Shown here: in pieces, positions 1 through 64,000 of the stretch
Layout: each line of letters opens with the position of its first letter
Position numbering within the stretch: the first letter of the stretch is position 1
Assembly (NCBI GenBank): GCA_001769275.1
Contig: MEOQ01000028.1
Location: 57,986-121,985, forward strand
Length of the DNA stretch: 64,000 nt
Reading direction: 5' to 3'
Source: Bacteroidetes bacterium GWF2_43_63
GTDB lineage: Bacteria; Bacteroidota; Bacteroidia; Bacteroidales; DTU049
Position numbers and translations under genes: made by a program
The notes under the pieces: generated by a model
Seen by the model: the letters and a program-made list of their open reading frames with translations, nothing else
Database searches by the model: none
Told to the model about the DNA's origin: nothing

Positions 1-834
1 GTCAATAAAACCATTTGTCACCTGACAAAAATAAATACCTTGTGAATACTGATTCATTTTAGAATATGTTCCTGTCAGAATCATTGTTTCTTCATCAATC
101 CTGTATGGAGTTACTGATAAAAGACCATTTTCAAAGTTTTCGGAGATTTTGACAGGATCATTAATAGTATTGTTTTTTGTAATACTAATAATATAGGTTT
201 CATAAGATCCATTTTCATTGTACACATATTCAATGAAAAAAATTTCTTTTGTCCTTTCCAGAACCTGAAAGTAGAATAAATCAAGTGATTTCGAGGTTCT
301 TGAACCGAAATGAAAAGGAATTTCTGTTCCTGTTCCGGATTCAAGATCAATATTGTATAACTCATGACCTTCTTTTGTAAACATGTATAAGTAAGCCTGA
401 TCTCCCAACACTATCATATTATCAATTGATGCTTTTGGTTCGATGGCTACCTTTGTTCCCGATACTTCCTGCATATTTATCTGTATTTCCGAAATGAACA
501 ACTCTCCTTTTTTCCAGTTATTGTACAAAATGAATAAGCTTTCATCATTGCTATATGACAGATCGTAATTTAATCCTTCTGGCACCAGTATGGTTTCTGT
601 TTTTATCAATTCCAGATCGCTATTGTAAAAATCATATTTTTCTTCGATCTGTCCATCAACCTCTTTATCTGCTGTGGATGCCATAACAAAGAATCCCTCA
701 GAAGAATGATAGATCTTTTCATATGAATAACCTTTCCGCAGTTCAATTTCGATGCGTTTTTCGGTTGCTAGCTGAGCGGTTGATGCAAAAGAAAGCATCG
801 CGCAGAAAATGAAAAGAAATTTTTGTTTTTTCAT
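1..834 (-). CDS. Secreted hypothetical protein, truncated by the window edge
   Basis: The frame is open from an ATG at 834 down to base 1, giving 278 codons with no stop, so the C-terminus lies outside the window. The first 20 or so residues (MKKQKFLFIFCAMLSFASTAQ) form a typical signal peptide ending in a TAQ cleavage site, so the protein is probably exported to the periplasm or surface. The rest is rich in beta-type sequence with repeated 'IYFCQV'/'YLYMF'-like strands, which could be a propeller-like fold, but I recognise no family. A TATATTTG box just upstream supports this start. The function is unknown. The call that it is a real gene is firm. Confidence 0.8.
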   Translation of the reverse strand, partial: MKKQKFLFIFCAMLSFASTAQLATEKRIEIELRKGYSYEKIYHSSEGFFVMASTADKEVDGQIEEKYDFYNSDLELIKTETILVPEGLNYDLSYSNDESLFILYNNWKKGELFISEIQINMQEVSGTKVAIEPKASIDNMIVLGDQAYLYMFTKEGHELYNIDLESGTGTEIPFHFGSRTSKSLDLFYFQVLERTKEIFFIEYVYNENGSYETYIISITKNNTINDPVKISENFENGLLSVTPYRIDEETMILTGTYSKMNQYSQGIYFCQVTNGFID

Positions 835-852
835 ACAATTGATAATTTTCAA

Positions 853-860
853 CAAATATA
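853..860 (-). promoter_or_regulatory. -7 promoter box for the secreted gene at 834
   Basis: TATATTTG on the minus strand fits the Bacteroidota TAnnTTTG -7 consensus and sits about 19 bases before the ATG. A TTTG at 881-878 is a possible -33 element, but at 17 bases the spacing is slightly short. Confidence 0.5.
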
Positions 861-873
861 GGAGAAATGTTTA

Positions 874-930
874 ATACCAAATTGAAATTGCAGATTGTCC
901 AAAGACGTACTTCAATTTCAAATTTGGTAT
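874..930. repeat. Imperfect inverted repeat in the 835-1055 gap
   Basis: The left arm at 874-890 (ATACCAAATTGAAATTG) is nearly complementary to the right arm ending at 930. A second weaker inverted repeat (GCCGTTGAAAA and TTTTCAACACGGC) follows at about 933-976. The pair may be a small dispersed element or a transcript 3' structure. No gene is seen in this gap. Confidence 0.45.
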
Positions 931-1055
931 GTGCCGTTGAAAAATAATGAACAAATAAATTGTTTTCAACACGGCATTTATGCCGTTAGCAAACATAAAT
1001 TGGCAAGCAATCCGGTTTTAATATTGGACTATTATTTAAGTAAACACGGTATAAA

Positions 1056-1086
1056 ATAAAAAAGCGGGCGAAAACTTTCGCCCGCT
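1056..1086 (-). terminator. Rho-independent terminator of amt
   Basis: AGCGGGCGAAA and TTTCGCCCGCT form a strong GC stem at 1063-1086, followed on the minus strand by a T run. It lies 30 bases after the amt stop codon. Confidence 0.85.
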
Positions 1087-1114
1087 ACATTCAAATTGTA
1101 CCCAAACACAAAAC

Positions 1115-2332
1115 TCAGAGAGCGCCTGAATCGTAAGCGTTTTCACCATGAATGGAGCTGTCTAATCCTTCCATTTCCTGTGCTTCACTAACGCGAACTT
1201 TTACAAACAGATTGATAAGAATAAGCATAATGTAGGTGAAAATAAAGGCGTAGGCACCGGCAGCAACCACGGCTACTATTTCTTTGAAGAAAAAATCGCT
1301 GCCACCGAAATACAATCCGTCGGCTCCGGCTGCATTAACGGCTGTAGAGGCAAAAACACCCAGCAGAACAGTTCCGATAACACCTCCGATTCCGTGAACA
1401 CCCCAAACATCAAGCGCATCATCCCATTTCATTCTGTTTTTTAATTGCACGGCCAGATAACAAACAGCGCCTGCGGCAATGCCAATAATCGGAGATGCCC
1501 ATAGCGGAACAAACCCGGCGCAAGGCGTAATGGTTGCCAATCCTGCAATGGAACCGGTCAGAAGTCCGATTAACTTTGGTCTGCCGACGTGTATCCATTC
1601 AATGATAACCCACGCCACGGTTGCAAACGATGCAGCAATATCGGTGTTTAAAAAGGCCAGCGAAGTTATGTTGTCAACAGCCACTTCGCTGCCGGCATTG
1701 AAGCCATACCAGCCGAACCAAAGCAGTCCGCTTCCGATTGCGACCAGCGGAATGCTGTTGGGCGTGCTGTTTTTATCAACGCGGGCACCGACATAAAAAA
1801 CAGATGCCAGTGCTGCAAATCCGGCGGTTGCATGAACAACAATACCTCCGGCAAAATCAAGAACACCCCAGTCGGCCAGTAGCCCCCCGCCCCAGATCAT
1901 GTGTACAAATGGGTAATAAACCAGAATTTGCCACACGGTTAAAAAGATCATATACGATTTGAAAGTCACGCGGTTTGCAAATGCTCCGGTAATGAGTGCC
2001 GGTGTGATAATGGCAAACATCATCTGATAGGCAATGAAAACAAATTCGGGAATTTGTCCGTTGGTGTACATCGAATCCATTCCAACTCCAGCCAGAAAAG
2101 CCTTGTCGAAATTGCCGAAAATGCCGCCGTCACCACCACTGAAACAAAGTGAATAACCGAAAGCAACCCATAAAACCGTTGTCCAGCCAAGCGAAACAAA
2201 ACTTTGTATCATGACGCCCAAAATATTTCGTTTGGTGGCCAATCCACCGTAGAAAAATGCCAGACCCGGAGTCATGAGCATTACAAGGCTTGTTGCAAGC
2301 AACATAAAGCCGGTTGAACCTGTGTCAATCAT
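1115..2332 (-). CDS. amt: Ammonium transporter, Amt family
   Basis: This is an inner-membrane ammonium channel of the Amt/Mep/Rh family, which moves ammonium or ammonia into the cell. The 405-residue length is normal. It opens with the TM1 pattern MLMTPGLAFFYGG, and both pore histidines are visible in GGIVVHATAGF and DVWGVHGIGG, with about eleven hydrophobic segments in between. An AGGAG lies about ten bases before the ATG. It is the downstream gene of a two-gene unit with the outer-membrane protein at 2352-3122, 20 bases away. No GlnK/PII gene is present beside it, which is unusual because amt is often paired with glnK. The identification is secure. Confidence 0.95.
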   Translation of the reverse strand: MIDTGSTGFMLLATSLVMLMTPGLAFFYGGLATKRNILGVMIQSFVSLGWTTVLWVAFGYSLCFSGGDGGIFGNFDKAFLAGVGMDSMYTNGQIPEFVFIAYQMMFAIITPALITGAFANRVTFKSYMIFLTVWQILVYYPFVHMIWGGGLLADWGVLDFAGGIVVHATAGFAALASVFYVGARVDKNSTPNSIPLVAIGSGLLWFGWYGFNAGSEVAVDNITSLAFLNTDIAASFATVAWVIIEWIHVGRPKLIGLLTGSIAGLATITPCAGFVPLWASPIIGIAAGAVCYLAVQLKNRMKWDDALDVWGVHGIGGVIGTVLLGVFASTAVNAAGADGLYFGGSDFFFKEIVAVVAAGAYAFIFTYIMLILINLFVKVRVSEAQEMEGLDSSIHGENAYDSGAL

Positions 2333-2351
2333 TTTTATATTCTCCTATTTT

Positions 2352-3122
2352 TTAAAGTGTGAATCCAAAAACCAAAAATATATTTTCCGCCATGGGGTTT
2401 ACAATGAAAGAAGTTGACAATGGTAGCGTGAAATCTCCGCTTATTTTCACATCCTTTTTTACTTTTAATCCGAGATTGACAAATCCCATTGTGTTGCCGT
2501 AAAACCCGCGTGAAACGCCTGCCAGTTTATCGGCATCGTTTGGTTTGTTCGGTGTGAAGCCCGCAAAAAGATCGTAGCTGGTACTACCACATTTACCACT
2601 GTAGCACAATTCCATATAGGTCGAATAAAACAACTTGCCATCGGCATGTCGGGTATCGGCGCCGTAAAAATTGGCAGCAACAAGAAACGACAAAGGCAGT
2701 TCTTCGGTTCCTTTCCATTTAATGGTGCCTTCGAAAATGTGCCCGCTCAATGAGTCGTTGTATTCAAAGTAATTATTGAATGCTCCCGGGGTTTCGTTCG
2801 GAAAGAAATAATCGGTAACCGTAATATCAATCTTGTCTTTCAGCGTGTAGGTGAGAAACAAATCGGTTTCTTGCGCCTGTGAAAAATTATTGGTGGCAAA
2901 TGCGCCCCAAACTCCGAATGTAAAGTTGAAACCAGTGAGCGAAACCGTAGGCTGAATGCTGGGTGACGAGCCAAAATCACTTCCCCGCCACACGTAGCGA
3001 CTCATGATATCTGCCCCACTGTTTAATTCTACCTTTGATGTGTCTTTTTCCTGACCTTCCATGAAATAAGGAATCAGAGACACGCAAAGAAAAAAGAATA
3101 CTGATAAAAATTTTTGCTTCAT
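2352..3122 (-). CDS. Outer-membrane beta-barrel protein (TorF-like putative porin)
   Basis: The protein has 256 residues with a signal peptide (MKQKFLSVFFFLCVSLIPYFMEGQ) and then the pattern ADIMSRYVWRGSDFGSSPSIQPTVSL. This is typical of small Bacteroidota barrels in which 'Y-V-W-R-G' begins a strand. It ends in a phenylalanine-rich strand (FLVFGFTL), as outer-membrane barrels do. I chose the ATG at 3122 because the longer frame starts at a TTG and would bury the signal peptide. It precedes amt closely, so a role in nitrogen-compound uptake across the outer membrane is an inference from context only. The exact substrate cannot be told. Confidence 0.75.
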   Translation of the reverse strand: MKQKFLSVFFFLCVSLIPYFMEGQEKDTSKVELNSGADIMSRYVWRGSDFGSSPSIQPTVSLTGFNFTFGVWGAFATNNFSQAQETDLFLTYTLKDKIDITVTDYFFPNETPGAFNNYFEYNDSLSGHIFEGTIKWKGTEELPLSFLVAANFYGADTRHADGKLFYSTYMELCYSGKCGSTSYDLFAGFTPNKPNDADKLAGVSRGFYGNTMGFVNLGLKVKKDVKISGDFTLPLSTSFIVNPMAENIFLVFGFTL

Positions 3123-3218
3123 ATGCTTCGTTTTAATTCGAAGCAAAGCAATAAATACTGCGTCAGATGTACAATACCGAATTAACGGAAATGATTACGT
3201 GGCTTTCTGAAAAAGTCC

Positions 3219-3233
3219 TACGTGATTCACGTA
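3219..3233. promoter_or_regulatory. Palindromic possible operator upstream of the porin-amt unit
   Basis: TACGTGATTCACGTA is a perfect 7+1+7 palindrome about 97 bases before the porin start. It could bind a dimeric regulator. No -7 box could be placed with certainty next to it. Confidence 0.35.
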
Positions 3234-3244
3234 TTTTTCTAAAA

Positions 3245-3313
3245 TCAGATTTCGATGATTTTATTTCGGATGGCATATTTAATCAGCTCAACTATTCCTG
3301 ACTTCGACACTTT
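3245..3313 (-). pseudogene. Duplicated 3' end of a response-regulator gene
   Basis: In frame on the minus strand this reads GIVELIKYAIRNKIIEI and then a stop, matching the last 15 residues of the intact regulator at 3677-4336. Bases 3241-3289 match 3673-3721 at 48 of 49 positions. Upstream of the matching part the frame runs into a stop at about 3327, so nothing functional remains. The copy lies on the far side of a repeat element with terminal inverted repeats (3295-3674). It therefore looks like a by-product of that insertion or of a tandem duplication. Confidence 0.7.
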
Positions 3314-3674
3314 GCGTTTTCTTTCTTAAAGAATACTGACGTCCGGAGGATGTCAAACAATAATAGCGTCCGGCGAACTTGTCACGTTTTACGTGAAGCC
3401 GGATGTAGAATAGCACAAAAAACAAGACCCCGTCAGGGTCTAACACCCCTGTTATCGTGAAAAAATATTGTTTTGATTATCCTTTATTTGACCTCTCCGA
3501 GGTCGGTTTTTTTCTTTCTCTTTCCCGGCTTTGCCGGGCTATTATTATTTGACCTGCGCTGCAGGTCGGTTAAAATTCATGACATGCATTGATACTCTTC
3601 AATTCTATTCATTGGATGTATCATCACAAAACTATAAAAATATAACCATAGTGTCCTAATGGCGAAGTCAGGAA
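3295..3674. mobile_element. Non-coding element with 12-bp terminal inverted repeats
   Basis: The ends are TTCCTGACTTCG (3295-3306) and its exact complement CGAAGTCAGGAA (3663-3674). The inside is a chain of short palindromes (3337-3567): GTCCGGAGGATG-type, GACCCCGTCAGGGTC, GACCTCTCCGAGGTC, CCGGCTTTGCCGG and GACCTGCGCTGCAGGTC. The same chain recurs at 12951-13165. The element is flanked by a 49-bp direct duplication of the end of the adjacent regulator gene. No ORF is carried. It may be mobilised in trans, in the manner of REP/RAYT or MITE elements. Confidence 0.55.
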
Positions 3675-3676
3675 AA

Positions 3677-4336
3677 TCAGATTTCAATGATTTTATTTCG
3701 GATGGCATATTTAATCAGCTCCACCGTTGTTTTTAATTCCAGTTTCTGCATGATATGCGTTTTGTGAGTCTCAACAGTGCGAATGCTGATAAATAGTTTC
3801 CCGGCAATTTCCAGATTGGAAAGTCCTTCGCAGAACAGGTGTAGCACTTCGTTTTCGCGTTGAGACAATGGCTCTGTCGATGGATCCGGATTTTCTTCTT
3901 TTTCCAGTTTTCGCATCAGAGCTTTTCGCAGCACGTCGGAAGTGGCTTCACCGAAATATTCTTCGCCGGCATAAAGCCGACGTATGGCATCGGTGAGTTC
4001 GCGCGCCGGAATGTTTTTTGGCAGATACCCTTTTGCGCCAGCTTTAATAGCACGAATGATATATTCTTCATCGTTGTGCATGGAAAGAATGAGTACTGGT
4101 AAAGCAGGTCTCATCTGCAAAATCAGCGGAAGCGCATCAATCCCCGATTTGTCGGGAAGCGAAATATCGAGAATAAGAACATCGGGAAAAGTGTTCTCCA
4201 GCGTATTAAGAGCTTCTGCAGCCGAACTGGCCTCAGCAACGACGTTGATGTCCTGCGTTCCTGAAATGATCGCTTTCACGCCGTCACGCACAATGTCGTG
4301 ATCATCAACCAGCATGATTTTAATTTTATGCTCCAT
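3677..4336 (-). CDS. NarL/FixJ-type response regulator (receiver + LuxR HTH)
   Basis: This 219-residue cytoplasmic transcription regulator has an N-terminal receiver (residues 5-125) with the acidic pair D11/D12 and the phospho-acceptor D57 in DVLILDISLPDKSG. A LuxR/GerE helix-turn-helix follows at about 150-215 (LSQRENEVLHLFCEGLSNLEIAGKLFISIRTVETHKTHIMQKL). Its start overlaps the histidine kinase gene by 11 bases, so the two form a translationally coupled two-component pair. The kinase would phosphorylate D57, and the target genes are unknown. Its 3' end is duplicated at 3241-3289. Confidence 0.92.
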   Translation of the reverse strand: MEHKIKIMLVDDHDIVRDGVKAIISGTQDINVVAEASSAAEALNTLENTFPDVLILDISLPDKSGIDALPLILQMRPALPVLILSMHNDEEYIIRAIKAGAKGYLPKNIPARELTDAIRRLYAGEEYFGEATSDVLRKALMRKLEKEENPDPSTEPLSQRENEVLHLFCEGLSNLEIAGKLFISIRTVETHKTHIMQKLELKTTVELIKYAIRNKIIEI

Positions 4337-6143
4337 GACTTTCGTTTAATGTATAGTGCAGTTCTATTTTTGTTCCACAGTTTTGTTTTGAATCAATATT
4401 CAGGTTGGCACCAATCAGGGCGGCTCTTTCCCTGATATTGGCAAGCCCCTTTCCACGCGCAGTTTCTTCCGATCCGAATCCGCATCCGTTGTCCTGAATT
4501 TGCATCAAAATCAAAGGGGTATTAAAGGAAAATCCAACTTTAATTTCAGAGGCATTGCTGTGTTTTAACGCATTGCTCAATGCTTCCTGTAAAATGCGAT
4601 ACAAATGTGTTGCTTCCATTTCGCTCAGTGGCAGTGTTACTTCGTCGATGGCTTGAATAATTTTTATTCCGGAACTTTCTTCCATTTGATTGCATAAGCT
4701 ACGAAGTGCGCTTGTAAGGCCAAACTCCGACAATTCGGAAGGCGCAAGCCCTTTCGATATTTTACGCAATTCGGTGATTCCCTGATTGACCAATTTTTTC
4801 GAAGCCGCATATGGAGCCAGATTCTGAATGTTTTCGTATTGCCCCATACTTTCCAGTTGAAAACGAGCGGCAACAAAAATCTGTCCTATACCATCGTGCA
4901 ATTCGCGTGAAAGCCGCTGGCGTTCCTTTTCCTGGCCCTCGATAAACGATTCAATCCGTTGACTTCTTTCGGCTTCAAGTTGCAATTCGCGGGTGGATAT
5001 TTCTTGTTGTTGTTCACAAAGCTTCTGCGACATTTCGTTGAAAGCGCCCGCCAGCTCGCCCAGCTCATCGTTGCTTTGATAATCGACCTGCACACCCAGC
5101 TGACCTGTGCTTATTTGTGAAACAGCTGTTTTCAACCGCAAAAGCGGACGTGTAAAAAACCGGGAAAGCCAGAAAGAAACAAAAACGAGAATGAATACAA
5201 TGGCAATGCTTACAAAAAGCAGCGTGTTCCGTAAGTTTAGAAGGGGCATCAGCGCTTCTTTTTTATCGATTTCGGCCAGAATGGCCCAGTCGAGTCCCGG
5301 AATCTGTAAGCGACTGCTGGAACTTAATACCGGAATGCCCCGATAATCATTACTGATCATTTCACCTTCGTTCTGTTGAAAAACCTGTTTGGCAGGAATG
5401 GTTTCCGCTTTCACACTCATGACCGATTTTTTCAAGAAGCGCGATTGGCTGCGCATCATATAGTCGCTGCCGATTATATATACTTCGCCGCTGTATCCAA
5501 GTCCGTTCTGGTCGTTTTGTTCGAGTAAAATACTGTTCAATGCGTCGGCTGAAATACTAATACCAACAGCACCGATGATTTTTGATTTTTCAAGAACAGG
5601 TGCAAAAACGTACATCAGCGGCAAACCATTGGTTGTGTCATAATCGCTTATTTGAACGGCGTTTTCAGCAATTGATTGTTGAGCCGTTATTAGATAATGA
5701 GCGTTATTAACTTCGGAAAAATAGTCAGCAACAATTTGTTTTTTTTGATTTCGGGAAATGATGAAGCTTTTATTGTCGGTTGAAACCAATAGTAGCTGAT
5801 GGTGTCCCGGCCGGTCAAAAACAGCTGAAAAAAGATAATCGCCAGCTGTAGAAAGAGTAAGCGTATCGCCTGATTGCAGTTGTTCGGATTGCTGGTTGAA
5901 TGCTGAAAAAACATTGTTTAATTCCTGCGAAAGCCCAAGTTGCAACACTTCGGTTTGCCGATCGCGGAAGTATTGTTCCAACTGAAATTTTCGCGCATTG
6001 CGAATGGTTTTAAGCTGTGAGAAGGTCCGGTCTGTCACCGAGTCACGTGCAATGCGATACGTAAGCAGTCCGGTAACCGCAATGATGGCAATGCCCGTCA
6101 ACGACAGGAACAATACAAAGCGGTCGCGGAGGTTGGTTTTCAT
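4326..6143 (-). CDS. Membrane sensor histidine kinase, HisKA_3 type
   Basis: The protein has 605 residues in this order: TM1 (about 10-30), an extracytoplasmic Cache-like sensor region (about 35-300), TM2 (about 305-327), HAMP (about 328-382), a short coiled coil, HisKA_3 with phospho-acceptor H416 in SRELHDGIGQ, and a C-terminal HATPase with EALSNALKHSNA, DNGCGFG and GKGLANIRERA. This is the NarX/DesK kinase architecture that partners LuxR-type regulators, and the next gene is exactly that. The stimulus cannot be read from sequence. There are no signs of damage. Confidence 0.92.
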   Translation of the reverse strand: MKTNLRDRFVLFLSLTGIAIIAVTGLLTYRIARDSVTDRTFSQLKTIRNARKFQLEQYFRDRQTEVLQLGLSQELNNVFSAFNQQSEQLQSGDTLTLSTAGDYLFSAVFDRPGHHQLLLVSTDNKSFIISRNQKKQIVADYFSEVNNAHYLITAQQSIAENAVQISDYDTTNGLPLMYVFAPVLEKSKIIGAVGISISADALNSILLEQNDQNGLGYSGEVYIIGSDYMMRSQSRFLKKSVMSVKAETIPAKQVFQQNEGEMISNDYRGIPVLSSSSRLQIPGLDWAILAEIDKKEALMPLLNLRNTLLFVSIAIVFILVFVSFWLSRFFTRPLLRLKTAVSQISTGQLGVQVDYQSNDELGELAGAFNEMSQKLCEQQQEISTRELQLEAERSQRIESFIEGQEKERQRLSRELHDGIGQIFVAARFQLESMGQYENIQNLAPYAASKKLVNQGITELRKISKGLAPSELSEFGLTSALRSLCNQMEESSGIKIIQAIDEVTLPLSEMEATHLYRILQEALSNALKHSNASEIKVGFSFNTPLILMQIQDNGCGFGSEETARGKGLANIRERAALIGANLNIDSKQNCGTKIELHYTLNESHGA

Positions 6144-6209
6144 TTTTAATCAGGTGGTACAAATATACGGGTTCTGTGTTTCTCACAACAGCCCTCTCTA
6201 TATTGAGGT

Positions 6210-6417
6210 TGTCTCAAAATTGAAAATCGTTACGATATTCCATCGTTCCGGCCAAAATTAACCCTCGAAGAGTTCCAAACTCTTCGAGGGTTTTATAAAC
6301 AGGCCGGAATATGGAATCGTCGTAACAGCTTCAAAAACAACGATTCCATATCCTTTCGCTCCTACGTCGCTATCGGACGATGGAATATTGTTTTGAAGAA
6401 GGCTTCGTTTTGAGACA
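6210..6417. mobile_element. MITE-like repeat B, copy 1 (208 bp)
   Basis: It is bounded by perfect 10-bp inverted repeats TGTCTCAAAA and TTTTGAGACA. Inside are nested hairpins: a long imperfect arm (GTTACGATATTCCATCGTTCC with its complement near 6303-6327), a strong inner stem (CCCTCGAAGAGTT and AACTCTTCGAGGG), and a third arm ending in ATGGAATATTGTTTT. A second copy of 207 bp lies at 18764-18970. It carries no ORF. The rest of the 6144-6525 gap holds nothing recognisable. Confidence 0.65.
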
Positions 6418-6525
6418 TCCGCCTTCAGATTGCAGGACCATTATATATTTTACTTTGGTATAATACGGCATTTTGTCTTTTCAAACAAAAAGACAACCTG
6501 AAGTCAACTTAAAACTAATTCAGAC

Positions 6526-7629
6526 TCAATTTCTCCACTCGTAATGATAAATCGCTTTGAAACTGCCGCCGAGGAAAACCGTCAGGGTTTTCTGATCTTT
6601 CTCTTTCGCCCCTTTTTCAAGAGGTTTCTGGCTGATAATTTCAGAGCTAAAATCTTTGGTGAAATAAATTTCTCCGGCGCTATTGGCCAGGTTGAGTCCA
6701 TAAATGCCCTGACTGAATTTGGCCATTTGTTGGTCTGGTCTCCAGCTGGCAGTAGTAGAAATTGTTTTCAGCGTATAGTTCAGTTTTATTTTTTCGCCGG
6801 CAGCAATGTATGTTTGTGGATCCGTCCAGACAACATTGTAGGTCACGCCTGCCAGCAATTTTCCGCTGCTTTTATCGTTGCGTTTTTTGACAATTTCTAT
6901 GTTTCCTTTGTTCCCCGAAAATTTCACCACATCAACCATGTAATCACTGGTTCCTGCCAATGGCTTTTCGCTGGTGTTGGTTGCGTCGTAAAATTCGTAT
7001 TTCACAAAATACCAGCCGGGCTTATTGCCAGCAACGGTTGTGTTGGTGGGTGTTTCGGTAATATTGGAGCGGGTGAGTGTGGCATTCCATTCGTAGGAAT
7101 AAACGGCTTTGAAACCACTGCCCATGTTTACTACTAGTTTTTTGATTTCCTTGTCTTTATATCCCTTGTCAATGGCTTTCTGACTCGAAATTTGTGAGCT
7201 GAAATCTTTATTGAAGTATATTTCTCCGGCGGTATTGGCCAGATAAATGCCATAGATTCCCTGCTCAAATTTGGCGCTTTGCTGCTCTGGTTTCCAGCTT
7301 GTGGAGGACACTGTTTTCAAGGTATAGTTCATGCGAATAATATCACCGGGAAAAATAGTGTTTTGCGGATCGGTCCATGTGACATTATACGTAACGCCGG
7401 CTAGCAACTTTCCACTGCTTTTGTCGTTGCGTTTTTTGACAATTTCTATATTCCCTTTGTTACCCGAAAATTTTGCTACATCGACCATGTAGTCACTTGT
7501 TCCAGCCAGGACCGTTTCGGTAGTTTTGGTGCCGTCGATAAATTCGTATCCGACAAATTTCCATCCGCCCTGTGCGTATGTGATACAAACCGACAACAGA
7601 ACAATGGCAAACAGTAAAAACTTTTTCAT
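6526..7629 (-). CDS. Secreted hypothetical protein with an internal duplication
   Basis: The 367-residue protein has a signal peptide (MKKFLLFAIVLLSVCITYAQ). The mature part consists of two tandem copies of one domain of about 170 residues (roughly 22-195 and 203-366). Shared blocks include LAGTSDYMVDV, KFSGNKGNIEIVKKRNDKSS, GKLLAGVTYNV and AGEIYF-KDFSS-I-SQK. Each copy looks like an all-beta sandwich, which suggests an extracellular binding role, but I do not recognise the family. Neighbouring genes are also exported proteins of unknown role. The near-identity of parts of the two copies points to a fairly recent duplication or to gene conversion. Confidence 0.75.
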   Translation of the reverse strand: MKKFLLFAIVLLSVCITYAQGGWKFVGYEFIDGTKTTETVLAGTSDYMVDVAKFSGNKGNIEIVKKRNDKSSGKLLAGVTYNVTWTDPQNTIFPGDIIRMNYTLKTVSSTSWKPEQQSAKFEQGIYGIYLANTAGEIYFNKDFSSQISSQKAIDKGYKDKEIKKLVVNMGSGFKAVYSYEWNATLTRSNITETPTNTTVAGNKPGWYFVKYEFYDATNTSEKPLAGTSDYMVDVVKFSGNKGNIEIVKKRNDKSSGKLLAGVTYNVVWTDPQTYIAAGEKIKLNYTLKTISTTASWRPDQQMAKFSQGIYGLNLANSAGEIYFTKDFSSEIISQKPLEKGAKEKDQKTLTVFLGGSFKAIYHYEWRN

Positions 7630-7708
7630 AGCAGTATGTTTTAGAGTGATATTGATTCTCGTTATTCAAACAAATATAATAAAACTTTTGAATATGAGTG
7701 GATTTGTT

Positions 7709-7846
7709 TTACTCCAGTTCAAAAGCATCCATATAATTTTTCACAATAAAAACATCACCGTCGCGGAATTCGAGCTCGAGGGAGATATCGTACATGTCAT
7801 AACCCAGACTCATAATTATCCGGAAGTCAGTTAGGCAATTTTCCAT
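7709..7846 (-). CDS. Possible 45-residue ORF in frame after the M15 peptidase gene
   Basis: After the double stop of the peptidase gene (7937) the same frame stays open for about 72 codons to a TAA at 7709. The only ATG is at 7846 and gives 45 residues ending NYMDAFELE. The upstream in-frame part (VPLNNQDDVANYDSTLFFLESKSG) also looks coding but lacks a start codon. It may be the tail of a decayed gene, a read-through extension, or chance. I saw no clear ribosome-binding site. Confidence 0.25.
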   Translation of the reverse strand: MENCLTDFRIIMSLGYDMYDISLELEFRDGDVFIVKNYMDAFELE

Positions 7847-7936
7847 CGCACAACCCGATTTTGATTCGAGAAAAAACAATGTGCTATCATAATTCGCAAC
7901 ATCATCTTGATTATTAAGCGGAACAAACTTTATTTA

Positions 7937-8641
7937 TTATTTCTGAAAATCCCATCTGGAGCGGAATCCACGCACATCGATGTGTATGGTTGTTGTGCCC
8001 GGATAGCGTCCGATTCCGCCAGAGTTGCCAATGATTATTTCGAGCAATTCAAGCAAAATCTGTTTATCTCTGACATCAACTGTTCCGTTGTTGTCAACAT
8101 CCCGAACGATCAGATCGGCGGCATTGCCATACATGTGCTGGCTGCCGCGGGCGCCGCCCACAGCCTCGTTCAGAACCGGTGGCCGGAAACTTTCACGAAC
8201 AGCAAAACCGTTTTTATTGTAACCATTCTTTTCAAGCGCTATTTTCAGATCCAGAATTCTGTACAACAGTTCTTTTTTTACCAGAAGAAAAAAGGTGTTT
8301 CTGCCACAACTGAATGATGGCGGGCAGATGGGATTGTATTCAGGCAGAAATGCAGAAACGGAAACATCAGCGACCAGATTTCTGTCAAGATCTTTCCGGC
8401 GGATAATCAGAAACTCCCTGTTAGCATATGTCTTTTCATGGCTTTTGGTGAGACCTGTCACCTCCCGGTATTTTTGCGGCAGTTCACTGAAACTGATTTT
8501 CTGAAACGAATTGTATACGGAATCAATTTGAGTGTAAGTTGTTATTTCGGGATTGGAATATGTTTCAGAAATGTCATTTATATCCTTACAGGAAGGAAAA
8601 ACAATGAAAAGAAACGAGGCGACAGCAAATATTCTTTTCAT
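7937..8641 (-). CDS. M15-family peptidase lipoprotein (D-Ala-D-Ala carboxypeptidase-like)
   Basis: The 234-residue precursor starts MKRIFAVASFLFIVFPSCKD, a lipoprotein signal with Cys18 as the lipidated residue. The peptidase M15 zinc pattern is visible: SQH169MYGNAAD176 and TIH220IDVRG, so H169, D176 and H220 should bind zinc with D222 nearby. M15_3 enzymes cut peptidoglycan peptide stems between D-amino acids. Between the zinc motifs is DVDNNGTVDVRD (181-192), which resembles an EF-hand or dockerin calcium loop and is odd inside this fold. The protein should face the periplasm. The family assignment is good, but activity is unproven. Confidence 0.8.
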   Translation of the reverse strand: MKRIFAVASFLFIVFPSCKDINDISETYSNPEITTYTQIDSVYNSFQKISFSELPQKYREVTGLTKSHEKTYANREFLIIRRKDLDRNLVADVSVSAFLPEYNPICPPSFSCGRNTFFLLVKKELLYRILDLKIALEKNGYNKNGFAVRESFRPPVLNEAVGGARGSQHMYGNAADLIVRDVDNNGTVDVRDKQILLELLEIIIGNSGGIGRYPGTTTIHIDVRGFRSRWDFQK

Positions 8642-8647
8642 TTTTTT

Positions 8648-9478
8648 CTATGGTTTGATGATTTTTATACTGCAGTTTTCATTGGCATGTTGCTGGAGCA
8701 AATTAAAAACATATAGAATGGCCCATGATGTTTTCATCGGAGCATTGAAATGACTGAAAACGATTTTTTTTGATATATTCCCATGATAGAATATTGTGAA
8801 AGAATATACGGCAGCATCAACACCTGATGAATATGTTTCGCGGGAACAATTTAAAATGTCCGAATAAGACAGTCGGGTTGAAATATTTTTCATTTCTGCA
8901 GAATCTAGTTGTCCGGTGCAAAACGATTCTTCATCATATATGTATGTGAGATTGAATTTGCCGTTTGAAAACAGTGAATATCGATGCCAAATATTCCATC
9001 CATTGAAAAAATTCAGATGCAGAGAATCAAATTTGACCTGACGAAACGTTGGCCTGAACCGAACCCAGTTTGTTGGTTTCTCATTGTTTGAAAGGAATAG
9101 CGTATCTTTATCTATCCTGATAATTTTGCTTTTAAGCCACTCTTTCTTCAGCGGATCAGTGATGATAATTGAATCATTCCGGATTTCCCATGATCCGATC
9201 GTTCCCAAATATGCATCATTGTTGTCTTTTTTGTCATTCCAGAATCCACGGAATGCTTCTGCCTGACCATCAGAAAAAAGAAAAAATCCTTTCTGATCAC
9301 AGCCAGCCGGTTTGCGAATCTTTGTTGTTTGCAGATGATTTAAAAAATCGTCGTTAGGAATTATATAACCGTCATCAACATACCATGCGCCGACGATCTC
9401 TTTTTTAATGTCAGCTTGTTTGCATGAAACAAGCCCAAAAAGCAAAGAAACTGATATGACAAATATTGAGTAATTCAT
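8648..9478 (-). CDS. Lipoprotein with lipocalin-like N-terminal domain, function unknown
   Basis: The 276-residue precursor has a lipoprotein signal MNYSIFVISVSLLFGLVSCKQ (lipid Cys19). Residues 25-140 read IVGAWYVDDG ... GSWEIRNDSIIITDP ... IIRIDKDTLFLSN, a pattern seen in lipocalin-like 'G-x-W' domains of Bacteroidota. The C-terminal half (about 145-276) has no recognised motif. It lies 6 bases upstream of the M15 gene on the same strand, so the two are probably co-transcribed. The ligand is unknown. Confidence 0.65.
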   Translation of the reverse strand: MNYSIFVISVSLLFGLVSCKQADIKKEIVGAWYVDDGYIIPNDDFLNHLQTTKIRKPAGCDQKGFFLFSDGQAEAFRGFWNDKKDNNDAYLGTIGSWEIRNDSIIITDPLKKEWLKSKIIRIDKDTLFLSNNEKPTNWVRFRPTFRQVKFDSLHLNFFNGWNIWHRYSLFSNGKFNLTYIYDEESFCTGQLDSAEMKNISTRLSYSDILNCSRETYSSGVDAAVYSFTIFYHGNISKKIVFSHFNAPMKTSWAILYVFNLLQQHANENCSIKIIKP

Positions 9479-9486
9479 TTATTGCA

Positions 9487-10851
9487 TTATCTCAAAAACC
9501 GTTTCAACCATTTCATTTTTCCTTTTGTATAAGGCGGATATTTCAGGTTGGGTTCAAAGCGGAATGGTTTATACATAACGCTTTTGTAGTGCGAAAAAGT
9601 ACGGAAACCGGCTTCGCCGTGATAACTTCCGGTGCCGCTGTGACCCACGCCTCCGAAGGGCAGCCGCGGATTTGAAATATGCATGATGGTGTCGTTGATG
9701 GCACCGCCGCCAAACGAAATTTCATGCAATATTTTTCTGCGAATTTTTTTGCTTTTCGTGAAAACATAGCAGGCAAGCGGCTTTGGACGATCCTTTACTT
9801 CGATAATTATTTTTTCAAGGTCATCAAAGCCAATCACAGGAAGAATGGGGCCGAAGATTTCATCGTCCATCACCGGGTGTGAAAACTCAATATCCGTAAG
9901 CACTGTCGGGCTGATGTATCGCTCCTCGCGGTTGTGTTCGCCACCGGTGAATACTTTTATTGTGTCAATCATTTTTTCCAGACGATCGAAATTGCGCTCA
10001 TTGATGATCTGCACATGATTTTTATTTTCGAAGGAATAGCGGAAATCATCTATCTGAGCCTTGATGGCTTGCAGAAATTTCTCCTTGATTTTATTTTCAA
10101 CCAGCACATAATCAGGCGCTATGCAGGTTTGACCGGCATTGAGAAATTTTCCCCACACAAGGCGTTTTGCAGTGACCTCGAGGTTGGTATCGGCAAACAC
10201 AAAGGCTGGACTTTTTCCGCCCAACTCCAGCGTGACCGGAGTCAGGTTTTTGGCGGCTGCCTGGTAAACAATGTTTCCAACAGGTACACTTCCGGTGAAA
10301 AATATTTTATCGAATTTTTCTTTCAGCAATGCTGTTGTTTCGGGCACGCCGCCTTCAACCACATGAAAAACGCCCGGATCGAAATTATTATTTACCAGTT
10401 CCGCCATCAATGCCGATGTGTGTGATGACAATTCGCTGGGTTTCAAAACAACAGTGTTTCCTGCTGCCAGAGCGGCAATGGCTGGTGCGAACGAAAGCTG
10501 GTACGGATAGTTCCAGGCGCCGATAACGAGACACACTCCATACGGTTCAGGCATAATAAACGAACGTGCTGGCATGTTTGGAATGTTGGTCAGAACGCGC
10601 TTTGGCCGACTCCAGCGCTTCATTTTTTTCAACGATTCGCCAATGTCGCTGTACAAAATTCCAAGCTCGGTGGCATAGGTCTCGAATTCTCCTTTTTTGA
10701 AATCATCGTAAATGGCCTCACAGAGCCGCTTTTCGTTTGTCTGAAGAATAGTTCTCAATCGGTTCAATTGTTCAGTTCTGAAGCTGATATCTTTGGTGAC
10801 ATTGCTGTGAAAGAAATCGCGCTGGCGTTGAATTATTGCTGTATATTCCAT
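9487..10851 (-). CDS. Aldehyde dehydrogenase, ALDH3-like
   Basis: This 454-residue soluble NAD(P)-dependent enzyme oxidises aldehydes to carboxylic acids. The catalytic Cys243 lies in GQTCIAPDYVL and the general-base Glu209 in VTLELGGKSP, while GSVPVG near residue 187 fits the cofactor loop. The length and the C-terminal GGVGHSGTGSYHGEAGFRTFSHYKSV place it in the short ALDH3/fatty-aldehyde group, not in the roughly 490-residue ALDH1/2 group. The start follows directly from ATGGAATAT at 10851. It stands alone, 8 bases before the lipoprotein gene on the same strand. The physiological aldehyde is not evident. Confidence 0.9.
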   Translation of the reverse strand: MEYTAIIQRQRDFFHSNVTKDISFRTEQLNRLRTILQTNEKRLCEAIYDDFKKGEFETYATELGILYSDIGESLKKMKRWSRPKRVLTNIPNMPARSFIMPEPYGVCLVIGAWNYPYQLSFAPAIAALAAGNTVVLKPSELSSHTSALMAELVNNNFDPGVFHVVEGGVPETTALLKEKFDKIFFTGSVPVGNIVYQAAAKNLTPVTLELGGKSPAFVFADTNLEVTAKRLVWGKFLNAGQTCIAPDYVLVENKIKEKFLQAIKAQIDDFRYSFENKNHVQIINERNFDRLEKMIDTIKVFTGGEHNREERYISPTVLTDIEFSHPVMDDEIFGPILPVIGFDDLEKIIIEVKDRPKPLACYVFTKSKKIRRKILHEISFGGGAINDTIMHISNPRLPFGGVGHSGTGSYHGEAGFRTFSHYKSVMYKPFRFEPNLKYPPYTKGKMKWLKRFLR

Positions 10852-10890
10852 GATTTCAAAGATAGAAAATTTTTAGAAGCCAGCTTTCCC

Positions 10891-11102
10891 GACATTCTAC
10901 CGTCAGCATAAAAACTGCTGTCATCCTGAGTGTCGCTCATAAAGCGATTTTCAAGCGATTAACCTGCGACGTATCGAAGGAGACAGCAGCCCAGCTGTCG
11001 TTCTTCGATACATTTGGAGTCTGCTGCTTTTTCAAGCTACTTCCGCAAACACTCTGAATGACAGCTGGGCTAAGACTTGTGATTCCCTGACATTCTACCG
11101 TC
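10891..11102. repeat. Intergenic segment bounded by 14-bp direct repeats
   Basis: GACATTCTACCGTC occurs at 10891-10904 and again at 11089-11102. The sequence between them has an internal inverted repeat (AGCCCAGCTGTC and GACAGCTGGGCT) and a 'TGTCATCCTGAG ... TATCGAAGGA' stretch of a kind that recurs in intergenic DNA of many bacteria. It could be a small insertion with target duplication. No gene is seen from 10852 to 11190. Confidence 0.4.
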
Positions 11103-11190
11103 CGCTAAAAGGGGTTTAAACACGTCATTGCTGACGTGGAATCGTCGGGAAGGGCCGAACTTTGCTCGCACCGCACCGCATGCCCTATGC

Positions 11191-11979
11191 CTATATCAAC
11201 ACATCCATGCGATTAAAACGTCTTATTCCAAAGAACAAACACAGCGCTGAAATACCAATGGCAATGAGCGAATACACCACAGAAAGTTCATTCATATTAA
11301 TGATTTCTGATCCTTTATACCAGTCGAAAGGCGAAATGTATTTCAGAAAATCAAGTTCTTTGTTCATTGAAATAACAACCTGCAACAAATACATTCCTAA
11401 TACCACACCCATCGAAACAGCCGATGCTGTGCGTGATCGCGGGAAAAAGGAGGAGATCAGAAATGCAACAGAGCCAAGGGCGGCACCGCCAAGAATCCAT
11501 GCAAGCGTCATTAGCGTAATGGTTAACCATGGTATTTCGCCGCCAATGATGGCGCCCATTCCAATGGCCGTTGCAAGAAAAAGAATCAAAGCTGCTGACA
11601 CAACATAAGTGAGCGAAAATAAAATTTTTGTGCGCAGAAGATTTACTCGTTTTACCGGCAGTGAAAATAAATACTCCGCTGTTTTTTCACTGAATTCCTT
11701 CGATACGATGGTTGCAAATACGCTGGCAAATGCAATACTGAAAAACAGATAAACATACGAAAATCCAATTCCGGTAAAACCCAATGGATCGTTTAAATTG
11801 AGGCCGGCCATTCCAATGGCTTTCTGAAATTCAGGCGGCATTTTCATATCCAGAATTTGTTTCACATCGGCACCAAATGTGAGCGACATGGAAATAATGT
11901 ACACCTGAAAAAAAGCACAGATAAGTGTGACGGTCAGGAATGACTTATAATTTCTTTTTATTTCTCTTTTAAACAACAT
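11191..11979 (-). CDS. ABC-2 type transporter permease
   Basis: The 262-residue inner-membrane protein has about six hydrophobic segments and the N-terminal pattern MLFKREIKRNYKSFLTVTLICAFFQVYIISMSL of ABC-2 permeases. Residues 85-100 (TIVSKEFSEKTAEYLFSLPVKRVNLLRTK) match the conserved E-rich coupling helix. It lies 9 bases downstream of the ATPase gene, with which it would form a two-component exporter. The substrate is unknown: such pairs export drugs, polysaccharides or peptides. Confidence 0.85.
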   Translation of the reverse strand: MLFKREIKRNYKSFLTVTLICAFFQVYIISMSLTFGADVKQILDMKMPPEFQKAIGMAGLNLNDPLGFTGIGFSYVYLFFSIAFASVFATIVSKEFSEKTAEYLFSLPVKRVNLLRTKILFSLTYVVSAALILFLATAIGMGAIIGGEIPWLTITLMTLAWILGGAALGSVAFLISSFFPRSRTASAVSMGVVLGMYLLQVVISMNKELDFLKYISPFDWYKGSEIINMNELSVVYSLIAIGISALCLFFGIRRFNRMDVLI

Positions 11980-11988
11980 ATTACCCCC

Positions 11989-12861
11989 TTATTGTTTGAA
12001 GAAGTGCATGAATACGGTTTCGAGCTCTGGTTCTTCGATGCGTACCGAAGTTACATTGATGGTTGCAAGCAATTTCAGCAAATCATTAGCCGTTCCGGAA
12101 AAGAGAAAATGATAATGACTGTTTTTGTGCTCAAGGTTTTCAACCCCGCTTACAGAGCTAATATTCAAAGTGTCGGTCGTTTCAACTTCCACTTGCCGAT
12201 ACCCGATATTGGTAAAATCAGTTGCGCTGTTTTCGCGTATTAGTTGTCCTTCCTTCAGCAACCCTATTCGTGTGCAGACTTTCTGAACCTCGCTCAAAAC
12301 GTGCGATGAAAAGAAAATAGTGGCGCCGTTTTTTTGTTCTTCCTGCAACAATTCGTAGAGATTATTTCGTATCACCGGATCCAAACCATTTGATGGTTCA
12401 TCGAGGATGAGTAGCTTCGGAGAATGAAGCAGGGCGCAGGCCACAGATACTTTCTTGCGGTTGCCGAACGAAAGTTGCTCAAACTTTTTTTCAGTATCAA
12501 TGTCGAGCATTTCGACCAGTTTTTTGATTTTTGCACCGTCGCGGATTCCGTGATAGTGTTCCGTAAAGCGGAACAATTCGCTCACCCGCATATCGTTGTA
12601 CATAAACGATTCAGCTGAAACATATCCGGTTTGTTTTTTTATTGCAACATTCTGTGTAAGCGGATTCATGCCTAGTACCGACATGGCACCGCTTTCAGGG
12701 CGAAGAAAATTCAGCAGCAAACGAATGGTCGTTGATTTCCCGGCACCGTTTGGACCGATGAAACCGTAGATCTCGCCTTCGTTTACCGAAAGACTCAGAT
12801 TGGTGAGCGCACGGACTTTGCCGTACGATTTGTTCACCCCTTCAAGTTTGATGACTTCCAT
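11989..12861 (-). CDS. ABC transporter ATP-binding protein
   Basis: The 290-residue cytoplasmic ATPase powers the adjacent ABC-2 permease. Walker A is GPNGAGKSTT, the signature is a slightly unusual LSFGNRKK in place of LSGGQ, Walker B is KLLILDEPSNGLDP, and the switch His is in FFSSHVLSEV. The last 80 residues are the usual variable tail of this CcmA-like group. I chose ATG 12861 because the longer frame begins at TTG with a non-conserved octapeptide, while MEVIKLEGVNKSYG is the normal family start. Confidence 0.88.
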   Translation of the reverse strand: MEVIKLEGVNKSYGKVRALTNLSLSVNEGEIYGFIGPNGAGKSTTIRLLLNFLRPESGAMSVLGMNPLTQNVAIKKQTGYVSAESFMYNDMRVSELFRFTEHYHGIRDGAKIKKLVEMLDIDTEKKFEQLSFGNRKKVSVACALLHSPKLLILDEPSNGLDPVIRNNLYELLQEEQKNGATIFFSSHVLSEVQKVCTRIGLLKEGQLIRENSATDFTNIGYRQVEVETTDTLNISSVSGVENLEHKNSHYHFLFSGTANDLLKLLATINVTSVRIEEPELETVFMHFFKQ

Positions 12862-12950
12862 TATTTTGCGGGTTGATTGGAACAAATATACTACATATTG
12901 GGATAATTTCGATATTTTGTGCTGAAGAAAAAAGACATTGAAATTATAGG

Positions 12951-13165
12951 TGACATCTGGAAGATGTCAAATAATTATAGCGTCCGCCAGCTGGCGGATG
13001 TAAAAATGTAAATAGTTTAGACCCTGTCAGGGTCTAATACACATATATTCAAAAATTATTACCAACGAATTTTCCTTCATTGGACCTCTACGAGGTCGTT
13101 TTCTGTTCAATCTTTTTCCCGGCCTTTCAGGCCGCGCTATTATTGTTTGACCTGCTCTGCAGGTC
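12951..13165. repeat. Palindrome-chain repeat A, second copy
   Basis: The order of short palindromes is the same as at 3337-3567: TGACATCTGGAAGATGTCA, CCGCCAGCTGGCGG, GACCCTGTCAGGGTC, GACCTCTACGAGGTC, GGCCTTTCAGGCC and GACCTGCTCTGCAGGTC, linked by AT-rich spacers with TATTATT. It is non-coding. The outer 12-bp inverted repeats of the first copy are not present here, so the chain itself may be the repeating unit. Confidence 0.55.
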
Positions 13166-13192
13166 GTGTCAATATCATTAGTAAGATATTTC

Positions 13193-13951
13193 TCAAACAT
13201 TCCTGAAAACCACAACACTCCTGAAAGCCGCATTATCACTTGATTTATGTTGTGCCTCGAAATGGTAAATTTTGTTTTCAATCAATTGAATCTTCGTATT
13301 TAATTTTTCTCCGGACAAGGTTTCTTTGATATAATTCACAGTGAGTTTTTCAAAAACATGTTCTTTGTGAAATATAGCAGGAATCGCATTCATAGCCCAT
13401 TCCAGATATCGAGTGGAAGTAACGTGTCCGTTCAGATCAAAGTCGGTGAAGTTTGTCTCTATGGTGTCAGAATTCTGAGAATCGATTGGCATAATTTTTA
13501 CCGGAGCTTTTGCAATGGCCTGTTTTTCGCGCAGCGACAGAAACATCCATTCGTCTTCGAGCGCTACTTTCCCCGGCTTCTTGGAATCCCTGTCAATGGC
13601 CAGCCAGTGCGATGTTGAGCGACCAATGACTTTTCCGTTTTGCCGGATCAGATAGTCACGCCGGTACAGAATTTTTTCAATATCACGCGGCCAGGTCTCT
13701 ATTTCAATTTCATCATACCATTGTGGAATTGAATCCATTTCCAGCGTAAGCCGGCTGAGCACCCAAAAGAGTTTTTGTTTTCGCAGGTCACGAAATCCAA
13801 ATCCAATGTTGTCGGCCGAATCAATGGCCGATTGTATCATAAAGCCGAGCAATGCCGATGGTTTCAGACGTGCATACATATCGGTGTCGGCCGAAGTAAT
13901 CCGATACTTCGAAATCAGCGTCAGACCTTCCTTTGCAATGTCAGTAATCAT
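13193..13951 (-). CDS. Acyl-ACP thioesterase
   Basis: The 252-residue cytoplasmic enzyme would release free fatty acids from acyl carrier protein. It has two tandem hotdog halves (about 10-130 and 150-250). The first shows YRITSADTDMYARLKPSALLGFMIQSA and YDEIEIETWPRDIEK. The second has FTDFDLNGHVTSTRYLEW, where the D-x-N-x-H stretch carries the active-site Asn and His of the plant FatA/B-like family. The length fits bacterial members. It lies about 20 bases upstream of repeat A and downstream of the sodium symporter unit. Confidence 0.82.
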   Translation of the reverse strand: MITDIAKEGLTLISKYRITSADTDMYARLKPSALLGFMIQSAIDSADNIGFGFRDLRKQKLFWVLSRLTLEMDSIPQWYDEIEIETWPRDIEKILYRRDYLIRQNGKVIGRSTSHWLAIDRDSKKPGKVALEDEWMFLSLREKQAIAKAPVKIMPIDSQNSDTIETNFTDFDLNGHVTSTRYLEWAMNAIPAIFHKEHVFEKLTVNYIKETLSGEKLNTKIQLIENKIYHFEAQHKSSDNAAFRSVVVFRNV

Positions 13952-13969
13952 ATAAAAACGCTGCCCGGA

Positions 13970-14113
13970 TCAACGGGGCTCTTCATCGTTTTCGCTGTAG
14001 GAGTCGGGTTCCTGCTTGGGCTTGGATGTCAGAACTTTTATAAAAAAATATGCTGTAACCGCGGCAACGGCAGATATTGTAATCAGCATCATAATCAACG
14101 CTTCGGTTTTCAT
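13970..14113 (-). CDS. Tiny single-pass membrane partner of the NSS transporter (MetS-like)
   Basis: This 47-residue ORF begins ATG at 14113 inside an ATGA overlap with the transporter stop codon, a strong sign of translational coupling. It reads MKTEALIMMLITISAVAAV and TAYFFIKVLTSKPKQEP followed by an acidic tail, so it has one TM helix and a short cytoplasmic end. NSS-family transporters such as MetP of Corynebacterium need a small subunit (MetS) of similar design. The assignment here is by position and form, not by clear sequence identity. Confidence 0.65.
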   Translation of the reverse strand: MKTEALIMMLITISAVAAVTAYFFIKVLTSKPKQEPDSYSENDEEPR

Positions 14114-15777
14114 TTCAGTCTCCCTTCTTTTTTATGACGATAATAAGCTTTACGAACAAGTAATGCGATTCCAACGAAAACAGCAAGGAGCAACAATCGG
14201 GAAAGATTTGTCAACAGCAGGCGGTATTTAAGATCGGCAATCACAGTTGGGTCGGTGGCTGCTGCAATCTTCTCTTTCAGTCCATTGTTCATTAATTTTC
14301 CAACCAGACTTTCGTGGTCAAAAGCCCATCCATGACCGTCGGACAATCCCTGAAAAGCTGAGATCCAGTCGTTGTGGACAGGCGTGAATACTGCTCCGAG
14401 AAAAACGATTATCAGTAAAACAGGCGTGACGTATGCAATCAGAAAGCGGAAAATGCGGCTGACTTTGATATCCGCGCCTGTATTTATTTCTTTCCATCCT
14501 TTCTTTATACCAAAGAACCACGCAAACAGAATGGCCTCAAACGCTGCAAACACAAACAACGCGAAGGATCCTGTCCAGTAATCATATTCATCAAAAACAC
14601 CCTGATTAAAGAATATAACGGTGGGCATTCCGATGACAAGAATAATCAGTCCAAAAGCAAGTGCGGTTTTCTTTCGCGACCATTTGAATTCATCTTCCAG
14701 AAAACCCTGAACTGGCGTTCCCATGGCCAGAGACGATGTGATTCCGGCGAAAAACAAGAGTCCAAACCAAAAAACGCCGGCAATTGTTGCCATAAGCGGC
14801 CCCCATTGAGAAAATAAATACGGAATGGTTTTAAAACCAAGTCCGAGTCCCCCGAGCCCTGCCAATTCCTGAACTTTCGCCACCCCAAGGTATCCAACCG
14901 AGATCGGAATAATGATAGCGGCTCCCAGCACTACTTCTACAAATTCGTTCATCCAGCCGGCCGACATGGCGTTGAGCGCAATGTCATCTTTTTTCCGCAA
15001 ATAGGAGGCATAGGCCTGAATGGAACCCATTCCAAGCGATAGTGTAAAAAAGATCTGACTAGCGGCGGCAAACCAGACTTTTGGATTGTAAATAGAATCG
15101 AAATCAGGCGTCCATAGAAAGTTTAGACCGACGGAACTGTCGTTTATAGCGCCTGCTGTTCCGGCTTTTAGTGTGACCGCGCGTATGGCGAGTATAAGAC
15201 CAAAAACCAGCAGCAAAGGAACGCCGATTTTTGCCACTTTTTCAACTCCTCCGCTTAGCCCTTTGCTCAAAATATAAACGTTGATTCCAAGACAAATCAG
15301 AAAAAACACAATGGGCTCAAAGGGAATCAGGGTGGCTTTGTCGAGCGAAACATAATCGTTGAAAAGCTGCACCACCTGATGCTGATCCATGCCATTGAAA
15401 GTGCCAATCACACTGTGAAAAATATACGCCAGCGTCCACGACTCCATGTAACAGTAATAGGATGCAATTCCAATGTTGCTGAAAATACCGAATACGCCCA
15501 CATATTTCCACATTCGTCGGCGATCCATGCTTTGCATCATAAAAGGAGTGCTGTGAAATCCGCGTGTGCCGCCGTAACGTCCGATGCTCCATTCAATAAA
15601 AAGCAAAGGCAATCCCAGCATAACAAAGCTGACCAGATAAGGAATAATAAAAGCTCCGCCGCCATTCTGAATGGCCTGGACTGGAAACCGTAGAAAATTT
15701 CCGAAGCCGACAGCGTTGCCCGCCATTGCAAGGACTAACCCGACTCGTGTTCCCCACGCTTGTTTGGTTGGACTCAT
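14110..15777 (-). CDS. Sodium:neurotransmitter symporter (NSS/SNF) family transporter
   Basis: The 555-residue inner-membrane sodium symporter probably takes up an amino acid. TM1 carries the family hallmark GNAVGFGNFLRFPVQAIQNGGGAF, equivalent to the sodium and substrate-binding unwound helix of LeuT. TM6 includes FFTLSLGMGSIQAYASYL. About twelve TM helices are visible. The long C-terminal region (about 440-530) contains an extra periplasmic loop before the last helix. The stop codon overlaps the start of a 47-residue membrane peptide. The substrate cannot be assigned: methionine/alanine is suggested only by the small-subunit partner. Confidence 0.88.
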   Translation of the reverse strand: MSPTKQAWGTRVGLVLAMAGNAVGFGNFLRFPVQAIQNGGGAFIIPYLVSFVMLGLPLLFIEWSIGRYGGTRGFHSTPFMMQSMDRRRMWKYVGVFGIFSNIGIASYYCYMESWTLAYIFHSVIGTFNGMDQHQVVQLFNDYVSLDKATLIPFEPIVFFLICLGINVYILSKGLSGGVEKVAKIGVPLLLVFGLILAIRAVTLKAGTAGAINDSSVGLNFLWTPDFDSIYNPKVWFAAASQIFFTLSLGMGSIQAYASYLRKKDDIALNAMSAGWMNEFVEVVLGAAIIIPISVGYLGVAKVQELAGLGGLGLGFKTIPYLFSQWGPLMATIAGVFWFGLLFFAGITSSLAMGTPVQGFLEDEFKWSRKKTALAFGLIILVIGMPTVIFFNQGVFDEYDYWTGSFALFVFAAFEAILFAWFFGIKKGWKEINTGADIKVSRIFRFLIAYVTPVLLIIVFLGAVFTPVHNDWISAFQGLSDGHGWAFDHESLVGKLMNNGLKEKIAAATDPTVIADLKYRLLLTNLSRLLLLAVFVGIALLVRKAYYRHKKEGRLK

Positions 15778-15867
15778 AGGTTTGGTATTGATATATTGTC
15801 AGAGAATACTATTCTGCTGGCTGTTGTTGTAGCAGCCAATCCAGGTCGTCTTGAAAATTCCATGTGT

Positions 15868-17166
15868 TCAGTCATGGCCAGTTGTTCGGACGAGTTCATT
15901 CATCACCGGGCAGGCCATGCAGTTATTTGAAGAACAGAGCTTATCAAACAATCCGATCAAACCCTGTGATTCAAAAGCGTTGCAGACTTTTATGCCGGCA
16001 TTTCGCACAAATATATCAATAATTTTATTTTGCTCGGGCGCAATGTTTTTTAATAAATGCCAGGCGGTGTTTTCATAACTCCTGTTGCCGGTGTATTCCG
16101 AAAACGCAATCAAAAGGGGAACAATGGCATTGATGATAATCAGATCGGCACTGGTCTTTCCTGTTTTGCCTGTTGATGAACTCTTTCGCTCTGTTTGAGG
16201 ACGGCAATGACTTTTCCAGAAACCTGATACGGGCTGCCGCAGAATGCGATAAAAATCTTTTTTTGTTTTAGCTGCTGTAATTTCACTGAATAAATCCGGA
16301 ATCTGGCTTACCAGCGCCGCAATTTGCGCAAGCCGCGTTTCGGGCATCGCTGATGGTCTGACAGGATTATACTTCCACACATTCACATCAATGGCGGTTA
16401 ATGAAAACAGATTTTTCCAATGAGCGTATTCTTGCTTAAGGGCGCATAAATAACCGTTTTCTGCAGGCAAATCCTTGTCGAGAAATCCTGCCTGCCCAAG
16501 TAAAATGGCTTCGACCGAAAAAACATTGCCGGCCCGGCACAGGTTTTTCCACGATATTGTATTGCTCAGCCATTCCATCGGAACAGTATTCTGAGTCAGG
16601 CCATAGGCCCACGCAATGGTCTTCCATGCGGTTTCCGGCCAGTCGTAATTGTTTTGTTCAAGCAAAGTATTTATTCTGGCAGACTTGCGGATAAATCTGT
16701 CTTTTGCCTGAATCGCCACATAGTTCATGAAAAATTCCGGATCAACAGCAGAAATATATTCACTGCAGTGCAATTTTCCCATGCTGAAAAGACTTTTCTC
16801 GGAGTAGTTTTCGTACAGTTGCATGATTTCGTCCGCCGGAAGCACGATGGAGGGAATCAGGCATCCGTCTTTGTTGCAGATAATCGCATCGTTTTTCAGA
16901 ACGATGTGCAGAATTGTTTTGTCGTAGGCCGGATCGGTGTGGTGTCCGTGGCGGAACCAATCGCTGCTGCTAAGATGAATTTCAGCATTTCCGGCCAGAT
17001 GTTGCTTATTGATGATGACTTCCGTGTTTTCGAAGTCGGGTCCGTCGCGGTTGCCTCGTTTTCCGGGTTTCAGAATGCGGCAATCATCGCCGGTGTCAAG
17101 GATAAACTGCTGTCCGGCAAGTCCTTTTTCCCAGACATAATGAATGAAAGATTCAGGTAGATTCAT
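15868..17166 (-). CDS. DUF2851 family protein
   Basis: The 432-residue protein is recognised by its N-terminal ESFIHYVWEKGLAGQQFILDTGDDCRI and the block GDGPDFENTEVIIN-like NRDGPDFENTEVIINKQHLAGNAEIHLSSSDWFRHGH. The acidic/His-rich pattern (D-x-E, E-I-H, S-D-W, H-x-H-H) hints at a nuclease-like or metal-binding N-terminal domain, but the function is not known. DUF2851 is common in Bacteroidota. The ATG at 17166 is preferred over the GTG nine bases upstream. There is no operon partner. A short cysteine-containing tail (CSSNNCMACPVMNELV) ends the protein. Confidence 0.8.
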   Translation of the reverse strand: MNLPESFIHYVWEKGLAGQQFILDTGDDCRILKPGKRGNRDGPDFENTEVIINKQHLAGNAEIHLSSSDWFRHGHHTDPAYDKTILHIVLKNDAIICNKDGCLIPSIVLPADEIMQLYENYSEKSLFSMGKLHCSEYISAVDPEFFMNYVAIQAKDRFIRKSARINTLLEQNNYDWPETAWKTIAWAYGLTQNTVPMEWLSNTISWKNLCRAGNVFSVEAILLGQAGFLDKDLPAENGYLCALKQEYAHWKNLFSLTAIDVNVWKYNPVRPSAMPETRLAQIAALVSQIPDLFSEITAAKTKKDFYRILRQPVSGFWKSHCRPQTERKSSSTGKTGKTSADLIIINAIVPLLIAFSEYTGNRSYENTAWHLLKNIAPEQNKIIDIFVRNAGIKVCNAFESQGLIGLFDKLCSSNNCMACPVMNELVRTTGHD

Positions 17167-17283
17167 AACTGGCACAGTTTTACGTTTGTTGATATGGCGT
17201 TTTACACGAATGATTAGATTGTCGGCAAAATATTCGCCTATAATATAAGCATTTCTTTTGAAACGTAGTTGTCAGATTTTTAA

Positions 17284-17291
17284 TAACTTTG
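17284..17291 (+). promoter_or_regulatory. -7 promoter box for the TonB-C gene
   Basis: TAACTTTG fits the TAnnTTTG consensus 14 bases before the ATG at 17306. A TTTG at 17257-17260 is a candidate -33 element, with spacing of 23 that is a little long. Confidence 0.5.
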
Positions 17292-17305
17292 CAAAAACAC
17301 CAACC

Positions 17306-17695
17306 ATGCGAACCTTATTGTTTTTACTTCCGTTTCTGGCGCTCATTATGCCGGTTTCAGTTTCCGCACAAAGCGATGAGCCCATTTATGTTGTGGTTGA
17401 CCAGATGCCCGAATTTCCCGGTGGCCCCAACGGTCTGGGAAATTTCATCCGTTCAAACCAATCTTATCCGCGCGAAGCGCTGGACGCCAAGGTCGAAGGT
17501 GTTGTCATAGCATCCTTTATTGTTGAAAAAGACGGAAAAGTATCCAAGCCAACCATCGTTTCCGGTATCGGACATGGCTGCGACGAAGAAGTGCTGCGTT
17601 TGATCGGACTGATGCCTGTGTGGAAACCGGGCATTAAAGAAGGTAAGGAAGTTCGTGTCAAGCTCAATATTCCTGTTGAATTCAAGCTTCGTTAA
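17306..17695 (+). CDS. Secreted TonB C-terminal domain protein
   Basis: The 129-residue precursor has a signal peptide MRTLLFLLPFLALIMPVSVSAQ and then a single TonB-C domain (about 35-128). The domain shows MPEFPGGPNGLGNFIRSNQSYPREA, VEGVVIASFIVEKDGKV, VSGIGHGCDEEVLRLI and MPVWKPGIKEGKEVRVKLNIPVEFKL. In full TonB proteins this domain contacts the TonB box of outer-membrane receptors. Here the TM anchor and proline linker are missing, so it is a free periplasmic version of unknown role, which is common in Bacteroidota. A TTG 48 bases upstream would extend the frame but would cross the promoter. Confidence 0.85.
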   Translation: MRTLLFLLPFLALIMPVSVSAQSDEPIYVVVDQMPEFPGGPNGLGNFIRSNQSYPREALDAKVEGVVIASFIVEKDGKVSKPTIVSGIGHGCDEEVLRLIGLMPVWKPGIKEGKEVRVKLNIPVEFKLR

Positions 17696-17717
17696 AACGA
17701 AAGAAAATATTTTTCAG

Positions 17718-17742
17718 AAGGCCTCCGGTGGAGGCCTTTTTT
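17718..17742 (+). terminator. Terminator of the TonB-C gene
   Basis: AAGGCCTCC-GGT-GGAGGCCTT forms a tight hairpin followed by a T run, 23 bases after the stop codon. Confidence 0.9.
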
Positions 17743-17991
17743 GATATAAGAAATCAGATATAAGATTTTTGATTTCAGATTTGATTTGAGATTTTTTGAA
17801 TTGAAGATAGGGTTGAGAGCCGATCGTGTCACGTTTTACGTGTAGGCAAAAAAAGCCACGAAGTACAAAAAGCGCTGCTTATTTTGGTTTGGGACAGAGT
17901 CCATGGAACACAATAAACGAGCCCAGCACCTATTACAGCGAATGGTCACGCGTCAGGAGACGCGCGCCCAGTTTAAGGATTATAGTTGGCA
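17743..17991. other. Intergenic stretch without a gene
   Basis: It begins with AT-rich, repetitive 'gatttgagatt' sequence. A fragment TGTCACGTTTTACGTG at about 17827 also occurs at about 3380 inside the element at 3295-3674, which suggests a worn repeat. No convincing ORF was seen on either strand. Confidence 0.4.
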
Positions 17992-17992
17992 A

Positions 17993-18026
17993 TAAAAAAA
18001 GGCCCCTTATACGGAGGCCTTTTTTG
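17993..18026. terminator. Bidirectional terminator downstream of the beta-barrel gene
   Basis: AAAGGCCCC and its complement GGAGGCCTTT flank a short TATAC loop. There is an A run on one side and a T run on the other, so it can stop transcripts from both directions. It ends the minus-strand gene at 18043. Confidence 0.8.
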
Positions 18027-18042
18027 TGAAATTATTTTTTCA

Positions 18043-18705
18043 TCAGAATGGAATAAGCGAAATACCAAATGACAGCGGTGCCATTTCAGGTCCATGTTTC
18101 TTTTCAAACAGGGTTGAGAGCCCGTAATAGACATATGCGTTGAACATTTTATAACCCACGCGGGCGGTTACGCCATAACGGAGTTTATTAATATATTCAG
18201 TGTTATATGTTTTGATCTTAAAATCATCGTCCACATGCTTGATGTGATTGTTGATATTATAGCCGATTTTGCCACCTACGGCAATACGGAAAACATTGTC
18301 GCGCTTTGTTCTGAAGCGGATTTCAGCAGGAATATCGACAAACGACAGAACCATTTTGTACTGCTTTGGGGTATCTACCCTGTTTACAAAGTAGTTTTCG
18401 AAAGTTGTAGGATCGTTATATATATGAGCATTGTATCTCATATTGTGGGTACCGATTCCAACTCCGATGGCAAAGCTGAAATTGGTTGCACCGAGCGGAA
18501 AGTCCTTGACAACATTGATCGCTGCTCCAGGATTGTAACCTTTGAAATCAATGGAATCGGGTGCGCCGATCCAGGTGTCGTTGTAAAGGTCTATCATGAG
18601 CCGGTCGGCTTTCCCGAAGCGGTTTGAAATCTCAAGATCTTCTTCCTGTGCAAACAATGTGACAGAAAAAAGAGCCACAAAAAAGAAAGCAAACAGATTT
18701 TTCAT
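18043..18705 (-). CDS. Outer-membrane beta-barrel protein (PorT-like)
   Basis: The 220-residue precursor has a signal peptide MKNLFAFFFVALFSVTLFAQ. The mature part alternates polar and hydrophobic residues in strand-length blocks (FSFAIGVGIGTHNMRYN, MVLSFVDIPAEIRFRTKRDNVFRIAVGGKIGYNIN, RYGVTARVGYKMFNAYVYYGLSTLF) and ends LSFGISLIPF, a typical barrel C-terminus. 'IPAEIRF' and 'GGKIGYNI' are usual in PorT/OMP-b-brl proteins of Bacteroidota. It stands alone between a terminator and a MITE-like repeat, and its role is unknown. Confidence 0.75.
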   Translation of the reverse strand: MKNLFAFFFVALFSVTLFAQEEDLEISNRFGKADRLMIDLYNDTWIGAPDSIDFKGYNPGAAINVVKDFPLGATNFSFAIGVGIGTHNMRYNAHIYNDPTTFENYFVNRVDTPKQYKMVLSFVDIPAEIRFRTKRDNVFRIAVGGKIGYNINNHIKHVDDDFKIKTYNTEYINKLRYGVTARVGYKMFNAYVYYGLSTLFEKKHGPEMAPLSFGISLIPF

Positions 18706-18763
18706 ATCCTTTTTTTTTCAAAAGTACATATTTTTTCAAAAACCACCTAATGATTGCGTGACC

Positions 18764-18970
18764 GTCCAAAAATAGTTAATTGTTACGACATTCCACCGTT
18801 CCGGCCACAATTTACTCTCGAAGAGTTTCGAACTCTTTGAGGGTTTTCTAAACAGGCCGGAACATGGAACCGTCGTAACAACTGCAAAAACAACGGTTCC
18901 ATGTCCTTCAGCTCCTACGTCGCTTTCTGACGGTGGAATGTTGTTTTTGCCTTCGACATCATTTTTAGAC
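18764..18970. mobile_element. MITE-like repeat B, copy 2 (207 bp)
   Basis: The same layout and nearly the same length as 6210-6417 are present. The ends GTCCAAAAAT and ATTTTTAGAC are inverted with one mismatch. The inner stem is CTCTCGAAGAGTT with AACTCTTTGAGGG, and the arms GTTACGACATTCCACCGTTCC and GGAACATGGAACCGTCGTAAC show paired changes relative to copy 1 (for example T to C on one side with A to G on the other). The paired changes suggest that base pairing is maintained. Confidence 0.65.
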
Positions 18971-19287
18971 AGACTCTGCAACAGGCGTCTGGGGGTACCA
19001 CTCAAAGGGCTCAAAATAGTCGGGGGGTTGAAACGGGCGAAGCTTAGGAACAGAGCTTGCGCTGACTGCTTTTTATACAGTCTATAATTGAGATAATTTC
19101 AATCCGCAGTTAAGTTAAAAAATGTTAATAGTAGGGGTGCTTCGGAAGTGTTGGAAAGGCGCTTCAGAACAAGCTTTGAGTGAGTATCGCTGTCATTTTG
19201 TCAGAGAGTTATTAACCGCGGGTCCGCAATAATATGCTTTACTTTGCCCGAATTTTCGAAAATGAAAGTATAACCAAAAAATAAATT
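18971..19287. other. Intergenic region before the carboxyltransferase gene
   Basis: No ORF, RNA or strong palindrome was seen. The last 50 bases contain a near-consensus TACTTTG (about 19240), the likely promoter of the gene at 19288, although it is one base short of TAnnTTTG. Confidence 0.35.
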
Positions 19288-20832
19288 ATGTCAATCAGAT
19301 CGAAATCAAATGACCTTCGGAAGCGAGTGCTTGATGCGAGCCAGGGCGGTGGTACCAAAGCCATAGCTAAACAGGTTGCTATGGGTAAACTAACAGCCCG
19401 TGAGCGTATTCTTGCCCTTCTGGATCCGGACTCTTTCCATGAATATGATATGTTTGTGGAACATGCCGGAAGAGATTTTGACATGGATAAAAAACATCTC
19501 CCCGGAGATGGCGTTATTACAGGAACGGGAACCGTTAATGGCTATCCCATCTGTATTTATGCGCAGGACTTCACCGTAGCCGGTGGTTCGCTGGGATATA
19601 TGCACGCCATGAAGATTACCAAAATCATGGATCATGCAATGAAAATGCAGGTGCCACTTATCGGCATCAACGATTCAGGTGGCGCCCGTATTCAGGAAGG
19701 CGTGAACTCCCTGGCAGGTTATGGCGAAATTTTTTACAGAAACACCCTTGCCTCTGGTGTAATTCCACAGATTTCTGTGATTCTGGGCCCTTGTGCTGGT
19801 GGTGCAGTTTACAGCCCGGCCCTGACCGACTTTGTGTTTGTAGTGGACAATATTTCAAAAATGTTCATTACCGGCCCCGAAGTAATCAAAACAGTGCTTG
19901 GAGAGGAAATTTCGATGGAAGATCTTGGCGGAGCCCGCGTTCATGCTGAGATTACAGGAAATGCCCATTTCTTTGCCCACAATGAGTTTGAGTGTTTTGC
20001 ACAGATAAAAGCCCTTTTGTCGTTTATTCCGTGGAACAACACGAAAAAAGCGGATCGGTTTGAATCTGTAAAACCAAACAAGAAATATAAAATATCTTCG
20101 ATACTTCCGACTGACCCTAAGACTCCGTACGATGTGCGCGAGGTTATCAGGGCATTGTCCGATGACAGTGATTTCTTTGAAGTTATGGAACTTTTTGCAC
20201 CCAATATTGTAATTGGTTTTGCAAGAATCGAAGGAGATACGGTCGGGCTTGTTGCCAATCAACCACTGGTGTTGGCCGGCGTGCTTGACGTTGACAGCAG
20301 CGACAAAGCTGCGCGCTTTGTACGTTTCTGCGACGCTTTCAATATTCCGATTATAACATTGGTTGACCTTCCGGGTTATCTGCCGGGCGTTGACCAGGAA
20401 TTTGCCGGTGTAATCCGCCACGGAGCCAAGTTGCTGTACGCTTACAGCGAAGCAATTGTTCCAAAAATCACCATCATTCTGCGCAAAGCATATGGTGGAG
20501 GATACATTGCCATGTCTTCACGTCACCTGAAAGCCGACTTTGTTTTTGCGTGGCCGACTTCCGAAATTGCCGTGATGGGACCAGAGGGCGCTGCAAACAT
20601 TATTTTCCGTGCCGAAATTCTGGCTGCTGAAAATCCAGAAGAAATGCGTTTGAAAAAGGTGCAGGAATACAAGGATAAATTTGCCAACCCATATGTAGCA
20701 GCTGCTTACGGATATGTTGATGCAGTTATCAATCCTGACGAAACACGCAGCTTTATTGCTCATGCACTTGAAGTTTCGGTGCAGAAAATGGTAACTCGTC
20801 CTACCAAAAAACACGGCATTCCTCCATTCTGA
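19288..20832 (+). CDS. Acyl-CoA carboxylase / methylmalonyl-CoA decarboxylase carboxyltransferase subunit
   Basis: The 514-residue cytoplasmic enzyme moves a carboxyl group between biotin and an acyl-CoA, probably propionyl-CoA/methylmalonyl-CoA. The N-terminal half (about 20-270) has the crotonase-fold motif GINDSGGARIQEGVNSLAGYGEIF and GPCAGGAVYSPALTDF. The C-terminal half (280-510) has GYLPGVDQEFAGVIRHGAKLLYAY and KAYGGGYIAMSS. It is followed after 13 bases by a biotin carrier gene. No biotin carboxylase and no membrane OadB/MmdB subunit lie alongside, so the sequence cannot say whether the complex works as an ATP-driven carboxylase or as a sodium-pumping decarboxylase. Confidence 0.92.
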   Translation: MSIRSKSNDLRKRVLDASQGGGTKAIAKQVAMGKLTARERILALLDPDSFHEYDMFVEHAGRDFDMDKKHLPGDGVITGTGTVNGYPICIYAQDFTVAGGSLGYMHAMKITKIMDHAMKMQVPLIGINDSGGARIQEGVNSLAGYGEIFYRNTLASGVIPQISVILGPCAGGAVYSPALTDFVFVVDNISKMFITGPEVIKTVLGEEISMEDLGGARVHAEITGNAHFFAHNEFECFAQIKALLSFIPWNNTKKADRFESVKPNKKYKISSILPTDPKTPYDVREVIRALSDDSDFFEVMELFAPNIVIGFARIEGDTVGLVANQPLVLAGVLDVDSSDKAARFVRFCDAFNIPIITLVDLPGYLPGVDQEFAGVIRHGAKLLYAYSEAIVPKITIILRKAYGGGYIAMSSRHLKADFVFAWPTSEIAVMGPEGAANIIFRAEILAAENPEEMRLKKVQEYKDKFANPYVAAAYGYVDAVINPDETRSFIAHALEVSVQKMVTRPTKKHGIPPF

Positions 20833-20845
20833 AAAATCCGAAGCT

Positions 20846-21211
20846 ATGAAATTAACAACAAAAAGAATAGGCAAGAAAGCCGAAAAGAAAGCTGCGGTTG
20901 CCGATGTGAAATATGACATTTTAGTGACCGAACAGGGTGAATACAAAACCACGTTTTCGAGAAAATATCTGATTCGGAAAAACTATGCTCCATTGAACAT
21001 CAAAAATGTGATCTCAGCTATTCCGGGAACCATTATAAAGCTTAACATTGCATTGAAGGATGAAGTGGCTGAAGGCGATGTACTGCTTGAACTTGACGCT
21101 ATGAAAATGCATAATAAAATTCTTGCTCCCATGAGTGGAATTATTAAGTCGATTCATGTAACAGAAGGCGTACGCGTTCCAAAGAATTTTCTGATGGTAG
21201 AATTCGAATAA
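20846..21211 (+). CDS. Biotin carboxyl carrier protein
   Basis: The 121-residue protein has a lysine-rich N-terminus (MKLTTKRIGKKAEKKAAVAD) and a biotinyl/lipoyl domain from about residue 52 to 121. The biotin attachment site is K87 in LELDAMKMHNKI, followed by the beta-turn GIIKSIHVTEGVRV. It would carry carboxyl-biotin to the carboxyltransferase encoded 13 bases upstream, with which it forms an operon closed by a terminator. Compared with MmdC/OadC carriers it lacks an Ala/Pro hinge and has a basic lead instead. Confidence 0.9.
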   Translation: MKLTTKRIGKKAEKKAAVADVKYDILVTEQGEYKTTFSRKYLIRKNYAPLNIKNVISAIPGTIIKLNIALKDEVAEGDVLLELDAMKMHNKILAPMSGIIKSIHVTEGVRVPKNFLMVEFE

Positions 21212-21241
21212 GAGCGTTCCGTAATTTATTCACGGAAAGAC

Positions 21242-21276
21242 AAAAAGGGAGGCATCGATACGGGCCTCCTTTTTTT
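21242..21276 (+). terminator. Terminator of the carboxyltransferase-carrier operon
   Basis: AAAGGGAGGC and GGCCTCCTTT pair around a short loop and are followed by a T run. Confidence 0.85.
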
Positions 21277-21601
21277 ATAGCTGTCAGCTTTCAGCAGAAT
21301 GTGCCGACCGCAGCGTCGGTGCTCTGAGAAGTGGCAGAGAAGTGGGTGCTTCTTTAACGCACTCAGGTCGCTGCGCGACGCAGAGAGGTTAAAGAAGGGG
21401 CTGAGTCGTTAGGGTCGTTACTCGTTACAAACGTTACAGTCGTTACAAATTTTTTCCAGAATCAAATATTTCCACATGCGCGAAGCGCCACATATGCGCA
21501 GCATCACATTTTCACATCATTGTATCAGCGTTCAGTAGCCAGTTCTGTTTCACTCACCACTGACCACTTACAACACGGCTTTCTTTATGCAGGCAGCCCG
21601 A
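21277..21601. other. Intergenic region with short CGTTAC direct repeats
   Basis: The GC-richer first half has GCTGCGCGACGCAG-type inverted words. Around 21409-21447 the word GTCGTTA/CGTTAC recurs five times at 8-10 base intervals. No ORF or known RNA was recognised. Confidence 0.35.
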
Positions 21602-22522
21602 TCACTGCACCGTCAGGTAAGGGCTGATTTTTTTGTAAACTTCTTCGGTGACCAGCGCCGATTTTTTGATATCGGTGAGCACTTTGTATTCTCCGTGCTG
21701 CTTGCGGTAATTGATGAGCGACAATGAAATGTTGTAGCCGAAATATGGATGGCCTTTCAATTCATCAAAAGTAACTGTGTTGATGTTTATCTTACGCACC
21801 AGATATGGGTTTACAAAAAGCGATGGAGAAATCTCGGCGAATTTCAATGAATCAATTCCTTTTACTTCTTTCAGCTGATCAATGCTGATATATCCGTGAA
21901 TCCTGCTCCGGTAGCTGACAATGCGCATTGCAAAGGCAGGGCCGATGCCTCTCACTTTCATCAAGGCGGAGGTATCTGCTGAATTAATTTCAACACGCAC
22001 GACTTCTTTTTTTTCATACGAAGAAGCTTTGTAATCGGGCTTCTGAGCTTGTTTTTCAGGAAGCTGAATAAATGGCTCAAGCACCAAATATTCTTCTTCG
22101 CTGATGGTATACATTTTTGCAAAGTCTTTTTTGATGCGGAATTCGCCACCTTTCTGCCGGTAATTCAGAATAGACTTTGTTTGCTTATCAGTGAGCCCAA
22201 GCCGCTTCCAGCCGTCAGCATCGAGCTCGTTTGGATTAAATGCAAATGGATTCAGCTTCGATTTTGCAGATGAATAACCGGGCGCATCGAGATCACTTTT
22301 AATATTGTTGTATTGCTTATCGTCGCTACAGATGCTGCTTTCCCAGGCCAGAATCTGTTGTTCAAATTGCGAAAAATCAGTATCAGCTACGCTGGTTTTT
22401 GCGGAGCGAAGAAATGAAGAAAGCAGAATAACAGTTATAAAAATCGAAATCAGAAGCCAGATTCCGGCTTTTTCGGTTTTGGATAAATTCAGAAATTCCT
22501 TAATGAATTTGAATCGGTTCAT
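21602..22522 (-). CDS. Helix-hairpin-helix (ComEA-like) protein with membrane anchor
   Basis: The 306-residue protein has one TM helix near the N-terminus (about 18-37, ITVILLSSFL). Three helix-hairpin-helix repeats follow. The clearest are residues 170-230 (VEINSADTSALMKVRGIGPAFAMRIVSYR) and 240-306 (ININTVTFDELKGHPYFGYNISLSLINYRKQHG), with a weaker one at about 85-140 (FNPNELDADGWKRLGLTDKQTKSILNYRQKGG). ComEA uses such domains to bind DNA during uptake, but many Bacteroidota have this form with no known competence role. It lies 3 bases downstream of the CHU_C gene, so the two may be co-transcribed. Confidence 0.8.
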   Translation of the reverse strand: MNRFKFIKEFLNLSKTEKAGIWLLISIFITVILLSSFLRSAKTSVADTDFSQFEQQILAWESSICSDDKQYNNIKSDLDAPGYSSAKSKLNPFAFNPNELDADGWKRLGLTDKQTKSILNYRQKGGEFRIKKDFAKMYTISEEEYLVLEPFIQLPEKQAQKPDYKASSYEKKEVVRVEINSADTSALMKVRGIGPAFAMRIVSYRSRIHGYISIDQLKEVKGIDSLKFAEISPSLFVNPYLVRKININTVTFDELKGHPYFGYNISLSLINYRKQHGEYKVLTDIKKSALVTEEVYKKISPYLTVQ

Positions 22523-22525
22523 GCA

Positions 22526-22918
22526 TTATGGTAATCGTACGACGTAGCCGAAATATTCCCGTTCGACTCCCTTGTACGTTCTGACAGTAATGTGATAGGC
22601 AAAAACTTCTGTGGAGTTCTCATCGTATCGCTTTCCTGTAATGTCGCCGTCCCAGGGTTGGTTGATATCGGTGCTCAAATATACAAGATTTCCCCGACGA
22701 CTGTAAATTCTCATTTCAAAATAATCGAGGGTAATGCCAGCGCCGACGGGAGCAAATTTGTCGTTGTGTCCGTCACCATTGGGAGAGAACGCGTTGGGCA
22801 TGAATAACAAAAATTCTTCAGAAAGATTCAAACCTTCATATATAGTGTCACCGCCTTCTGCTTTCAATCCTGAAAAAGAAAGAACCATCACGAGCGCTAA
22901 AAACCACTTTTTCATCAT
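22526..22918 (-). CDS. Short secreted protein consisting of a gliding-motility (CHU_C) C-terminal domain
   Basis: The 130-residue precursor has a signal peptide from MMKKWFLALVMVLSFSGLKA. The domain FLLFMPNAFSPNGDGHNDKFAPVGAG ... MRIYSRRGNLVYLSTDINQPWDGDITGKRYDENSTEVFAYHITVRT ... YFGYVVRLP is the T9SS type-B sorting domain that normally ends very large surface proteins. Here it stands alone. The start is placed at 22918 because a TATCTTTG -7 box lies only 14 bases upstream, which rules out the longer frame. It should be exported, but its cargo-free form is of unclear use. Confidence 0.82.
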   Translation of the reverse strand: MMKKWFLALVMVLSFSGLKAEGGDTIYEGLNLSEEFLLFMPNAFSPNGDGHNDKFAPVGAGITLDYFEMRIYSRRGNLVYLSTDINQPWDGDITGKRYDENSTEVFAYHITVRTYKGVEREYFGYVVRLP

Positions 22919-22931
22919 TGTAAATTTACTG

Positions 22932-22939
22932 CAAAGATA
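22932..22939 (-). promoter_or_regulatory. -7 promoter box of the CHU_C gene
   Basis: TATCTTTG on the minus strand is an exact TAnnTTTG match, about 14 bases before the chosen ATG. This implies a very short leader. Confidence 0.6.
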
Positions 22940-23107
22940 CATTAAAGCCAGGAATAGTTGCACGAAAGCTGTTGAATATCAGGATTTGAGGTGTTAAGTT
23001 TATAGATAAACAGACACAAATCTTCCGTAAAGATGTTTAACTTGATTTTAGAAGGCGATTTTTCACACATTGTCTTACGCAATCAGATCGGGGACATTTT
23101 GTTTCAA

Positions 23108-23824
23108 TCAGTTCTGCAATGTGAAATGGTATTCAACGGTAAAAATTTTCTGCCTGAGCAGGAATAATTCGTTGGCAACACCTTCTTTTTCGTCAACTAT
23201 GTCGGTCAGTACACCCCATCTATCAAAATCTGCGTCGGTAAGCGCTTCTGCATCCTTGGAATATATTTTTATCATTTCTTTATATTCGTTATCAGCCACA
23301 CTTTTGAATTCATTAACCAGCTCTATCATTGCTTTTCTGAAGGTGTCTGTTTCGTCAAAAGGTGCTATATCTTTGTATTTCTTAGCCAATGTATACAGAA
23401 AGGCCGCGTATATTTTAAAACTGTTTTCAATGTCCGAAATATCTTTTCCATCAACAATGGCGTCAATAAAGTCGGACTCTAAATCAAGCATTTTTTTCTG
23501 ATCATGTACGATCGTATCGTTCCAGGCAACGGCTCTGTCAACTGCATCTGCGTCTTTTTCAGAAGTGTCAATTCTGGAGAGTATTTCTACTTCGTAAGCC
23601 GAAATCTTTTGCGTCAACTCATCCGCTTCCACTATTTTTGGCTCAAGCTGCTCAAATAGTTCTCTTCCCGCTAATTCACAACTGTCCAGTCTTAATTGCA
23701 AGACAGCATTTGATAACCTAAGCATTTCGTTTTCCAGCTGTAATTCTTTTTTGCTTTGCGCCGATAAGGGGCCATTAAAAAAAAGAGCAACGATTGCAAA
23801 AAAAAGTATCAGGGTCGATTTCAT
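23108..23824 (-). CDS. Secreted coiled-coil hypothetical protein
   Basis: The 238-residue precursor has a signal peptide MKSTLILFFAIVALFFNGPLSAQ followed by a long, almost wholly helical acidic region (KKELQLENEMLRLSNAVLQLRLDSCELAGRELF and onwards) with heptad spacing at about 25-90. It probably forms a periplasmic coiled coil. I do not recognise the family. The start at 23824 is supported by a TACTTTTG box at 23866-23873. It is the last chromosomal gene before the tRNA-like junction at 23969. Confidence 0.75.
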   Translation of the reverse strand: MKSTLILFFAIVALFFNGPLSAQSKKELQLENEMLRLSNAVLQLRLDSCELAGRELFEQLEPKIVEADELTQKISAYEVEILSRIDTSEKDADAVDRAVAWNDTIVHDQKKMLDLESDFIDAIVDGKDISDIENSFKIYAAFLYTLAKKYKDIAPFDETDTFRKAMIELVNEFKSVADNEYKEMIKIYSKDAEALTDADFDRWGVLTDIVDEKEGVANELFLLRQKIFTVEYHFTLQN

Positions 23825-23865
23825 AAGATGTAATTCAGTTTTTTGTCCGGACGGCCACATTGATG

Positions 23866-23873
23866 CAAAAGTA
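23866..23873 (-). promoter_or_regulatory. -7 promoter box of the coiled-coil gene
   Basis: TACTTTTG on the minus strand matches TAnnTTTG and lies 42 bases before the ATG at 23824. Confidence 0.55.
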
Positions 23874-23925
23874 TGAAAAATCCGGTTTCCAGGGAGTGTA
23901 TTGCGGCAGGCTTTCAGCGCACAGC

Positions 23926-23959
23926 AACAAAAAACAGCCACGCGACGGCATGGCTGTTT
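23926..23959 (-). terminator. Terminator following the tRNA-Ser 3' fragment
   Basis: AAACAGCCA and TGGCTGTTT enclose a ten-base loop, and on the minus strand the stem is followed by a run of T. It ends ten bases past the CCA of the tRNA-like fragment, where a tRNA gene terminator would be expected. Confidence 0.7.
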
Positions 23960-23968
23960 GTGATTGGG

Positions 23969-23994
23969 TGGCGGAGAGACAGGGATAAAAACCC
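23969..23994 (-). tRNA. 3' fragment of a tRNA-Ser-like gene, probable att site
   Basis: The minus strand shows a T-stem pair GGG...CCC, then TGTCTCTCCGCCA. The last part is what a serine tRNA acceptor arm (complement of GGAGAGA) with discriminator G and encoded CCA looks like. The T-loop reads TTTTTAT, not TTCGAAT, and nothing resembling the anticodon or D arm lies further upstream (24000-24060), so only the 3' end is present. Integrases of many genomic islands recombine in this part of a tRNA gene and displace the original 3' end to one side. The fragment with its own terminator would then be the chromosomal side of the junction. Confidence 0.55.
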
Positions 23995-24356
23995 ACTCGT
24001 CAACCTCCGATATACACTCATAAACAAAGAATTTTTAAGTTAGTCCACTCAAAAATCCACTTGGCTTTTTTAGCGTTATGAGCTGAATATAAAGAACTTA
24101 GCTTTTCGGCACTGCAAAGATATACATTATTTCATTAAAAATCAAACCTTTTAAATAATAATATTAGTGCTTCATAGGCATGTATTCGCATTATATCGAC
24201 AGCCACCTTTCGTTTGCTTTTTTACTTTTTTAATCAAAAAAAATCACTCTTGACAAGACTCAAAGATTTTTGTACAATTCCATGATTTTTGTAGCTAAAA
24301 ACCACAATAAAACCGCGATTTTGTAGTTTTTTAACAACACGTTTTAATTTAGTCAA
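23995..24356. other. Element left end, non-coding
   Basis: This AT-rich region after the tRNA fragment contains no ORF. Runs such as TTTTTAATCAAAAAAAATCAC and GATTTTTGTA repeated at about 24267 and 24283 are seen. It is the likely place for recombinase arm sites, but none could be defined by eye. Confidence 0.35.
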
Positions 24357-25469
24357 ATGTGCTTTGACAAGATTCACATAGGAGTGTATTGTGAAATTGT
24401 CCAGGGAAAATACTTCCCTGAAATACCGCGGTTCAGTAACCGGTTGGTATTGGAAAATCTTGTCCTTGAGGCGCAGACTACCACGGTCGCAGTGATATCA
24501 GCAGGGGATAATCCCAATGCATATCTCGGCAGTATTGACCTGCTTGCTTTTGGTTATAAAAACAAAGATGATTACCTGACTGAAGTGGTAAAGCGACCAG
24601 ATGGGAAATTTGAAATTCAGATACGCCCTGTCAAAATCTATGAACTGCATGAGAGAATAAAGATACCCCTGTTTGGAAGCATTAAGAGCAAATACTATTG
24701 TGAACTGATTTGTGACGAATTTGAAAGAATTAAGATACGGGCTGGCTGGATGCTCGAATTCTGCAACGACCGCGATTTGGTATGCGCCTATGCGCTCAAA
24801 CATATTCAAAAGGCCAAGCAGTTGTTTGCCGAGTCCAAAAGAGCCCTGAACGAGATTCAGGAAACAATGGTTGCTGAAAACATCTACATTTTGATAATTC
24901 TGAATATTTTCATTGTCCGCACAATCCTTTTCTACCAGCACCTGTTCAGGCCCTACATCAATGCGCCGGAAGAAAAAAAAGAAATTATGTTTTTTGAAAT
25001 TCTTGAAGAAATATCATTCAGCAAAATCGACAAAATTCTGAAGGATTATCTGATGCAGAACCTGGAGTCTTTGCAAAAGTCTTTTCTTGGAAACACTGCA
25101 GATCCGGGTATATCCATGCTGAGAAGCTTTATCAATTGCGGAAAGACTTTTTCAAACAACATGAAGACCAATGAAAACATTGGCAATGTGAAATATCAAC
25201 CCATCAAAATCAATGGTCAGATCAACGTTCTGGTGGATATATTCACTCAGTTGATTGACCAACAAAGAACTCCCGATGGGCCATTCCTTGAAACCTCGCG
25301 CGAAAACCTCGAAGCCTTTTTAGTGGCTAACTTCGTTGACAGGAATAACAAGCCTTTGAGCTCACCCACTATTAATACTTTGTTGAAGCCATACCGGGTT
25401 GACAAGCATATCAAGCAGGACAACCCCAAAAGAATTGACCTTTCCGGCCTTTTTGAAACAGAGGAATGA
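24357..25469 (+). CDS. RteC-like protein of an integrative element (tentative)
   Basis: This 370-residue soluble protein is probably mainly helical. The centre (about 150-230) has a long helix pair with FYQHLFRPYIN. The C-terminus (about 285-370) has a W/G-poor but RteC-like layout: INVLVDIFTQLIDQQ, then ENLEAFLVANFVDRNNKPLSSPTINTLLKP. RteC proteins control excision genes in Bacteroides conjugative transposons. The match here is only by layout and context (first gene of the element, next to a helix-turn-helix gene). It could equally be a different element-borne regulator. Confidence 0.45.
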   Translation: MCFDKIHIGVYCEIVQGKYFPEIPRFSNRLVLENLVLEAQTTTVAVISAGDNPNAYLGSIDLLAFGYKNKDDYLTEVVKRPDGKFEIQIRPVKIYELHERIKIPLFGSIKSKYYCELICDEFERIKIRAGWMLEFCNDRDLVCAYALKHIQKAKQLFAESKRALNEIQETMVAENIYILIILNIFIVRTILFYQHLFRPYINAPEEKKEIMFFEILEEISFSKIDKILKDYLMQNLESLQKSFLGNTADPGISMLRSFINCGKTFSNNMKTNENIGNVKYQPIKINGQINVLVDIFTQLIDQQRTPDGPFLETSRENLEAFLVANFVDRNNKPLSSPTINTLLKPYRVDKHIKQDNPKRIDLSGLFETEE

Positions 25470-25483
25470 GCCAGCAAAGTGCA

Positions 25484-25516
25484 AAAAGGGTCTTTTCAGG
25501 TACCTGAGACCCTTTT
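25484..25516 (+). terminator. Hairpin after the RteC-like gene
   Basis: AAAAGGGTCT and AGACCCTTTT are perfect arms around a loop that contains the palindrome CAGGTACCTG. It lies 14 bases after the stop codon. The T run is short, so it could also be a protein-binding palindrome. Confidence 0.6.
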
Positions 25517-25611
25517 AAGACTAAAAGACCGTTTTTTCCTGCGTATTCTTGCTTTGGTTTTAGTTGCAACGAACCATCAACAGATTGTTTAACTTTTAAA
25601 ATCAAACCAAG

Positions 25612-25902
25612 ATGGACGTAATAACCATAGAATCCGAAGCCTTCGCCGCAATAGTCAGGCGCATTGACGACATTGAACAGAAAATTCTGGACATAGTAAA
25701 GAAAGCTCATAACCCGCTGGCCGATCGCTGGCTCGACAACTCAGAGGTTTGTCGGGTTCTCAGTATCAGCAAGCGATTATTGCAGACGTATCGCGATGAC
25801 AAAAAGATTCCCTTCTCCCAGATCCACCACAAGATCTACTTCAAAGCCTCCGATGTACAGAAATTTCTCACGAAAAACTACAAACCCTTGCTTGGGTATT
25901 GA
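25612..25902 (+). CDS. Helix-turn-helix (HTH_17/MerR-like) DNA-binding protein
   Basis: The 96-residue protein has an N-terminal short coiled coil (FAAIVRRIDDIEQKILDIVKKA), then WLDNSEVCRVLSISKRLLQTYRDDKKIPFSQIHHKIYFKASDVQKFL. The latter is the excisionase-type winged helix found in Bacteroidota conjugative transposons and islands. It probably acts as a regulator or recombination directionality factor of the element. It is preceded by a 142-base gap with a hairpin and followed by 548 bases without a gene. Confidence 0.8.
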   Translation: MDVITIESEAFAAIVRRIDDIEQKILDIVKKAHNPLADRWLDNSEVCRVLSISKRLLQTYRDDKKIPFSQIHHKIYFKASDVQKFLTKNYKPLLGY

Positions 25903-25975
25903 AAAACCCTCCAAAAACAACAAAATCACAAAAATGATCCGGCAATTTCCTCCGCCGGGTCATTTTTTTGTTTAT

Positions 25976-26160
25976 TTCCGGACGAAATTCGGGCAATTCC
26001 AGACGATTTTGGGCGTTTTTCAGGCAATTTCGGACGAAAATGGACGAAAACCGGGCAATTTTGGACGATTTTGGATAATTTTGGGTAAAATCGGGTAAAT
26101 CTCAGATGATTGTCAGATGATTTTGAGTAATTCCGGGGAGGTTTTGGGGAGGATATTGTT
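25976..26160. repeat. Degenerate GGGCAATTTTGGACGATTTT repeat tract
   Basis: About a dozen variants of the words GGNCGAAA, GGGCAATT and GGACGATTTTGG follow one another with irregular 9-13 base spacing. They drift into TCAGATGATTG/TTTTGAG variants at the right end. There is no ORF with coding character. The tract lies between the element's helix-turn-helix gene and the defence island. The remaining 26161-26327 holds nothing recognisable. Confidence 0.5.
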
Positions 26161-26327
26161 TTGGATTTGAGTGTTTTCAATTAAAAGTATCAAGCTTTAC
26201 TCAAAAAGTCATTCTGTATAATAACCAATTATTAGAAAAAGGGGGAATCTAGCACTCAGCTGAATTGAAAAAGACACATAGCTTGACTAATAATAGTTAA
26301 GTTGTTTGAATGAGCAATGGGAAAGGC

Positions 26328-26380
26328 TTTGAAGTATAGAAATCATTTGTCCTACTTTTGATTTGTATTCAAATATTTGA
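26328..26380 (+). promoter_or_regulatory. Promoter and palindromic operator of the WYL gene
   Basis: TTTG (26328-26331), 21 bases, then TACTTTTG (26353-26360) fits the Bacteroidota -33/-7 promoter with ideal spacing. Right at the expected transcription start is the perfect palindrome TCAAATATTTGA (26369-26380). It is placed where a repressor would block transcription, and the WYL regulator encoded 70 bases downstream is the obvious candidate. Confidence 0.55.
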
Positions 26381-26450
26381 CGTTCAATTCACAATTATTT
26401 GTATTTTAGCCCAGAGAAACATTCTGATAGATTGAATTGAAGAAAATATA

Positions 26451-27461
26451 ATGGCTACAAACAAGCATGCTACAATGAGATATTTGGCGCTGGACCGTTG
26501 CTTTAGCAACTTTGGCCGCAAGTACTTTGTTGAAGATCTTATTGTGGCTTGTAATGATGCTATTTTCGAATTTGCAGGAATTTCTGATGGAATAAAGAGG
26601 AGACAAGTTTTTGATGATATCACTTTTATGGAAAGTGATCAAGGTTGGGCCATACCTCTTGAGCGCATCAAAGAAGGCCGACGGGTCTATTATCGATACT
26701 CAGACAAATCATTTTCAATTACAAATCAAGGAATTAATCAATCTGAAGCAAAACAACTAAGCGAGACGCTATCGATTCTTTCCCGGTTTAAAGGCATGCC
26801 ACAATTTGACTGGATTGATGAAATACAAATTCGCCTGGTAGACACGTTTAAATTATCAGATCATTCTAAATCAGTAGTTGCTTTCGAGCAGAATCCATTC
26901 TTGAAAGGGCTAAGCCATTTTTCGGATTTATTTAATGCCATAAAGAACCAGAAAGCTTTAGAAATCGAGTATCAAGGATTTAAACAAGATAGCCCTGTAG
27001 AACTTGTTTTTCATCCATGGTTTTTGAAAGAATTCAATGACAGATGGTTTTTATTTGGTTTAAACGATGGGTACAACTCAATCTCGAATCTGGCAATTGA
27101 CAGAATAAAATCAATAAAAGAGTCGAAAAAAACATACATTGAAAACCTTGACATAGATTTTGATGATTACTTTTTTGATGTAATCGGTGTTACAGTGAAA
27201 GAAAATGCCAAAGTTGAGAAAATTAAAATCATTGTTTCTGATGAAGTCTGGCCTTATATTGAAAGCAAGCCGCTTCATGGGTCACAAAGAATTAAGCGAA
27301 AAACCCAATCGGGGGTAGAAATCGAGCTTACAGTGCAAATTAATCATGAATTAAATGCGCTTTTGTTTTCGTACATGGATGCTATTGAAGTGCTTGAACC
27401 AGAACCACTTAGGGTGTTGTTTAAAAAAAGGTCAGAAATCATTTATAATAAATACCTTTGA
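26451..27461 (+). CDS. WYL-domain transcription regulator of the defence operon
   Basis: The 336-residue protein has an N-terminal winged-helix region (about 1-75, RYLALDRCFSNFGRKYFVEDLIVACNDAI), a WYL domain at about 155-235 (LFNAIKNQKALEIEYQGF ... LVFHPWFLKEFNDRWFLFGLNDGYN ... LAIDRIKSIKE) and a WCX-like C-terminal domain (about 245-335). Proteins of this build (BrxR/CapW type) sit at the head of phage-defence operons and repress them until a nucleic-acid or nucleotide signal arrives. It is followed after 55 bases by the methylase-kinase gene on the same strand. The regulatory role is inferred from family and position. Confidence 0.85.
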   Translation: MATNKHATMRYLALDRCFSNFGRKYFVEDLIVACNDAIFEFAGISDGIKRRQVFDDITFMESDQGWAIPLERIKEGRRVYYRYSDKSFSITNQGINQSEAKQLSETLSILSRFKGMPQFDWIDEIQIRLVDTFKLSDHSKSVVAFEQNPFLKGLSHFSDLFNAIKNQKALEIEYQGFKQDSPVELVFHPWFLKEFNDRWFLFGLNDGYNSISNLAIDRIKSIKESKKTYIENLDIDFDDYFFDVIGVTVKENAKVEKIKIIVSDEVWPYIESKPLHGSQRIKRKTQSGVEIELTVQINHELNALLFSYMDAIEVLEPEPLRVLFKKRSEIIYNKYL

Positions 27462-27516
27462 CCTATGCGCTTGTACTGCACAGATGTATTTCACCTTTGC
27501 TTCATCAATCAAATAA

Positions 27517-29970
27517 TTGTTTATGATGAAGAACGCTAATACCATCTCGGCCACAACTATTGAGAATATTAAGACTCGCATTTGGTCAGTATTCAATGTT
27601 TTAAGAAATGAAAACGTTGTGGCAAGAGATTATTACATCGTTTTGTTTTTTTTGTCTGTATTTAAAGATGGTATAATTTCAAAAGAAACTCTTTTTTCTG
27701 AGACAGATCTGAAAAAGATGATTTGTAAAACAATTAACGAATCTTCAAATGAGACAATAGTTAGATACAGGCCTTTATTGGATAGTTTCAAGTCAGGTAT
27801 TGAAAACATGAGCGATATTGGAATTCGTGAGATTTTTCAGGTATTCCATGGACTTGATAAAAAGTGTCTTTCTGAAAATTTTCCAGATATTTTTGATAGT
27901 ATACTCTATCGTATTTCACAATCTCAAGGTCGATTTGGTGGAGAGTACATACAACCAATTGAGCTTACTCGACTCATTAATGCATTGGCTGGAAACTCTG
28001 CTAAAATATTTAATCCATTTGCTGGTTTTGCATCATTTGGGGTAATTCTGAACGATAATGAAAAGTATTTCGGGCAAGAAATTGACCAACGCACATGGGC
28101 TATTGGGACACTACGAATTTTGGCTCATGAAATAGGAAATCAGGTAAAATATATCTGTGATGACTCAATAAAACATTGGCCTAAATCATTAGAAAAATTT
28201 GACCTTATTGTTGCCAATCCTCCATTTGGAATGCGTATTGGGAATTATTATCATGACATTGCAGGTAACTACAGTACAGTTGAATCATTTTTTATTGATA
28301 GAGGACTATCGTCCCTAACAAAAAGTGGAAAATTAATAGCTTTAATTCCACAAGGATTTCTTTTCCAAAGTGGACAAGCACGGCAGCTGAGAGAGCGCCT
28401 TTTAGATCAGGATCTGGTAGATGCCGTAATTTCATTTCCTGGAGGATTGCTTTATAACACAGGAATGTCATTGGCAATTTTAGTTATTAGCAAGAAAAAA
28501 GATACTCCAGGTTTTGTTCGGTTCATTGATGGTACGGCTTTCATTGAAACAAATTCCAGAAGGGAAAAACAACTCAATGATATTGCTATGATTTCGGCCA
28601 TTTCTGACAACAAGAATGCAAAATTCGTTCGACACATTGAGATTGAAAAAGTTTGGGACCAGGATTATAACTTAAGTGTGTCAAGGTATTTTCGAAAGGA
28701 AATAGATGGAGTAAAACTCAGAGAGATTCTTGAGGTTGTGAGAGGCGAAAGAGCAAATATTCCAGCCACAGGAAAATTTATCCAAATTAAAAACTTGAAA
28801 GATGATAAATTCAATTTCAAGTTGGATCTTTCATCCCTAGAGGACATGGAATTAAGAAGGCCGGCTGTTCGTATGATTAATGAGTCTTGCTTGCTTCTGG
28901 CAACGCGATGGAGAACGATTAAACCAACCTATTTTGAGTATATTAATGAATCCTTATTCCTAAGTCAAGATATTCTCTCGTTCAAAATTGATGAATCAAT
29001 TGTTGACCTAAAATATTTAATCAACGAATTACATGCAGACTATGTCCTGGAACAGCTTGAATTTGTGAGAACAGGGGCTATTATTCCATCATTAAGGAAA
29101 GAGGATATTCTAGATGCCGTTATTAAACTGCCATCTTTAGCAGAGCAACGAGCTAAAGTTCAAGGTCTTTTTGAGCTTTCAAATAAAATTCAAAAACTTC
29201 AGGATGAACGTGATGCTTTGGCTCACGGAAAGTTAATCAGGCAATTCAATGAATTTTCTTCTTTAAAACATACATTGGGAAGGCCTCGGCAGAATATTCT
29301 TGATTGGTCAGACAATTTGCTTGATTTTTTAAATAGGAAAAATGAAGGATTTGAATTATTAAATAAGGCATTCGCTGAATTTTATGACATTGATATCATT
29401 TCGGCGTTAAAAGAAATCAAACGAGATACAAATTTCATTACTGACGTTCTTGAAAAAGGTGAAAATGGCCTTGTTCTTTCTGAATATGAAAAGCAAACAA
29501 TCTCGCTTTTAGAAATAAATAGCATTGTTGGTGAACTTTCAAATAATGGATTCATCTTTAAAATTAAAAAGTTGTTACTTAAAGGCGAAAAATTAAAAGA
29601 AAGAGGAATTTATGCGAATAGAACACTTTTTAAAATATTACTGGACAACCTCTTGACGAATGCTAATAAATATGCCTTTGACAAAAAGGCAGCAGGAAAC
29701 GATGTGATTATTGAATTAACAGTGGTTGAAACTTCTCTTTTGCTTGAGATTAAAAATAACGGAAAGCCTTTCCCGAAAAACTTCGATAGGGAGAAATTCA
29801 TTACCAAATATTCCACAGCTGACTCACAGAATGGTAGTGGTATAGGCGGGTATGACATTCACAGAATTGCAACAGAATTTAATAACCCAGATTGGATTTT
29901 ATCATTGAACAAGGACCCATTGTTTCCTGTGATATTTATTTTTCAATTTCCAATCAAACTAATAAATTGA
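27517..29970 (+). CDS. Adenine-N6 DNA methylase fused to histidine-kinase domains
   Basis: The 817-residue protein is an HsdM-like methylase in its first half. It has motif I NPFAGFASFG (166-175), motif IV NPPF (234-237, in LIVANPPFGMRI) and the family block GKLIALIPQGFLFQSG. Residues about 380-560 resemble a target-recognition domain with the usual 'LPSLAEQ' junction. The last 240 residues are kinase-like: a helix with FSSLKH585TLGRPRQNI, spaced like an HisKA H-box (L+2, P+5, I+9), and a GHKL ATPase with N-box LDNLLTNANKY (709-719), NNGKPF (747-752) where DNG is usual, and GSGIGGYDI (773-781). It abuts the receiver gene by two bases. I know of no described protein with this order of domains. 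Confidence 0.82.
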   Translation: MFMMKNANTISATTIENIKTRIWSVFNVLRNENVVARDYYIVLFFLSVFKDGIISKETLFSETDLKKMICKTINESSNETIVRYRPLLDSFKSGIENMSDIGIREIFQVFHGLDKKCLSENFPDIFDSILYRISQSQGRFGGEYIQPIELTRLINALAGNSAKIFNPFAGFASFGVILNDNEKYFGQEIDQRTWAIGTLRILAHEIGNQVKYICDDSIKHWPKSLEKFDLIVANPPFGMRIGNYYHDIAGNYSTVESFFIDRGLSSLTKSGKLIALIPQGFLFQSGQARQLRERLLDQDLVDAVISFPGGLLYNTGMSLAILVISKKKDTPGFVRFIDGTAFIETNSRREKQLNDIAMISAISDNKNAKFVRHIEIEKVWDQDYNLSVSRYFRKEIDGVKLREILEVVRGERANIPATGKFIQIKNLKDDKFNFKLDLSSLEDMELRRPAVRMINESCLLLATRWRTIKPTYFEYINESLFLSQDILSFKIDESIVDLKYLINELHADYVLEQLEFVRTGAIIPSLRKEDILDAVIKLPSLAEQRAKVQGLFELSNKIQKLQDERDALAHGKLIRQFNEFSSLKHTLGRPRQNILDWSDNLLDFLNRKNEGFELLNKAFAEFYDIDIISALKEIKRDTNFITDVLEKGENGLVLSEYEKQTISLLEINSIVGELSNNGFIFKIKKLLLKGEKLKERGIYANRTLFKILLDNLLTNANKYAFDKKAAGNDVIIELTVVETSLLLEIKNNGKPFPKNFDREKFITKYSTADSQNGSGIGGYDIHRIATEFNNPDWILSLNKDPLFPVIFIFQFPIKLIN

Positions 29971-29972
29971 TT

Positions 29973-31145
29973 ATGGAAGATAAAATTTACAATATTTTGT
30001 GGATAGACGATGAACATGAAACCCTTACTGGACTGAAAGGCAGAGCAAAGCGAAACAGCATTAATTTGATGCCATTTAAATCATTGAATAATGGCATGGA
30101 TGAATTGGAACGGAATTATTCATTCTATGATGGTATTTTGTTTGACGCTAAAATCTTTGAAAACGAAGATGATGTAAAAGGCACAGAAGACACCTACAAC
30201 TTATTTAGAGCAACGGAGCGGATGCTTCAAATTGACAAGAAGTTTGAGGTGTTTGTTCTTACAGGCCAGTCGGAGGCTTATGAAGACAAAACCTTTAAAA
30301 AAGCTTATACCAGGGTTTACAAAAAAGGCAGTGACGAGGAAATTGACCGTTTATTTAAAGAGATTAAGCTTTCTTCTGACAAACAAGAAGACACTCAAAT
30401 CCGCCATTGCTATAAACGTGTATTTGAAGTTTGTACGAAAAAATACATTGGTGAACATGCAGGGCATGATATTTTGAGCTTGTTGAAAGTCAATAACGAG
30501 GCTGATATTGACAATCACCTAAATACCATCAGAAAAATTATTGAAGACCTTTTTTTCGCATTCAATAAATTAGGCTTATTACCTGATGAATTTGTGAAGC
30601 CATTTGTTGCTTTAAATGAAAGCAGTAAGTTTTTGACAGGAAAAGGCTCAAATGAAACCTTATTTATAGAAAAGGGATATCGTCATTCACAAGAAACTCA
30701 TCTTCCACCCCTAATCGCATCGTATTTGAGATGTATTTTATCTGTAACGCAAGCAGGGTCTCATAGATCAAGTATTGATTTATATTTAAAGACCATCAAA
30801 ACGCCATACCTTTTCAAAAGTGTTCTTTTTCAGCTTTTAGATGTGTTGGTTTGGTTTAAAATGCATGTAGATTCTAATCCAAAAACTGAGAATTGGGTAA
30901 AAGTTGAAGCTGTTAAAGATATATGCGAGTCAACAGTTGAACTGATCCCCGGTAAAGTCATCAACATTAATTCTAAAGCGGGCTTTGCATTCTTCAAGCC
31001 TGATAATGGCTCCCCAAATGCCTATATACCAAGTGTTTTGGTTACTGAATTTTCCTTGTGTGAAAATCAACGAATTCTGACTAGGTATACTCCAAAGGGA
31101 AAGGGCTTGGAGGTAATCGAAATACAACAAGAGTCTGTGCATTAG
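29973..31145 (+). CDS. Receiver-domain protein with cold-shock-like C-terminus
   Basis: The 390-residue protein opens with a receiver domain with correctly spaced active residues: D12/D13 in ILWIDDE, phospho-acceptor D58 in GILFDAKIF, T97 in VFVLTGQ and K117 in RVYKKGS. A long helical middle (130-320) matches nothing I know. Residues about 327-387 (GKVININSKAGFAFFKPDNG ... YIPSVLV ... GKGLEVIEIQ) have the outline of a cold-shock/OB fold that binds single-stranded RNA or DNA. The start ATG at 29973 lies two bases after the methylase-kinase stop. It is the natural phosphorelay partner of that protein. Confidence 0.78.
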   Translation: MEDKIYNILWIDDEHETLTGLKGRAKRNSINLMPFKSLNNGMDELERNYSFYDGILFDAKIFENEDDVKGTEDTYNLFRATERMLQIDKKFEVFVLTGQSEAYEDKTFKKAYTRVYKKGSDEEIDRLFKEIKLSSDKQEDTQIRHCYKRVFEVCTKKYIGEHAGHDILSLLKVNNEADIDNHLNTIRKIIEDLFFAFNKLGLLPDEFVKPFVALNESSKFLTGKGSNETLFIEKGYRHSQETHLPPLIASYLRCILSVTQAGSHRSSIDLYLKTIKTPYLFKSVLFQLLDVLVWFKMHVDSNPKTENWVKVEAVKDICESTVELIPGKVININSKAGFAFFKPDNGSPNAYIPSVLVTEFSLCENQRILTRYTPKGKGLEVIEIQQESVH

Positions 31146-31166
31146 AAATTAAATAAATTTGTAGCT

Positions 31167-34100
31167 ATGACAAGCAGATCCGAAAATAGTTTTAACAGCA
31201 ATTTTAAGTTTCTTGAAGTTGACTTTTCATTGTTAGCCAATATCGGCACTTCTGCCGAATTTTACTGTTTTTCCGATCCAGCTGTTTCACTTGCAAAATC
31301 TCGTTTGTTCGGAGAGAAACTAACAGAACTCATGTTTGAATATCATGTTCTGATGTACCCAGAAAAAAATGATTTTAGCAATCGCTTAAGAGCTCTAAAA
31401 TACAAAGACATATTACCACCTACAATTACCAATCTTCTCTATACAATAAAAGATAAGGGCAACCATGCTGTTCATAACAATACCGGTACAAAAGAAGAAG
31501 CCATAACAATATTATCCTGTACATTCAAAGTGGCTAAGTGGGTTCAGGGTGTTTATGGTAAATCGAAAATTGATTTAGAAAAAATATCATTTATTGAACC
31601 AGAAAATCACGATGTGAGGCATGCTTTACAATTGCTTTCAAAAGAATTTTATAAGCTAGAAAAGGAGTTTGCAGAGTTAAAATCAAAACACGAAACGGCA
31701 AAGAAGCAGCTTAGTGATGCAGAAACGAAAAAATTAAAGGAAAAAGCTGTTTTAATTGCTTCTAAAATAGAGCTCGACGAAAGCGAAACCCGCATTATAA
31801 TTGATCGCCAACTAAAAGATGCCGGCTGGGAAGTGGATACTCAGATTTTGAATTTCAAGAAAAATAAAACTCTGCCAGAAAAAGGAAAAAACCTTGCTAT
31901 AGCAGAATGGCCAGTTGGCAAACTTTGGGCTGACTATGCACTGTTTTGTGGCTTAGAATTTATCGGGATAATAGAAGCCAAAAAGAAGGGCAAAGATGTT
32001 ATATCCGATCTTAGTCAGGCTCAAATATACTCTAAAAACGCTGAAAACAAACACACTGCTATTTTACTTGGGAAATGGGATGATTATAACGTTCCTTTTA
32101 TGTTTTCTGCAAATGGTAGACCTTATCATCCTCAGCTTGAAATAAAATCGGGGATGTGGTTTCTCGATGGCCGCAAAAGCACAAACCATCCTAAAGTTCT
32201 GCGTAATTGGTTTTCGCCAAACGATCTAAAAGCATTATTTGAAAAAGACATAGATAAAGCCAACAGTGATTTAAAGGAAGAACCATTAGATTACCTGACT
32301 GATCCAAACGGATTGGCCCTTAGGTATTACCAGTTAGATGCTATTGAAGCTGTTGAAAATGCAATTGCAAATGCAGATAAATTTGACAACAGAGCTCTCG
32401 TTGCAATGGCAACAGGCACTGGGAAAACCAGAACAATTCTTGGTTTATGTTACCGCCTACTCAAAACACATCGATTTAAAAGAATACTTTTCTTGGTTGA
32501 TAGAAACATTTTGGGACGCCAGGCTTCTGACCGGTTCAAAGATGTAATTATTGAAGATTTACAGGTGTTCTCCGATATATACGATCTTAAAGATTTAGAA
32601 GAAAGAAAACCTGATGTTGATACAAAAATACATTTTGCAACTGTTCAAGGGATGGTGCAACGAATATTTAATAGCGATGATGAAACACCTTCGATAGGCT
32701 CATATGATTGCATTATTGTGGATGAAGCTCACCGAGGATATATTCTCGACCGCGAAATTGATGAAACATTGATTGATTACAAAGATCAATTAGATTTCAT
32801 GAGTAAATACAAAATGGTTCTTGATTATTTTGATGCTTTCAGAATTGGCTTGACTGCTACACCAGCGCTTCATACAACTGAGATTTTTGGAAATCCGGTG
32901 TATCGTTATACATACAGGGATGCGGTTTTAGACGATTATCTAGTAGATCATGAGCCTCCGTATACAATTAAGACCGAACTTAATCAGAAAGGAATTAAAT
33001 GGGTGAAAGGTGAAAGGCCCACAGTGTATGTCCGGAAAACACAATCTGTAGAAGTCCTCGACGCACTGAAGGACGAACTTGGATTCGATGTAGAAGAATT
33101 CAATAAAAAGGTCATCACCGAGCCTTTTAATAAGGCAATTCTTGGAGAACTAGTGAATCATATTGATCCTGCATCGCAGCAAAAAACGCTTATTTATGCA
33201 GCCTCAGACAATCATGCAGATATGGTTGTAGATATTTTGATAAAGGAATTTGAAAAAGGTGGAATTGAATTAGAAAATGACGCGATTTTAAAAATTACCG
33301 GATCAGTTCAAAAACCCACTCCTCAGGAGAGAGTCGATTTGTTCAGAAATGAAAGAAACCCGAACATAGTTGTAACAGTAGATTTACTTACAACAGGAGT
33401 TGATATTCCTGAAATTTGCAATCTTGTTTTTATAAGAAAAGTAAAGTCTCGCATTTTGTATGAACAGATGCTGGGTCGTGCCACACGAAAGGCGGATCAT
33501 ATAAACAAAGAGGTTTTTAAAATTTTTGATGCTGTTGACCTATATAGCACGCTAGAGGAATTTACGACTATGAAGCCAGTTGTAACTTCAGTAAAAACAT
33601 CTCTTGAAGGACTTGTAAAAGAGGCTTTAATTATTAAGAAAAAAGATGTAGCAAAACAGGTAATTGACGAAATTATTGCTAGATTAAATCGTAGAAAAAA
33701 CAGAATTAAGGATGAAAATCTCGAATCGTTCATAAAGCTTTCTGGTGGTAAAACCCCTGAACAGTTTATTAAAAGCTTGCGAAAATCTTCAACAGCTAAA
33801 GCAAAGAGTTTAATAAATAATCATATTAACCTTTTTCGCTTTCTCGATAAAATGGTTCAAGAACCTGAATTACAATTCATATCAGAACATCCAGATCAAG
33901 TTCAGGATGTGGACCGTGGTTACGGAGAAGCAAAAAAACCTGAAGACTATATTGAAAGTTTCAGGAAATTCATTACAGACAATGTTAATAAAGTTCCTGC
34001 CCTATCTGTTGTTTGCACAAAGCCTAAAGAGCTTTCAAGGCAAACACTAAGAGAGCTTAAAAGGACACTTGACTCTGCTGGGTTTACTGCAACAACCTTG

Positions 34101-34442
34101 AATACAGCGTGGAAAGAAGCAAGAAATGAAGATATCGCAGCTGACATCATTTCTTTTGTCCGCACCATGGCATTAGGTAGCTCATTGATCAGTCACGAGG
34201 AACGCATTAAAAAAGCTTTTCAAAAAATTCGTGGTCAGCACAAATGGTCTGTAATTCAGTTGAAGTGGTTAGACCGTTTTGAAAAACAATTATTAAAAGA
34301 AAATGTACTTACAAAAGAGGATTTCAACATGCAGCCATTCAAGGCAGATGGTGGTTTTGACAGAATAAATAAGATTTTTAACAACGAATTGGATACTGTT
34401 CTTGATATGATAAATCAGAACTTGTACCAACTTACAGCATAA
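31167..34442 (+). CDS. hsdR: Type I restriction enzyme R subunit with DUF4145 domain
   Basis: The 1091-residue motor and nuclease subunit cleaves unmodified DNA far from the recognition site. Residues about 15-130 form a DUF4145 domain, followed by a coiled coil (150-210). The HSDR_N nuclease has D256 and E270-A-K272. The SF2 translocase has Walker A MATGTGKT (414-421), DEAH (519-522) and LTATP, and motif VI is in LGRATR. The C-terminus (about 830-1090) resembles the EcoEI R C-terminal domain. It lies 21 bases after the receiver gene and 15 bases before hsdM, so it belongs to one long operon. Confidence 0.95.
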   Translation: MTSRSENSFNSNFKFLEVDFSLLANIGTSAEFYCFSDPAVSLAKSRLFGEKLTELMFEYHVLMYPEKNDFSNRLRALKYKDILPPTITNLLYTIKDKGNHAVHNNTGTKEEAITILSCTFKVAKWVQGVYGKSKIDLEKISFIEPENHDVRHALQLLSKEFYKLEKEFAELKSKHETAKKQLSDAETKKLKEKAVLIASKIELDESETRIIIDRQLKDAGWEVDTQILNFKKNKTLPEKGKNLAIAEWPVGKLWADYALFCGLEFIGIIEAKKKGKDVISDLSQAQIYSKNAENKHTAILLGKWDDYNVPFMFSANGRPYHPQLEIKSGMWFLDGRKSTNHPKVLRNWFSPNDLKALFEKDIDKANSDLKEEPLDYLTDPNGLALRYYQLDAIEAVENAIANADKFDNRALVAMATGTGKTRTILGLCYRLLKTHRFKRILFLVDRNILGRQASDRFKDVIIEDLQVFSDIYDLKDLEERKPDVDTKIHFATVQGMVQRIFNSDDETPSIGSYDCIIVDEAHRGYILDREIDETLIDYKDQLDFMSKYKMVLDYFDAFRIGLTATPALHTTEIFGNPVYRYTYRDAVLDDYLVDHEPPYTIKTELNQKGIKWVKGERPTVYVRKTQSVEVLDALKDELGFDVEEFNKKVITEPFNKAILGELVNHIDPASQQKTLIYAASDNHADMVVDILIKEFEKGGIELENDAILKITGSVQKPTPQERVDLFRNERNPNIVVTVDLLTTGVDIPEICNLVFIRKVKSRILYEQMLGRATRKADHINKEVFKIFDAVDLYSTLEEFTTMKPVVTSVKTSLEGLVKEALIIKKKDVAKQVIDEIIARLNRRKNRIKDENLESFIKLSGGKTPEQFIKSLRKSSTAKAKSLINNHINLFRFLDKMVQEPELQFISEHPDQVQDVDRGYGEAKKPEDYIESFRKFITDNVNKVPALSVVCTKPKELSRQTLRELKRTLDSAGFTATTLNTAWKEARNEDIAADIISFVRTMALGSSLISHEERIKKAFQKIRGQHKWSVIQLKWLDRFEKQLLKENVLTKEDFNMQPFKADGGFDRINKIFNNELDTVLDMINQNLYQLTA

Positions 34443-34457
34443 TTAAATTGATTTGAA

Positions 34458-35855
34458 ATGAACACTAAAGAAATTGTTGACAAACTTTGGAATTTGTGTA
34501 ATACTCTTCGTGATGATGGTATCACTTATCACCAATATGTTTCTGAACTCACCTATATTCTTTTCCTTAAAATGGCAAAAGAAACAGGTACAGAAGATAA
34601 AATTCCGGAAAAATATCGTTGGGATAAATTAGTAAAGAAGGAGGGCGTCGAATTAAAGAAATTTTATCGCCAGCTTCTACTTGATTTAGGCACCATCGGC
34701 TCTGGCAAAGTAAAACAGATTTACACAAATGCTCAGACAAATATTGATGAGCCAAAAAATCTTGAAAAAATCATCAAAAATATTGATGCACTCGACTGGT
34801 ATTCAGCAAAAGAGGAAGGCTTGGGTAATCTTTACGAAGGCCTGTTGGAGAAAAATGCAAATGAAAAAAAATCAGGTGCCGGGCAGTATTTTACCCCTCG
34901 CCCCCTGATTGAAGTGATGGTAAACCTGATGGAACCAAAGCCTGGCGAGCTTTGCAACGACCCCGCTTGTGGCACTTTTGGTTTTATGGTACTAGTTGAT
35001 AAATACCTCAGAGCAAAATACGATGATTATTATGCCGATGGTGTTGATGCAAATTTTCAGCGCACCAAAGCTTTGTCTGGTTGCGAACTGGTTCAGGAAA
35101 CACATCGCCTGGCCTTGATGAATGCAATGCTACATGAAATTGATGGCCCCATATATTTTGCAGATACACTATCACAGGCTGGTGAAAAACTGAAAGGGTA
35201 TGATCTTGTTCTTACTAATCCTCCTTTCGGCACAAAAAAAGGCGGTGAACGTCCAACTCGAAGCGACCTCACTTTTAAAACCAGCAACAAGCAATTGAAT
35301 TTTTTACAGCACATCTATCGTTCACTAAAACCAAATGGCAAAGCCCGTGCAGCAGTTGTGTTGCCCGACAATGTATTGTTTCAGGATGGTGATGGCCAAA
35401 AAGTGCGTACCGACCTCCTGAACAAATGCAACCTCCATACAATTCTTCGCTTGCCTACTGGTATATTCTACGCTCAAGGTGTTAAAACCAATGTGTTGTT
35501 CTTTACGCGTGGCGAAAAAGACACAAATAACACAAAGAAAGTTTGGTATTATGACCTTCGTACCAACATGGAAAGCTTTGGTAAACGAAACCAGTTATCT
35601 GCTGAGGATTTCACCGATTTTGTGAAATTATACAAAGCCAAAGACCGTAGTAAAATAAAAGACGAACGCTGGTCTGTCTATTCTCGGGAGGATATTAAAA
35701 TAAAAGGCGATAATCTGGATTTGGGCTTAATTGAAGACAATAATGTTCTAAAATCTCAGAACATTTCCTCACCTGAAGTATTGTTACAAAGCGCCTCCGA
35801 GAACTTGAAAGCTATCTTAAAAGATATTGAATTAATCGCAAAAGAATTGAAATGA
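34458..35855 (+). CDS. hsdM: Type I DNA methyltransferase M subunit
   Basis: The 465-residue adenine-N6 methylase has an N-terminal HsdM_N helical domain (about 5-130), the hallmark GAGQYFTPRPLIEVMV, SAM motif I DPACGTFG (168-175) and catalytic NPPF (254-257) in LVLTNPPFGTKKGG. The C-terminus is the helical part that holds the S subunit. It is a normal, complete HsdM, and thus the second adenine methylase in this operon. Its stop overlaps the hsdS start by four bases (ATGA), so M and S are translationally coupled. Confidence 0.95.
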   Translation: MNTKEIVDKLWNLCNTLRDDGITYHQYVSELTYILFLKMAKETGTEDKIPEKYRWDKLVKKEGVELKKFYRQLLLDLGTIGSGKVKQIYTNAQTNIDEPKNLEKIIKNIDALDWYSAKEEGLGNLYEGLLEKNANEKKSGAGQYFTPRPLIEVMVNLMEPKPGELCNDPACGTFGFMVLVDKYLRAKYDDYYADGVDANFQRTKALSGCELVQETHRLALMNAMLHEIDGPIYFADTLSQAGEKLKGYDLVLTNPPFGTKKGGERPTRSDLTFKTSNKQLNFLQHIYRSLKPNGKARAAVVLPDNVLFQDGDGQKVRTDLLNKCNLHTILRLPTGIFYAQGVKTNVLFFTRGEKDTNNTKKVWYYDLRTNMESFGKRNQLSAEDFTDFVKLYKAKDRSKIKDERWSVYSREDIKIKGDNLDLGLIEDNNVLKSQNISSPEVLLQSASENLKAILKDIELIAKELK

Positions 35856-37363
35856 TGAGTGCAGATTCAAAAATAGGATGGTCAAGTATCAAACTAAATG
35901 ATTTAACAACATTTGTCATTGGTGGTGATTGGGGAAAAGATGTCGAAGACGAAACAAACAATGATTTCTTTGAGGTTGGTTGTATAAGAGCAGCAGAATT
36001 AAAAAATTGGCGAATTGAGAAAGGCAAAACCGCAGCTCTCAGAAAAATCAAAGGTTCTAGCCTTGAATCAAGGGAGTTAACATCAGGAGATATTATTTTA
36101 GAAATTTCTGGCGGTGGACCTGACCAACCTGTTGGTCGCACAGTTTATATTGATGAGGAAACAATTGAACAAAGCCCGGTTCCTTTAGTTTGCACAAATT
36201 TTTTTCGCTTGCTTCGTATGACTGATTTTGTAAATATAAGATACATTCAGAATTATTTACATTTTCACTATTTATCTGGAGATATTATCAAGTATCAGGG
36301 TGGCAGCAATAATCTTAGAAACCTGAGATTTAGCGATTATAAAGAAATTAATATTCCCCTTGCCCCCAGACAAGAACAAAATAGAATTTCTCAAAAAATC
36401 GAAACCATATTTATGCATATTGATTCACTTAATTCCCGCATTGATACTATACCGCAGCTTTTAAAGCAATTCCGCCAGCAAGTACTTTCGTATGCCGTGA
36501 GTGGTAAATTGACTGAGGATTGGAGAAAAGGAAAAAAATTGAAAAATGGGTTACTTGAAATTCAGAGTAATCGGCAGAAATATTTTGATAAAATAGGTAA
36601 AGTCGGAAATTCTAAGAAGCCTAACAGTACTCCATTTAATAAGTTTGAACTTGATGAAAATTATAAATTACCAACCTCGTGGAATATTGCAAACATAAAA
36701 AATATTGCTGATTTAATCACAGATGGTGAACATGCTACCCCAAAAAGATCTTCTGAAGGATATTATTTGTTATCAGCAAGAAATATTCAAAATGGTTATA
36801 TTAGTCTTGACAAGGTTGATTTTGTTCCGGAGGACGAATATCTAAGAATTAAAAAAAGATGTAATCCTGAATTTAATGATGTATTAATATCATGTTCTGG
36901 AAGTGTTGGTAGAGTTTGCACTGTCCCTATAAATTTAAAATTTGTAATGGTCAGAAGTGCAGCATTGATAAAACTTCAATCTAATCAGGATTCTGCAAAA
37001 TATATTGAATTCGTTTTAAGGTCGGATCTTGTACAAAATCAGATTAAGAAGCTTCAGAAAGCTACAGCACAAGCCAATCTCTTTATCGAACCAATTGGAA
37101 AAATTGTAATACCTATCCCGTCAATTATCGAACAAAAGGAAATTGTTCGTCGTGTCGAGAATTTATTTTTTTATGCGGATGCAATAGAAGAAAAATATAA
37201 AACAGTTTTAACCTCTGTTGAACAATTACCTCATTCAATTTTAAAAAAAGCTTTTGAAGGTTCATTAGTCAAGCAAAATCCCAAGGATGAACCGGCAGAG
37301 AAGTTGGTGGAGAGGATCAAAAAAAACAATATATCTAATAGCAGCAAAAAAAATAAAAGGTAA
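35852..37363 (+). CDS. hsdS: Type I specificity S subunit
   Basis: The 503-residue protein has two target-recognition domains (about 5-190 and 260-410), separated by the central conserved helix EQNRISQKIETIFMHIDSLNSRI and closed by a second helix (EIVRRVENLFFYADAIEEKY) near the C-terminus. The two half-repeats each begin with a W-x-I/T pattern (GWSSIKLNDLTTF, SWNIANIKNIADL). The protein reads the two halves of the bipartite target for both modification and cleavage. It overlaps hsdM by four bases. The recognised sequence cannot be read from the protein. Confidence 0.93.
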   Translation: MMSADSKIGWSSIKLNDLTTFVIGGDWGKDVEDETNNDFFEVGCIRAAELKNWRIEKGKTAALRKIKGSSLESRELTSGDIILEISGGGPDQPVGRTVYIDEETIEQSPVPLVCTNFFRLLRMTDFVNIRYIQNYLHFHYLSGDIIKYQGGSNNLRNLRFSDYKEINIPLAPRQEQNRISQKIETIFMHIDSLNSRIDTIPQLLKQFRQQVLSYAVSGKLTEDWRKGKKLKNGLLEIQSNRQKYFDKIGKVGNSKKPNSTPFNKFELDENYKLPTSWNIANIKNIADLITDGEHATPKRSSEGYYLLSARNIQNGYISLDKVDFVPEDEYLRIKKRCNPEFNDVLISCSGSVGRVCTVPINLKFVMVRSAALIKLQSNQDSAKYIEFVLRSDLVQNQIKKLQKATAQANLFIEPIGKIVIPIPSIIEQKEIVRRVENLFFYADAIEEKYKTVLTSVEQLPHSILKKAFEGSLVKQNPKDEPAEKLVERIKKNNISNSSKKNKR

Positions 37364-37364
37364 T

Positions 37365-38726
37365 ATGGAAAACTATTTTAATCTTATCGATCAAGTTTCA
37401 ATTGGCAGGAATTATAATTGGGCATCGCTGAATATCGATCTTAATTTTAACAAACAAGATATCGATCTTGAAAGTATTATTAATGGGAGCAAACAATTTG
37501 GTAATACTCAAAATGAAAGAATTTTTGTTCATGAATATGTTCACTATTTACAAAACTTTTATTGTAGTTGGGGGGGACTTGTCTTTTGCGAACTGGTACT
37601 AGCTTTAGATAAAATGGGGGCTTCAAAAGTCAATGATAATATTATTTTAAAATTACCGTTAAAAATAAAAGAAATTTCTGATGCTGAATTATGGAATTCT
37701 GGAGTTAAACACTACAATAAGTTTTATTCATTAATTGGCGATATAAAAGGCACTACTTCTTTTGAAAAAATTGGTGAATACCCAAAGGTCGTTATTAAAG
37801 AAATTTCCGAAGATGTGATAATTTTTAATAATGGCAGAATATCATTTTCTCTTAACGGACGTACAATAAGAGAACACATGGCAGAATATTCTTCGTTATT
37901 GTTTTTAAATTATACAGATGAACAAATTCATCAGGATTTAATTAATTCAAAAATACACTGCACCTCTAATGGCACCCTTGAAAAAAATCCAGAATATTGG
38001 ATATTATTTGAGTTCTTCTTTACAAATAACTATAAAAACGTAGCAGAAGGACTGGTTTTATTATGTTCTACTTCATTATCTACAGCGAGCCCCAATAGGT
38101 CAATTATTAGATTTTTTAAGTTTTTAAATGACTTTAAAGAAGAATTAGGTGGGAAAGACAATTTATTAAACATCGTACATGGATTTCTTGCAACACCAAC
38201 CGAAGTAATTGCTTTTTCATTTTCATTCTACGCAACTTTAAAAAATATCACTGAACAGCTTGCTCTATGTACAAAATATTTTGATCACAGTTTTTATAAA
38301 TTTAATTCAATAATATTTACTCAATTAATGAATAATATTTATCATGACTTTAGTAGTAAGAAAATCTTTGACAATCCAACTCTATTAAGGGATAAAGCAT
38401 TTTGGGTAGATTTATTAAATTCTACAGGAACTCCTATAATTAGATATAAAGATAAAACTCCTATTATATCTACATATAATTCTGACTTAATTGATGCATT
38501 GACATATTTCTTTGGGGTTATCAAAGTATTAGAAGATTTAACAGATAGCTCAAAATGCAATTGCCCTTTTCATTCAGAATTTAAAATTTGTAAAGCAGAT
38601 TATAAAAATGATGAATTGTGTCTTCAAGAACCACTTTTAGTAGTAAATCCAGTAGATAAAGGAAAAGATTGTCTTTACCATAATGCAATTAAATTGATGG
38701 GTTTTGATAACAGAATAGAATTATAA
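37365..38726 (+). CDS. Unknown protein with HEXXH metallopeptidase-like motif
   Basis: The 453-residue protein starts two bases after hsdS (ATG 37365; a longer frame inside hsdS is less likely). H56-E-Y-V-H60 in FVHEYVHYLQNF is a zinc-peptidase HEXXH, and E174 in IREHMAEYSSLLF could be the third ligand, as in gluzincins. The C-terminus holds a cysteine/histidine cluster CNCPFHSEFKIC at about 405-416, perhaps a structural metal site. I do not recognise the family. Its place directly behind hsdS in the same transcript suggests a role with the restriction system, for example cleaving a partner. This is inference only. Confidence 0.6.
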   Translation: MENYFNLIDQVSIGRNYNWASLNIDLNFNKQDIDLESIINGSKQFGNTQNERIFVHEYVHYLQNFYCSWGGLVFCELVLALDKMGASKVNDNIILKLPLKIKEISDAELWNSGVKHYNKFYSLIGDIKGTTSFEKIGEYPKVVIKEISEDVIIFNNGRISFSLNGRTIREHMAEYSSLLFLNYTDEQIHQDLINSKIHCTSNGTLEKNPEYWILFEFFFTNNYKNVAEGLVLLCSTSLSTASPNRSIIRFFKFLNDFKEELGGKDNLLNIVHGFLATPTEVIAFSFSFYATLKNITEQLALCTKYFDHSFYKFNSIIFTQLMNNIYHDFSSKKIFDNPTLLRDKAFWVDLLNSTGTPIIRYKDKTPIISTYNSDLIDALTYFFGVIKVLEDLTDSSKCNCPFHSEFKICKADYKNDELCLQEPLLVVNPVDKGKDCLYHNAIKLMGFDNRIEL

Positions 38727-38744
38727 AGTAACAGAATAATTAGC

Positions 38745-39143
38745 ATGGCAGAAATCCCTAGAAATAACACTGGTCTCTCTGGAGAATTTTTCGTGGCTGC
38801 AGAACTCTACAGGCGTGGCTGGTCAGTGGGCATAACCATTGGCAATGCAAAAGCAGTTGATCTTTTTGCTGAAAAAGACAACAAGAGAATTGCTGTTCAG
38901 GTAAAATCAATTTACAAAAAGAAGAATGTCGGCTGGCCAATCATGAGAGATCAGGTTAGAAATGAGTGTTTCTACATTTTTGTCAATCTGAATGCAGACA
39001 CAATGGCTCTTCCGGATTATTTTATTTGCACGGCTGATGAAGCGCGTAAAAAAGTAAAACAATATGTAACAAGAGGTATAATTGATTTGAACACAATAAA
39101 TTCTTCAGAATTTAAAGATAATTGGGAAAAACTCGAAAAGTAA
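38745..39143 (+). CDS. Small PD-(D/E)XK nuclease-like protein
   Basis: The 132-residue protein has the nuclease core GEFFVAAELYRRGW (helix 1), D39 in AVDLFAE and Q52-V-K54 in IAVQVKS. The E of the usual ExK is replaced by Q, as in several restriction-type members (QxK variants). It is close in length to single-domain Holliday-junction or DUF4365-like nucleases. It lies 18 bases downstream of the HEXXH gene and runs directly into the Mrr gene. Function is likely DNA cleavage, or a structural relative without activity. Confidence 0.6.
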   Translation: MAEIPRNNTGLSGEFFVAAELYRRGWSVGITIGNAKAVDLFAEKDNKRIAVQVKSIYKKKNVGWPIMRDQVRNECFYIFVNLNADTMALPDYFICTADEARKKVKQYVTRGIIDLNTINSSEFKDNWEKLEK

Positions 39144-39169
39144 ACAATGTAATTAAAAAACAACAACCA

Positions 39170-40078
39170 ATGATACCAGACTACCAAACTGTAATGCTGC
39201 CATTTTTAAAACAACTTGCTGATGGAAAAGAGCATGGGTTCAGAGAAATAATCGAAAATCTTGCTGTGGAATTTAGTGTTACGGAAGAAGAAAGAAAAGA
39301 GTTTTTTCCAAGTGGTTCTCAAAACATTTTTGATAATCGGATTGGATGGGCAAGAACGTATCTTAAGAAAGCTAAGTTAATAGAGTCCCCAAAACGTGGG
39401 TATTCTGTAATAACTGAGGATGGACTCATGGTTTTAAAAGAAAAACCAGACAGAATTGATGTTGCATATCTTAAGAGATTTCCAGCTTTTACGGATTTCA
39501 TTGGAAACAAAAAGGAAATTACTGATGAGGCCGAACAAAAATCTGAAATAGTGCAGACTCCCGAAGAATCTCTTGAAGCTTCATATCAGGAATTGAGAAA
39601 GTCACTCGCGCAAGACTTACTTCAACAAGTATTAAGCATGTCTCCGGCATTTTTTGAGCGCCTTGTTGTTGAGTTGCTCGTAAAGATGGGTTATGGCGGC
39701 TCAATAAACGATGCTGGCAGGGCAATTGGCCGCAGTGGCGATGAAGGCATTGATGGAACAATCAAAGAAGACAGGCTAGGTCTTGACATCATTTATATTC
39801 AGGCAAAACGGTGGCAAAAAGGAAATGTGGTTGGTCGCCCAGAGATTCAAAAATTTGTCGGTGCTTTGGCTGGCCAAGGTGCGAAAAAGGGGATTTTCAT
39901 AACAACCTCATCTTTTACAAGAGAAGCTGTTGATTATACTCCACGAAATGAAACTAAAATAGTTTTGATTGACGGAGAAAAGCTCTCACAGTTTATGATT
40001 GATTTTGGTATTGGAGTGTCTATGGTCAACACTTATGCTGTAAAGCGAATTGATAGTGATTATTTTAGTGAAGAATAA
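39170..40078 (+). CDS. mrr: Mrr-family restriction endonuclease
   Basis: The 302-residue type IV restriction enzyme cuts modified DNA. The N-terminal Mrr_N winged-helix starts MIPDYQTVMLPFLKQLADG, and the C-terminal Mrr_cat domain (about 150-280) has FFERLVVELLVKMGYGG, GDEGIDG with D195, and Q211-A-K213 in IIYIQAKRW. I chose ATG 39170 because this is the usual family start, whereas the longer frame begins at a TTG inside the preceding gene. Mrr in the same run as a type I system could give complementary protection against modified phage DNA. Confidence 0.9.
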   Translation: MIPDYQTVMLPFLKQLADGKEHGFREIIENLAVEFSVTEEERKEFFPSGSQNIFDNRIGWARTYLKKAKLIESPKRGYSVITEDGLMVLKEKPDRIDVAYLKRFPAFTDFIGNKKEITDEAEQKSEIVQTPEESLEASYQELRKSLAQDLLQQVLSMSPAFFERLVVELLVKMGYGGSINDAGRAIGRSGDEGIDGTIKEDRLGLDIIYIQAKRWQKGNVVGRPEIQKFVGALAGQGAKKGIFITTSSFTREAVDYTPRNETKIVLIDGEKLSQFMIDFGIGVSMVNTYAVKRIDSDYFSEE

Positions 40079-40104
40079 TATTGTTCAGCAAAAATTCATC
40101 ATTC

Positions 40105-40593
40105 ATGTCCACCACCCACTTCTCCCACAACCTCATCAAAGGCCGCGTTGCGGAAACGATCATTCAGGAATTGTTTCAAGCAAACGATTATAATGTGTTT
40201 AGTTATGGCATGGAGCGCACTGTGCCGGCCATCATTCATGGCATTAAGGGGCTGAACAGCGAGGTAGCTAAAGCCATCCGCAGCATGCCCGATTTTGTGA
40301 TGCAAAACACCAGAAACGGAGAGTTGTTTTATGTGGAAGTGAAATACCGCGCCTGGGGCCATTTTGCGCTAAAAGATTTGATTGAAGATTATCCGTACAC
40401 CAATGCACATTTCATTATTGTGACGAATCGGAGTATGTTGCATATTACCTATCAGGATTTGAAAGCCGGGAAGAAGCCGGCAGCCTTGCGCAGTGATAAT
40501 CTGTTTGGGTTGAGTGCTGAGTCGCTGAAGGTTTATCGGGAGTATGTGGGGGAGTTTTTGGGGAGTGAGAGAAACTTGTCACAACAAATCTAA
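40105..40593 (+). CDS. Hypothetical PD-(D/E)XK-like protein
   Basis: The 162-residue protein shows the nuclease-fold layout with E17 in GRVAETIIQELF, D63 in MPDFVMQ and E78-V-K80 in FYVEVKYR, followed by IIVTNRS. It starts 26 bases after mrr, where a TTG at 40081 would give a longer N-terminus but lacks support. The base composition is GC-richer than that of the upstream genes, so it may have joined the run later. No specific family is recognised. Confidence 0.55.
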   Translation: MSTTHFSHNLIKGRVAETIIQELFQANDYNVFSYGMERTVPAIIHGIKGLNSEVAKAIRSMPDFVMQNTRNGELFYVEVKYRAWGHFALKDLIEDYPYTNAHFIIVTNRSMLHITYQDLKAGKKPAALRSDNLFGLSAESLKVYREYVGEFLGSERNLSQQI

Positions 40594-40638
40594 AATTTCA
40601 AAGCATTCAGCACGTCCCATTTTTATAATTAATTAACC

Positions 40639-41490
40639 ATGAACTGGATAGAACCCAAAATTGAAAGTATTGTCACAAGCGATGTGATATTTTATTCAAA
40701 AGAATATGCAGATACCTGTGCGCGTATCTGTACAACATTAGGCATCGATATCGTGCCTGATGCATCGGGAGAAACATACTGGCAGTTTCAAAACGGCAAG
40801 TGGTCGTCGAACCCCATTGATGCTGACCAAAAGGTTGATATTCGACGCAATATTTTTGACCAGTCAGTTTTGAAAAGTATGGAGCTCTCTCCGAGCAATT
40901 TGCTTTTTGCATTTGATAACGAAAAACTATGTGGTATTGTTCATTTTACGAACTACAATGTCCTTGAAGTATATCAGGCGTTGTATCAGAATTTTTTCAA
41001 TTTTGAAACAGCCCTTCGCAATCACCTGAATACATTTGGATTCGATATTCAATCTTTCAGAGACTATTTTCAATATCAACACAAAAAGGACTCAAAAGAC
41101 AATTATTTTGTAGAAAAAATTAAATCACTCAATAGTGATAAAACCATTAAATCCGCGGAGCAAGTGGGTATTCTGCAGGTTCTGTATTTAAGTGATTTAT
41201 TGGGCTTTTCTAAGTCAAGATGGCTGGAACCAGAGATAAAATCAAAGATTGGTTTATCTGGTATTGAAAGTGAAAAAATTGCAAAACTGCGAAATGTTAT
41301 TATGCATGCAAAATATTTCACGAGAGAATCAATCGAAGAAGACTATAATTTTGCGACTTTCAAAAACTTTTTCTCTTTAATAATTGCTTTTAGAAACGCA
41401 TTTAACACGCTGAATAATGTTAGCACCCTGAGGCAGCTTGAAGGGCTAGATGCCGCTCAATTGAAAAGTTACTTTTACAACCGTATATAA
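40639..41490 (+). CDS. CBS-like / HEPN-like protein of unknown function
   Basis: The 283-residue protein has residues about 10-110 resembling a CBS-type half (LLFAFDNEKLCGIVHFTNYNVLEVYQALY). The second half is helical and contains KLR218NVIMH223, an R-x4-H pattern typical of HEPN ribonucleases, preceded by a bundle (VGILQVLYLSDLLGF). HEPN proteins often act as toxins or abortive-infection RNases. It is followed after 11 bases by another unknown gene and they probably form a pair. The R-x4-H is seen directly, while the fold assignment is inference. Confidence 0.5.
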   Translation: MNWIEPKIESIVTSDVIFYSKEYADTCARICTTLGIDIVPDASGETYWQFQNGKWSSNPIDADQKVDIRRNIFDQSVLKSMELSPSNLLFAFDNEKLCGIVHFTNYNVLEVYQALYQNFFNFETALRNHLNTFGFDIQSFRDYFQYQHKKDSKDNYFVEKIKSLNSDKTIKSAEQVGILQVLYLSDLLGFSKSRWLEPEIKSKIGLSGIESEKIAKLRNVIMHAKYFTRESIEEDYNFATFKNFFSLIIAFRNAFNTLNNVSTLRQLEGLDAAQLKSYFYNRI

Positions 41491-41501
41491 CCTGAAACAC
41501 T

Positions 41502-42251
41502 ATGACAGAGCAATCATCCAATTATCAAAATCCGATTCCCTTTTCACTAAGCTCCGTAAACGGCCTCAGTTTCATTTTATGGGCATACTCTATTAATACC
41601 GGTAATGAACTCGAATCCGCTACAGCATACTATAACCGGGGCGTTTCAGCCATTTTAATAAACAACATTTCTCTGTTTGAAAGCAAGTTCAATTTCAGAA
41701 GCTATATCCCAACTGAAATTGTGTGCATTGATTCCGCCGGGGCAGTTCTGAGTGTTTCACTACTCAATGATAAAAATATCTCATTAGCGGCCGGCACCAG
41801 TATCGTCCTATTAATTAAAATGGGATTGTGTGAGCTGTACGGAGTAACAGCCGGGCATTCATCAGTTATACAGGCAGCAGACACAACTTCGATTTCGCAA
41901 TGTGATGGTACAGATTATATTGATCCCGAGTCTTTATCAGCTGTAGAACTATACGAAATCATTTTGTCTGAAAGAGAAGGAATAAACATCAGAAGCAGTA
42001 TTCCCACTGTTTATGTGTGGTACAATCATTTACTGTTTATTGTGAACCATATTTCTTTCCCTACTTACAGTGCTTCAAAAGAAATGACGCAAAACGTAAA
42101 AGAAGTAGTTGAAATCCTGATTTCAAAAGGGATCAACCCACTCTTGCGAGAGGCCGTGTATCCATCACATCATTTCAACGACCATTCAAAAATAACTGCA
42201 TACGAGACCTGGTGGGGTATGGAGAATGCCGGAAAGTTTAAGACCCAGTAA
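41502..42251 (+). CDS. Hypothetical protein paired with the HEPN-like gene
   Basis: The 249-residue soluble protein has no signal peptide. Short hydrophobic blocks (GTSIVLLIKMGLCELYGV, YNHLLFIVNHISF) suggest a mixed alpha/beta fold. I recognise no family and no catalytic pattern, although H/D residues near the end (YPSHHFNDHSK) could bind metal. Position, with an 11-base gap after the HEPN-like gene, suggests a two-gene defence or toxin-antitoxin unit. Confidence 0.5.
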   Translation: MTEQSSNYQNPIPFSLSSVNGLSFILWAYSINTGNELESATAYYNRGVSAILINNISLFESKFNFRSYIPTEIVCIDSAGAVLSVSLLNDKNISLAAGTSIVLLIKMGLCELYGVTAGHSSVIQAADTTSISQCDGTDYIDPESLSAVELYEIILSEREGINIRSSIPTVYVWYNHLLFIVNHISFPTYSASKEMTQNVKEVVEILISKGINPLLREAVYPSHHFNDHSKITAYETWWGMENAGKFKTQ

Positions 42252-42368
42252 AATTACATGCTGCGCCAATAGTAAAATGCAAAGCTGATTCGGTCAGAAA
42301 GCTAATTCCCCCGTTCGCCAGCAGCCCCGCCCATCGTCGGAATTAATTTCTATTGCTAATTAATTCAC

Positions 42369-42548
42369 ATGAGAAGTTGGATGTTAAGTAAAGCTGCTGT
42401 AATTATTAGTTTTCAAAACGGCATCCTTGTAAGACAATGGACTTTCTGGATTTTGGGGAGACTTACACATGCAGCAACATCAATGGCTTTAGTTATCTAC
42501 ATAGCTCTTACAACCTACTTTTCTTCTATAGTCCCAGAAAGTGTTTAG
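42369..42548 (+). CDS. Possible small membrane peptide
   Basis: A 59-residue ORF starts at ATG 42369 and ends in a TAG that overlaps the convergent exonuclease gene by four bases. The second half (AATSMALVIYIALTTYFSSIV) is a plausible TM helix. No clear ribosome-binding site or homologue is known to me, so it may be chance. The surrounding 42252-42544 gap holds nothing else. Confidence 0.3.
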   Translation: MRSWMLSKAAVIISFQNGILVRQWTFWILGRLTHAATSMALVIYIALTTYFSSIVPESV

Positions 42549-43909
42549 AGAAATAAATCCTTAGGGTATTCACTTTGCTCTTTACCGAAATTTCCATTAA
42601 GTATTTGTCGAATAATATACTTTGTATGTTTTGAAAAATCTGCCCCTAGCATCCATTTTAAATAATCAAAATGCCGATGAACGCTCTCGTCCTTATGTTT
42701 CCCAAATGAAAAAACTATATTCCCTTTTTGATTTCTAACAAACTTTCTACCGTAGTCAACTATTGCGTTACCCTTATTGGAAATCTCATGCAATTCTTCA
42801 ACCGTATTTGGCAGCCCATATTTTACAATTTGCTTTTCCAGCACTTCAATAGTTGCGTTTGTATCTGCCTCAGCTCCATGTGCCCCTTCTAAATTCTTAT
42901 CACAGTAAAACTTATATGCAGAAGATAAATCTCTTTTTTCATTTTCATGATATATCTTTAAGGCATCAATAAATTTTGTCTTTTCATCAAATGGCTCATC
43001 GCCTTCAGCCCTAAGGATTTCTTCTACTAATATTGGAACGTCATATGAAAGAATGTTAAACCCCGCAACATCGCAGTCCTTGAAAAAATCAATTACAGTA
43101 TTTTTATATTCATAAAAGGTAGGCATGTTTTCTACGTCAGAATCATAAATCCCATGCACATTCGATGCTTCTTTGGGTATAGGTCTCGTAGGATTTATTC
43201 TTTGCGTTATTGTCTCTTTTTCTCCATATGGGTGTATTTTTATTGCCGATATTTCGAGTATTCTATCATTTACAGTATCTGTGCCTGTTGTTTCTGTGTC
43301 AAAGAAAACTAATGGTCGACTTAAACGCAACATATGAGAAATTCTATTATTTGAATAAGTGTTAATGAAGTTTTTTTCCAATAATTCAACAGCCAGCTCT
43401 TTAAAGCAAACTGGATCAAAATCTGAGTTATTCAGAATAATATATATCAAATCAATAACATGTTTATGCCTTCCAGAATATTCTATGTTTAAGGCCCCTC
43501 TAATTTTTGCTTCACAAATCCCATAAGCCATTGCAATTTTCAGCCCAGCATGTGTTTCATAGTAATCAGGATAAACGTCCTTCGCATACTTTGGCAAAAA
43601 AACATCGACGACTATTTTTTTTGAATTACTAGGGGTCTCAATATTGTCACTCATGTAGTAATATTTTTTACAAATGTAAGGTGAGCCCTCATAGATGGTT
43701 TCACCAATTCCTGTGTCTTCTTCAGTTTTGTATTCAAGCCCGGGGATTAATACGAATTCCCCCCCCGCTTTTGGGATAATTATGTCTAAATCACAAGGCT
43801 CTCGTCTTAATCTAATTTTCTGGAATGCAAGCGCCATGCTGCCCGTTAAAATTGCCGTGGGATTTACTTCAAGAATTTCTTCATAAAGTTTCATTAACAT
43901 CTGTCTCAT
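42545..43909 (-). CDS. Nucleotidyltransferase fused to a DEDDh exonuclease
   Basis: The 454-residue protein has a nucleotidyltransferase N-terminal domain (about 1-190): G23-S24 in LTGSMALAF, then CD40LD42III and D102 in IVVDVFLP, a complete metal triad as in MNT/AbiEii-type enzymes. Residues 198-360 are a DnaQ-like 3'-5' exonuclease with D204 and E206 in FFDTETTG, D290 in FNILSYD, and H344/D349 in GAHGAEAD. The tail (about 400-435, FGKHKDESVHRHFDYLKWML) resembles the small C-terminal domain found after some exonucleases. It lies on the opposite strand to its neighbours. The joining of the two enzymes in one chain suggests that one reverses or uses the other's product. Confidence 0.75.
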   Translation of the reverse strand: MRQMLMKLYEEILEVNPTAILTGSMALAFQKIRLRREPCDLDIIIPKAGGEFVLIPGLEYKTEEDTGIGETIYEGSPYICKKYYYMSDNIETPSNSKKIVVDVFLPKYAKDVYPDYYETHAGLKIAMAYGICEAKIRGALNIEYSGRHKHVIDLIYIILNNSDFDPVCFKELAVELLEKNFINTYSNNRISHMLRLSRPLVFFDTETTGTDTVNDRILEISAIKIHPYGEKETITQRINPTRPIPKEASNVHGIYDSDVENMPTFYEYKNTVIDFFKDCDVAGFNILSYDVPILVEEILRAEGDEPFDEKTKFIDALKIYHENEKRDLSSAYKFYCDKNLEGAHGAEADTNATIEVLEKQIVKYGLPNTVEELHEISNKGNAIVDYGRKFVRNQKGNIVFSFGKHKDESVHRHFDYLKWMLGADFSKHTKYIIRQILNGNFGKEQSEYPKDLFL

Positions 43910-44224
43910 GGATTGCTCTATTAAATATTAATTGCAAAAATACATCAATAATTATTTTAGCTCATGTTAAGTTAACGATTAAATTTTTAATGCTCTTTAT
44001 CAACAGTTGAAATGTCACCCAAAAGCACTTGCTCAATTAAACCCAATTTGGTTTTGCCCACACAACAGAAAAAGAACATCAAGATTTCGAAAACAAATAT
44101 CAAGTAAATATAATGTATAAAACAATAATTCAACAACCGTCCACTGTTAGTAACGCACTTGATGCATTGTTAGATAATATGTACGTAAGTGGAAAAAACG
44201 TTAAAAAAATCAGTTCGCGTCGCT

Positions 44225-44287
44225 GCAAATTGACCACCCTCCGCCGGACCAAATTGACCACCTTGCGCCGGCGCAAACTGACCACCC
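44225..44287. repeat. Three direct repeats resembling an IS21-family end
   Basis: The units GCAAATTGACCACCCTCCGC, CCAAATTGACCACCTTGCGC and GCAAACTGACCACCC follow in tandem at 22-24 base intervals. Multiple terminal repeats of this kind occur at IS21-type ends, but no transposase gene is nearby, so this is a remnant. The 43910-44224 stretch before it has no gene. Confidence 0.5.
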
Positions 44288-44391
44288 ATAAAACATATTC
44301 AATTTACTGATTGGAAGCGCAACTTGGAAGAAGACAACATGCAAAGCCATGGTTCCGTGTCTGTTTATTATCAGACACCACGCCCAACCCT

Positions 44392-44497
44392 CATTTATAC
44401 TGCTTTCCGCTCAATTCATCGAATAAATTTCAAAATATTTTCGCTAGAAACCTTGTTTTTAACAAAAATGTGTATATATTTGGGGTTGGAAGATGTG
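44392..44497 (+). repeat. 106-bp repeat C, copy 1, upstream of Kiwa
   Basis: It runs from CATTTATACTGCTTTCCGC to TTGGGGTTGGAAGATGTG and matches 50066-50171 over its whole length without a net gap, at roughly 80% identity. The centre (TTTCAAAATATTTTCG) and the end (TATATATTTGGGGTTGGAAG) are the best conserved parts. It is non-coding. The rest of 44498-44701 has no recognisable feature. Confidence 0.6.
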
Positions 44498-44701
44498 GTG
44501 GGCGGTTAAATAATTCCTAACACACAGACAATCTTTTAGACGGATAAACAAGTCGACCTCTTGGGCGTTAAGGTACGGTTAACCAGAAGGGTTAGCGACT
44601 ACACTTTTGTTCAGAATTGGGTTAGTTAATAAGGGTGTTCGAGCAAGACTAAATAACGATACAACAGAGATGGACAATCTATAAACAATAAGATCAGAGA
44701 A

Positions 44702-45268
44702 ATGTGGCAAAAGTTTGAATTATATATCATCTCAATATTCCTACTTTTTCTTTTGTTATTCATTAACAAGGTCCCATATTGCTTTTGTGAAGGCTGTGGT
44801 TTTATTTCCTTTAAAACTCTATTTACTGACCATATTGTTGTCGTCATAAGTTTGATATTTATGACATTGGCTGCTTTTTTTTATTTGCGTTTCAATCACC
44901 AAATCATTGAAGGAGCAACTAATCTTCCAGTTCAGGTTACAAAAATTGAAAACTGCAACTATGAAACAATTACTTTTCTTGCGACTTACATAATACCGTT
45001 GGTTTGCTTCGATTTGGATTTCAACCTTGACGAAAACAGAAATCTGTTGATGCTTTTTTGTGTGCTTTTCTTAATAGGTTGGATTTACTTGAAAACAAAT
45101 ATGTTTTACACCAACCCAACATTGGCACTTATGGGCTTTCAAATTTATAAAATCAGCACTCTGAAACAAGAAGGAATAATTGTAATAGTAAAAGGAAAAG
45201 CAAAAAAAGATGACTGGCTTTTTTGCAAACACATCAGCGACAATATTTACTACGCAAAACTACAATAA
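44702..45268 (+). CDS. kwaA: Kiwa defence protein KwaA (membrane component)
   Basis: The 188-residue membrane protein has about four hydrophobic segments (about 8-20, 42-60, 92-102, 113-128) and a cytoplasmic C-terminal domain of about 45 residues (LALMGFQIYKISTLKQEGIIVIVKGKAKKDDW). KwaA of the Kiwa anti-phage system has this size and topology and acts at the membrane with KwaB. The name rests mainly on the next gene, which is a clear DUF4868/KwaB type, and on the 1-base overlap (TAATG) of the two reading frames. Phage-defence activity is established for Kiwa as a family, not for this copy. Confidence 0.8.
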   Translation: MWQKFELYIISIFLLFLLLFINKVPYCFCEGCGFISFKTLFTDHIVVVISLIFMTLAAFFYLRFNHQIIEGATNLPVQVTKIENCNYETITFLATYIIPLVCFDLDFNLDENRNLLMLFCVLFLIGWIYLKTNMFYTNPTLALMGFQIYKISTLKQEGIIVIVKGKAKKDDWLFCKHISDNIYYAKLQ

Positions 45269-46266
45269 TGACAAGAGAAGAACTAAATCAGAACATTGCA
45301 TTTCTTTTTGCCAACGGTAATCCGATTGGGATTAAAGTTTATTTCGTTCTGGAAGATAATGGAGAATGTTTAATCCGCTTTGCAGACATCTCTCCACAAG
45401 TTGCAACTGATTTGAAAACACAGTTTACAGGCTACATTCAACAGCGGATTGCAAATAATGCAGATCTTAATTATGGTTCAATTACAGAAGCAGACGACAG
45501 TGGAAATGCCGCATATTATTACAACTTAGAAGAGCAACCTGCACTTTTGCAACCGCTTTTTGATGTAAATGCAGCCGAATTATTTGTTTTGCAACAAGAC
45601 GGAGAACAATCGTTTGCAAACTTCTCTTTTAAAGCAGATGATTTAGGGAAAATTAAAGCATTTATTATTTGCCTTGGCAACGAGGCAAACAAAGTTGTGC
45701 TTTACAAAAAACAGTATCCGATTAGTCTAATGCGGCAAGGTTCATATTACGGCTTAGTGCCTTCTAACACAAGATTAGAACGGTTCACTGATAACGTAAT
45801 CAAAATAAATGAAACAGTTGAATTTATGTTGGTAAACGATGCTTTGATTGTATTGAGTTTAAAAACATTTCAGAATAGTTTTGGTTATGACCAAATAATC
45901 AGAAACAAAGCAGAAGAAAATTTGTTGACAATTGAGGCAACCAATCTTTTGGAAGATATTGAACAATTGAGAGAGCTAATAGGTGAATTAAAGTATGCAA
46001 AGAAGATAATGAGCATCCGGCATCATTCGCCAGTTCTGAATATTCCGTTTAATGATGTGAAAAATTTTATTCTAGCCCACCCAAAACTTAAGCGTAGAAT
46101 TAAATTCAATGGCGACCAAACAAGAATTAGTTTAAAAACGAGAACATCAAAGGAACTTTTCATCAAAATACTGAATGATGATTTTTTGAAATCAGAACTA
46201 ACTCAATTGCTTTATGACAGTTTGAAAAAGGCAGCAATGGATAATAATGAAGAAGGAGAAGAGTAA
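45268..46266 (+). CDS. kwaB: Kiwa defence protein KwaB (DUF4868)
   Basis: The 332-residue protein is recognised by the DUF4868 core at about residues 140-235: KKQYPISLMRQGSYYGLVP, NTRLERFTDNVIKINETVEFML and ALIVLSLKTFQNSFGYDQII. In Kiwa, KwaB binds DNA and works with membrane KwaA to block phage replication. The start ATG at 45268 overlaps the kwaA stop by one base, which implies coupled expression. The C-terminus (about 230-332) is helical and acidic at the very end (NNEEGEE). The upstream in-frame ATG inside kwaA is unlikely to be used. Confidence 0.85.
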   Translation: MTREELNQNIAFLFANGNPIGIKVYFVLEDNGECLIRFADISPQVATDLKTQFTGYIQQRIANNADLNYGSITEADDSGNAAYYYNLEEQPALLQPLFDVNAAELFVLQQDGEQSFANFSFKADDLGKIKAFIICLGNEANKVVLYKKQYPISLMRQGSYYGLVPSNTRLERFTDNVIKINETVEFMLVNDALIVLSLKTFQNSFGYDQIIRNKAEENLLTIEATNLLEDIEQLRELIGELKYAKKIMSIRHHSPVLNIPFNDVKNFILAHPKLKRRIKFNGDQTRISLKTRTSKELFIKILNDDFLKSELTQLLYDSLKKAAMDNNEEGEE

Positions 46267-46498
46267 ATTGAAACGTCGTATTACTTTATGGAATGCAGGC
46301 CAACTTGTAACAAAGTTTTTTTCGTTAGTCGGACTGTCGTGCAAACTTTTAGCTTTGTGCTTCTATTCAATTTCAGTGCTGCTTGTTTTTTTTGTGTTAC
46401 AAGATTAACATTGGTGAATAGGATGAAGTTTTTGTACATTTGATAAGGCAAACGAAAGGAATTTTAAAGAAACTTAAAACCGAATAAATACCAAACAT

Positions 46499-46729
46499 AT
46501 GGATTGGACAAACATAAAAACTAAACTCCCATCGAAATCAGGAGTATATCTTGTAAGTGCATCAAAACCTCTTAGTAATGGACGTTTCGTGTTCTCGTAT
46601 GTCGCATACTATGACAAAGAAAACAATAGATGGCACAAGTACGATCCTTTTTCAGACAGCGACATTAAAAGTGAAACAATTGATACTGTAATAGGGTGGA
46701 TTGAAACCTTGCCGACATTTTTAGGTTAG
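46499..46729 (+). CDS. Small DUF551-like protein
   Basis: The 76-residue protein has the W-x-P pattern of DUF551 proteins: DWTNIKTKLPSKSGVYLV at the start, FVAYYDKENNRWHKYD-like centre, and VIGWIETLPTFL at the end. Such proteins are common in phages and islands, with no known function. It follows Kiwa after 232 bases, of which the T-rich 46267-46498 gap holds no other ORF. Confidence 0.55.
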   Translation: MDWTNIKTKLPSKSGVYLVSASKPLSNGRFVFSYVAYYDKENNRWHKYDPFSDSDIKSETIDTVIGWIETLPTFLG

Positions 46730-46899
46730 GTAACCGAAGATTACATTTCATTGATTTGGATTATATTTCTTCTTATTAAAGTTCAAGATGAATCAATATC
46801 ACACGAAATGCAGCCGTTGAAACATCTTATTTTATTGCATTTTCGTAATTGAATGAAGAAACTTGAAATTACAAGTATTTTTGAGAGTAGCTATGCTTA

Positions 46900-47109
46900 C
46901 TATTCCGGCCCACCCAGCGCCACCCCATAAGCAACTCTCAACCACGCCCTCATCCTCTCCACCGCATAATGTTTCGCAAACCTCAATTCTGAATCTTTCC
47001 AGTGTCCGATATCGAGTGGGTGTGTGGCGGTTTCGTCATCCAGCGGGGTGAACGTTCCGTCGGGGTGGTATTCGGTTTGTTGCGGCGAGTTGGTAAATGA
47101 TAAAATGTT
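46900..47109 (-). pseudogene. Fragment of an unknown gene ending in an IS21-like repeat
   Basis: On the minus strand 69 codons are open between stops and look coding (TPLDDETATHPLDIGHWKDS, ELRFAKHYAVERMRAWLRVA), but there is no start codon at a sensible place. The last residues (GVALGGPE) are translated from a 22-bp motif (46902-46923) that recurs three times at 48455-48659. The gene was apparently cut by an insertion whose end remains. I do not recognise the parent family. Confidence 0.45.
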
Positions 47110-47132
47110 CTACTGAATTGGGGCTATTGAAA

Positions 47133-47819
47133 TTAATAATCGCACATATTTTTTAATTTATCTGTCACAATTGACATCCGCTCTTCCAGCATCAACGGAT
47201 GAATATGAGCACTTATAATCTCGGGGAAATTTTTATTGCTCAGAATTTTTGTGAATTCGTCTTTGAGATATTGTTTAACTGCATCATTGGCATCTGCCAC
47301 TTCTTTGACAATATTGGTGCGGTTGTCAATTATATAGATTACATCTTCGAAATCGTGACTGGTCCTGTAATCAGTGCCTCTGCTGTGAAAAGCTTCAAGT
47401 TTGGTGGCAATAAAATAGGGTGCTGAGAGCACACGAATGGTTTGACCATGGATTTTAATTTCCTGCAATGACTCAAAGCCCGGTTCATACCAGCGGTTGG
47501 AATCGCCCAATGCTCCTGGCTCCGAAGGCATGATGTCAATTTCTATCTTGTTGTATAAAAAACTGCAAAGCGCATGTCCTTCCGGATTAGGTGCAAACTT
47601 CAGTTCCAGCAACCTTTTTTCAAGATTAACCCACTCGGAATAGGTTGCCAGCTTAATGGTCATATCTATATCGGATGTGGGACGAATCTCGTCGGCAGCA
47701 GGGTCGTCGGTGTAAACACTTATAACAGCGCCACCCACAAAAACCATTTTCTCATTCAGTTCCTGCAATGCTTTGGCGACATCGGACACCATCCCGAGAT
47801 TGATTGTTTTATTCTCCAT
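47133..47819 (-). CDS. AbiEii-like nucleotidyltransferase toxin
   Basis: The 228-residue nucleotidyltransferase has GG29-30 in MVFVGGAVISVY, D50 and D52 in TSDIDMTI and D95 in IEIDIMPSE, so the three catalytic acids are present. IATKLEAFHSRG-DYRTSHDFEDVIYII is the typical AbiEii helix block. AbiEii proteins are toxins of type IV toxin-antitoxin systems that cause abortive infection when the antitoxin fails. Its start overlaps the end of the helix-turn-helix gene at 47809 by 11 bases, the usual antitoxin-then-toxin order. Confidence 0.78.
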   Translation of the reverse strand: MENKTINLGMVSDVAKALQELNEKMVFVGGAVISVYTDDPAADEIRPTSDIDMTIKLATYSEWVNLEKRLLELKFAPNPEGHALCSFLYNKIEIDIMPSEPGALGDSNRWYEPGFESLQEIKIHGQTIRVLSAPYFIATKLEAFHSRGTDYRTSHDFEDVIYIIDNRTNIVKEVADANDAVKQYLKDEFTKILSNKNFPEIISAHIHPLMLEERMSIVTDKLKNMCDY

Positions 47820-48327
47820 TCACAATTCTTTTTTCGAGTTCTTTCAGCGCCAGATCTTTTTCGCGTGTGCGGCCAACTCTGACCGCATCGACCAACGCCA
47901 GCAGCTCATATAGTGCGCTGTCATTCATGGCTGCATCGGGCACCGACGAATAGAGCGGAACAATACCGTGTCCTCTTACTTTTCCGGCCGCATAAGGCCA
48001 TACAAATTGTTCTTCGCTTATAATTTTTTTATTCAGCGGTAGTGCCGAGTGCGCAGTAGGCATGCCCCTTACAATGGGTCCGGGCTTTTGCGGAAACACA
48101 TAGCTGAGCCCATATTTCAGAAAATCGAAAAAAGCAAGCCGCATCACCTTCTTGCCCAACAGGAGCCCGGCATATTGCATGCGCGATGCTGCCTGGCTTA
48201 TTTCCGACTGACTCATCTTTAATGAATCGGCCAATGGTTTTTGCTGCCAATTGTCGCTGCGCATAGCGATAATCTTTAGCAGAATGACAACATCCTGCGG
48301 CTTCATTTGTATGGTTGCTGATTTCAT
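47809..48327 (-). CDS. Helix-turn-helix antitoxin partner of the AbiEii-like toxin
   Basis: The 172-residue protein has an N-terminal winged helix (about 8-60): QMKPQDVVILLKIIAMRSDNWQQKPLADSLKMSQSEISQAASRMQ. An uncharacterised C-terminal domain follows. It precedes and overlaps the toxin-like gene, so it should be the antitoxin and autorepressor. The ATG at 48327 is chosen because the longer frame runs through two 26-bp palindromes that look like operators. It differs from textbook AbiEi, so the family link is by arrangement. Confidence 0.68.
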   Translation of the reverse strand: MKSATIQMKPQDVVILLKIIAMRSDNWQQKPLADSLKMSQSEISQAASRMQYAGLLLGKKVMRLAFFDFLKYGLSYVFPQKPGPIVRGMPTAHSALPLNKKIISEEQFVWPYAAGKVRGHGIVPLYSSVPDAAMNDSALYELLALVDAVRVGRTREKDLALKELEKRIVNGE

Positions 48328-48336
48328 GTTTTTCAA

Positions 48337-48428
48337 ATATTGCGTATTGCGATATGCAATATTACAACAAAAATCATTGATAAACAAATGTTTTTTAAAT
48401 ATATATCGCGTATTGCGATATGCGATAT
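48337..48428. promoter_or_regulatory. Two near-identical 26-bp palindromic operators
   Basis: Sites at 48337-48362 and 48403-48428 share GCGTATTGCGATATGC and each is a near-perfect palindrome with ATATTGC/GCAATAT or ATATCGC/GCGATAT ends. Their centres are 66 bases apart, about six helical turns, directly upstream of the antitoxin start. The antitoxin's helix-turn-helix is the likely ligand, possibly by looping. Confidence 0.65.
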
Positions 48429-48454
48429 TGTATGTGACGATATCGTCGCCACAT

Positions 48455-48659
48455 ATTCCGGCCAAATCAGCGCCACTTCCAAAACAACCTTCCTTTCAGC
48501 ATTTTATCAGGCCCAAACAATTGACAATCCGACTATTTCGGAGCAAAGAGTGCCACCGATTCCGGCCCAAACAGCGCCACCCCTAATCACAAAAACTGAA
48601 GTCTTTTTAACCAGAAATTTTAGAGACCATGCCTGATATTCCGGCCCAAACAGCGCCAC
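48455..48659. repeat. Three copies of a 22-bp IS21-like end motif
   Basis: ATTCCGGCC-AAA-CAGCGCCAC occurs at 48455-48476, 48559-48580 and 48638-48659 in the same orientation, with a fourth copy at 46902-46923. Similar repeated ends are known from IS21-type elements of Bacteroidota. No istA/istB gene is present, so these are remains of an insertion. Confidence 0.55.
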
Positions 48660-48739
48660 TGAAAAAAACAACATATAAAGATTTTTACATATTTTCATTT
48701 ACTCCTGTTAAACCTCAATCAATCAAATCAAAACATTAT

Positions 48740-48747
48740 TATCTTTG
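48740..48747 (+). promoter_or_regulatory. -7 promoter box of the H1-like gene
   Basis: TATCTTTG is an exact TAnnTTTG match, 21 bases before the ATG at 48769. This supports that ATG over the TTG at 48745. Confidence 0.6.
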
Positions 48748-48768
48748 CGACCCTATTTCAACAAATCC

Positions 48769-49038
48769 ATGAAAAAGACTTCTGCAAAGACCCCGGCCAA
48801 AAAGGCCACAGCTGCTAAAGCCACGCCCGCAAAGACCGCTGCTAAAAAGACTAAATCAGACAAACCTACCACGCTGGATAAGCTGAACAAGCTTGAACTC
48901 GCCTTTGCGGAGAAACAGCTTTCACGGGCAGAGTATGATATGTGGAAGACTGTTTATCAAAAAGAGGTTCCCTTCAACGCAAATATAATCGAAGAAGACG
49001 ATTACAGACCCCGAAAGACACGAAGAAGAGCTTGGTAA
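48769..49038 (+). CDS. Small histone H1-like basic protein
   Basis: The 89-residue protein has an N-terminal third of Lys/Ala/Thr/Pro repeats (KKTSAKTPAKKATAAKATPA, then KTAAKKTK), like the tail of histone H1 and of bacterial H1-like nucleoid proteins. A short helical part follows (LDKLNKLELAFAEKQLSRAEYDMWKTVYQKE) with a basic end (RPRKTRRRAW). It probably binds DNA non-specifically. It is odd in the middle of a defence island and could help package or silence the element. It has its own promoter. Confidence 0.65.
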   Translation: MKKTSAKTPAKKATAAKATPAKTAAKKTKSDKPTTLDKLNKLELAFAEKQLSRAEYDMWKTVYQKEVPFNANIIEEDDYRPRKTRRRAW

Positions 49039-49101
49039 AATAAATTAGCTACTGCCCTGGCATGGTTTTATTACGCCTGCCGGAAATAATTCCTATTAAC
49101 T

Positions 49102-49353
49102 ATGTTCTGCCCGAAATGCAAGGCTGAAAATTTCAGCGAAGAAGGAACTGTGAATGGCCGAAGCCTGTACTCATGCTCTGTGTGTGGGTTTAATCTGACG
49201 ATTCCGGTATTACAGGATTCCGAAAACATAGAGACAAAGCGCGAAGCAATCATATTGCATTACGCTGGATATTGTGTTGAGGATATTGTGTTGTTGACGG
49301 GATTTGAGCTGGAGGTGGTTGAGGGGTTGATTGAGGGGTTGCCAGCCGAATAA
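49102..49353 (+). CDS. Small zinc-ribbon protein
   Basis: The 83-residue protein has an N-terminal zinc ribbon with four cysteines (FCPKCKAENF ... LYSCSVCGFNL). The second half (REAIILHYAGYCVEDIVLLTGFELEVVEGLI) resembles a helix-turn-helix. The same order, ribbon then helix-turn-helix, occurs in the next gene, suggesting a shared origin with IS1-type InsA proteins. No function is known. Confidence 0.55.
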   Translation: MFCPKCKAENFSEEGTVNGRSLYSCSVCGFNLTIPVLQDSENIETKREAIILHYAGYCVEDIVLLTGFELEVVEGLIEGLPAE

Positions 49354-49406
49354 GGCTGTGCAGAGTTATATTTATTAGCTTTGCTCCTAAATTTTGGATT
49401 AATAAT

Positions 49407-49949
49407 ATGAGTTTTGACCCTTCAAAAACTTGCCCGAGGTGTGGATCAGGGATATTGATAAAAGATGGTATCGTTTTGAAACGACAGCGATATTTGTGCA
49501 AAGAATGCAAATACCATTTTACGGTTGCTATTCGTAAACAAAGATTTGATCAGGATGTCAAGCGAATAGCTGTTGTATTGTACCTTTTTGGATTAAGCAT
49601 TACAAAAATTGAATCATTGATCGGTGTGCGACAAACCACTTTGTTTAATTGGGTCAAAGAATTCGGACCAAAATTGGAAATGATGCGGACTTGGGAAAGG
49701 CTCAAAATAAAAAGCACCAAAACCTCAAGGGATGAATTAATCAGGATTGGAGATGCCGATTGGACTTTGATTTGCAAAAACGGGATTCCCGAAATTCGCA
49801 TCAAAGAAAAAAAGATGAAAGAGATGGTTGACAAAAAGCAGCAAAAACTCATCAATAGCCGAGTCAAACCGAACACCTCAAAACTGCCCAAACCAATCGA
49901 CTCCCGCAAATCTGATGATGCTACGCTTGATATGTATGGGGTGCATTGA
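49407..49949 (+). CDS. IS1 InsA-like zinc-ribbon / HTH protein
   Basis: The 180-residue protein has a zinc ribbon TCPRCGSGILIKDGIVLKRQ with YLCKECKYHF, followed by a helix-turn-helix (VKRIAVVLYLFGLSITKIESLIGVRQTTLFNWVKEFG). This is the DNA-binding half of IS1/IS1595-type transposases. No DDE catalytic domain follows. The C-terminus (about 100-180) is basic and carries lysine-rich stretches. It may be a transposase remnant or a domesticated DNA-binding protein. Confidence 0.6.
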   Translation: MSFDPSKTCPRCGSGILIKDGIVLKRQRYLCKECKYHFTVAIRKQRFDQDVKRIAVVLYLFGLSITKIESLIGVRQTTLFNWVKEFGPKLEMMRTWERLKIKSTKTSRDELIRIGDADWTLICKNGIPEIRIKEKKMKEMVDKKQQKLINSRVKPNTSKLPKPIDSRKSDDATLDMYGVH

Positions 49950-50065
49950 TTATGCACTATCTTACAGGCAACAGCAAGCTAGCACTATGAGCCAAAGCTC
50001 CGCAATACTGAATTACGCAGTAACGATTAAATGTGGGATGTAGATAATTAGTCCTCTGCAAACTA

Positions 50066-50171
50066 CATTTATACGGCTTTCCATCAAACTCATCGAAGAT
50101 ATTTCAAAATATTTTCGTTAGAAATCCTTCATTTAACAAAATTCTGTATATATTTGGGGTTGGAAGATGTG
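50066..50171 (+). repeat. 106-bp repeat C, copy 2, upstream of the protease cassette
   Basis: It has the same length and orientation as 44392-44497, with the conserved end TATATATTTGGGGTTGGAAG. The two copies bracket Kiwa, the AbiE-like pair, the H1-like gene and the zinc-ribbon genes, so recombination between them would delete these together. Confidence 0.6.
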
Positions 50172-50242
50172 TGATGAGATGATACTGGTTACTACACAAT
50201 TTTCGTAAAATTGGATATTTTGTAATGATCTTTGGACAAATA

Positions 50243-50327
50243 ACACACCATCTCTTTTGTTAAAAAGGTGGGATATACAACCCATTATTGATAAAAATCC
50301 CATCATTGGGTGTTAAAAAAGGTGTGT
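50243..50327. repeat. Long imperfect palindrome
   Basis: The outer arms ACACACC and GGTGTGT enclose inner arms (AACCCATTATT against AATGGGTGTT-type sequence around 50279-50314). The whole could fold into a hairpin of about 85 bases. It is the only structured part of the 49950-50378 gap besides repeat C. It may be a recombination site or a transcript leader structure. Confidence 0.4.
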
Positions 50328-50378
50328 CACAAAGACGTTACAGACCATTATAAGACAGAAAATTAAATCCTAAATATC

Positions 50379-50972
50379 ATGAATGAAAACTTTTTAATTC
50401 AGTATCAAGAAACAGTTCCAGAAGAAATTATTTTCGAATTTCAAGAAGACCTTAAAGAATTCACCGTAATTGTTGAAAAACAACCAGACTCTGAATACCA
50501 CTACTCAACAGGAAATCTTTTTAATGACATTGTCATATTTATCAATGAGAACCAGACAGGATTAATTGTTTCAGGTCTCATTGTACGTGCAAGTTATGAC
50601 TTGCTAAAGTTTTCAATTACAAAACTAATCAAAGGGTTAAAGAAGAAATCTCCCAAAGAACAAACTGAAAACCTAAGAAAAATTAGTATTAATCATAGAA
50701 TATATGGTAAAATCATAGAGTTTGAGATTGAAACAAATTTATCTGACGATTTAATTGAGAGAGCTATTGACAAATCATTTGATACAATAAAACAAGAGCA
50801 GATTAAGGAAATATTAAACAATAGAGATTTTCTATCAAAAGAATATGACTATAATCAAGCAAAATTTATTTACAATAAAGCTACTGGACTATGGGAGCCA
50901 ATTAATTATGGTCAGACAAGAAAAGATTTTGAAGATTTTCAAAGAAAAGCAAATGAGGATTTTAATTGTTAA
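50379..50972 (+). CDS. Hypothetical protein paired with the trypsin-like protease
   Basis: The 197-residue protein has a weakly hydrophobic stretch at about 56-85 (FINENQTGLIVSGLIVRASYDLLKFSI) that might be a membrane-associated helix. The remainder is charged and helical, and the C-terminal part (YDYNQAKFIYNKATGLWEPINYG) looks like a small separate unit. No family is recognised. It ends three bases before the protease gene, so the two are clearly one operon. It could be the protease's substrate, activator or inhibitor. Confidence 0.55.
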   Translation: MNENFLIQYQETVPEEIIFEFQEDLKEFTVIVEKQPDSEYHYSTGNLFNDIVIFINENQTGLIVSGLIVRASYDLLKFSITKLIKGLKKKSPKEQTENLRKISINHRIYGKIIEFEIETNLSDDLIERAIDKSFDTIKQEQIKEILNNRDFLSKEYDYNQAKFIYNKATGLWEPINYGQTRKDFEDFQRKANEDFNC

Positions 50973-50975
50973 TAT

Positions 50976-51698
50976 ATGAAAGAAGAAGATTTAATATTCA
51001 AAACGATTCTATCGTGTGTGCCTTTAAGACAAATTGGCGAAAATGGAATGCCAAAAAATTATGCTTCAGGCGTAATAATTAATTACTGTAATAAAAAAGT
51101 AATTATGAGTGTATTTCATGCAACAAGAGATTTTACTAACTGGGCGATTGAAATAAAATCTGATTTTAAAAATGGAACTTGGCTTAAGGAGCTAGGACAA
51201 ATGGGTAATGCTGTTGAAGCGAGTATAGACTGTGAAGAAATTAATAGAATAGATTTTTCTTATAATACATTACCCTCTGACATCAAGTCCTTTCACCAAG
51301 TTATCGATATTGAGTCAAATCAGATATTTGAGCATGAAAGATTAATAATTGACTATGATTTTGCAACGAAACCATCTTTTGACAAAAAGTATTCTTTCTT
51401 TGGACAAACTGAATTTAAAAATAATGGTAAAATAATAATACCTGTTGGTAAATTAGTCATGAATTTGGAATATGTAAGAGATGATGGTTCTTTTTACGTT
51501 TTCAAACTTCCAAATAAACACCCTGGACATGAATACTTTAGAGGAACAAGTGGAGCCCCAATTTTCGATAATGATGGAAACTTAGTTTCTCTTGTATGTA
51601 AAGGGAATAAAGACGAAGATTATATTTACGGTATTAGATTAATTAAATACAAATCTTTGATTGATATACAGGTTGACAATATAAATAACGGCATGTAA
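50976..51698 (+). CDS. Trypsin-like serine protease
   Basis: The 240-residue cytoplasmic protein (no signal peptide) shows a complete chymotrypsin-fold triad: H48 in IMSVFHATRD, D93 in NRIDFSY and S192 in FRGTSGAPIFDNDGNLVSLV. The G-T-S-G-A-P nucleophile loop followed by 'GNLVSLVCKG' is characteristic. Proteases of this class occur as effectors in defence islands, activated by a sensor partner. The only partner here is the unknown 197-residue protein encoded upstream. The motif assignment is good, but a defence role is inference from position. Confidence 0.75.
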   Translation: MKEEDLIFKTILSCVPLRQIGENGMPKNYASGVIINYCNKKVIMSVFHATRDFTNWAIEIKSDFKNGTWLKELGQMGNAVEASIDCEEINRIDFSYNTLPSDIKSFHQVIDIESNQIFEHERLIIDYDFATKPSFDKKYSFFGQTEFKNNGKIIIPVGKLVMNLEYVRDDGSFYVFKLPNKHPGHEYFRGTSGAPIFDNDGNLVSLVCKGNKDEDYIYGIRLIKYKSLIDIQVDNINNGM

Positions 51699-51858
51699 CA
51701 GCAACTCTGCCCAATAGCCTATGAAAGAGCAAATTGAAACAGCAGTGTCCCGCAGGAAATTTGAATCGGGTGACGCAAAACGGCTACTGGGTATTTTTGT
51801 AAACCGTTAGGTGCAACCATAAAGAAGCCAAAACAATTTGACAAATAATCGATTTTTA

Positions 51859-53283
51859 ATGAGGGAAACAATTTTTATTAGTCACGCAACACCTGAAGAC
51901 AACGATTTTACAATCTGGTTAGCATCGAGACTTGAACTTCTAGGATATAAGATATGGATTGATAAAAACGGGTTACTAGGTGGCGAGAAATTTTGGGAAA
52001 CAATAGACAATGTTATTAGGGACGAGGCTGTCAAATTTCTATTGGTTTATTCAAAAAACATTTTCCAAAAGGACGTCAATGGAATTATTAAGGAAGGAAA
52101 ACTTAAAGATGGTGTTTACAAAGAATACAGCTTCGCAGAAAGTATTGGGAAAAAGTATAATTTGGGAGACTTTATTATTTTGATGAACATTGATAATGCT
52201 GATTATAATTTATTTATAGGCGCAGACAGGCTTAATCAAATACCATTTTATGAAAATTGGTCGTCTGGATTAAAGCAACTAGAAAAAAAGTTGATAAAGG
52301 AAGAGGTTTTAAAACAATCAGAATATCAAAATACTGGTTTTGGAGATTGGTATGAGAACCATTTTATAACTCAACAAAAGGTTTTACCCAAAAACGAATT
52401 GTATTATTCAAATTGGTGGTCAATACCCAAACTACCTGAGAGTTTCTTTATCTATCAGTTTGAAAATAAAGAACAAGCTAATCATATTGCAAAGCAAAAA
52501 ACAAATTTTCCCATTAGTCAAATTACAAATAATTTGAGTTCGTTTGAAGAGCTTTCAGATTTTGATTTACAACAAAATGAAAGTAAAATTACAATTAAAC
52601 CCAAGTGCATTTTCGAAATTAAAGTAACAGACGTTTTGATGGGTTTTGAATCAAGTAAATTTCCGAATCATCGTGACACTGAAAATCATTTCAAGCAACT
52701 ATTGAAAAAAGTATTTCATCAAATAATGAAGAATAGAGGCATGTTTTGGTATGAGATGGCTAATAAAAGGTTAGCATATTATTATACTACAAGTAATCTG
52801 ACATCTTTGAAAGTAAAATTTGATTTTCCAAATCGAAAAACTAACAAGTCAAAGAATAAAAATTTGATTGGTAAAAACAGCACAAATGGGTATTGGCATT
52901 TTGCGGTATCAGTTAAACCGATTTTGTCACCTGTCTTGAGCTTTAGTCTTAAAAATCATATTGCGTTCACGGATGATGGGCTCAATGTATGGAAAACGGA
53001 TAAAAACGAGGTTGATAAAGAAAAAATTCATAGGGAACGCAGAAAGAAGGGGAAGCGATTATTTAATGAAGATTGGCGTGATTTGTTTTTAGCTTTTATC
53101 AGTGCCTTAAAAAAAGATGGGAAAATTGAAATAAAGCTTTCTTCAAATTTCATATTAGATATGCCTGTTTATCCAGAAATGTTTTGGGCGGATTTTGGCT
53201 ATTTTGACCCAAAGGATAAAACAAGACAGGGTTTGTTATCAATGTATGATTTTGAAGATGATAATTTTGAAGAAGATGATTGA
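51859..53283 (+). CDS. TIR-APAZ protein of a SPARTA short-Argonaute system
   Basis: The 474-residue protein has an N-terminal TIR domain (about 1-150): ETIFISHATPEDNDFTIWLASRLELLGYKIWIDKNGLLGG, with E89 in VYKEYSFAES as the likely catalytic glutamate. Residues about 190-474 would be the APAZ domain, which replaces the N-terminal lobes of Argonaute. In SPARTA the TIR domain depletes NAD(P) when the partner Argonaute binds guide RNA and target DNA, which kills the infected or plasmid-bearing cell. I chose ATG 51859 over a TTG 21 bases upstream. It overlaps the Argonaute gene by eight bases. Confidence 0.85.
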   Translation: MRETIFISHATPEDNDFTIWLASRLELLGYKIWIDKNGLLGGEKFWETIDNVIRDEAVKFLLVYSKNIFQKDVNGIIKEGKLKDGVYKEYSFAESIGKKYNLGDFIILMNIDNADYNLFIGADRLNQIPFYENWSSGLKQLEKKLIKEEVLKQSEYQNTGFGDWYENHFITQQKVLPKNELYYSNWWSIPKLPESFFIYQFENKEQANHIAKQKTNFPISQITNNLSSFEELSDFDLQQNESKITIKPKCIFEIKVTDVLMGFESSKFPNHRDTENHFKQLLKKVFHQIMKNRGMFWYEMANKRLAYYYTTSNLTSLKVKFDFPNRKTNKSKNKNLIGKNSTNGYWHFAVSVKPILSPVLSFSLKNHIAFTDDGLNVWKTDKNEVDKEKIHRERRKKGKRLFNEDWRDLFLAFISALKKDGKIEIKLSSNFILDMPVYPEMFWADFGYFDPKDKTRQGLLSMYDFEDDNFEEDD

Positions 53284-54790
53284 GCCAAAACTTATACATA
53301 TACGTGAGCCAAAATTAACTTTTGGGTTTGATCAAAAAATGGAAGACCCAAGAGATGGTTTAACTCTTTTCGGATCATATTCCAAAAACAAACATTCAGG
53401 ACAAATAAGTATTGGCATTATTGGCCCAAAAGAGCAAAGAGATCATGTAAAGGCGTATATAAAAAAAATTCACAAGCCAATAATAAGTAAACGATCAGAT
53501 ATTGCAAGACCTTTTTTCCCAGGGATAGAATCGACTTTCGATATTTCAATCAACTTTGAGGCAATACAAGAAATTGATATTCAAAGAGAAATTATTGATG
53601 AATATTTGAAATATTCAGACGGATATCAAAGAGTGTATAATTTAACTAATCTCTATTCAGACAAACTAAAAAAATATTTGAACGAAGAGGAAATTCCTGT
53701 TACAGTTTGGTTCGTTGCAATTCCAGATGAAATTTACCAATATGGAAGGCCAAAATCTAAGATACCAAAATCGGATGATAACAAATCAATTGGATTACGA
53801 AAAAGGGAGCGAGATCCATCTGCCTTATTCCTTTTCGATGAAATGAATGAACTGAAGGCGGCTTATGATTTTGAGATTAACTTTCACAACCAGTTAAAGG
53901 CAAAACTTCTAAATGATAAAATTGTAACTCAAATAATTAGAGAAAGTACAATTGCTTATGAGGAGCTTTGGACTGACCAAGAGAAAATTGAATATGAAAG
54001 ATTATTCGACACTGCAAAAGCTTGGAATATTTCTACTACTTTGTATTACAAATCAGGTGGTTTGCCTTGGAAATTGGGGGAAGTAAGAAAGAATGTTTGT
54101 TATTTAGGTTTGGTTTACAAACAAATTGAACAGTCAATTGACAGGAAGAATGCTTGTTGTGCCGCACAAATGTTTTTAGATTCAGGTGATGGCATGGTAT
54201 TTCGCGGAAATATCGGCCCTTGGTTTAATCCAAAAACAAAAGAGTATCATATAACAAAAAAAGATGCGAACAGCTTATTATCAATGTCAATTGAATCATT
54301 CAAAGACAAATCAGAAACTAAAGAATATCCAAATGAGATTTTCATTCACTCAAAAACATATTTTAATGATGAAGAATGGGAGGGATTTAAAGAAGCAACA
54401 GTAGGGAAAAGCAAAATAATTGGTGTTAGAATTAAGGATGATAGTGCATTTAAACTTTACAGAGATTTTTCTTACTGCGTTCCTAGAGGAACTGCATTAA
54501 TTGTTACTGAGAACTCGGCATATCTTTGGACAAAGGGTTATATCCCAAGAATTCAAACACAACTAGGACTTGAAACTCCAAACCCAATAAGTGTTGAGGT
54601 AGTTAGAGGAGAAAAAGATATTGAAACTGTTTGTAAGGACATACTTGCATTGACAAAGCTTAATTACAATGCTTGCATTTTCGCTGACGGATCACCAGTT
54701 ACTTTGCGCTTCGCAGACTCAATTGGCGAGGTGTTAACAGCTGGGCGTGATATTAAATCAGAAGTTTTACCATTTAAACATTATTTATAA
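53276..54790 (+). CDS. Short prokaryotic Argonaute (MID-PIWI) of SPARTA
   Basis: The 504-residue protein starts MIEPKLIHIREPKLTFG, as short pAgos do. The PIWI part (about 270-504) contains YYKSGGLPWKLGEVRKNVCYLGLVYKQ, FLDSGDGMVFRGNIGPW, EIFIHSKTYFNDEEWEGF and NYNACIFADGSPVTLRFADSIGEVL. Where catalytic Argonautes have a metal-binding Asp after the first PIWI strand (G-I/L-D), this one has LGLVYK, so slicing is presumably lost, as in other short pAgos. It binds guide and target nucleic acid and triggers the TIR-APAZ partner encoded just upstream (8-base overlap). Confidence 0.88.
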   Translation: MIEPKLIHIREPKLTFGFDQKMEDPRDGLTLFGSYSKNKHSGQISIGIIGPKEQRDHVKAYIKKIHKPIISKRSDIARPFFPGIESTFDISINFEAIQEIDIQREIIDEYLKYSDGYQRVYNLTNLYSDKLKKYLNEEEIPVTVWFVAIPDEIYQYGRPKSKIPKSDDNKSIGLRKRERDPSALFLFDEMNELKAAYDFEINFHNQLKAKLLNDKIVTQIIRESTIAYEELWTDQEKIEYERLFDTAKAWNISTTLYYKSGGLPWKLGEVRKNVCYLGLVYKQIEQSIDRKNACCAAQMFLDSGDGMVFRGNIGPWFNPKTKEYHITKKDANSLLSMSIESFKDKSETKEYPNEIFIHSKTYFNDEEWEGFKEATVGKSKIIGVRIKDDSAFKLYRDFSYCVPRGTALIVTENSAYLWTKGYIPRIQTQLGLETPNPISVEVVRGEKDIETVCKDILALTKLNYNACIFADGSPVTLRFADSIGEVLTAGRDIKSEVLPFKHYL

Positions 54791-54870
54791 CGACAAAAAT
54801 CCTGCACCTAATAACTCATGTTTTCAGTGTCTATTGAACGATGCCAAACCTGAAGCACTGTTGCGCGAAA

Positions 54871-54903
54871 TGCCGCCTTTTAATATGTTTATTTGTATAT
54901 TTG
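54871..54903 (+). promoter_or_regulatory. Likely promoter of the nuclease gene at 54986
   Basis: TTG (54871-54873), 22 bases, then TATATTTG (54896-54903) fits the -33/-7 pattern. The leader would be about 75 bases. Confidence 0.45.
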
Positions 54904-54985
54904 TAAAAGAACGATAAGTAAAAGGCAAAGAGGCTGGAGATCGCTTTAGAAAATAACACTGCAAAAGTTAACAACAAGATATTTA

Positions 54986-56107
54986 ATGACATTAAAAGAA
55001 CTTGAAAATCATTACGAAGAGTTTTTACAAGCCGACTTGAAGGTTTTACCTGAAAAGGCAACAACACTTTTTGATATTGCGGGATTTCCTCATTACGAAA
55101 CGGTCTTGAGTAACTTTTATTCGTTTTACCTAAACCCAAGCGGACAGCACGGACTAGGTGACCTTTTCATTTCTGCATTGTCCGACATTATTGAGCGTAA
55201 GGCTAAAGGACTTTCTGTAATCGAAAATTCAAAAATTTGCTATACAGAGAGAGAAGTGCGTACAAGCAATGGCAAATATATTGATATAGTAATAAATGAA
55301 CCATCAGAAATTAGTAATGAAGTTGAAAATGCAATTATTATAGAAAATAAAGTAAACGCTGCTGTTTATAATGACTTAATTGAGTATTACGATTCAATAA
55401 AGGTTAATAAAAACAAAGTTGGTGTTGTTTTATCATTGCGACCTGAAAAAAACTTGCCTAAACAGTTTATCAGTATTACTCACGATGAATTTACAAATCA
55501 AATCGAACAATCATCTGGTTCGTATTTTTTAAACGCTGATTTAAAACAAACTGTAATCCTAAAGGACTTCATTCAAAACATCAAAGCTATGTCGCAGACA
55601 ATAGATTTAAAAGAACAATATGAGTTTTTTCTAAAACATCATGACAAAATTAAAGAAATAAACTCTTTATATTTAACAATCAAAAATGATGTTTTCAAAC
55701 AAGTGGACGATGTCTGCGAAAAGCTAAATCTTGGACTTAAGTTACAAGGAAGATTCAGCTCACAGCTTCGCTATTTTTTCTCAAATTCAGCACCCGTATA
55801 TTTTACTGTTTGGCTTGACGATTTATTTAATGGCGATGGAGAAATTTGTATATTCGTTGAATTAAATGAAGAAGGATTAGGGGTTATTGACAATATAAAC
55901 AAAATTTCATTTACAGACGAAGAGAAAAAGCTACTTGACGAAACAACAAAAGTTCGTAAGACTTATATTCATTACGCGACAAGAAAAGTAAAACCATCAC
56001 AAGAAGACATAAAAGACTTTACAAACTATGTATACAACCAAATTATACAAACACCATTGAAAGATATTTTCATAAAAATTGAAAGACTGCTAAACGATAA
56101 AAAGTAG
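54986..56107 (+). CDS. Stand-alone PD-(D/E)XK nuclease family protein
   Basis: The 373-residue protein has the N-terminal nuclease domain (about 20-190) typical of the PDDEXK_4 group: NFYSFYLNPSGQHGLGDLFISAL, E90 in YTEREVRTSNGKYID100IVI, and E120-N-K122 in AIIIENKVNAAVYNDLIEYYDSI. The C-terminal half (about 200-373) is helical with a small beta sheet and is of unknown role. Such single genes recur in defence islands. It has its own promoter and no partner gene, and is the last gene of the AT-rich island before the GC-richer operon. Confidence 0.75.
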   Translation: MTLKELENHYEEFLQADLKVLPEKATTLFDIAGFPHYETVLSNFYSFYLNPSGQHGLGDLFISALSDIIERKAKGLSVIENSKICYTEREVRTSNGKYIDIVINEPSEISNEVENAIIIENKVNAAVYNDLIEYYDSIKVNKNKVGVVLSLRPEKNLPKQFISITHDEFTNQIEQSSGSYFLNADLKQTVILKDFIQNIKAMSQTIDLKEQYEFFLKHHDKIKEINSLYLTIKNDVFKQVDDVCEKLNLGLKLQGRFSSQLRYFFSNSAPVYFTVWLDDLFNGDGEICIFVELNEEGLGVIDNINKISFTDEEKKLLDETTKVRKTYIHYATRKVKPSQEDIKDFTNYVYNQIIQTPLKDIFIKIERLLNDKK

Positions 56108-56173
56108 AAGGTCGGTGAGTAGAAAAGTCTTTCGAAACACCACCACTCTCAAACGATCTTATACCGCCAAGCC

Positions 56174-57616
56174 TCAAAACACCCCCACGTTCCCCCCAAT
56201 CCCAAACCGCCCATTGCCGGTAGCTTTCCCGTCGGCGACTTCAACAATAACATCCACCTCATGCGCATTTTCATTTTTGCCTCGGAAGTTGCCTTCTTTG
56301 GTGGTGTGGTAGATGAAAATGAATGCAGTGCGCGGGTTGTCCATGCGTAATTTGCGGATGGCGTCCATGTCGAGGCCGGCGCGGGAAACACTGTCGATGA
56401 AGACGAAGTCGTATTTTGAGAGATCGTCGGGAATGGTTTCGGAAACGTAGAGATTGGGATGGGTTGCCTGGAGGCGTTCGATTTTTTCTTTCAGCGTGTA
56501 ACCGAATTTCTCTTCAATGGCGCAATAGAGCACTTTGCCATGGTGCTCCGCCAGATGTTTTGCAAAATCAATACAAAGAGTAGATTTGCCGGATTTGGGC
56601 AGACCATAAACCATGGCGGAAAATCCTATGCTGGGATCACCGATCAGCTCGCGGTATTTGCCCTGCAGGCCGATGGTTTCAAATTGCATTCCGGCCAGAT
56701 CGGTGCTGCGGATCACTTCAGGATTTTCTTCCCTTTCTATTCCGTTTAGCTCTGGACTTTTTTTTTGATTGCATCCAAGCAGGCCCATGAGGCCGTTGAG
56801 CTGGCTTTCGCTTATTTGCGGCGCCTGTGTCTTTCCACTGATATAATCACTCAGCGAATTGTAGAGTTTGGTCAGGCGATCTGCATACGGGTCTGTTTTC
56901 CGAACTTTCTGAGTGTCGGCAGCCTTATGTATTTTTGAAAGAAGAGCTTTTGCTTTATCCTTCACATTCTTTTTGCCATGCAGCGAAATATATTGCCTGA
57001 TGAATGAAACGGACAACATCGGTTTCTGGCTTTCAGCAATGGTTGTCAGGTTTTCCAGTGACTTCTTTTCGATTGTGATTTCAATGGCTTCGCCCATTTG
57101 TTCGTAGCATTTGATCAGCTGACTCTGAATTTTTTCGATCTCTTTTGCGTATGGCGAAGTTTTCCGGATTCTCTTTTCGAGAATGGCTTTCTGTAAGGAA
57201 TCCAGAAATCGCAGAATTTCATCCTGTGTTTTCGTTTTGCCATGCATCGCTACATAACGCTTGATAAACTGAACTTCGGGAATAACTTTTTCAACCTGTT
57301 CAGGCTCTTTTCTCGAAGATGCAGCTGGTTTTTCTTTCGGTGCCTGTTTTGCCTTTGGCTCTGGCTTTGCTTTCTGTGCCTTTGGTTGAGCGGGCTCAGC
57401 CTGTGCTGATTTTTCCTGCGGATTTTTCTGCAGGTACTCCTCCAGCTTTTGCATGTATGCATCAATAACCCGTTTAATATTTTCATTCGAGTTATAAGCC
57501 GACCAGTTATTAGGTGCAGCGCCCCGTGTGAGTTTATCACCGTTTTTCAGGGCAACAGGCAGCTTGTCAAAATCAATGCTCCTGCTGGTTTCCATATAAT
57601 TGTCTGTAGTTATCAT
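56174..57616 (-). CDS. RecA/DnaB-like ATPase with duplicated N-terminal helical domain
   Basis: The 480-residue protein has an ATPase in its last 170 residues: Walker A GLPKSGKST (338-346), LYCAIEEKFG, Walker B YDFVFIDSVS and FIYHTTKEGNFRG, like RadA/DnaB-type ATPases of phages and islands. The N-terminal 300 residues contain a Lys/Pro/Ala linker (about 62-108) and two copies of one helical unit: FIKRYVAMHGKTKTQDEILRFL with KIRKTSPYAKEI-like end, and FIRQYISLHGKKNVKDKAKALL with VRKTDPYADRL. It is probably a DNA-handling ATPase of the element. It lies 15 bases downstream of the helicase gene. Confidence 0.75.
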   Translation of the reverse strand: MITTDNYMETSRSIDFDKLPVALKNGDKLTRGAAPNNWSAYNSNENIKRVIDAYMQKLEEYLQKNPQEKSAQAEPAQPKAQKAKPEPKAKQAPKEKPAASSRKEPEQVEKVIPEVQFIKRYVAMHGKTKTQDEILRFLDSLQKAILEKRIRKTSPYAKEIEKIQSQLIKCYEQMGEAIEITIEKKSLENLTTIAESQKPMLSVSFIRQYISLHGKKNVKDKAKALLSKIHKAADTQKVRKTDPYADRLTKLYNSLSDYISGKTQAPQISESQLNGLMGLLGCNQKKSPELNGIEREENPEVIRSTDLAGMQFETIGLQGKYRELIGDPSIGFSAMVYGLPKSGKSTLCIDFAKHLAEHHGKVLYCAIEEKFGYTLKEKIERLQATHPNLYVSETIPDDLSKYDFVFIDSVSRAGLDMDAIRKLRMDNPRTAFIFIYHTTKEGNFRGKNENAHEVDVIVEVADGKATGNGRFGIGGNVGVF

Positions 57617-57631
57617 GTTGCTGTTTATTTA

Positions 57632-60600
57632 TCAGATTGTAAGAAGATCCAATTCAATTTCAAGAGCCATTGCTTCGAGTTCCAGCTCGCTCATGAAGGG
57701 AGCCAATGACGGTGTGTCTGGCGCCATTTGCGGTTCAGTCACAGGTATATCATCGGCTTTGTATTCCAGCAGGTAGTTTAGTCTGGCAAACTCCCCGGCG
57801 CGATCCTGTGCAGTGCGCCCTTCGACCTGCAGCGCCGATTTTTTATCTTCGATTTCCTGTCGCAAACTTTTCCAGCGTTCAGAACTATTTTCGCCTTTGT
57901 ACAATTCTGCTTTTTTCTGAATCGCTTGCTTTTCGAGAGTGTAGGTTTCAAGCACCTTTGAGAGATCACTGTCAATTGAAAATCCTTTTGGCTTCAAAAT
58001 AGTTCGCTCTGTTTTGCGGACTTTCGAAACATATTCCTTGAAGTATTTCAGATGCCAGGCTTTGTCGAAGTAGATCCTGAGCGTGCTGTAGGAGTATTCG
58101 ATTTTTCGTCCGACGGACAACACATCCTTATCTTCAAAGGCAGATGCGTTCAGAAGTTCCTCAATTTCTTCCTTGAGTTCCTTCGCTTTTTTGTAGGTTT
58201 TTGCTTTCTGGCTCTGCTCGAAATCCGGCTCTGCAGCAGCAGCGTTTTCAAAATGTTCAGAGTTAATCAGATTTTCGTAAAACCTGCGAATGGCATTCAG
58301 CGACTCGGTTCTGTAATTGTTGTATTCACTGATGTCATTCCTGATTTCCTCAATCATGACCAGGGCGCGGTTGGCTCTGGCATATTCACGGTTGAGCTGT
58401 TCTTTTTCCTGATCGAAAAACATGCGGACCAAGCGATCTACATCAGTAATCAGCGCCAGTTTAATTTCTTCCGGGTCCAGGCTTTCCAGATCGAGCACGT
58501 TGCCACGGTCGCCTTTAAACCAGATGTCGTTGATGCGCGAAGTCTTTTCTTCGAGTTTCTGAAACACAAATACATCCATGGAATCTTGTATCAACGGCAT
58601 GACAATCCTCACATAGGCGAATTTATTTCCCTGGCGCCAGATGCGACCTTCAAGCTGACGAATGTCCGTCGGGTTCCATTCCGGGTAACAATCGTACATG
58701 ACTGTGCCGCGCTTTTGCAGATCAATTCCTTCACGAATGGTTGCCGTACCCAGAATGACTTTCACGACTCCTTCCAGAAACGCCTCTTTCACTGTTTCCT
58801 TGCGGGTGTCATTGATTTCAGAACTGATGATTTCCACTTCATCAATCTTTGTTTTATCAAACAACAACCCTTTTTTAAAACCAATATCCTCTTCAAGATA
58901 TTGCTTGATCAGTGGAAAAAACTGTTTGCCGCGGTTCATGTATATCACCTGGCCGGAAACTGGTTCACCCCTCTGTTCATGCCATTCTTTGACGGATCGA
59001 ATACACTCTGTCACATATTTTATCTTGGGACTTTCGTCAATGAATTCCTTGTAATTTTCGGGTGATCCGTTCAGAATAAACGGCGACAACGCATTGTCCA
59101 GGGAATAGGCAAGAGCCCTGAAAAGATTGCCCATGTCAAGTTTTCCCTGCGTTGAGTTCTTTGCCAGGGAAACGATTTTGTTTTGATTTTCCCGCTGCCG
59201 GGGAGTCATGTTGATGTATGTGAGCACTTGCTTTTCCTGAATCAGTCTTTCGCGGTTTCCGGAAACAGCATCGTACAACATCGGCAGATTGATTTTCTTA
59301 GGGCGCTTTACTCCCGCTTCTTCACCCGTTTTATACAGAATGTGATTGTAGATAAGCTTCTGCAGAATGCGTCGGTTGGTGAAAGATTTGATTACTTCTT
59401 TCTCAACGATTTCTTCCTTGTAGTTCGCGGTCCACTCTACTGTTGGCAACACAAACAAATCGAAGAAAGTGTCAATGTTGTAGATGCCGCTTTTGTTCAG
59501 ACTTTCATACGCCACCAGTGATAGCATAGAATAAATTTCAAGCGGCGAATTTGAGAATGGCGTTGCTGTTAGCAGCATGGTGTTACGGCCATATTTGCGC
59601 TGAATGTAATTCAGAATCAGGAATGCTTTTTGTCCGGTTTCAGATGTTGCCGATTGAATATTGTAGCGTTTATTGCCGTCTTCATCAGCCTTTACATTGC
59701 TGAAAACATTTTTACAACGGTGCGCTTCGTCAATGACTACATAGTCAAAACCAACGATGTCAACATCTGCAACTGTGTCTTTGAGCCCGACGCCAATCAT
59801 TTCACGGAATTTCTGATATTCTATTTCCTTATCGCGGGCGCTCTTTTCCCTGCTTTGTCCCAGAATATTTACAAGTTCCACAAACAGCTCATCCGAAACA
59901 GAATTGCCAAAACCAAGTTTACGGAAGCCCTCGTATGTTACAACAGTAATGGACTTTTCGGGCACCGGCTTATTCAGGTTGATGCGCTTAACCACGTCCG
60001 TCCCCAGGTTGTACCAGTCATTCAGTTGTATGCCGGTATGTGACAGAATTCCTGAAACAAACTCCCCGGACTTTTTATCTTCAAAACCAAAAATCTCATT
60101 AATCCATTTCTTGTATGTTGGTTTTGGAACAACGATAATCGGACGTTTACACTTTCCGGAATAAATAAAATTCGCTAGTGTTGCAATGGCGCAGGCCGTT
60201 TTACCAACGCCCACATCGAAGCTGTTGATGCCGCTTCCCATCACTTCCATGAATGCAATTCCCTCGCGCTGGATGTCGGTAAGCTGCAGAATTCCGGACT
60301 TAAAAGTTGCAGAACACTCAAATCCGATGGGTACCTTCTGATACGAAATATCGCTCTGTCCATTGTATAACCGGTTCCAGGAGTAATCCAGTTTTTCCTG
60401 ATCCTTTGCAGTCAATACTTCATGGAGAAATTTCGAAAAGAGCTTCTCGCCTTCAATGCGTGCATTTGCTTTGAGTTCAGCTTTTTCCTCTTTGCTCATT
60501 TTGTCATCGCGCAAAGGACGGTTTGCGATGTAATAATCAGCAATGTCAATGGCCGATGACTTTTCGAAATCGGCATCTGAATTCAAAGTAAAGAGCCATT

Positions 60601-61978
60601 TGACAAAAACATCCTCAAGACTGTAGCGGGTTTCACCATCAAAGCGCAGATGAATTTTCTCTTTGTCTTTCTTTCGCTCCACTTTTCCGTTGACCTTTTT
60701 CAACTCTTCTGCATTCTCTACATCCATGTATTCTTCGCGGACTTCGGTAATTGAGAAAATAGCAGCGTCTGTTGCGAAATCGGAAATCGCTGTAATAATT
60801 GGCCGTTCCTTTTCATCCGGATTGGTCACGGTGAGCAGGATTGGCTTCGCTTGTGCAATGGCTTCTTTGTGGGCAGTGTAAATATCTTCGCCCCATTGTT
60901 CCAGAATCGTTTCTTTGTCTGCTTCGAGCTGTAGCTCGCGATCGTACATGTTTCCAAAAGTGTACACGGGATTGGGAACAAATTCGCCGCCCATGTAAAA
61001 CAATGCTTTTTTGCGGACGAGATCCGACAATTCATCGGCATTGGCTGCTACTGCTGTTTTCTCCAGTTTGCAGGAACGGGCAGAAACATAATACAATCCG
61101 TCATCGCTGCGAAAAATGAAATAGTTATCGCCTTCGGCGTATGAATGTGTTTTGATGTACTTGCCGAGTACGGCTCCCTTTGCGGCGTTTTTGATATCAC
61201 GAAAATGATTGTCTTTTAAAGTCACATTTTCGGTTGCCACTACATTTTCAACCATGTTGCCGCCTTTGATGTAATAGCGCTCCCAGCCCTTCATCTCAAT
61301 TCCAAGCGAACGCTTGTACCATACCCAGGCTTTGATTTCTTCGAAAGAAATTCCTTTGTTGTATTTGGCAATGACATCATCAAAGCTCATTTTCTTAGAG
61401 GCAGAGCCAAGCCCGTTCATTCCTTTCGCATCCTGCATAATTTTGAGAATTTTGTCGCTGTTGGCGAGAATGATGCTGATCATGGCCGGACTGAGATAGC
61501 CCAGACTTTCGCTTGCCGATATTCCATTGAGGTAGCCCATGGCTGTATTTTTTTGATCGTTGAGAAATTGTAATTCTGTTTCAAGTGCCAGCGCTTCGAG
61601 TTCGAGCATTGATGCGCCGTTGCCTCTGATCGCGTTAATGATTTCTTCTTTCGTTCCTTTCACGGTGATCGGAAATTCGATGCTGGTTGTCACTACTTCT
61701 TTTCCGCCAATTTTTTCCGGATACATAACAAACCAGGTGTTGAACGAAGTGATTTCGGTAAATGAAAGCGGCTCGTTGAGCGCAAAGCCGAGTTTGAATT
61801 CGTAATCGAAAATTGTTTTGAATTTTTCTTCCAACGCCTCCGGAATCAAACCATTTCTTAGCAGAGCCCGGTCTTTCTTGTCGCCGGTGTCAGCGGGCAA
61901 CTCTTCCAGCAATTTTCTAATTGCCGCAATCCGTGCTCTGTACCACGATGGGTTGATATGTTCCGGAGAGGCCAACAT
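57632..61978 (-). CDS. Very large SF2 helicase of the mobile element
   Basis: The 1448-residue protein has helicase motifs in order: FDVGVGKTACA (Walker A Lys593), DEAHR (750-754), LLTATPFSNSP, and in the second lobe TATIREGIDLQKRG with RQLEGRIWRQGN. This is the SNF2-like/DEAD family usually found next to an adenine methylase in phages, plasmids and conjugative elements, comparable to DarB-type proteins but without a fused methylase. The C-terminal 250 residues form long coiled coils. The short motif ELEALALETEL (126-136) recurs as ELEAMALEIEL at 1433-1443 near the C-terminus. Its start overlaps the RadC stop (TAATG). Confidence 0.85.
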   Translation of the reverse strand: MLASPEHINPSWYRARIAAIRKLLEELPADTGDKKDRALLRNGLIPEALEEKFKTIFDYEFKLGFALNEPLSFTEITSFNTWFVMYPEKIGGKEVVTTSIEFPITVKGTKEEIINAIRGNGASMLELEALALETELQFLNDQKNTAMGYLNGISASESLGYLSPAMISIILANSDKILKIMQDAKGMNGLGSASKKMSFDDVIAKYNKGISFEEIKAWVWYKRSLGIEMKGWERYYIKGGNMVENVVATENVTLKDNHFRDIKNAAKGAVLGKYIKTHSYAEGDNYFIFRSDDGLYYVSARSCKLEKTAVAANADELSDLVRKKALFYMGGEFVPNPVYTFGNMYDRELQLEADKETILEQWGEDIYTAHKEAIAQAKPILLTVTNPDEKERPIITAISDFATDAAIFSITEVREEYMDVENAEELKKVNGKVERKKDKEKIHLRFDGETRYSLEDVFVKWLFTLNSDADFEKSSAIDIADYYIANRPLRDDKMSKEEKAELKANARIEGEKLFSKFLHEVLTAKDQEKLDYSWNRLYNGQSDISYQKVPIGFECSATFKSGILQLTDIQREGIAFMEVMGSGINSFDVGVGKTACAIATLANFIYSGKCKRPIIVVPKPTYKKWINEIFGFEDKKSGEFVSGILSHTGIQLNDWYNLGTDVVKRINLNKPVPEKSITVVTYEGFRKLGFGNSVSDELFVELVNILGQSREKSARDKEIEYQKFREMIGVGLKDTVADVDIVGFDYVVIDEAHRCKNVFSNVKADEDGNKRYNIQSATSETGQKAFLILNYIQRKYGRNTMLLTATPFSNSPLEIYSMLSLVAYESLNKSGIYNIDTFFDLFVLPTVEWTANYKEEIVEKEVIKSFTNRRILQKLIYNHILYKTGEEAGVKRPKKINLPMLYDAVSGNRERLIQEKQVLTYINMTPRQRENQNKIVSLAKNSTQGKLDMGNLFRALAYSLDNALSPFILNGSPENYKEFIDESPKIKYVTECIRSVKEWHEQRGEPVSGQVIYMNRGKQFFPLIKQYLEEDIGFKKGLLFDKTKIDEVEIISSEINDTRKETVKEAFLEGVVKVILGTATIREGIDLQKRGTVMYDCYPEWNPTDIRQLEGRIWRQGNKFAYVRIVMPLIQDSMDVFVFQKLEEKTSRINDIWFKGDRGNVLDLESLDPEEIKLALITDVDRLVRMFFDQEKEQLNREYARANRALVMIEEIRNDISEYNNYRTESLNAIRRFYENLINSEHFENAAAAEPDFEQSQKAKTYKKAKELKEEIEELLNASAFEDKDVLSVGRKIEYSYSTLRIYFDKAWHLKYFKEYVSKVRKTERTILKPKGFSIDSDLSKVLETYTLEKQAIQKKAELYKGENSSERWKSLRQEIEDKKSALQVEGRTAQDRAGEFARLNYLLEYKADDIPVTEPQMAPDTPSLAPFMSELELEAMALEIELDLLTI

Positions 61979-62742
61979 TATTCAAGATTGTTTTCGGTTT
62001 CAAGCATTGGAATGATGGCTGCTGGCACCAGATGCTGATTCACGACCCGGCAAATAATCTGTTCTTCAATTTTCGCATAGCCCGCTTTAGTCTGAATTCT
62101 TTCCCACACGTACGGGCTATTGGCCCTGGTAACTTTTTTCAGCTGGTTCAGAATTTCTTCGCGAATTTCTTTTTCCACTTTTGATGTTTCTTTGCCTGAT
62201 GCGCCTGACAATGACAGATCTCCGTTGTCCATAAATGAATAATAGTCGTTTCTGGTTGCAATGATGTGATCCAGGACAACGATGTCAAAGTATTTGAAAG
62301 CCGTTTTGATTTTCTTGGTCAGCTCTTTGTCCTGCGGGCTGGGTTCTGTGTTTCCCGATGGATGATTGTGCGACAGAATAACACCCTTAGCCAGAATTTT
62401 CAGACCAACGGCCACAATCATTTCAATATCGACCTGGGTAGAATTGATGGTCCCTTTTGTGTGCCGGTAATAGCCAATGACCTTGTTTGAGTGGTTCATG
62501 TACAGCAACACAAAATGTTCCTGAATTTCAACACCTTCGAAAATGACTTCCTTGACAAACTGGTATGCATCGCGCGAAGACATGATGCGGGAAAAGATAA
62601 GGCGCTCTTCTTTAAAAGTGAGATCAACTTCCTTGACACGAAAATCTTTTTCAATGTCTTTGATTTGTTTGTCCAGATCGGACAATTCAGTGCCGTTGAA
62701 AATAAACATCGGCTGCGGCTGTGGAATTTTGTACTCTTTCAT
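61978..62742 (-). CDS. RadC/JAB-domain protein
   Basis: The 254-residue protein has a JAB/JAMM metalloprotease-like domain (about 50-165) with H125-N-H127-P-S-G and PSPQD138, and E75 in IQEHFVLLYMN, so the zinc set is complete. The helix-hairpin-helix N-terminus of chromosomal RadC is missing and replaced by about 45 other residues. RadC-like genes are hallmarks of mobile elements, and an anti-restriction or repair role is often proposed but not proven. The C-terminal 75 residues are specific to this group. It is coupled to the helicase start and follows the methylase stop by one base. Confidence 0.85.
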   Translation of the reverse strand: MKEYKIPQPQPMFIFNGTELSDLDKQIKDIEKDFRVKEVDLTFKEERLIFSRIMSSRDAYQFVKEVIFEGVEIQEHFVLLYMNHSNKVIGYYRHTKGTINSTQVDIEMIVAVGLKILAKGVILSHNHPSGNTEPSPQDKELTKKIKTAFKYFDIVVLDHIIATRNDYYSFMDNGDLSLSGASGKETSKVEKEIREEILNQLKKVTRANSPYVWERIQTKAGYAKIEEQIICRVVNQHLVPAAIIPMLETENNLE

Positions 62743-62743
62743 G

Positions 62744-63517
62744 TTACTTGCGTTTTAAAACAATGATGTCGGTCGGAACTTCTGTAAACCTGAATACGGG
62801 CGGCAAACGATATGCATCCACCAGATCGGCCAACTGTCCGATGCTGTCTTTTTCGTGGTTGTATGAAATCCCGTTTCTCAGAAAATTACTGGACGTGATA
62901 AAGACCAACAGCCCGCCAGGTTTTAGCAGTTTCAGGCTGTAATACATAAAAAACAGCTCTATCTGCTGCATTTTGGGCGAGGCAAAATAAGAGCTGTATT
63001 TGTTTTTATGTTTGCCATACGGAGGATTTCCAATGACCATGGAGAAGGGATAATCTTCGAGCCAGGTGATCTGCTGGCCTTTGAGTTTGCTTGTAAATCG
63101 CGGGGCTTGCAAAAAGGCCGTTTCAAAATATCCGGTGTGAATTTGTGCTTCCGGGTATGTGATCTGGCAGATCCTTGCCGAAACAGGATTGATTTCAAAG
63201 CCCGTGACGCGTGATTTGTCCGGCGCCGGGGCAACCATCCGCCCGATGGCTATTCCAGGCTCCAGAATGCTTCCTTTTGCGTCAAACCCGTATCGAAATG
63301 CCAGTTCCCACATCAGCTCAACGATGTAATCCGGCGTAAAAAACTCATATAGCACCCCTTCACCGCTTGCTCCCTTGCTTCCCTGACCGCCCGAACCCTC
63401 GTATTGCTGAATAAAGGCAATATCATCCGCAGAAAAAGCTTCGCCCTTCGCATCTTTCTCCCGGATGAAATTCTCGATCTGCTTATTCAGCTCATATTGG
63501 TTTACGGACTTTGACAT
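62744..63517 (-). CDS. Adenine-specific DNA methyltransferase of the element
   Basis: The 257-residue methylase has motif I LEPGIAIGRMV (85-95), GFEINPVSARIC for SAM binding, and catalytic NPPY (164-167) in MVIGNPPYGKHK, placing it among adenine-N6 enzymes. The block YEFFTPDYIVELMWELA resembles the N-terminus of type I/II methylases. It is short and has no target-recognition domain, so it may act with the adjacent helicase. Such methylases protect mobile elements from host restriction. It is a tight operon member, 10 bases after the amidase gene and 1 base before radC. Confidence 0.85.
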   Translation of the reverse strand: MSKSVNQYELNKQIENFIREKDAKGEAFSADDIAFIQQYEGSGGQGSKGASGEGVLYEFFTPDYIVELMWELAFRYGFDAKGSILEPGIAIGRMVAPAPDKSRVTGFEINPVSARICQITYPEAQIHTGYFETAFLQAPRFTSKLKGQQITWLEDYPFSMVIGNPPYGKHKNKYSSYFASPKMQQIELFFMYYSLKLLKPGGLLVFITSSNFLRNGISYNHEKDSIGQLADLVDAYRLPPVFRFTEVPTDIIVLKRK

Positions 63518-63527
63518 TTTCTGATGC

Positions 63528-63980
63528 TTAGATTTTTTTCAGATCCATCATATTTCCCGGGCATTCCGTTGCCGCCAGGTCTCGATGACCTTTCACAACG
63601 AGTTCTTTGCCGACTGTTGATTTCACATGCTTGATTACTCCTCTGAGAGAGTCCATCTGCAGCGGTGTCGGCGGGTGTTTGGAAAGGTGGCCGATCAGGC
63701 AAATTCCGACATAGGTGGTGTTGTAATATCCCACATGGTAGCTGATGGATTCCAGATCGTTGGTTTGGTTGACCGTTCCGTCGGGTGAGATAACGAAATG
63801 ATAACCGATGCCCGGCCAGCCACGCGAAATGTGATAATTGGCAATGGCTGTTGGAGTTCCGGAATCTGCTGCGCTGTGATGGACCACAATGCCGGTGATT
63901 GAACTGAGTGTTCTTCTTTTGTACGCACCTTTCCCCTTCGGGAGAGATGCAACGATGTTGTCGATTTTGATTGTTGTCAT
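63528..63980 (-). CDS. N-acetylmuramoyl-L-alanine amidase (T7 lysozyme-like)
   Basis: The 150-residue Amidase_2/PGRP enzyme splits the bond between muramic acid and the peptide stem. The zinc ligands are visible as H34 in GIVVHHSA, H132 in VVKGHRDL and C140 in ATECPG, exactly as in T7 lysozyme, and the GIGYHFVISPDGTVNQ strand is canonical. It has no signal peptide, as is usual for phage-type enzymes that need a holin or another route. An unusually strong AGGAGG lies eight bases before the ATG. It is the first visible gene of the minus-strand operon, which may begin beyond the window. Confidence 0.88.
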   Translation of the reverse strand: MTTIKIDNIVASLPKGKGAYKRRTLSSITGIVVHHSAADSGTPTAIANYHISRGWPGIGYHFVISPDGTVNQTNDLESISYHVGYYNTTYVGICLIGHLSKHPPTPLQMDSLRGVIKHVKSTVGKELVVKGHRDLAATECPGNMMDLKKI

Positions 63981-64000
63981 AGTTCCTCCTATTGCAAGGG

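Follow-up and report, generated by a model that had tools for sequence, protein, structure and literature searches.

A methylase-kinase fusion with its own receiver: a predicted two-component unit beside interchangeable type I restriction operons

Introduction

How a host can activate its type I restriction and survive is an old question. The known controls act elsewhere, through controller proteins, WYL and RptR repressors, and proteolysis. Among the closest described systems, going by the portions of the source texts available, Detocs is a three-gene defensive two-component family that degrades ATP (PMC11249213), and TOTE conflict loci are named for TPR, OB, TBP and effector (PMC12458937). 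The same partial texts give BrxR sites as 11-bp repeats with a 5-bp spacer that mediate repression (PMC9122601), and CnuA of CoCoNuT type I-B as a receiver domain in a restriction-type system for which histidine-kinase regulation was proposed (PMC11090510). HATPase and REC also appear among the abbreviations in an available figure legend on predicted systems (PMC13092281).

Here we describe a locus in a 64,000-nucleotide stretch (the window) of contig MEOQ01000028.1 from Bacteroidetes bacterium GWF2_43_63. It shares a kinase and a receiver with Detocs, which uses such signalling for phage defence, but the best-described Detocs effector is a PNP domain whereas the window sensor bears a methylase and a target-recognition domain (TRD); no PNP domain was among the Pfam matches in the ten ORFs scanned (26451-40593). 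TOTE loci bring together WYL, histidine kinase (HisKin-conflict), receiver (iREC) and an S1/CSD fold, and one such locus, whose WYL protein is 42% identical, lies in the window's own genome (L073). However, they are without the methylase fusion. The Pfam scan found neither TBP nor TPR in the ten ORFs and no iREC match in the response protein, and HisKin-conflict matched neither the window sensor nor ten far sensors. S1CSD-TOTE-2 exceeded its cut-off in one relative (P0122, 28.0 bits) and was not listed for the window response protein.

The sensor shares its methylase and TRD folds with type I M and S subunits, but has a single TRD, a kinase where S would have its second half, and a motif IV that is often lost. 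As in the BrxR family, so far as the available description goes, a WYL regulator adjoins defence genes with inverted-repeat sites; the window site differs in having 7-bp arms and a 7-bp spacer and in lying 3' of the WYL gene, ahead of the regulated unit. A dedicated kinase, fused to a methylase, adjoins the receiver here, whereas the available part of the CnuA text names none. For MADS membership, the MAD2 methylase profile scored 89.3 bits (companion HsdM) and 17.8 bits (sensor), under its curated cut-off of 720.

Results and discussion

Organisation of the locus

An earlier note, made from the sequence alone, had read a methylase-kinase fusion beside a receiver-cold-shock protein. Domain profiles and structure matches confirmed this arrangement (Table 1). 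Residues follow that note's numbering; the structure model of the sensor is numbered two lower. ORF6C and PFL-like profile look-alikes also appeared in the Pfam scan of the window ORFs, under their cut-offs.

Table 1. Features of the locus, with positions in the window
Feature	Position	Strand	Basis
WYL + WCX regulator, 336 aa	26451..27461	+	Pfam WYL 1.6e-12, WCX 9.5e-8
Palindrome CTATGCGCTTGTACTGCACAG	27463..27483	.	1 mismatch vs CTRTGCA-N7-TGCAYAG
CACCTTTG, candidate Bacteroidota -7 promoter element	27492..27499	+	inference only
Sensor: type I methylase + one TRD + histidine-kinase core, 815 aa	27523..29970	+	
N6 methylase domain, residues 121-394	27877..28698	+	motif IV NPPF retained
TRD, half an HsdS, about residues 395-560	28699..29196	+	Pfam Methylase_S; solved HsdS chains match
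DHp region with H585 (codon 29269-29271)	29239..29466	+	
GHKL catalytic domain with N, G1 (Asn for Asp) and G2 boxes	29479..29967	+	
Response protein (receiver, helical domain and cold-shock fold), 390 aa; D58 codon 30144-30146	29973..31145	+	
Companion type I HsdR	31167..34442	+	NCBIfam PRK11448 1353.8 bits, cut-off 729
Companion type I HsdM	34458..35855	+	Pfam N6_Mtase 2.2e-71, HsdM_N
Companion type I HsdS	35852..37363	+	two Methylase_S stretches

Kinase core and response protein

The GHKL domain of the sensor has N and G boxes and matched HATPase_c with an E-value of 1.1e-5, 0.1 bit below the cut-off; the Pfam scan of the window gave no HisKA match in the sensor. With a diverse kinase profile (A6), solved histidine kinases matched the sensor over DHp and catalytic domain, and in the alignments to 4i5s and 4jas H585 falls on the H-box His. 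The only match to a low-diversity profile (A5) was a repeat protein. H585, which the earlier note had picked as the H-box His, held up: it is the sole invariant DHp position among 16 divergent kinases (identity down to 16%) and is present in 26/26 aligned sensors. That note had named a structure without DHp helices or GHKL fold as evidence against a relay. In the DHp region the sensor model places a pair of helices, at 575-604 and 625-647 of its own numbering, with low to moderate confidence (pLDDT about 43-74, and 54 near H585); a mixed alpha/beta catalytic part follows.

Histidine kinases typically have an acidic residue after the phospho-His. This residue is Thr in the window and acidic in only two of the 26 sensors (L034 and L035), and the G1-box Asp is Asn in all 26. 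Kinase activity could thus be weak or lost.

In the response protein, D13, D58, T/S97 and K118 were found in 13/13 receivers, corresponding to the receiver fold with its acidic pocket, phospho-Asp, T/S and Lys. The first three agree with the earlier note, while its K117 should read K118. Mean identity across 13 near loci was 76% for the receiver, 71% for the middle helical domain and 40% for the cold-shock part. The proposal that the cold-shock part binds phage transcripts is weakened: of the protein's domains this one is conserved least, and it was not seen in L034-L037. Profile scans recognised no catalytic domain in the response protein, and the receiver had no match in the phage collection searched. 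In the VIA-align structure search, rows for the response protein span the receiver alone and those for the sensor span methylase and TRD alone. By eye, the middle domain resembles DUF4145.

The kinase travels with its receiver and the restriction genes do not

Sensor and receiver genes were adjacent in 28/28 related loci examined, with intergenic gaps between -35 and +4 nt where measured (25 loci); the earlier note would have taken genes that are never adjacent as evidence against a phosphorelay, and neither this condition nor the structural one came true. Pairwise identities of kinase part and receiver correlated closely (Pearson 0.977, Spearman 0.801; 25 loci, 300 pairs), whereas those of kinase part and companion HsdM did not (0.017 and 0.035; 20 loci, 190 pairs), although among the 14 near loci (12 used) the latter correlation was above zero, at 0.28. 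Kinase and receiver thus appear to be a portable signalling unit joined to unrelated type I operons. In most loci the pair lies beside very different restriction genes, making the companion system interchangeable. Together with the invariant His and D13/D58/K118, adjacency and co-divergence support the kinase-receiver relay that had been predicted.

A separate HsdM-like gene was present in the fetched stretch of 23/28 loci. Three of the five loci without one end shortly past the receiver, and in L004 no restriction gene was seen within about 10 kb. L007, with an interrupted sensor, was excluded from identity and motif comparisons, and the orphan L037 from pair counts. L038 was left out of the correlations, the motif counts and the motif-change tree; L019, a near copy of L018, was left out of the correlations and counted among the 26 sensors.

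Methylase motifs decay in the sensor

Folds of type I M and S subunits (PacII, EcoR124, Vibrio YJ016 MTase) matched the methylase and TRD, and the single Methylase_S stretch of the sensor denotes HsdS-type target recognition. Between the window and L008 or L012 the sensor TRD shows 57% identity, compared with about 27% for companion HsdS and 57% for companion HsdM. Recognition by the sensor therefore does not follow that of its companion.

Motif IV was canonical in 13/26 sensors and non-canonical in the other 13, compared with 20/20 canonical in companion HsdMs (Fisher p = 1.4e-4). Well-supported branches force at least seven changes of this motif on the sensor tree. Motif I was broken in L034 and L035, in which the kinase His is intact. 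As motif IV decays in sensors and not in companion HsdMs, methylation seems expendable and sensing likely. Among near relatives, however, NPPF or NPPY was retained in 93/115 readable sequences and motif I (NPFAG-ASF) in 118/120. The window sensor keeps NPPF and so may still methylate.

Proposed relay and alternatives

We consider it probable that the locus encodes a two-component relay, with the methylase part as its predicted sensor and the adjoining restriction operon as its likely target. The methylase part is a plausible input and the restriction genes a plausible target; gene order is what points from the receiver to these genes. In such a relay the methylase-TRD part, perhaps dimeric via the DHp helices, which take the place of the second HsdS half, would bind DNA or a DNA-mimicking protein. 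This binding would gate autophosphorylation at H585, phosphate would move to D58, and the phosphorylated receiver would act via its helical domain on the restriction genes, altering their activity or their expression. The earlier reading is thus supported as to the relay, while it overlooked the TRD, the repeated loss of methylase motifs, the WYL regulator, the palindrome and the interchangeable companion.

A more specific and rather doubtful extension makes the methylase half a bait: a copy of a type I modification enzyme, catalytically expendable and coupled to a kinase. The relay would be fired by an antirestriction protein of a phage, which as a DNA mimic grips M.S complexes, or by a fixed signature of foreign DNA, and with the WYL protein it would form a portable alarm for very different type I operons. 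If true, this would be a two-component system with a dead or dying DNA-modification enzyme as its receptor. The data suggest that a DNA methylase can become a receptor domain, of which we found no description in the portions of the literature searched.

The intact NPPF of the window and the retention of motifs IV (93/115) and I (118/120) in near relatives would suit a working fixed-target methylase whose methylation is switched by the kinase-receiver pair, in which case the sensor would be no receptor and would regulate epigenetically. We regard this as unlikely, as motif IV is non-canonical in half of the 26 sensors and motif I broken in two while the kinase His stays, and companion HsdMs retain motif IV throughout. 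The response protein might instead be the effector, as in Detocs, its phosphorylated helical and cold-shock parts acting on nucleic acid beside restriction genes that are mere neighbours. The middle domain is indeed conserved almost like the receiver (71% vs 76%) and the roughly 10 kb seen at L004 show the unit without any restriction gene, but the recognition of no catalytic domain, a variable or unseen cold-shock part and the HsdM-like gene in 23/28 fetched stretches make it quite improbable. Hardly credible is a GHKL module acting as an ATP-driven methylase switch, with the receiver binding without phosphotransfer. Such a switch would agree with Asn at G1 in 26/26 sensors, an acidic residue after His in 2/26 and the missing HisKA match; against it, the His is kept in 26/26, histidine kinases head the profile matches, their His falling on His in the alignments listed, and the phosphorylation pocket of the receiver is intact.

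On the favoured relay reading, signal control of restriction becomes testable through H585, D58 and one 21-bp site. Across the phylum, one kinase-receiver unit and one WYL palindrome are paired with different type I operons.

A WYL regulator and a shared palindrome

The 336-aa WYL + WCX protein probably acts as the DNA-binding switch here, and the palindrome is its likely operator. A WYL gene was present on the same contig in 26/28 loci, the L030 copy being just 27% identical. The palindrome CTRTGCA-N7-TGCAYAG, with up to 3 mismatches, preceded the sensor in 24/28 loci compared with 3.2% of random windows; these were drawn from the same loci and contain real sites, so the control is conservative. 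WYL gene and palindrome thus belong to the sensor-receiver unit, which has both marks of a WYL defence regulator, the WYL domain and an inverted-repeat site at the regulated unit. The Bacteroidota -7 element has the consensus TAnnTTTG. TTTG lies at about equal distance 3' of the palindrome in the loci surveyed for it, and CACCTTTG is possibly such an element.

In the L008 and L012 genomes a second, perfect palindrome lies 3' of an upstream WYL gene and ahead of restriction genes. Given that the palindrome goes with WYL, and in these two genomes also stands ahead of separate restriction units, the WYL protein likely co-controls sensor and restriction genes; the shared regulon points to WYL rather than to the receiver. 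In parallel with the relay, WYL would likely act at the palindrome to keep the genes for sensor, receiver and restriction repressed until a ligand of its own arrives.

Binding of the palindrome by the sensor's own methylase-TRD part was attractive because the palindrome, as type I sites do, has two halves; it was set aside in favour of WYL. In genomes where the receiver search had no hit, a similar site lies beside a WYL homologue with 2 (L079, L080), 1 (L081), 0 (L082) or 4 (L085) mismatches. L035 and L036 have no palindrome, and their genomes no WYL match at E <= 0.001. Presence beside WYL homologues without a receiver match and absence without a WYL match make WYL the likely binder. Against this, L085, L099, L102 and L103 have 4-5 mismatches, and of 4-kb windows taken at random from the same loci, real sites included, 47% reached 3 mismatches and 13% reached 0. 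Also in favour of WYL, more distant WYL genes (35-40% identity) often have a related motif, [AG]CGCA-N7-TGCG[CT], in 14/35 by a post hoc count by eye without its own control, several sites being hundreds of nucleotides away from the WYL gene.

Within the window's own genome, 32 sites had up to 2 mismatches compared with 8 for the control, so sites at that level are mostly not evidence there. In 395 genomes the perfect palindrome occurred at 13 sites in 12 genomes, compared with 4 genomes for the backwards pattern. A receiver match was found in three of the twelve genomes (G142, G163 and, on a different contig, G089), and in G169 and G171 a WYL homologue lies 0.3 and 4 kb from the perfect site. 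Two of the others were inspected (L075, L077), and their perfect sites lie within ORFs, probably by chance.

Conservation of the sensor-receiver pair

A receiver homologue was found in 9 of 395 sampled genomes of the phylum, including the window's own (GCA_001769275.1), and one scan of species genomes yielded 18 loci. A plasmid collection gave three matching records, all Myroides and each of 43,223 bases; the one read is the mobilizable plasmid pFM-G13. Across the 28 loci read (the window and the homologous loci L003-L020, L029-L036 and L038), the receiver gene lay directly 3' of the sensor gene without exception, with intergenic gaps of -35 to +4 nt at the 25 loci measured. The pairing underlying the relay proposed in the earlier note recurs in other genomes. 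In L020 the receiver gene is truncated by the contig end. Far sensors share 23-37% identity with the window copy; ten were scanned (E <= 0.1), with N6_Mtase found in all ten, HATPase_c in nine and Methylase_S in six. The sensor frame of L007 is broken in the assembly (ORFs of 658 and 110 aa), either a real loss or a sequencing error. The window's own genome also encodes an orphan receiver and helical protein with no adjoining sensor and without the cold-shock part (L037); its relatives of approximately 290 aa form a large family.

Positions of features in the window and in fetched stretches
Stretch	Position	Feature	Mismatches
Window	26451-27461	WYL gene	
Window	27463-27483	Palindrome	1
Window	27523-29970	Sensor gene	
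Window	29973-31145	Receiver gene	
Window	31167-34442	HsdR	
Window	37287-38726	479-aa ORF after hsdS	
L004	5486-15061	Stretch seen	
L007	7648-9998	Broken sensor frame	
L016	4380	Palindrome before sensor	3
L016	8054	Palindrome before hsdM	1
L016	10853	Palindrome before CSD + DUF3825 gene	3
L033	6901	Palindrome	2
L033	7157	Palindrome	1
L033	7421	Palindrome	3
L037 (own genome, contig C50)	8893-9759	Orphan receiver + helical protein	
L073 (own genome, contig C45)	6663-16559	TOTE-like locus	

There is strong evidence for a kinase-receiver partnership. In 16 kinase parts, with identity to the first down to 16%, the H585-equivalent His, the N-box N and A, the G1 N and G and two G of G2 were invariant. 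Among 13 divergent receivers, D13, D58, T/S97 and K118 were conserved in all and D12 in 12, but the K117 named in the earlier note was unconserved. Three observations count against a kinase: the G1 Asp is replaced by Asn in 26/26 sensors, an acidic residue directly follows the His in just 2/26, and the DHp helices are predicted with only low to moderate confidence.

Pairwise identities of kinase part and receiver were closely correlated (r = 0.977, Spearman 0.801; 25 loci, 300 pairs), also within 14 near loci (0.838). Correlation of the kinase part was 0.899 with the sensor target-recognition domain (TRD), 0.565 with WYL (20 loci) and 0.017 with the companion HsdM (20 loci, 190 pairs), reaching 0.279 when restricted to 12 near loci. 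By these comparisons, kinase and receiver behave as a single unit whilst the companion restriction system appears swappable.

The companion restriction system

A separate HsdM-like gene lay within the fetched stretch at 23/28 loci; none was present in those of L003, L007 and L020 (all three ending shortly past the receiver), of L033, which has an HsdR, or of L004. At L004 a HerA-type ATPase gene comes next after the unit, with metabolic genes beyond it, and the stretch seen contained no restriction gene. Among the R subunits scanned, Pfam matches fell into different families: EcoEI_R_C (window), EcoR124_C (L009) and T1RH-like_C (L033).

Other defence domains occur near the unit, namely GmrSD (L006, L035), Piwi (L009) and TIR (L013). 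In the window, the ORF after hsdS had no match in Pfam, PADLOC or NCBIfam and is followed by a PDDEXK_5-like gene and an Mrr gene. The window HsdR carries an N-terminal DUF4145 domain, which the middle domain of the receiver protein, judged by eye, seems to resemble.

The sensor methylase and TRD

Motif IV was canonical ([ND]PP[FYW]) in 13/26 sensors, counting L019, a near copy of L018, compared with 20/20 companion HsdMs (Fisher p 1.4e-4). The other 13 sensors have HPPF (three), NPPL and TPPF (two each), and SPPL, NPRL, SPPI, DP-F, YPPI and DLPS (one each). The canonical label requires 9 changes on the sensor tree, which has long branches in some far rows, and at least 7 are forced by well-supported branches. 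Among the best 120 of 690 near relatives, motif IV was readable in 115: NPPF/NPPY in 93, SPPF in 9 and others in 13. SPPF is tolerated in some methylases. The H-box string was found in 119 of these 120. The kinase His is therefore retained where the methylase Asn is lost, a pattern suggestive of a methylase turning into a receptor. The window copy has NPPF and its methylase may therefore still work.

The TRD of the sensor was better conserved across 13 near loci (58% identity) than the methylase domain of the same chain (51%). L008 and L012 share the HsdR/HsdM family of the window; against these, HsdM is 57% identical, HsdS about 27% and the sensor TRD 57%. The sensor therefore does not track companion specificity and likely reads something fixed.

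Most likely, the methylase-TRD part would detect DNA, or a DNA-imitating protein, and thereby gate H585 autophosphorylation. Phosphate would then pass to D58 of the receiver, whose helical domain would act on the restriction genes, with expression of the whole locus set by WYL. The cold-shock fold looks accessory, since it has 40% identity in near loci and none was seen in L034-L037.

Relation to known systems

The unit has known relatives in Detocs, in TOTE loci that carry HisKin-conflict and iREC, in the M and S chains of type I systems, and in WYL regulators. Pfam hits of the ten window ORFs scanned included neither a PNP effector, a defining feature of Detocs, nor the TBP and TPR of TOTE, and the companion HsdM and the sensor fall short of the MAD2 cut-off defining MADS. 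No published account of the methylase-kinase fusion or of the kinase-receiver pair was recognised in the literature searched, which excludes most subscription journals.

A palindrome accompanying WYL

The palindrome CTATGCGCTTGTACTGCACAG, outside the stretch covered by the earlier note, begins 2 nt past the WYL stop and differs from CTRTGCA-N7-TGCAYAG at one position. Sites with up to three mismatches occurred within 300 nt 5' of the sensor gene at 24/28 loci, whereas 300-nt windows drawn at random from these loci contained one in 3.2% of cases. In 23 of the 24 the site ended 35-73 nt before the sensor start (254 nt in L020). L011 and L030 have four mismatches but retain TGCA-N7-TGCA. No palindrome precedes the sensor in L035 and L036 (five and six mismatches), and no WYL match was found in either genome. 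In L008 and L012, WYL, apparently absent at first, is present 5' of hsdR on the same contig (stretches L071 and L070), with one perfect site right after it and a second before the sensor.

Where a genome had no receiver match, its WYL homologue in several cases still adjoined a similar site. More distant WYLs often had a CGCA-N7-TGCG variant and some had nothing close. Judged from these sites, WYL is the likely binder of the palindrome, and sensor, receiver and restriction genes are likely one regulon.

The own genome has just one other site within one mismatch, on contig C45, approximately 9.5 kb from another WYL gene that is 42% identical to the first. The neighbours of that gene match reverse transcriptase, HisKin-conflict, iREC together with a receiver, TBP-TOTE combined with an AAA helicase, and S1CSD-TOTE. 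They make up a TOTE-like locus (L073) that has a phosphorelay of its own and a 2-mismatch palindrome 34 nt 5' of the TBP-TOTE gene. From its three palindromes, several units of the L016 locus may be co-regulated. L033 carries three palindromes besides the site before its sensor, spaced 256 and 264 bp apart.
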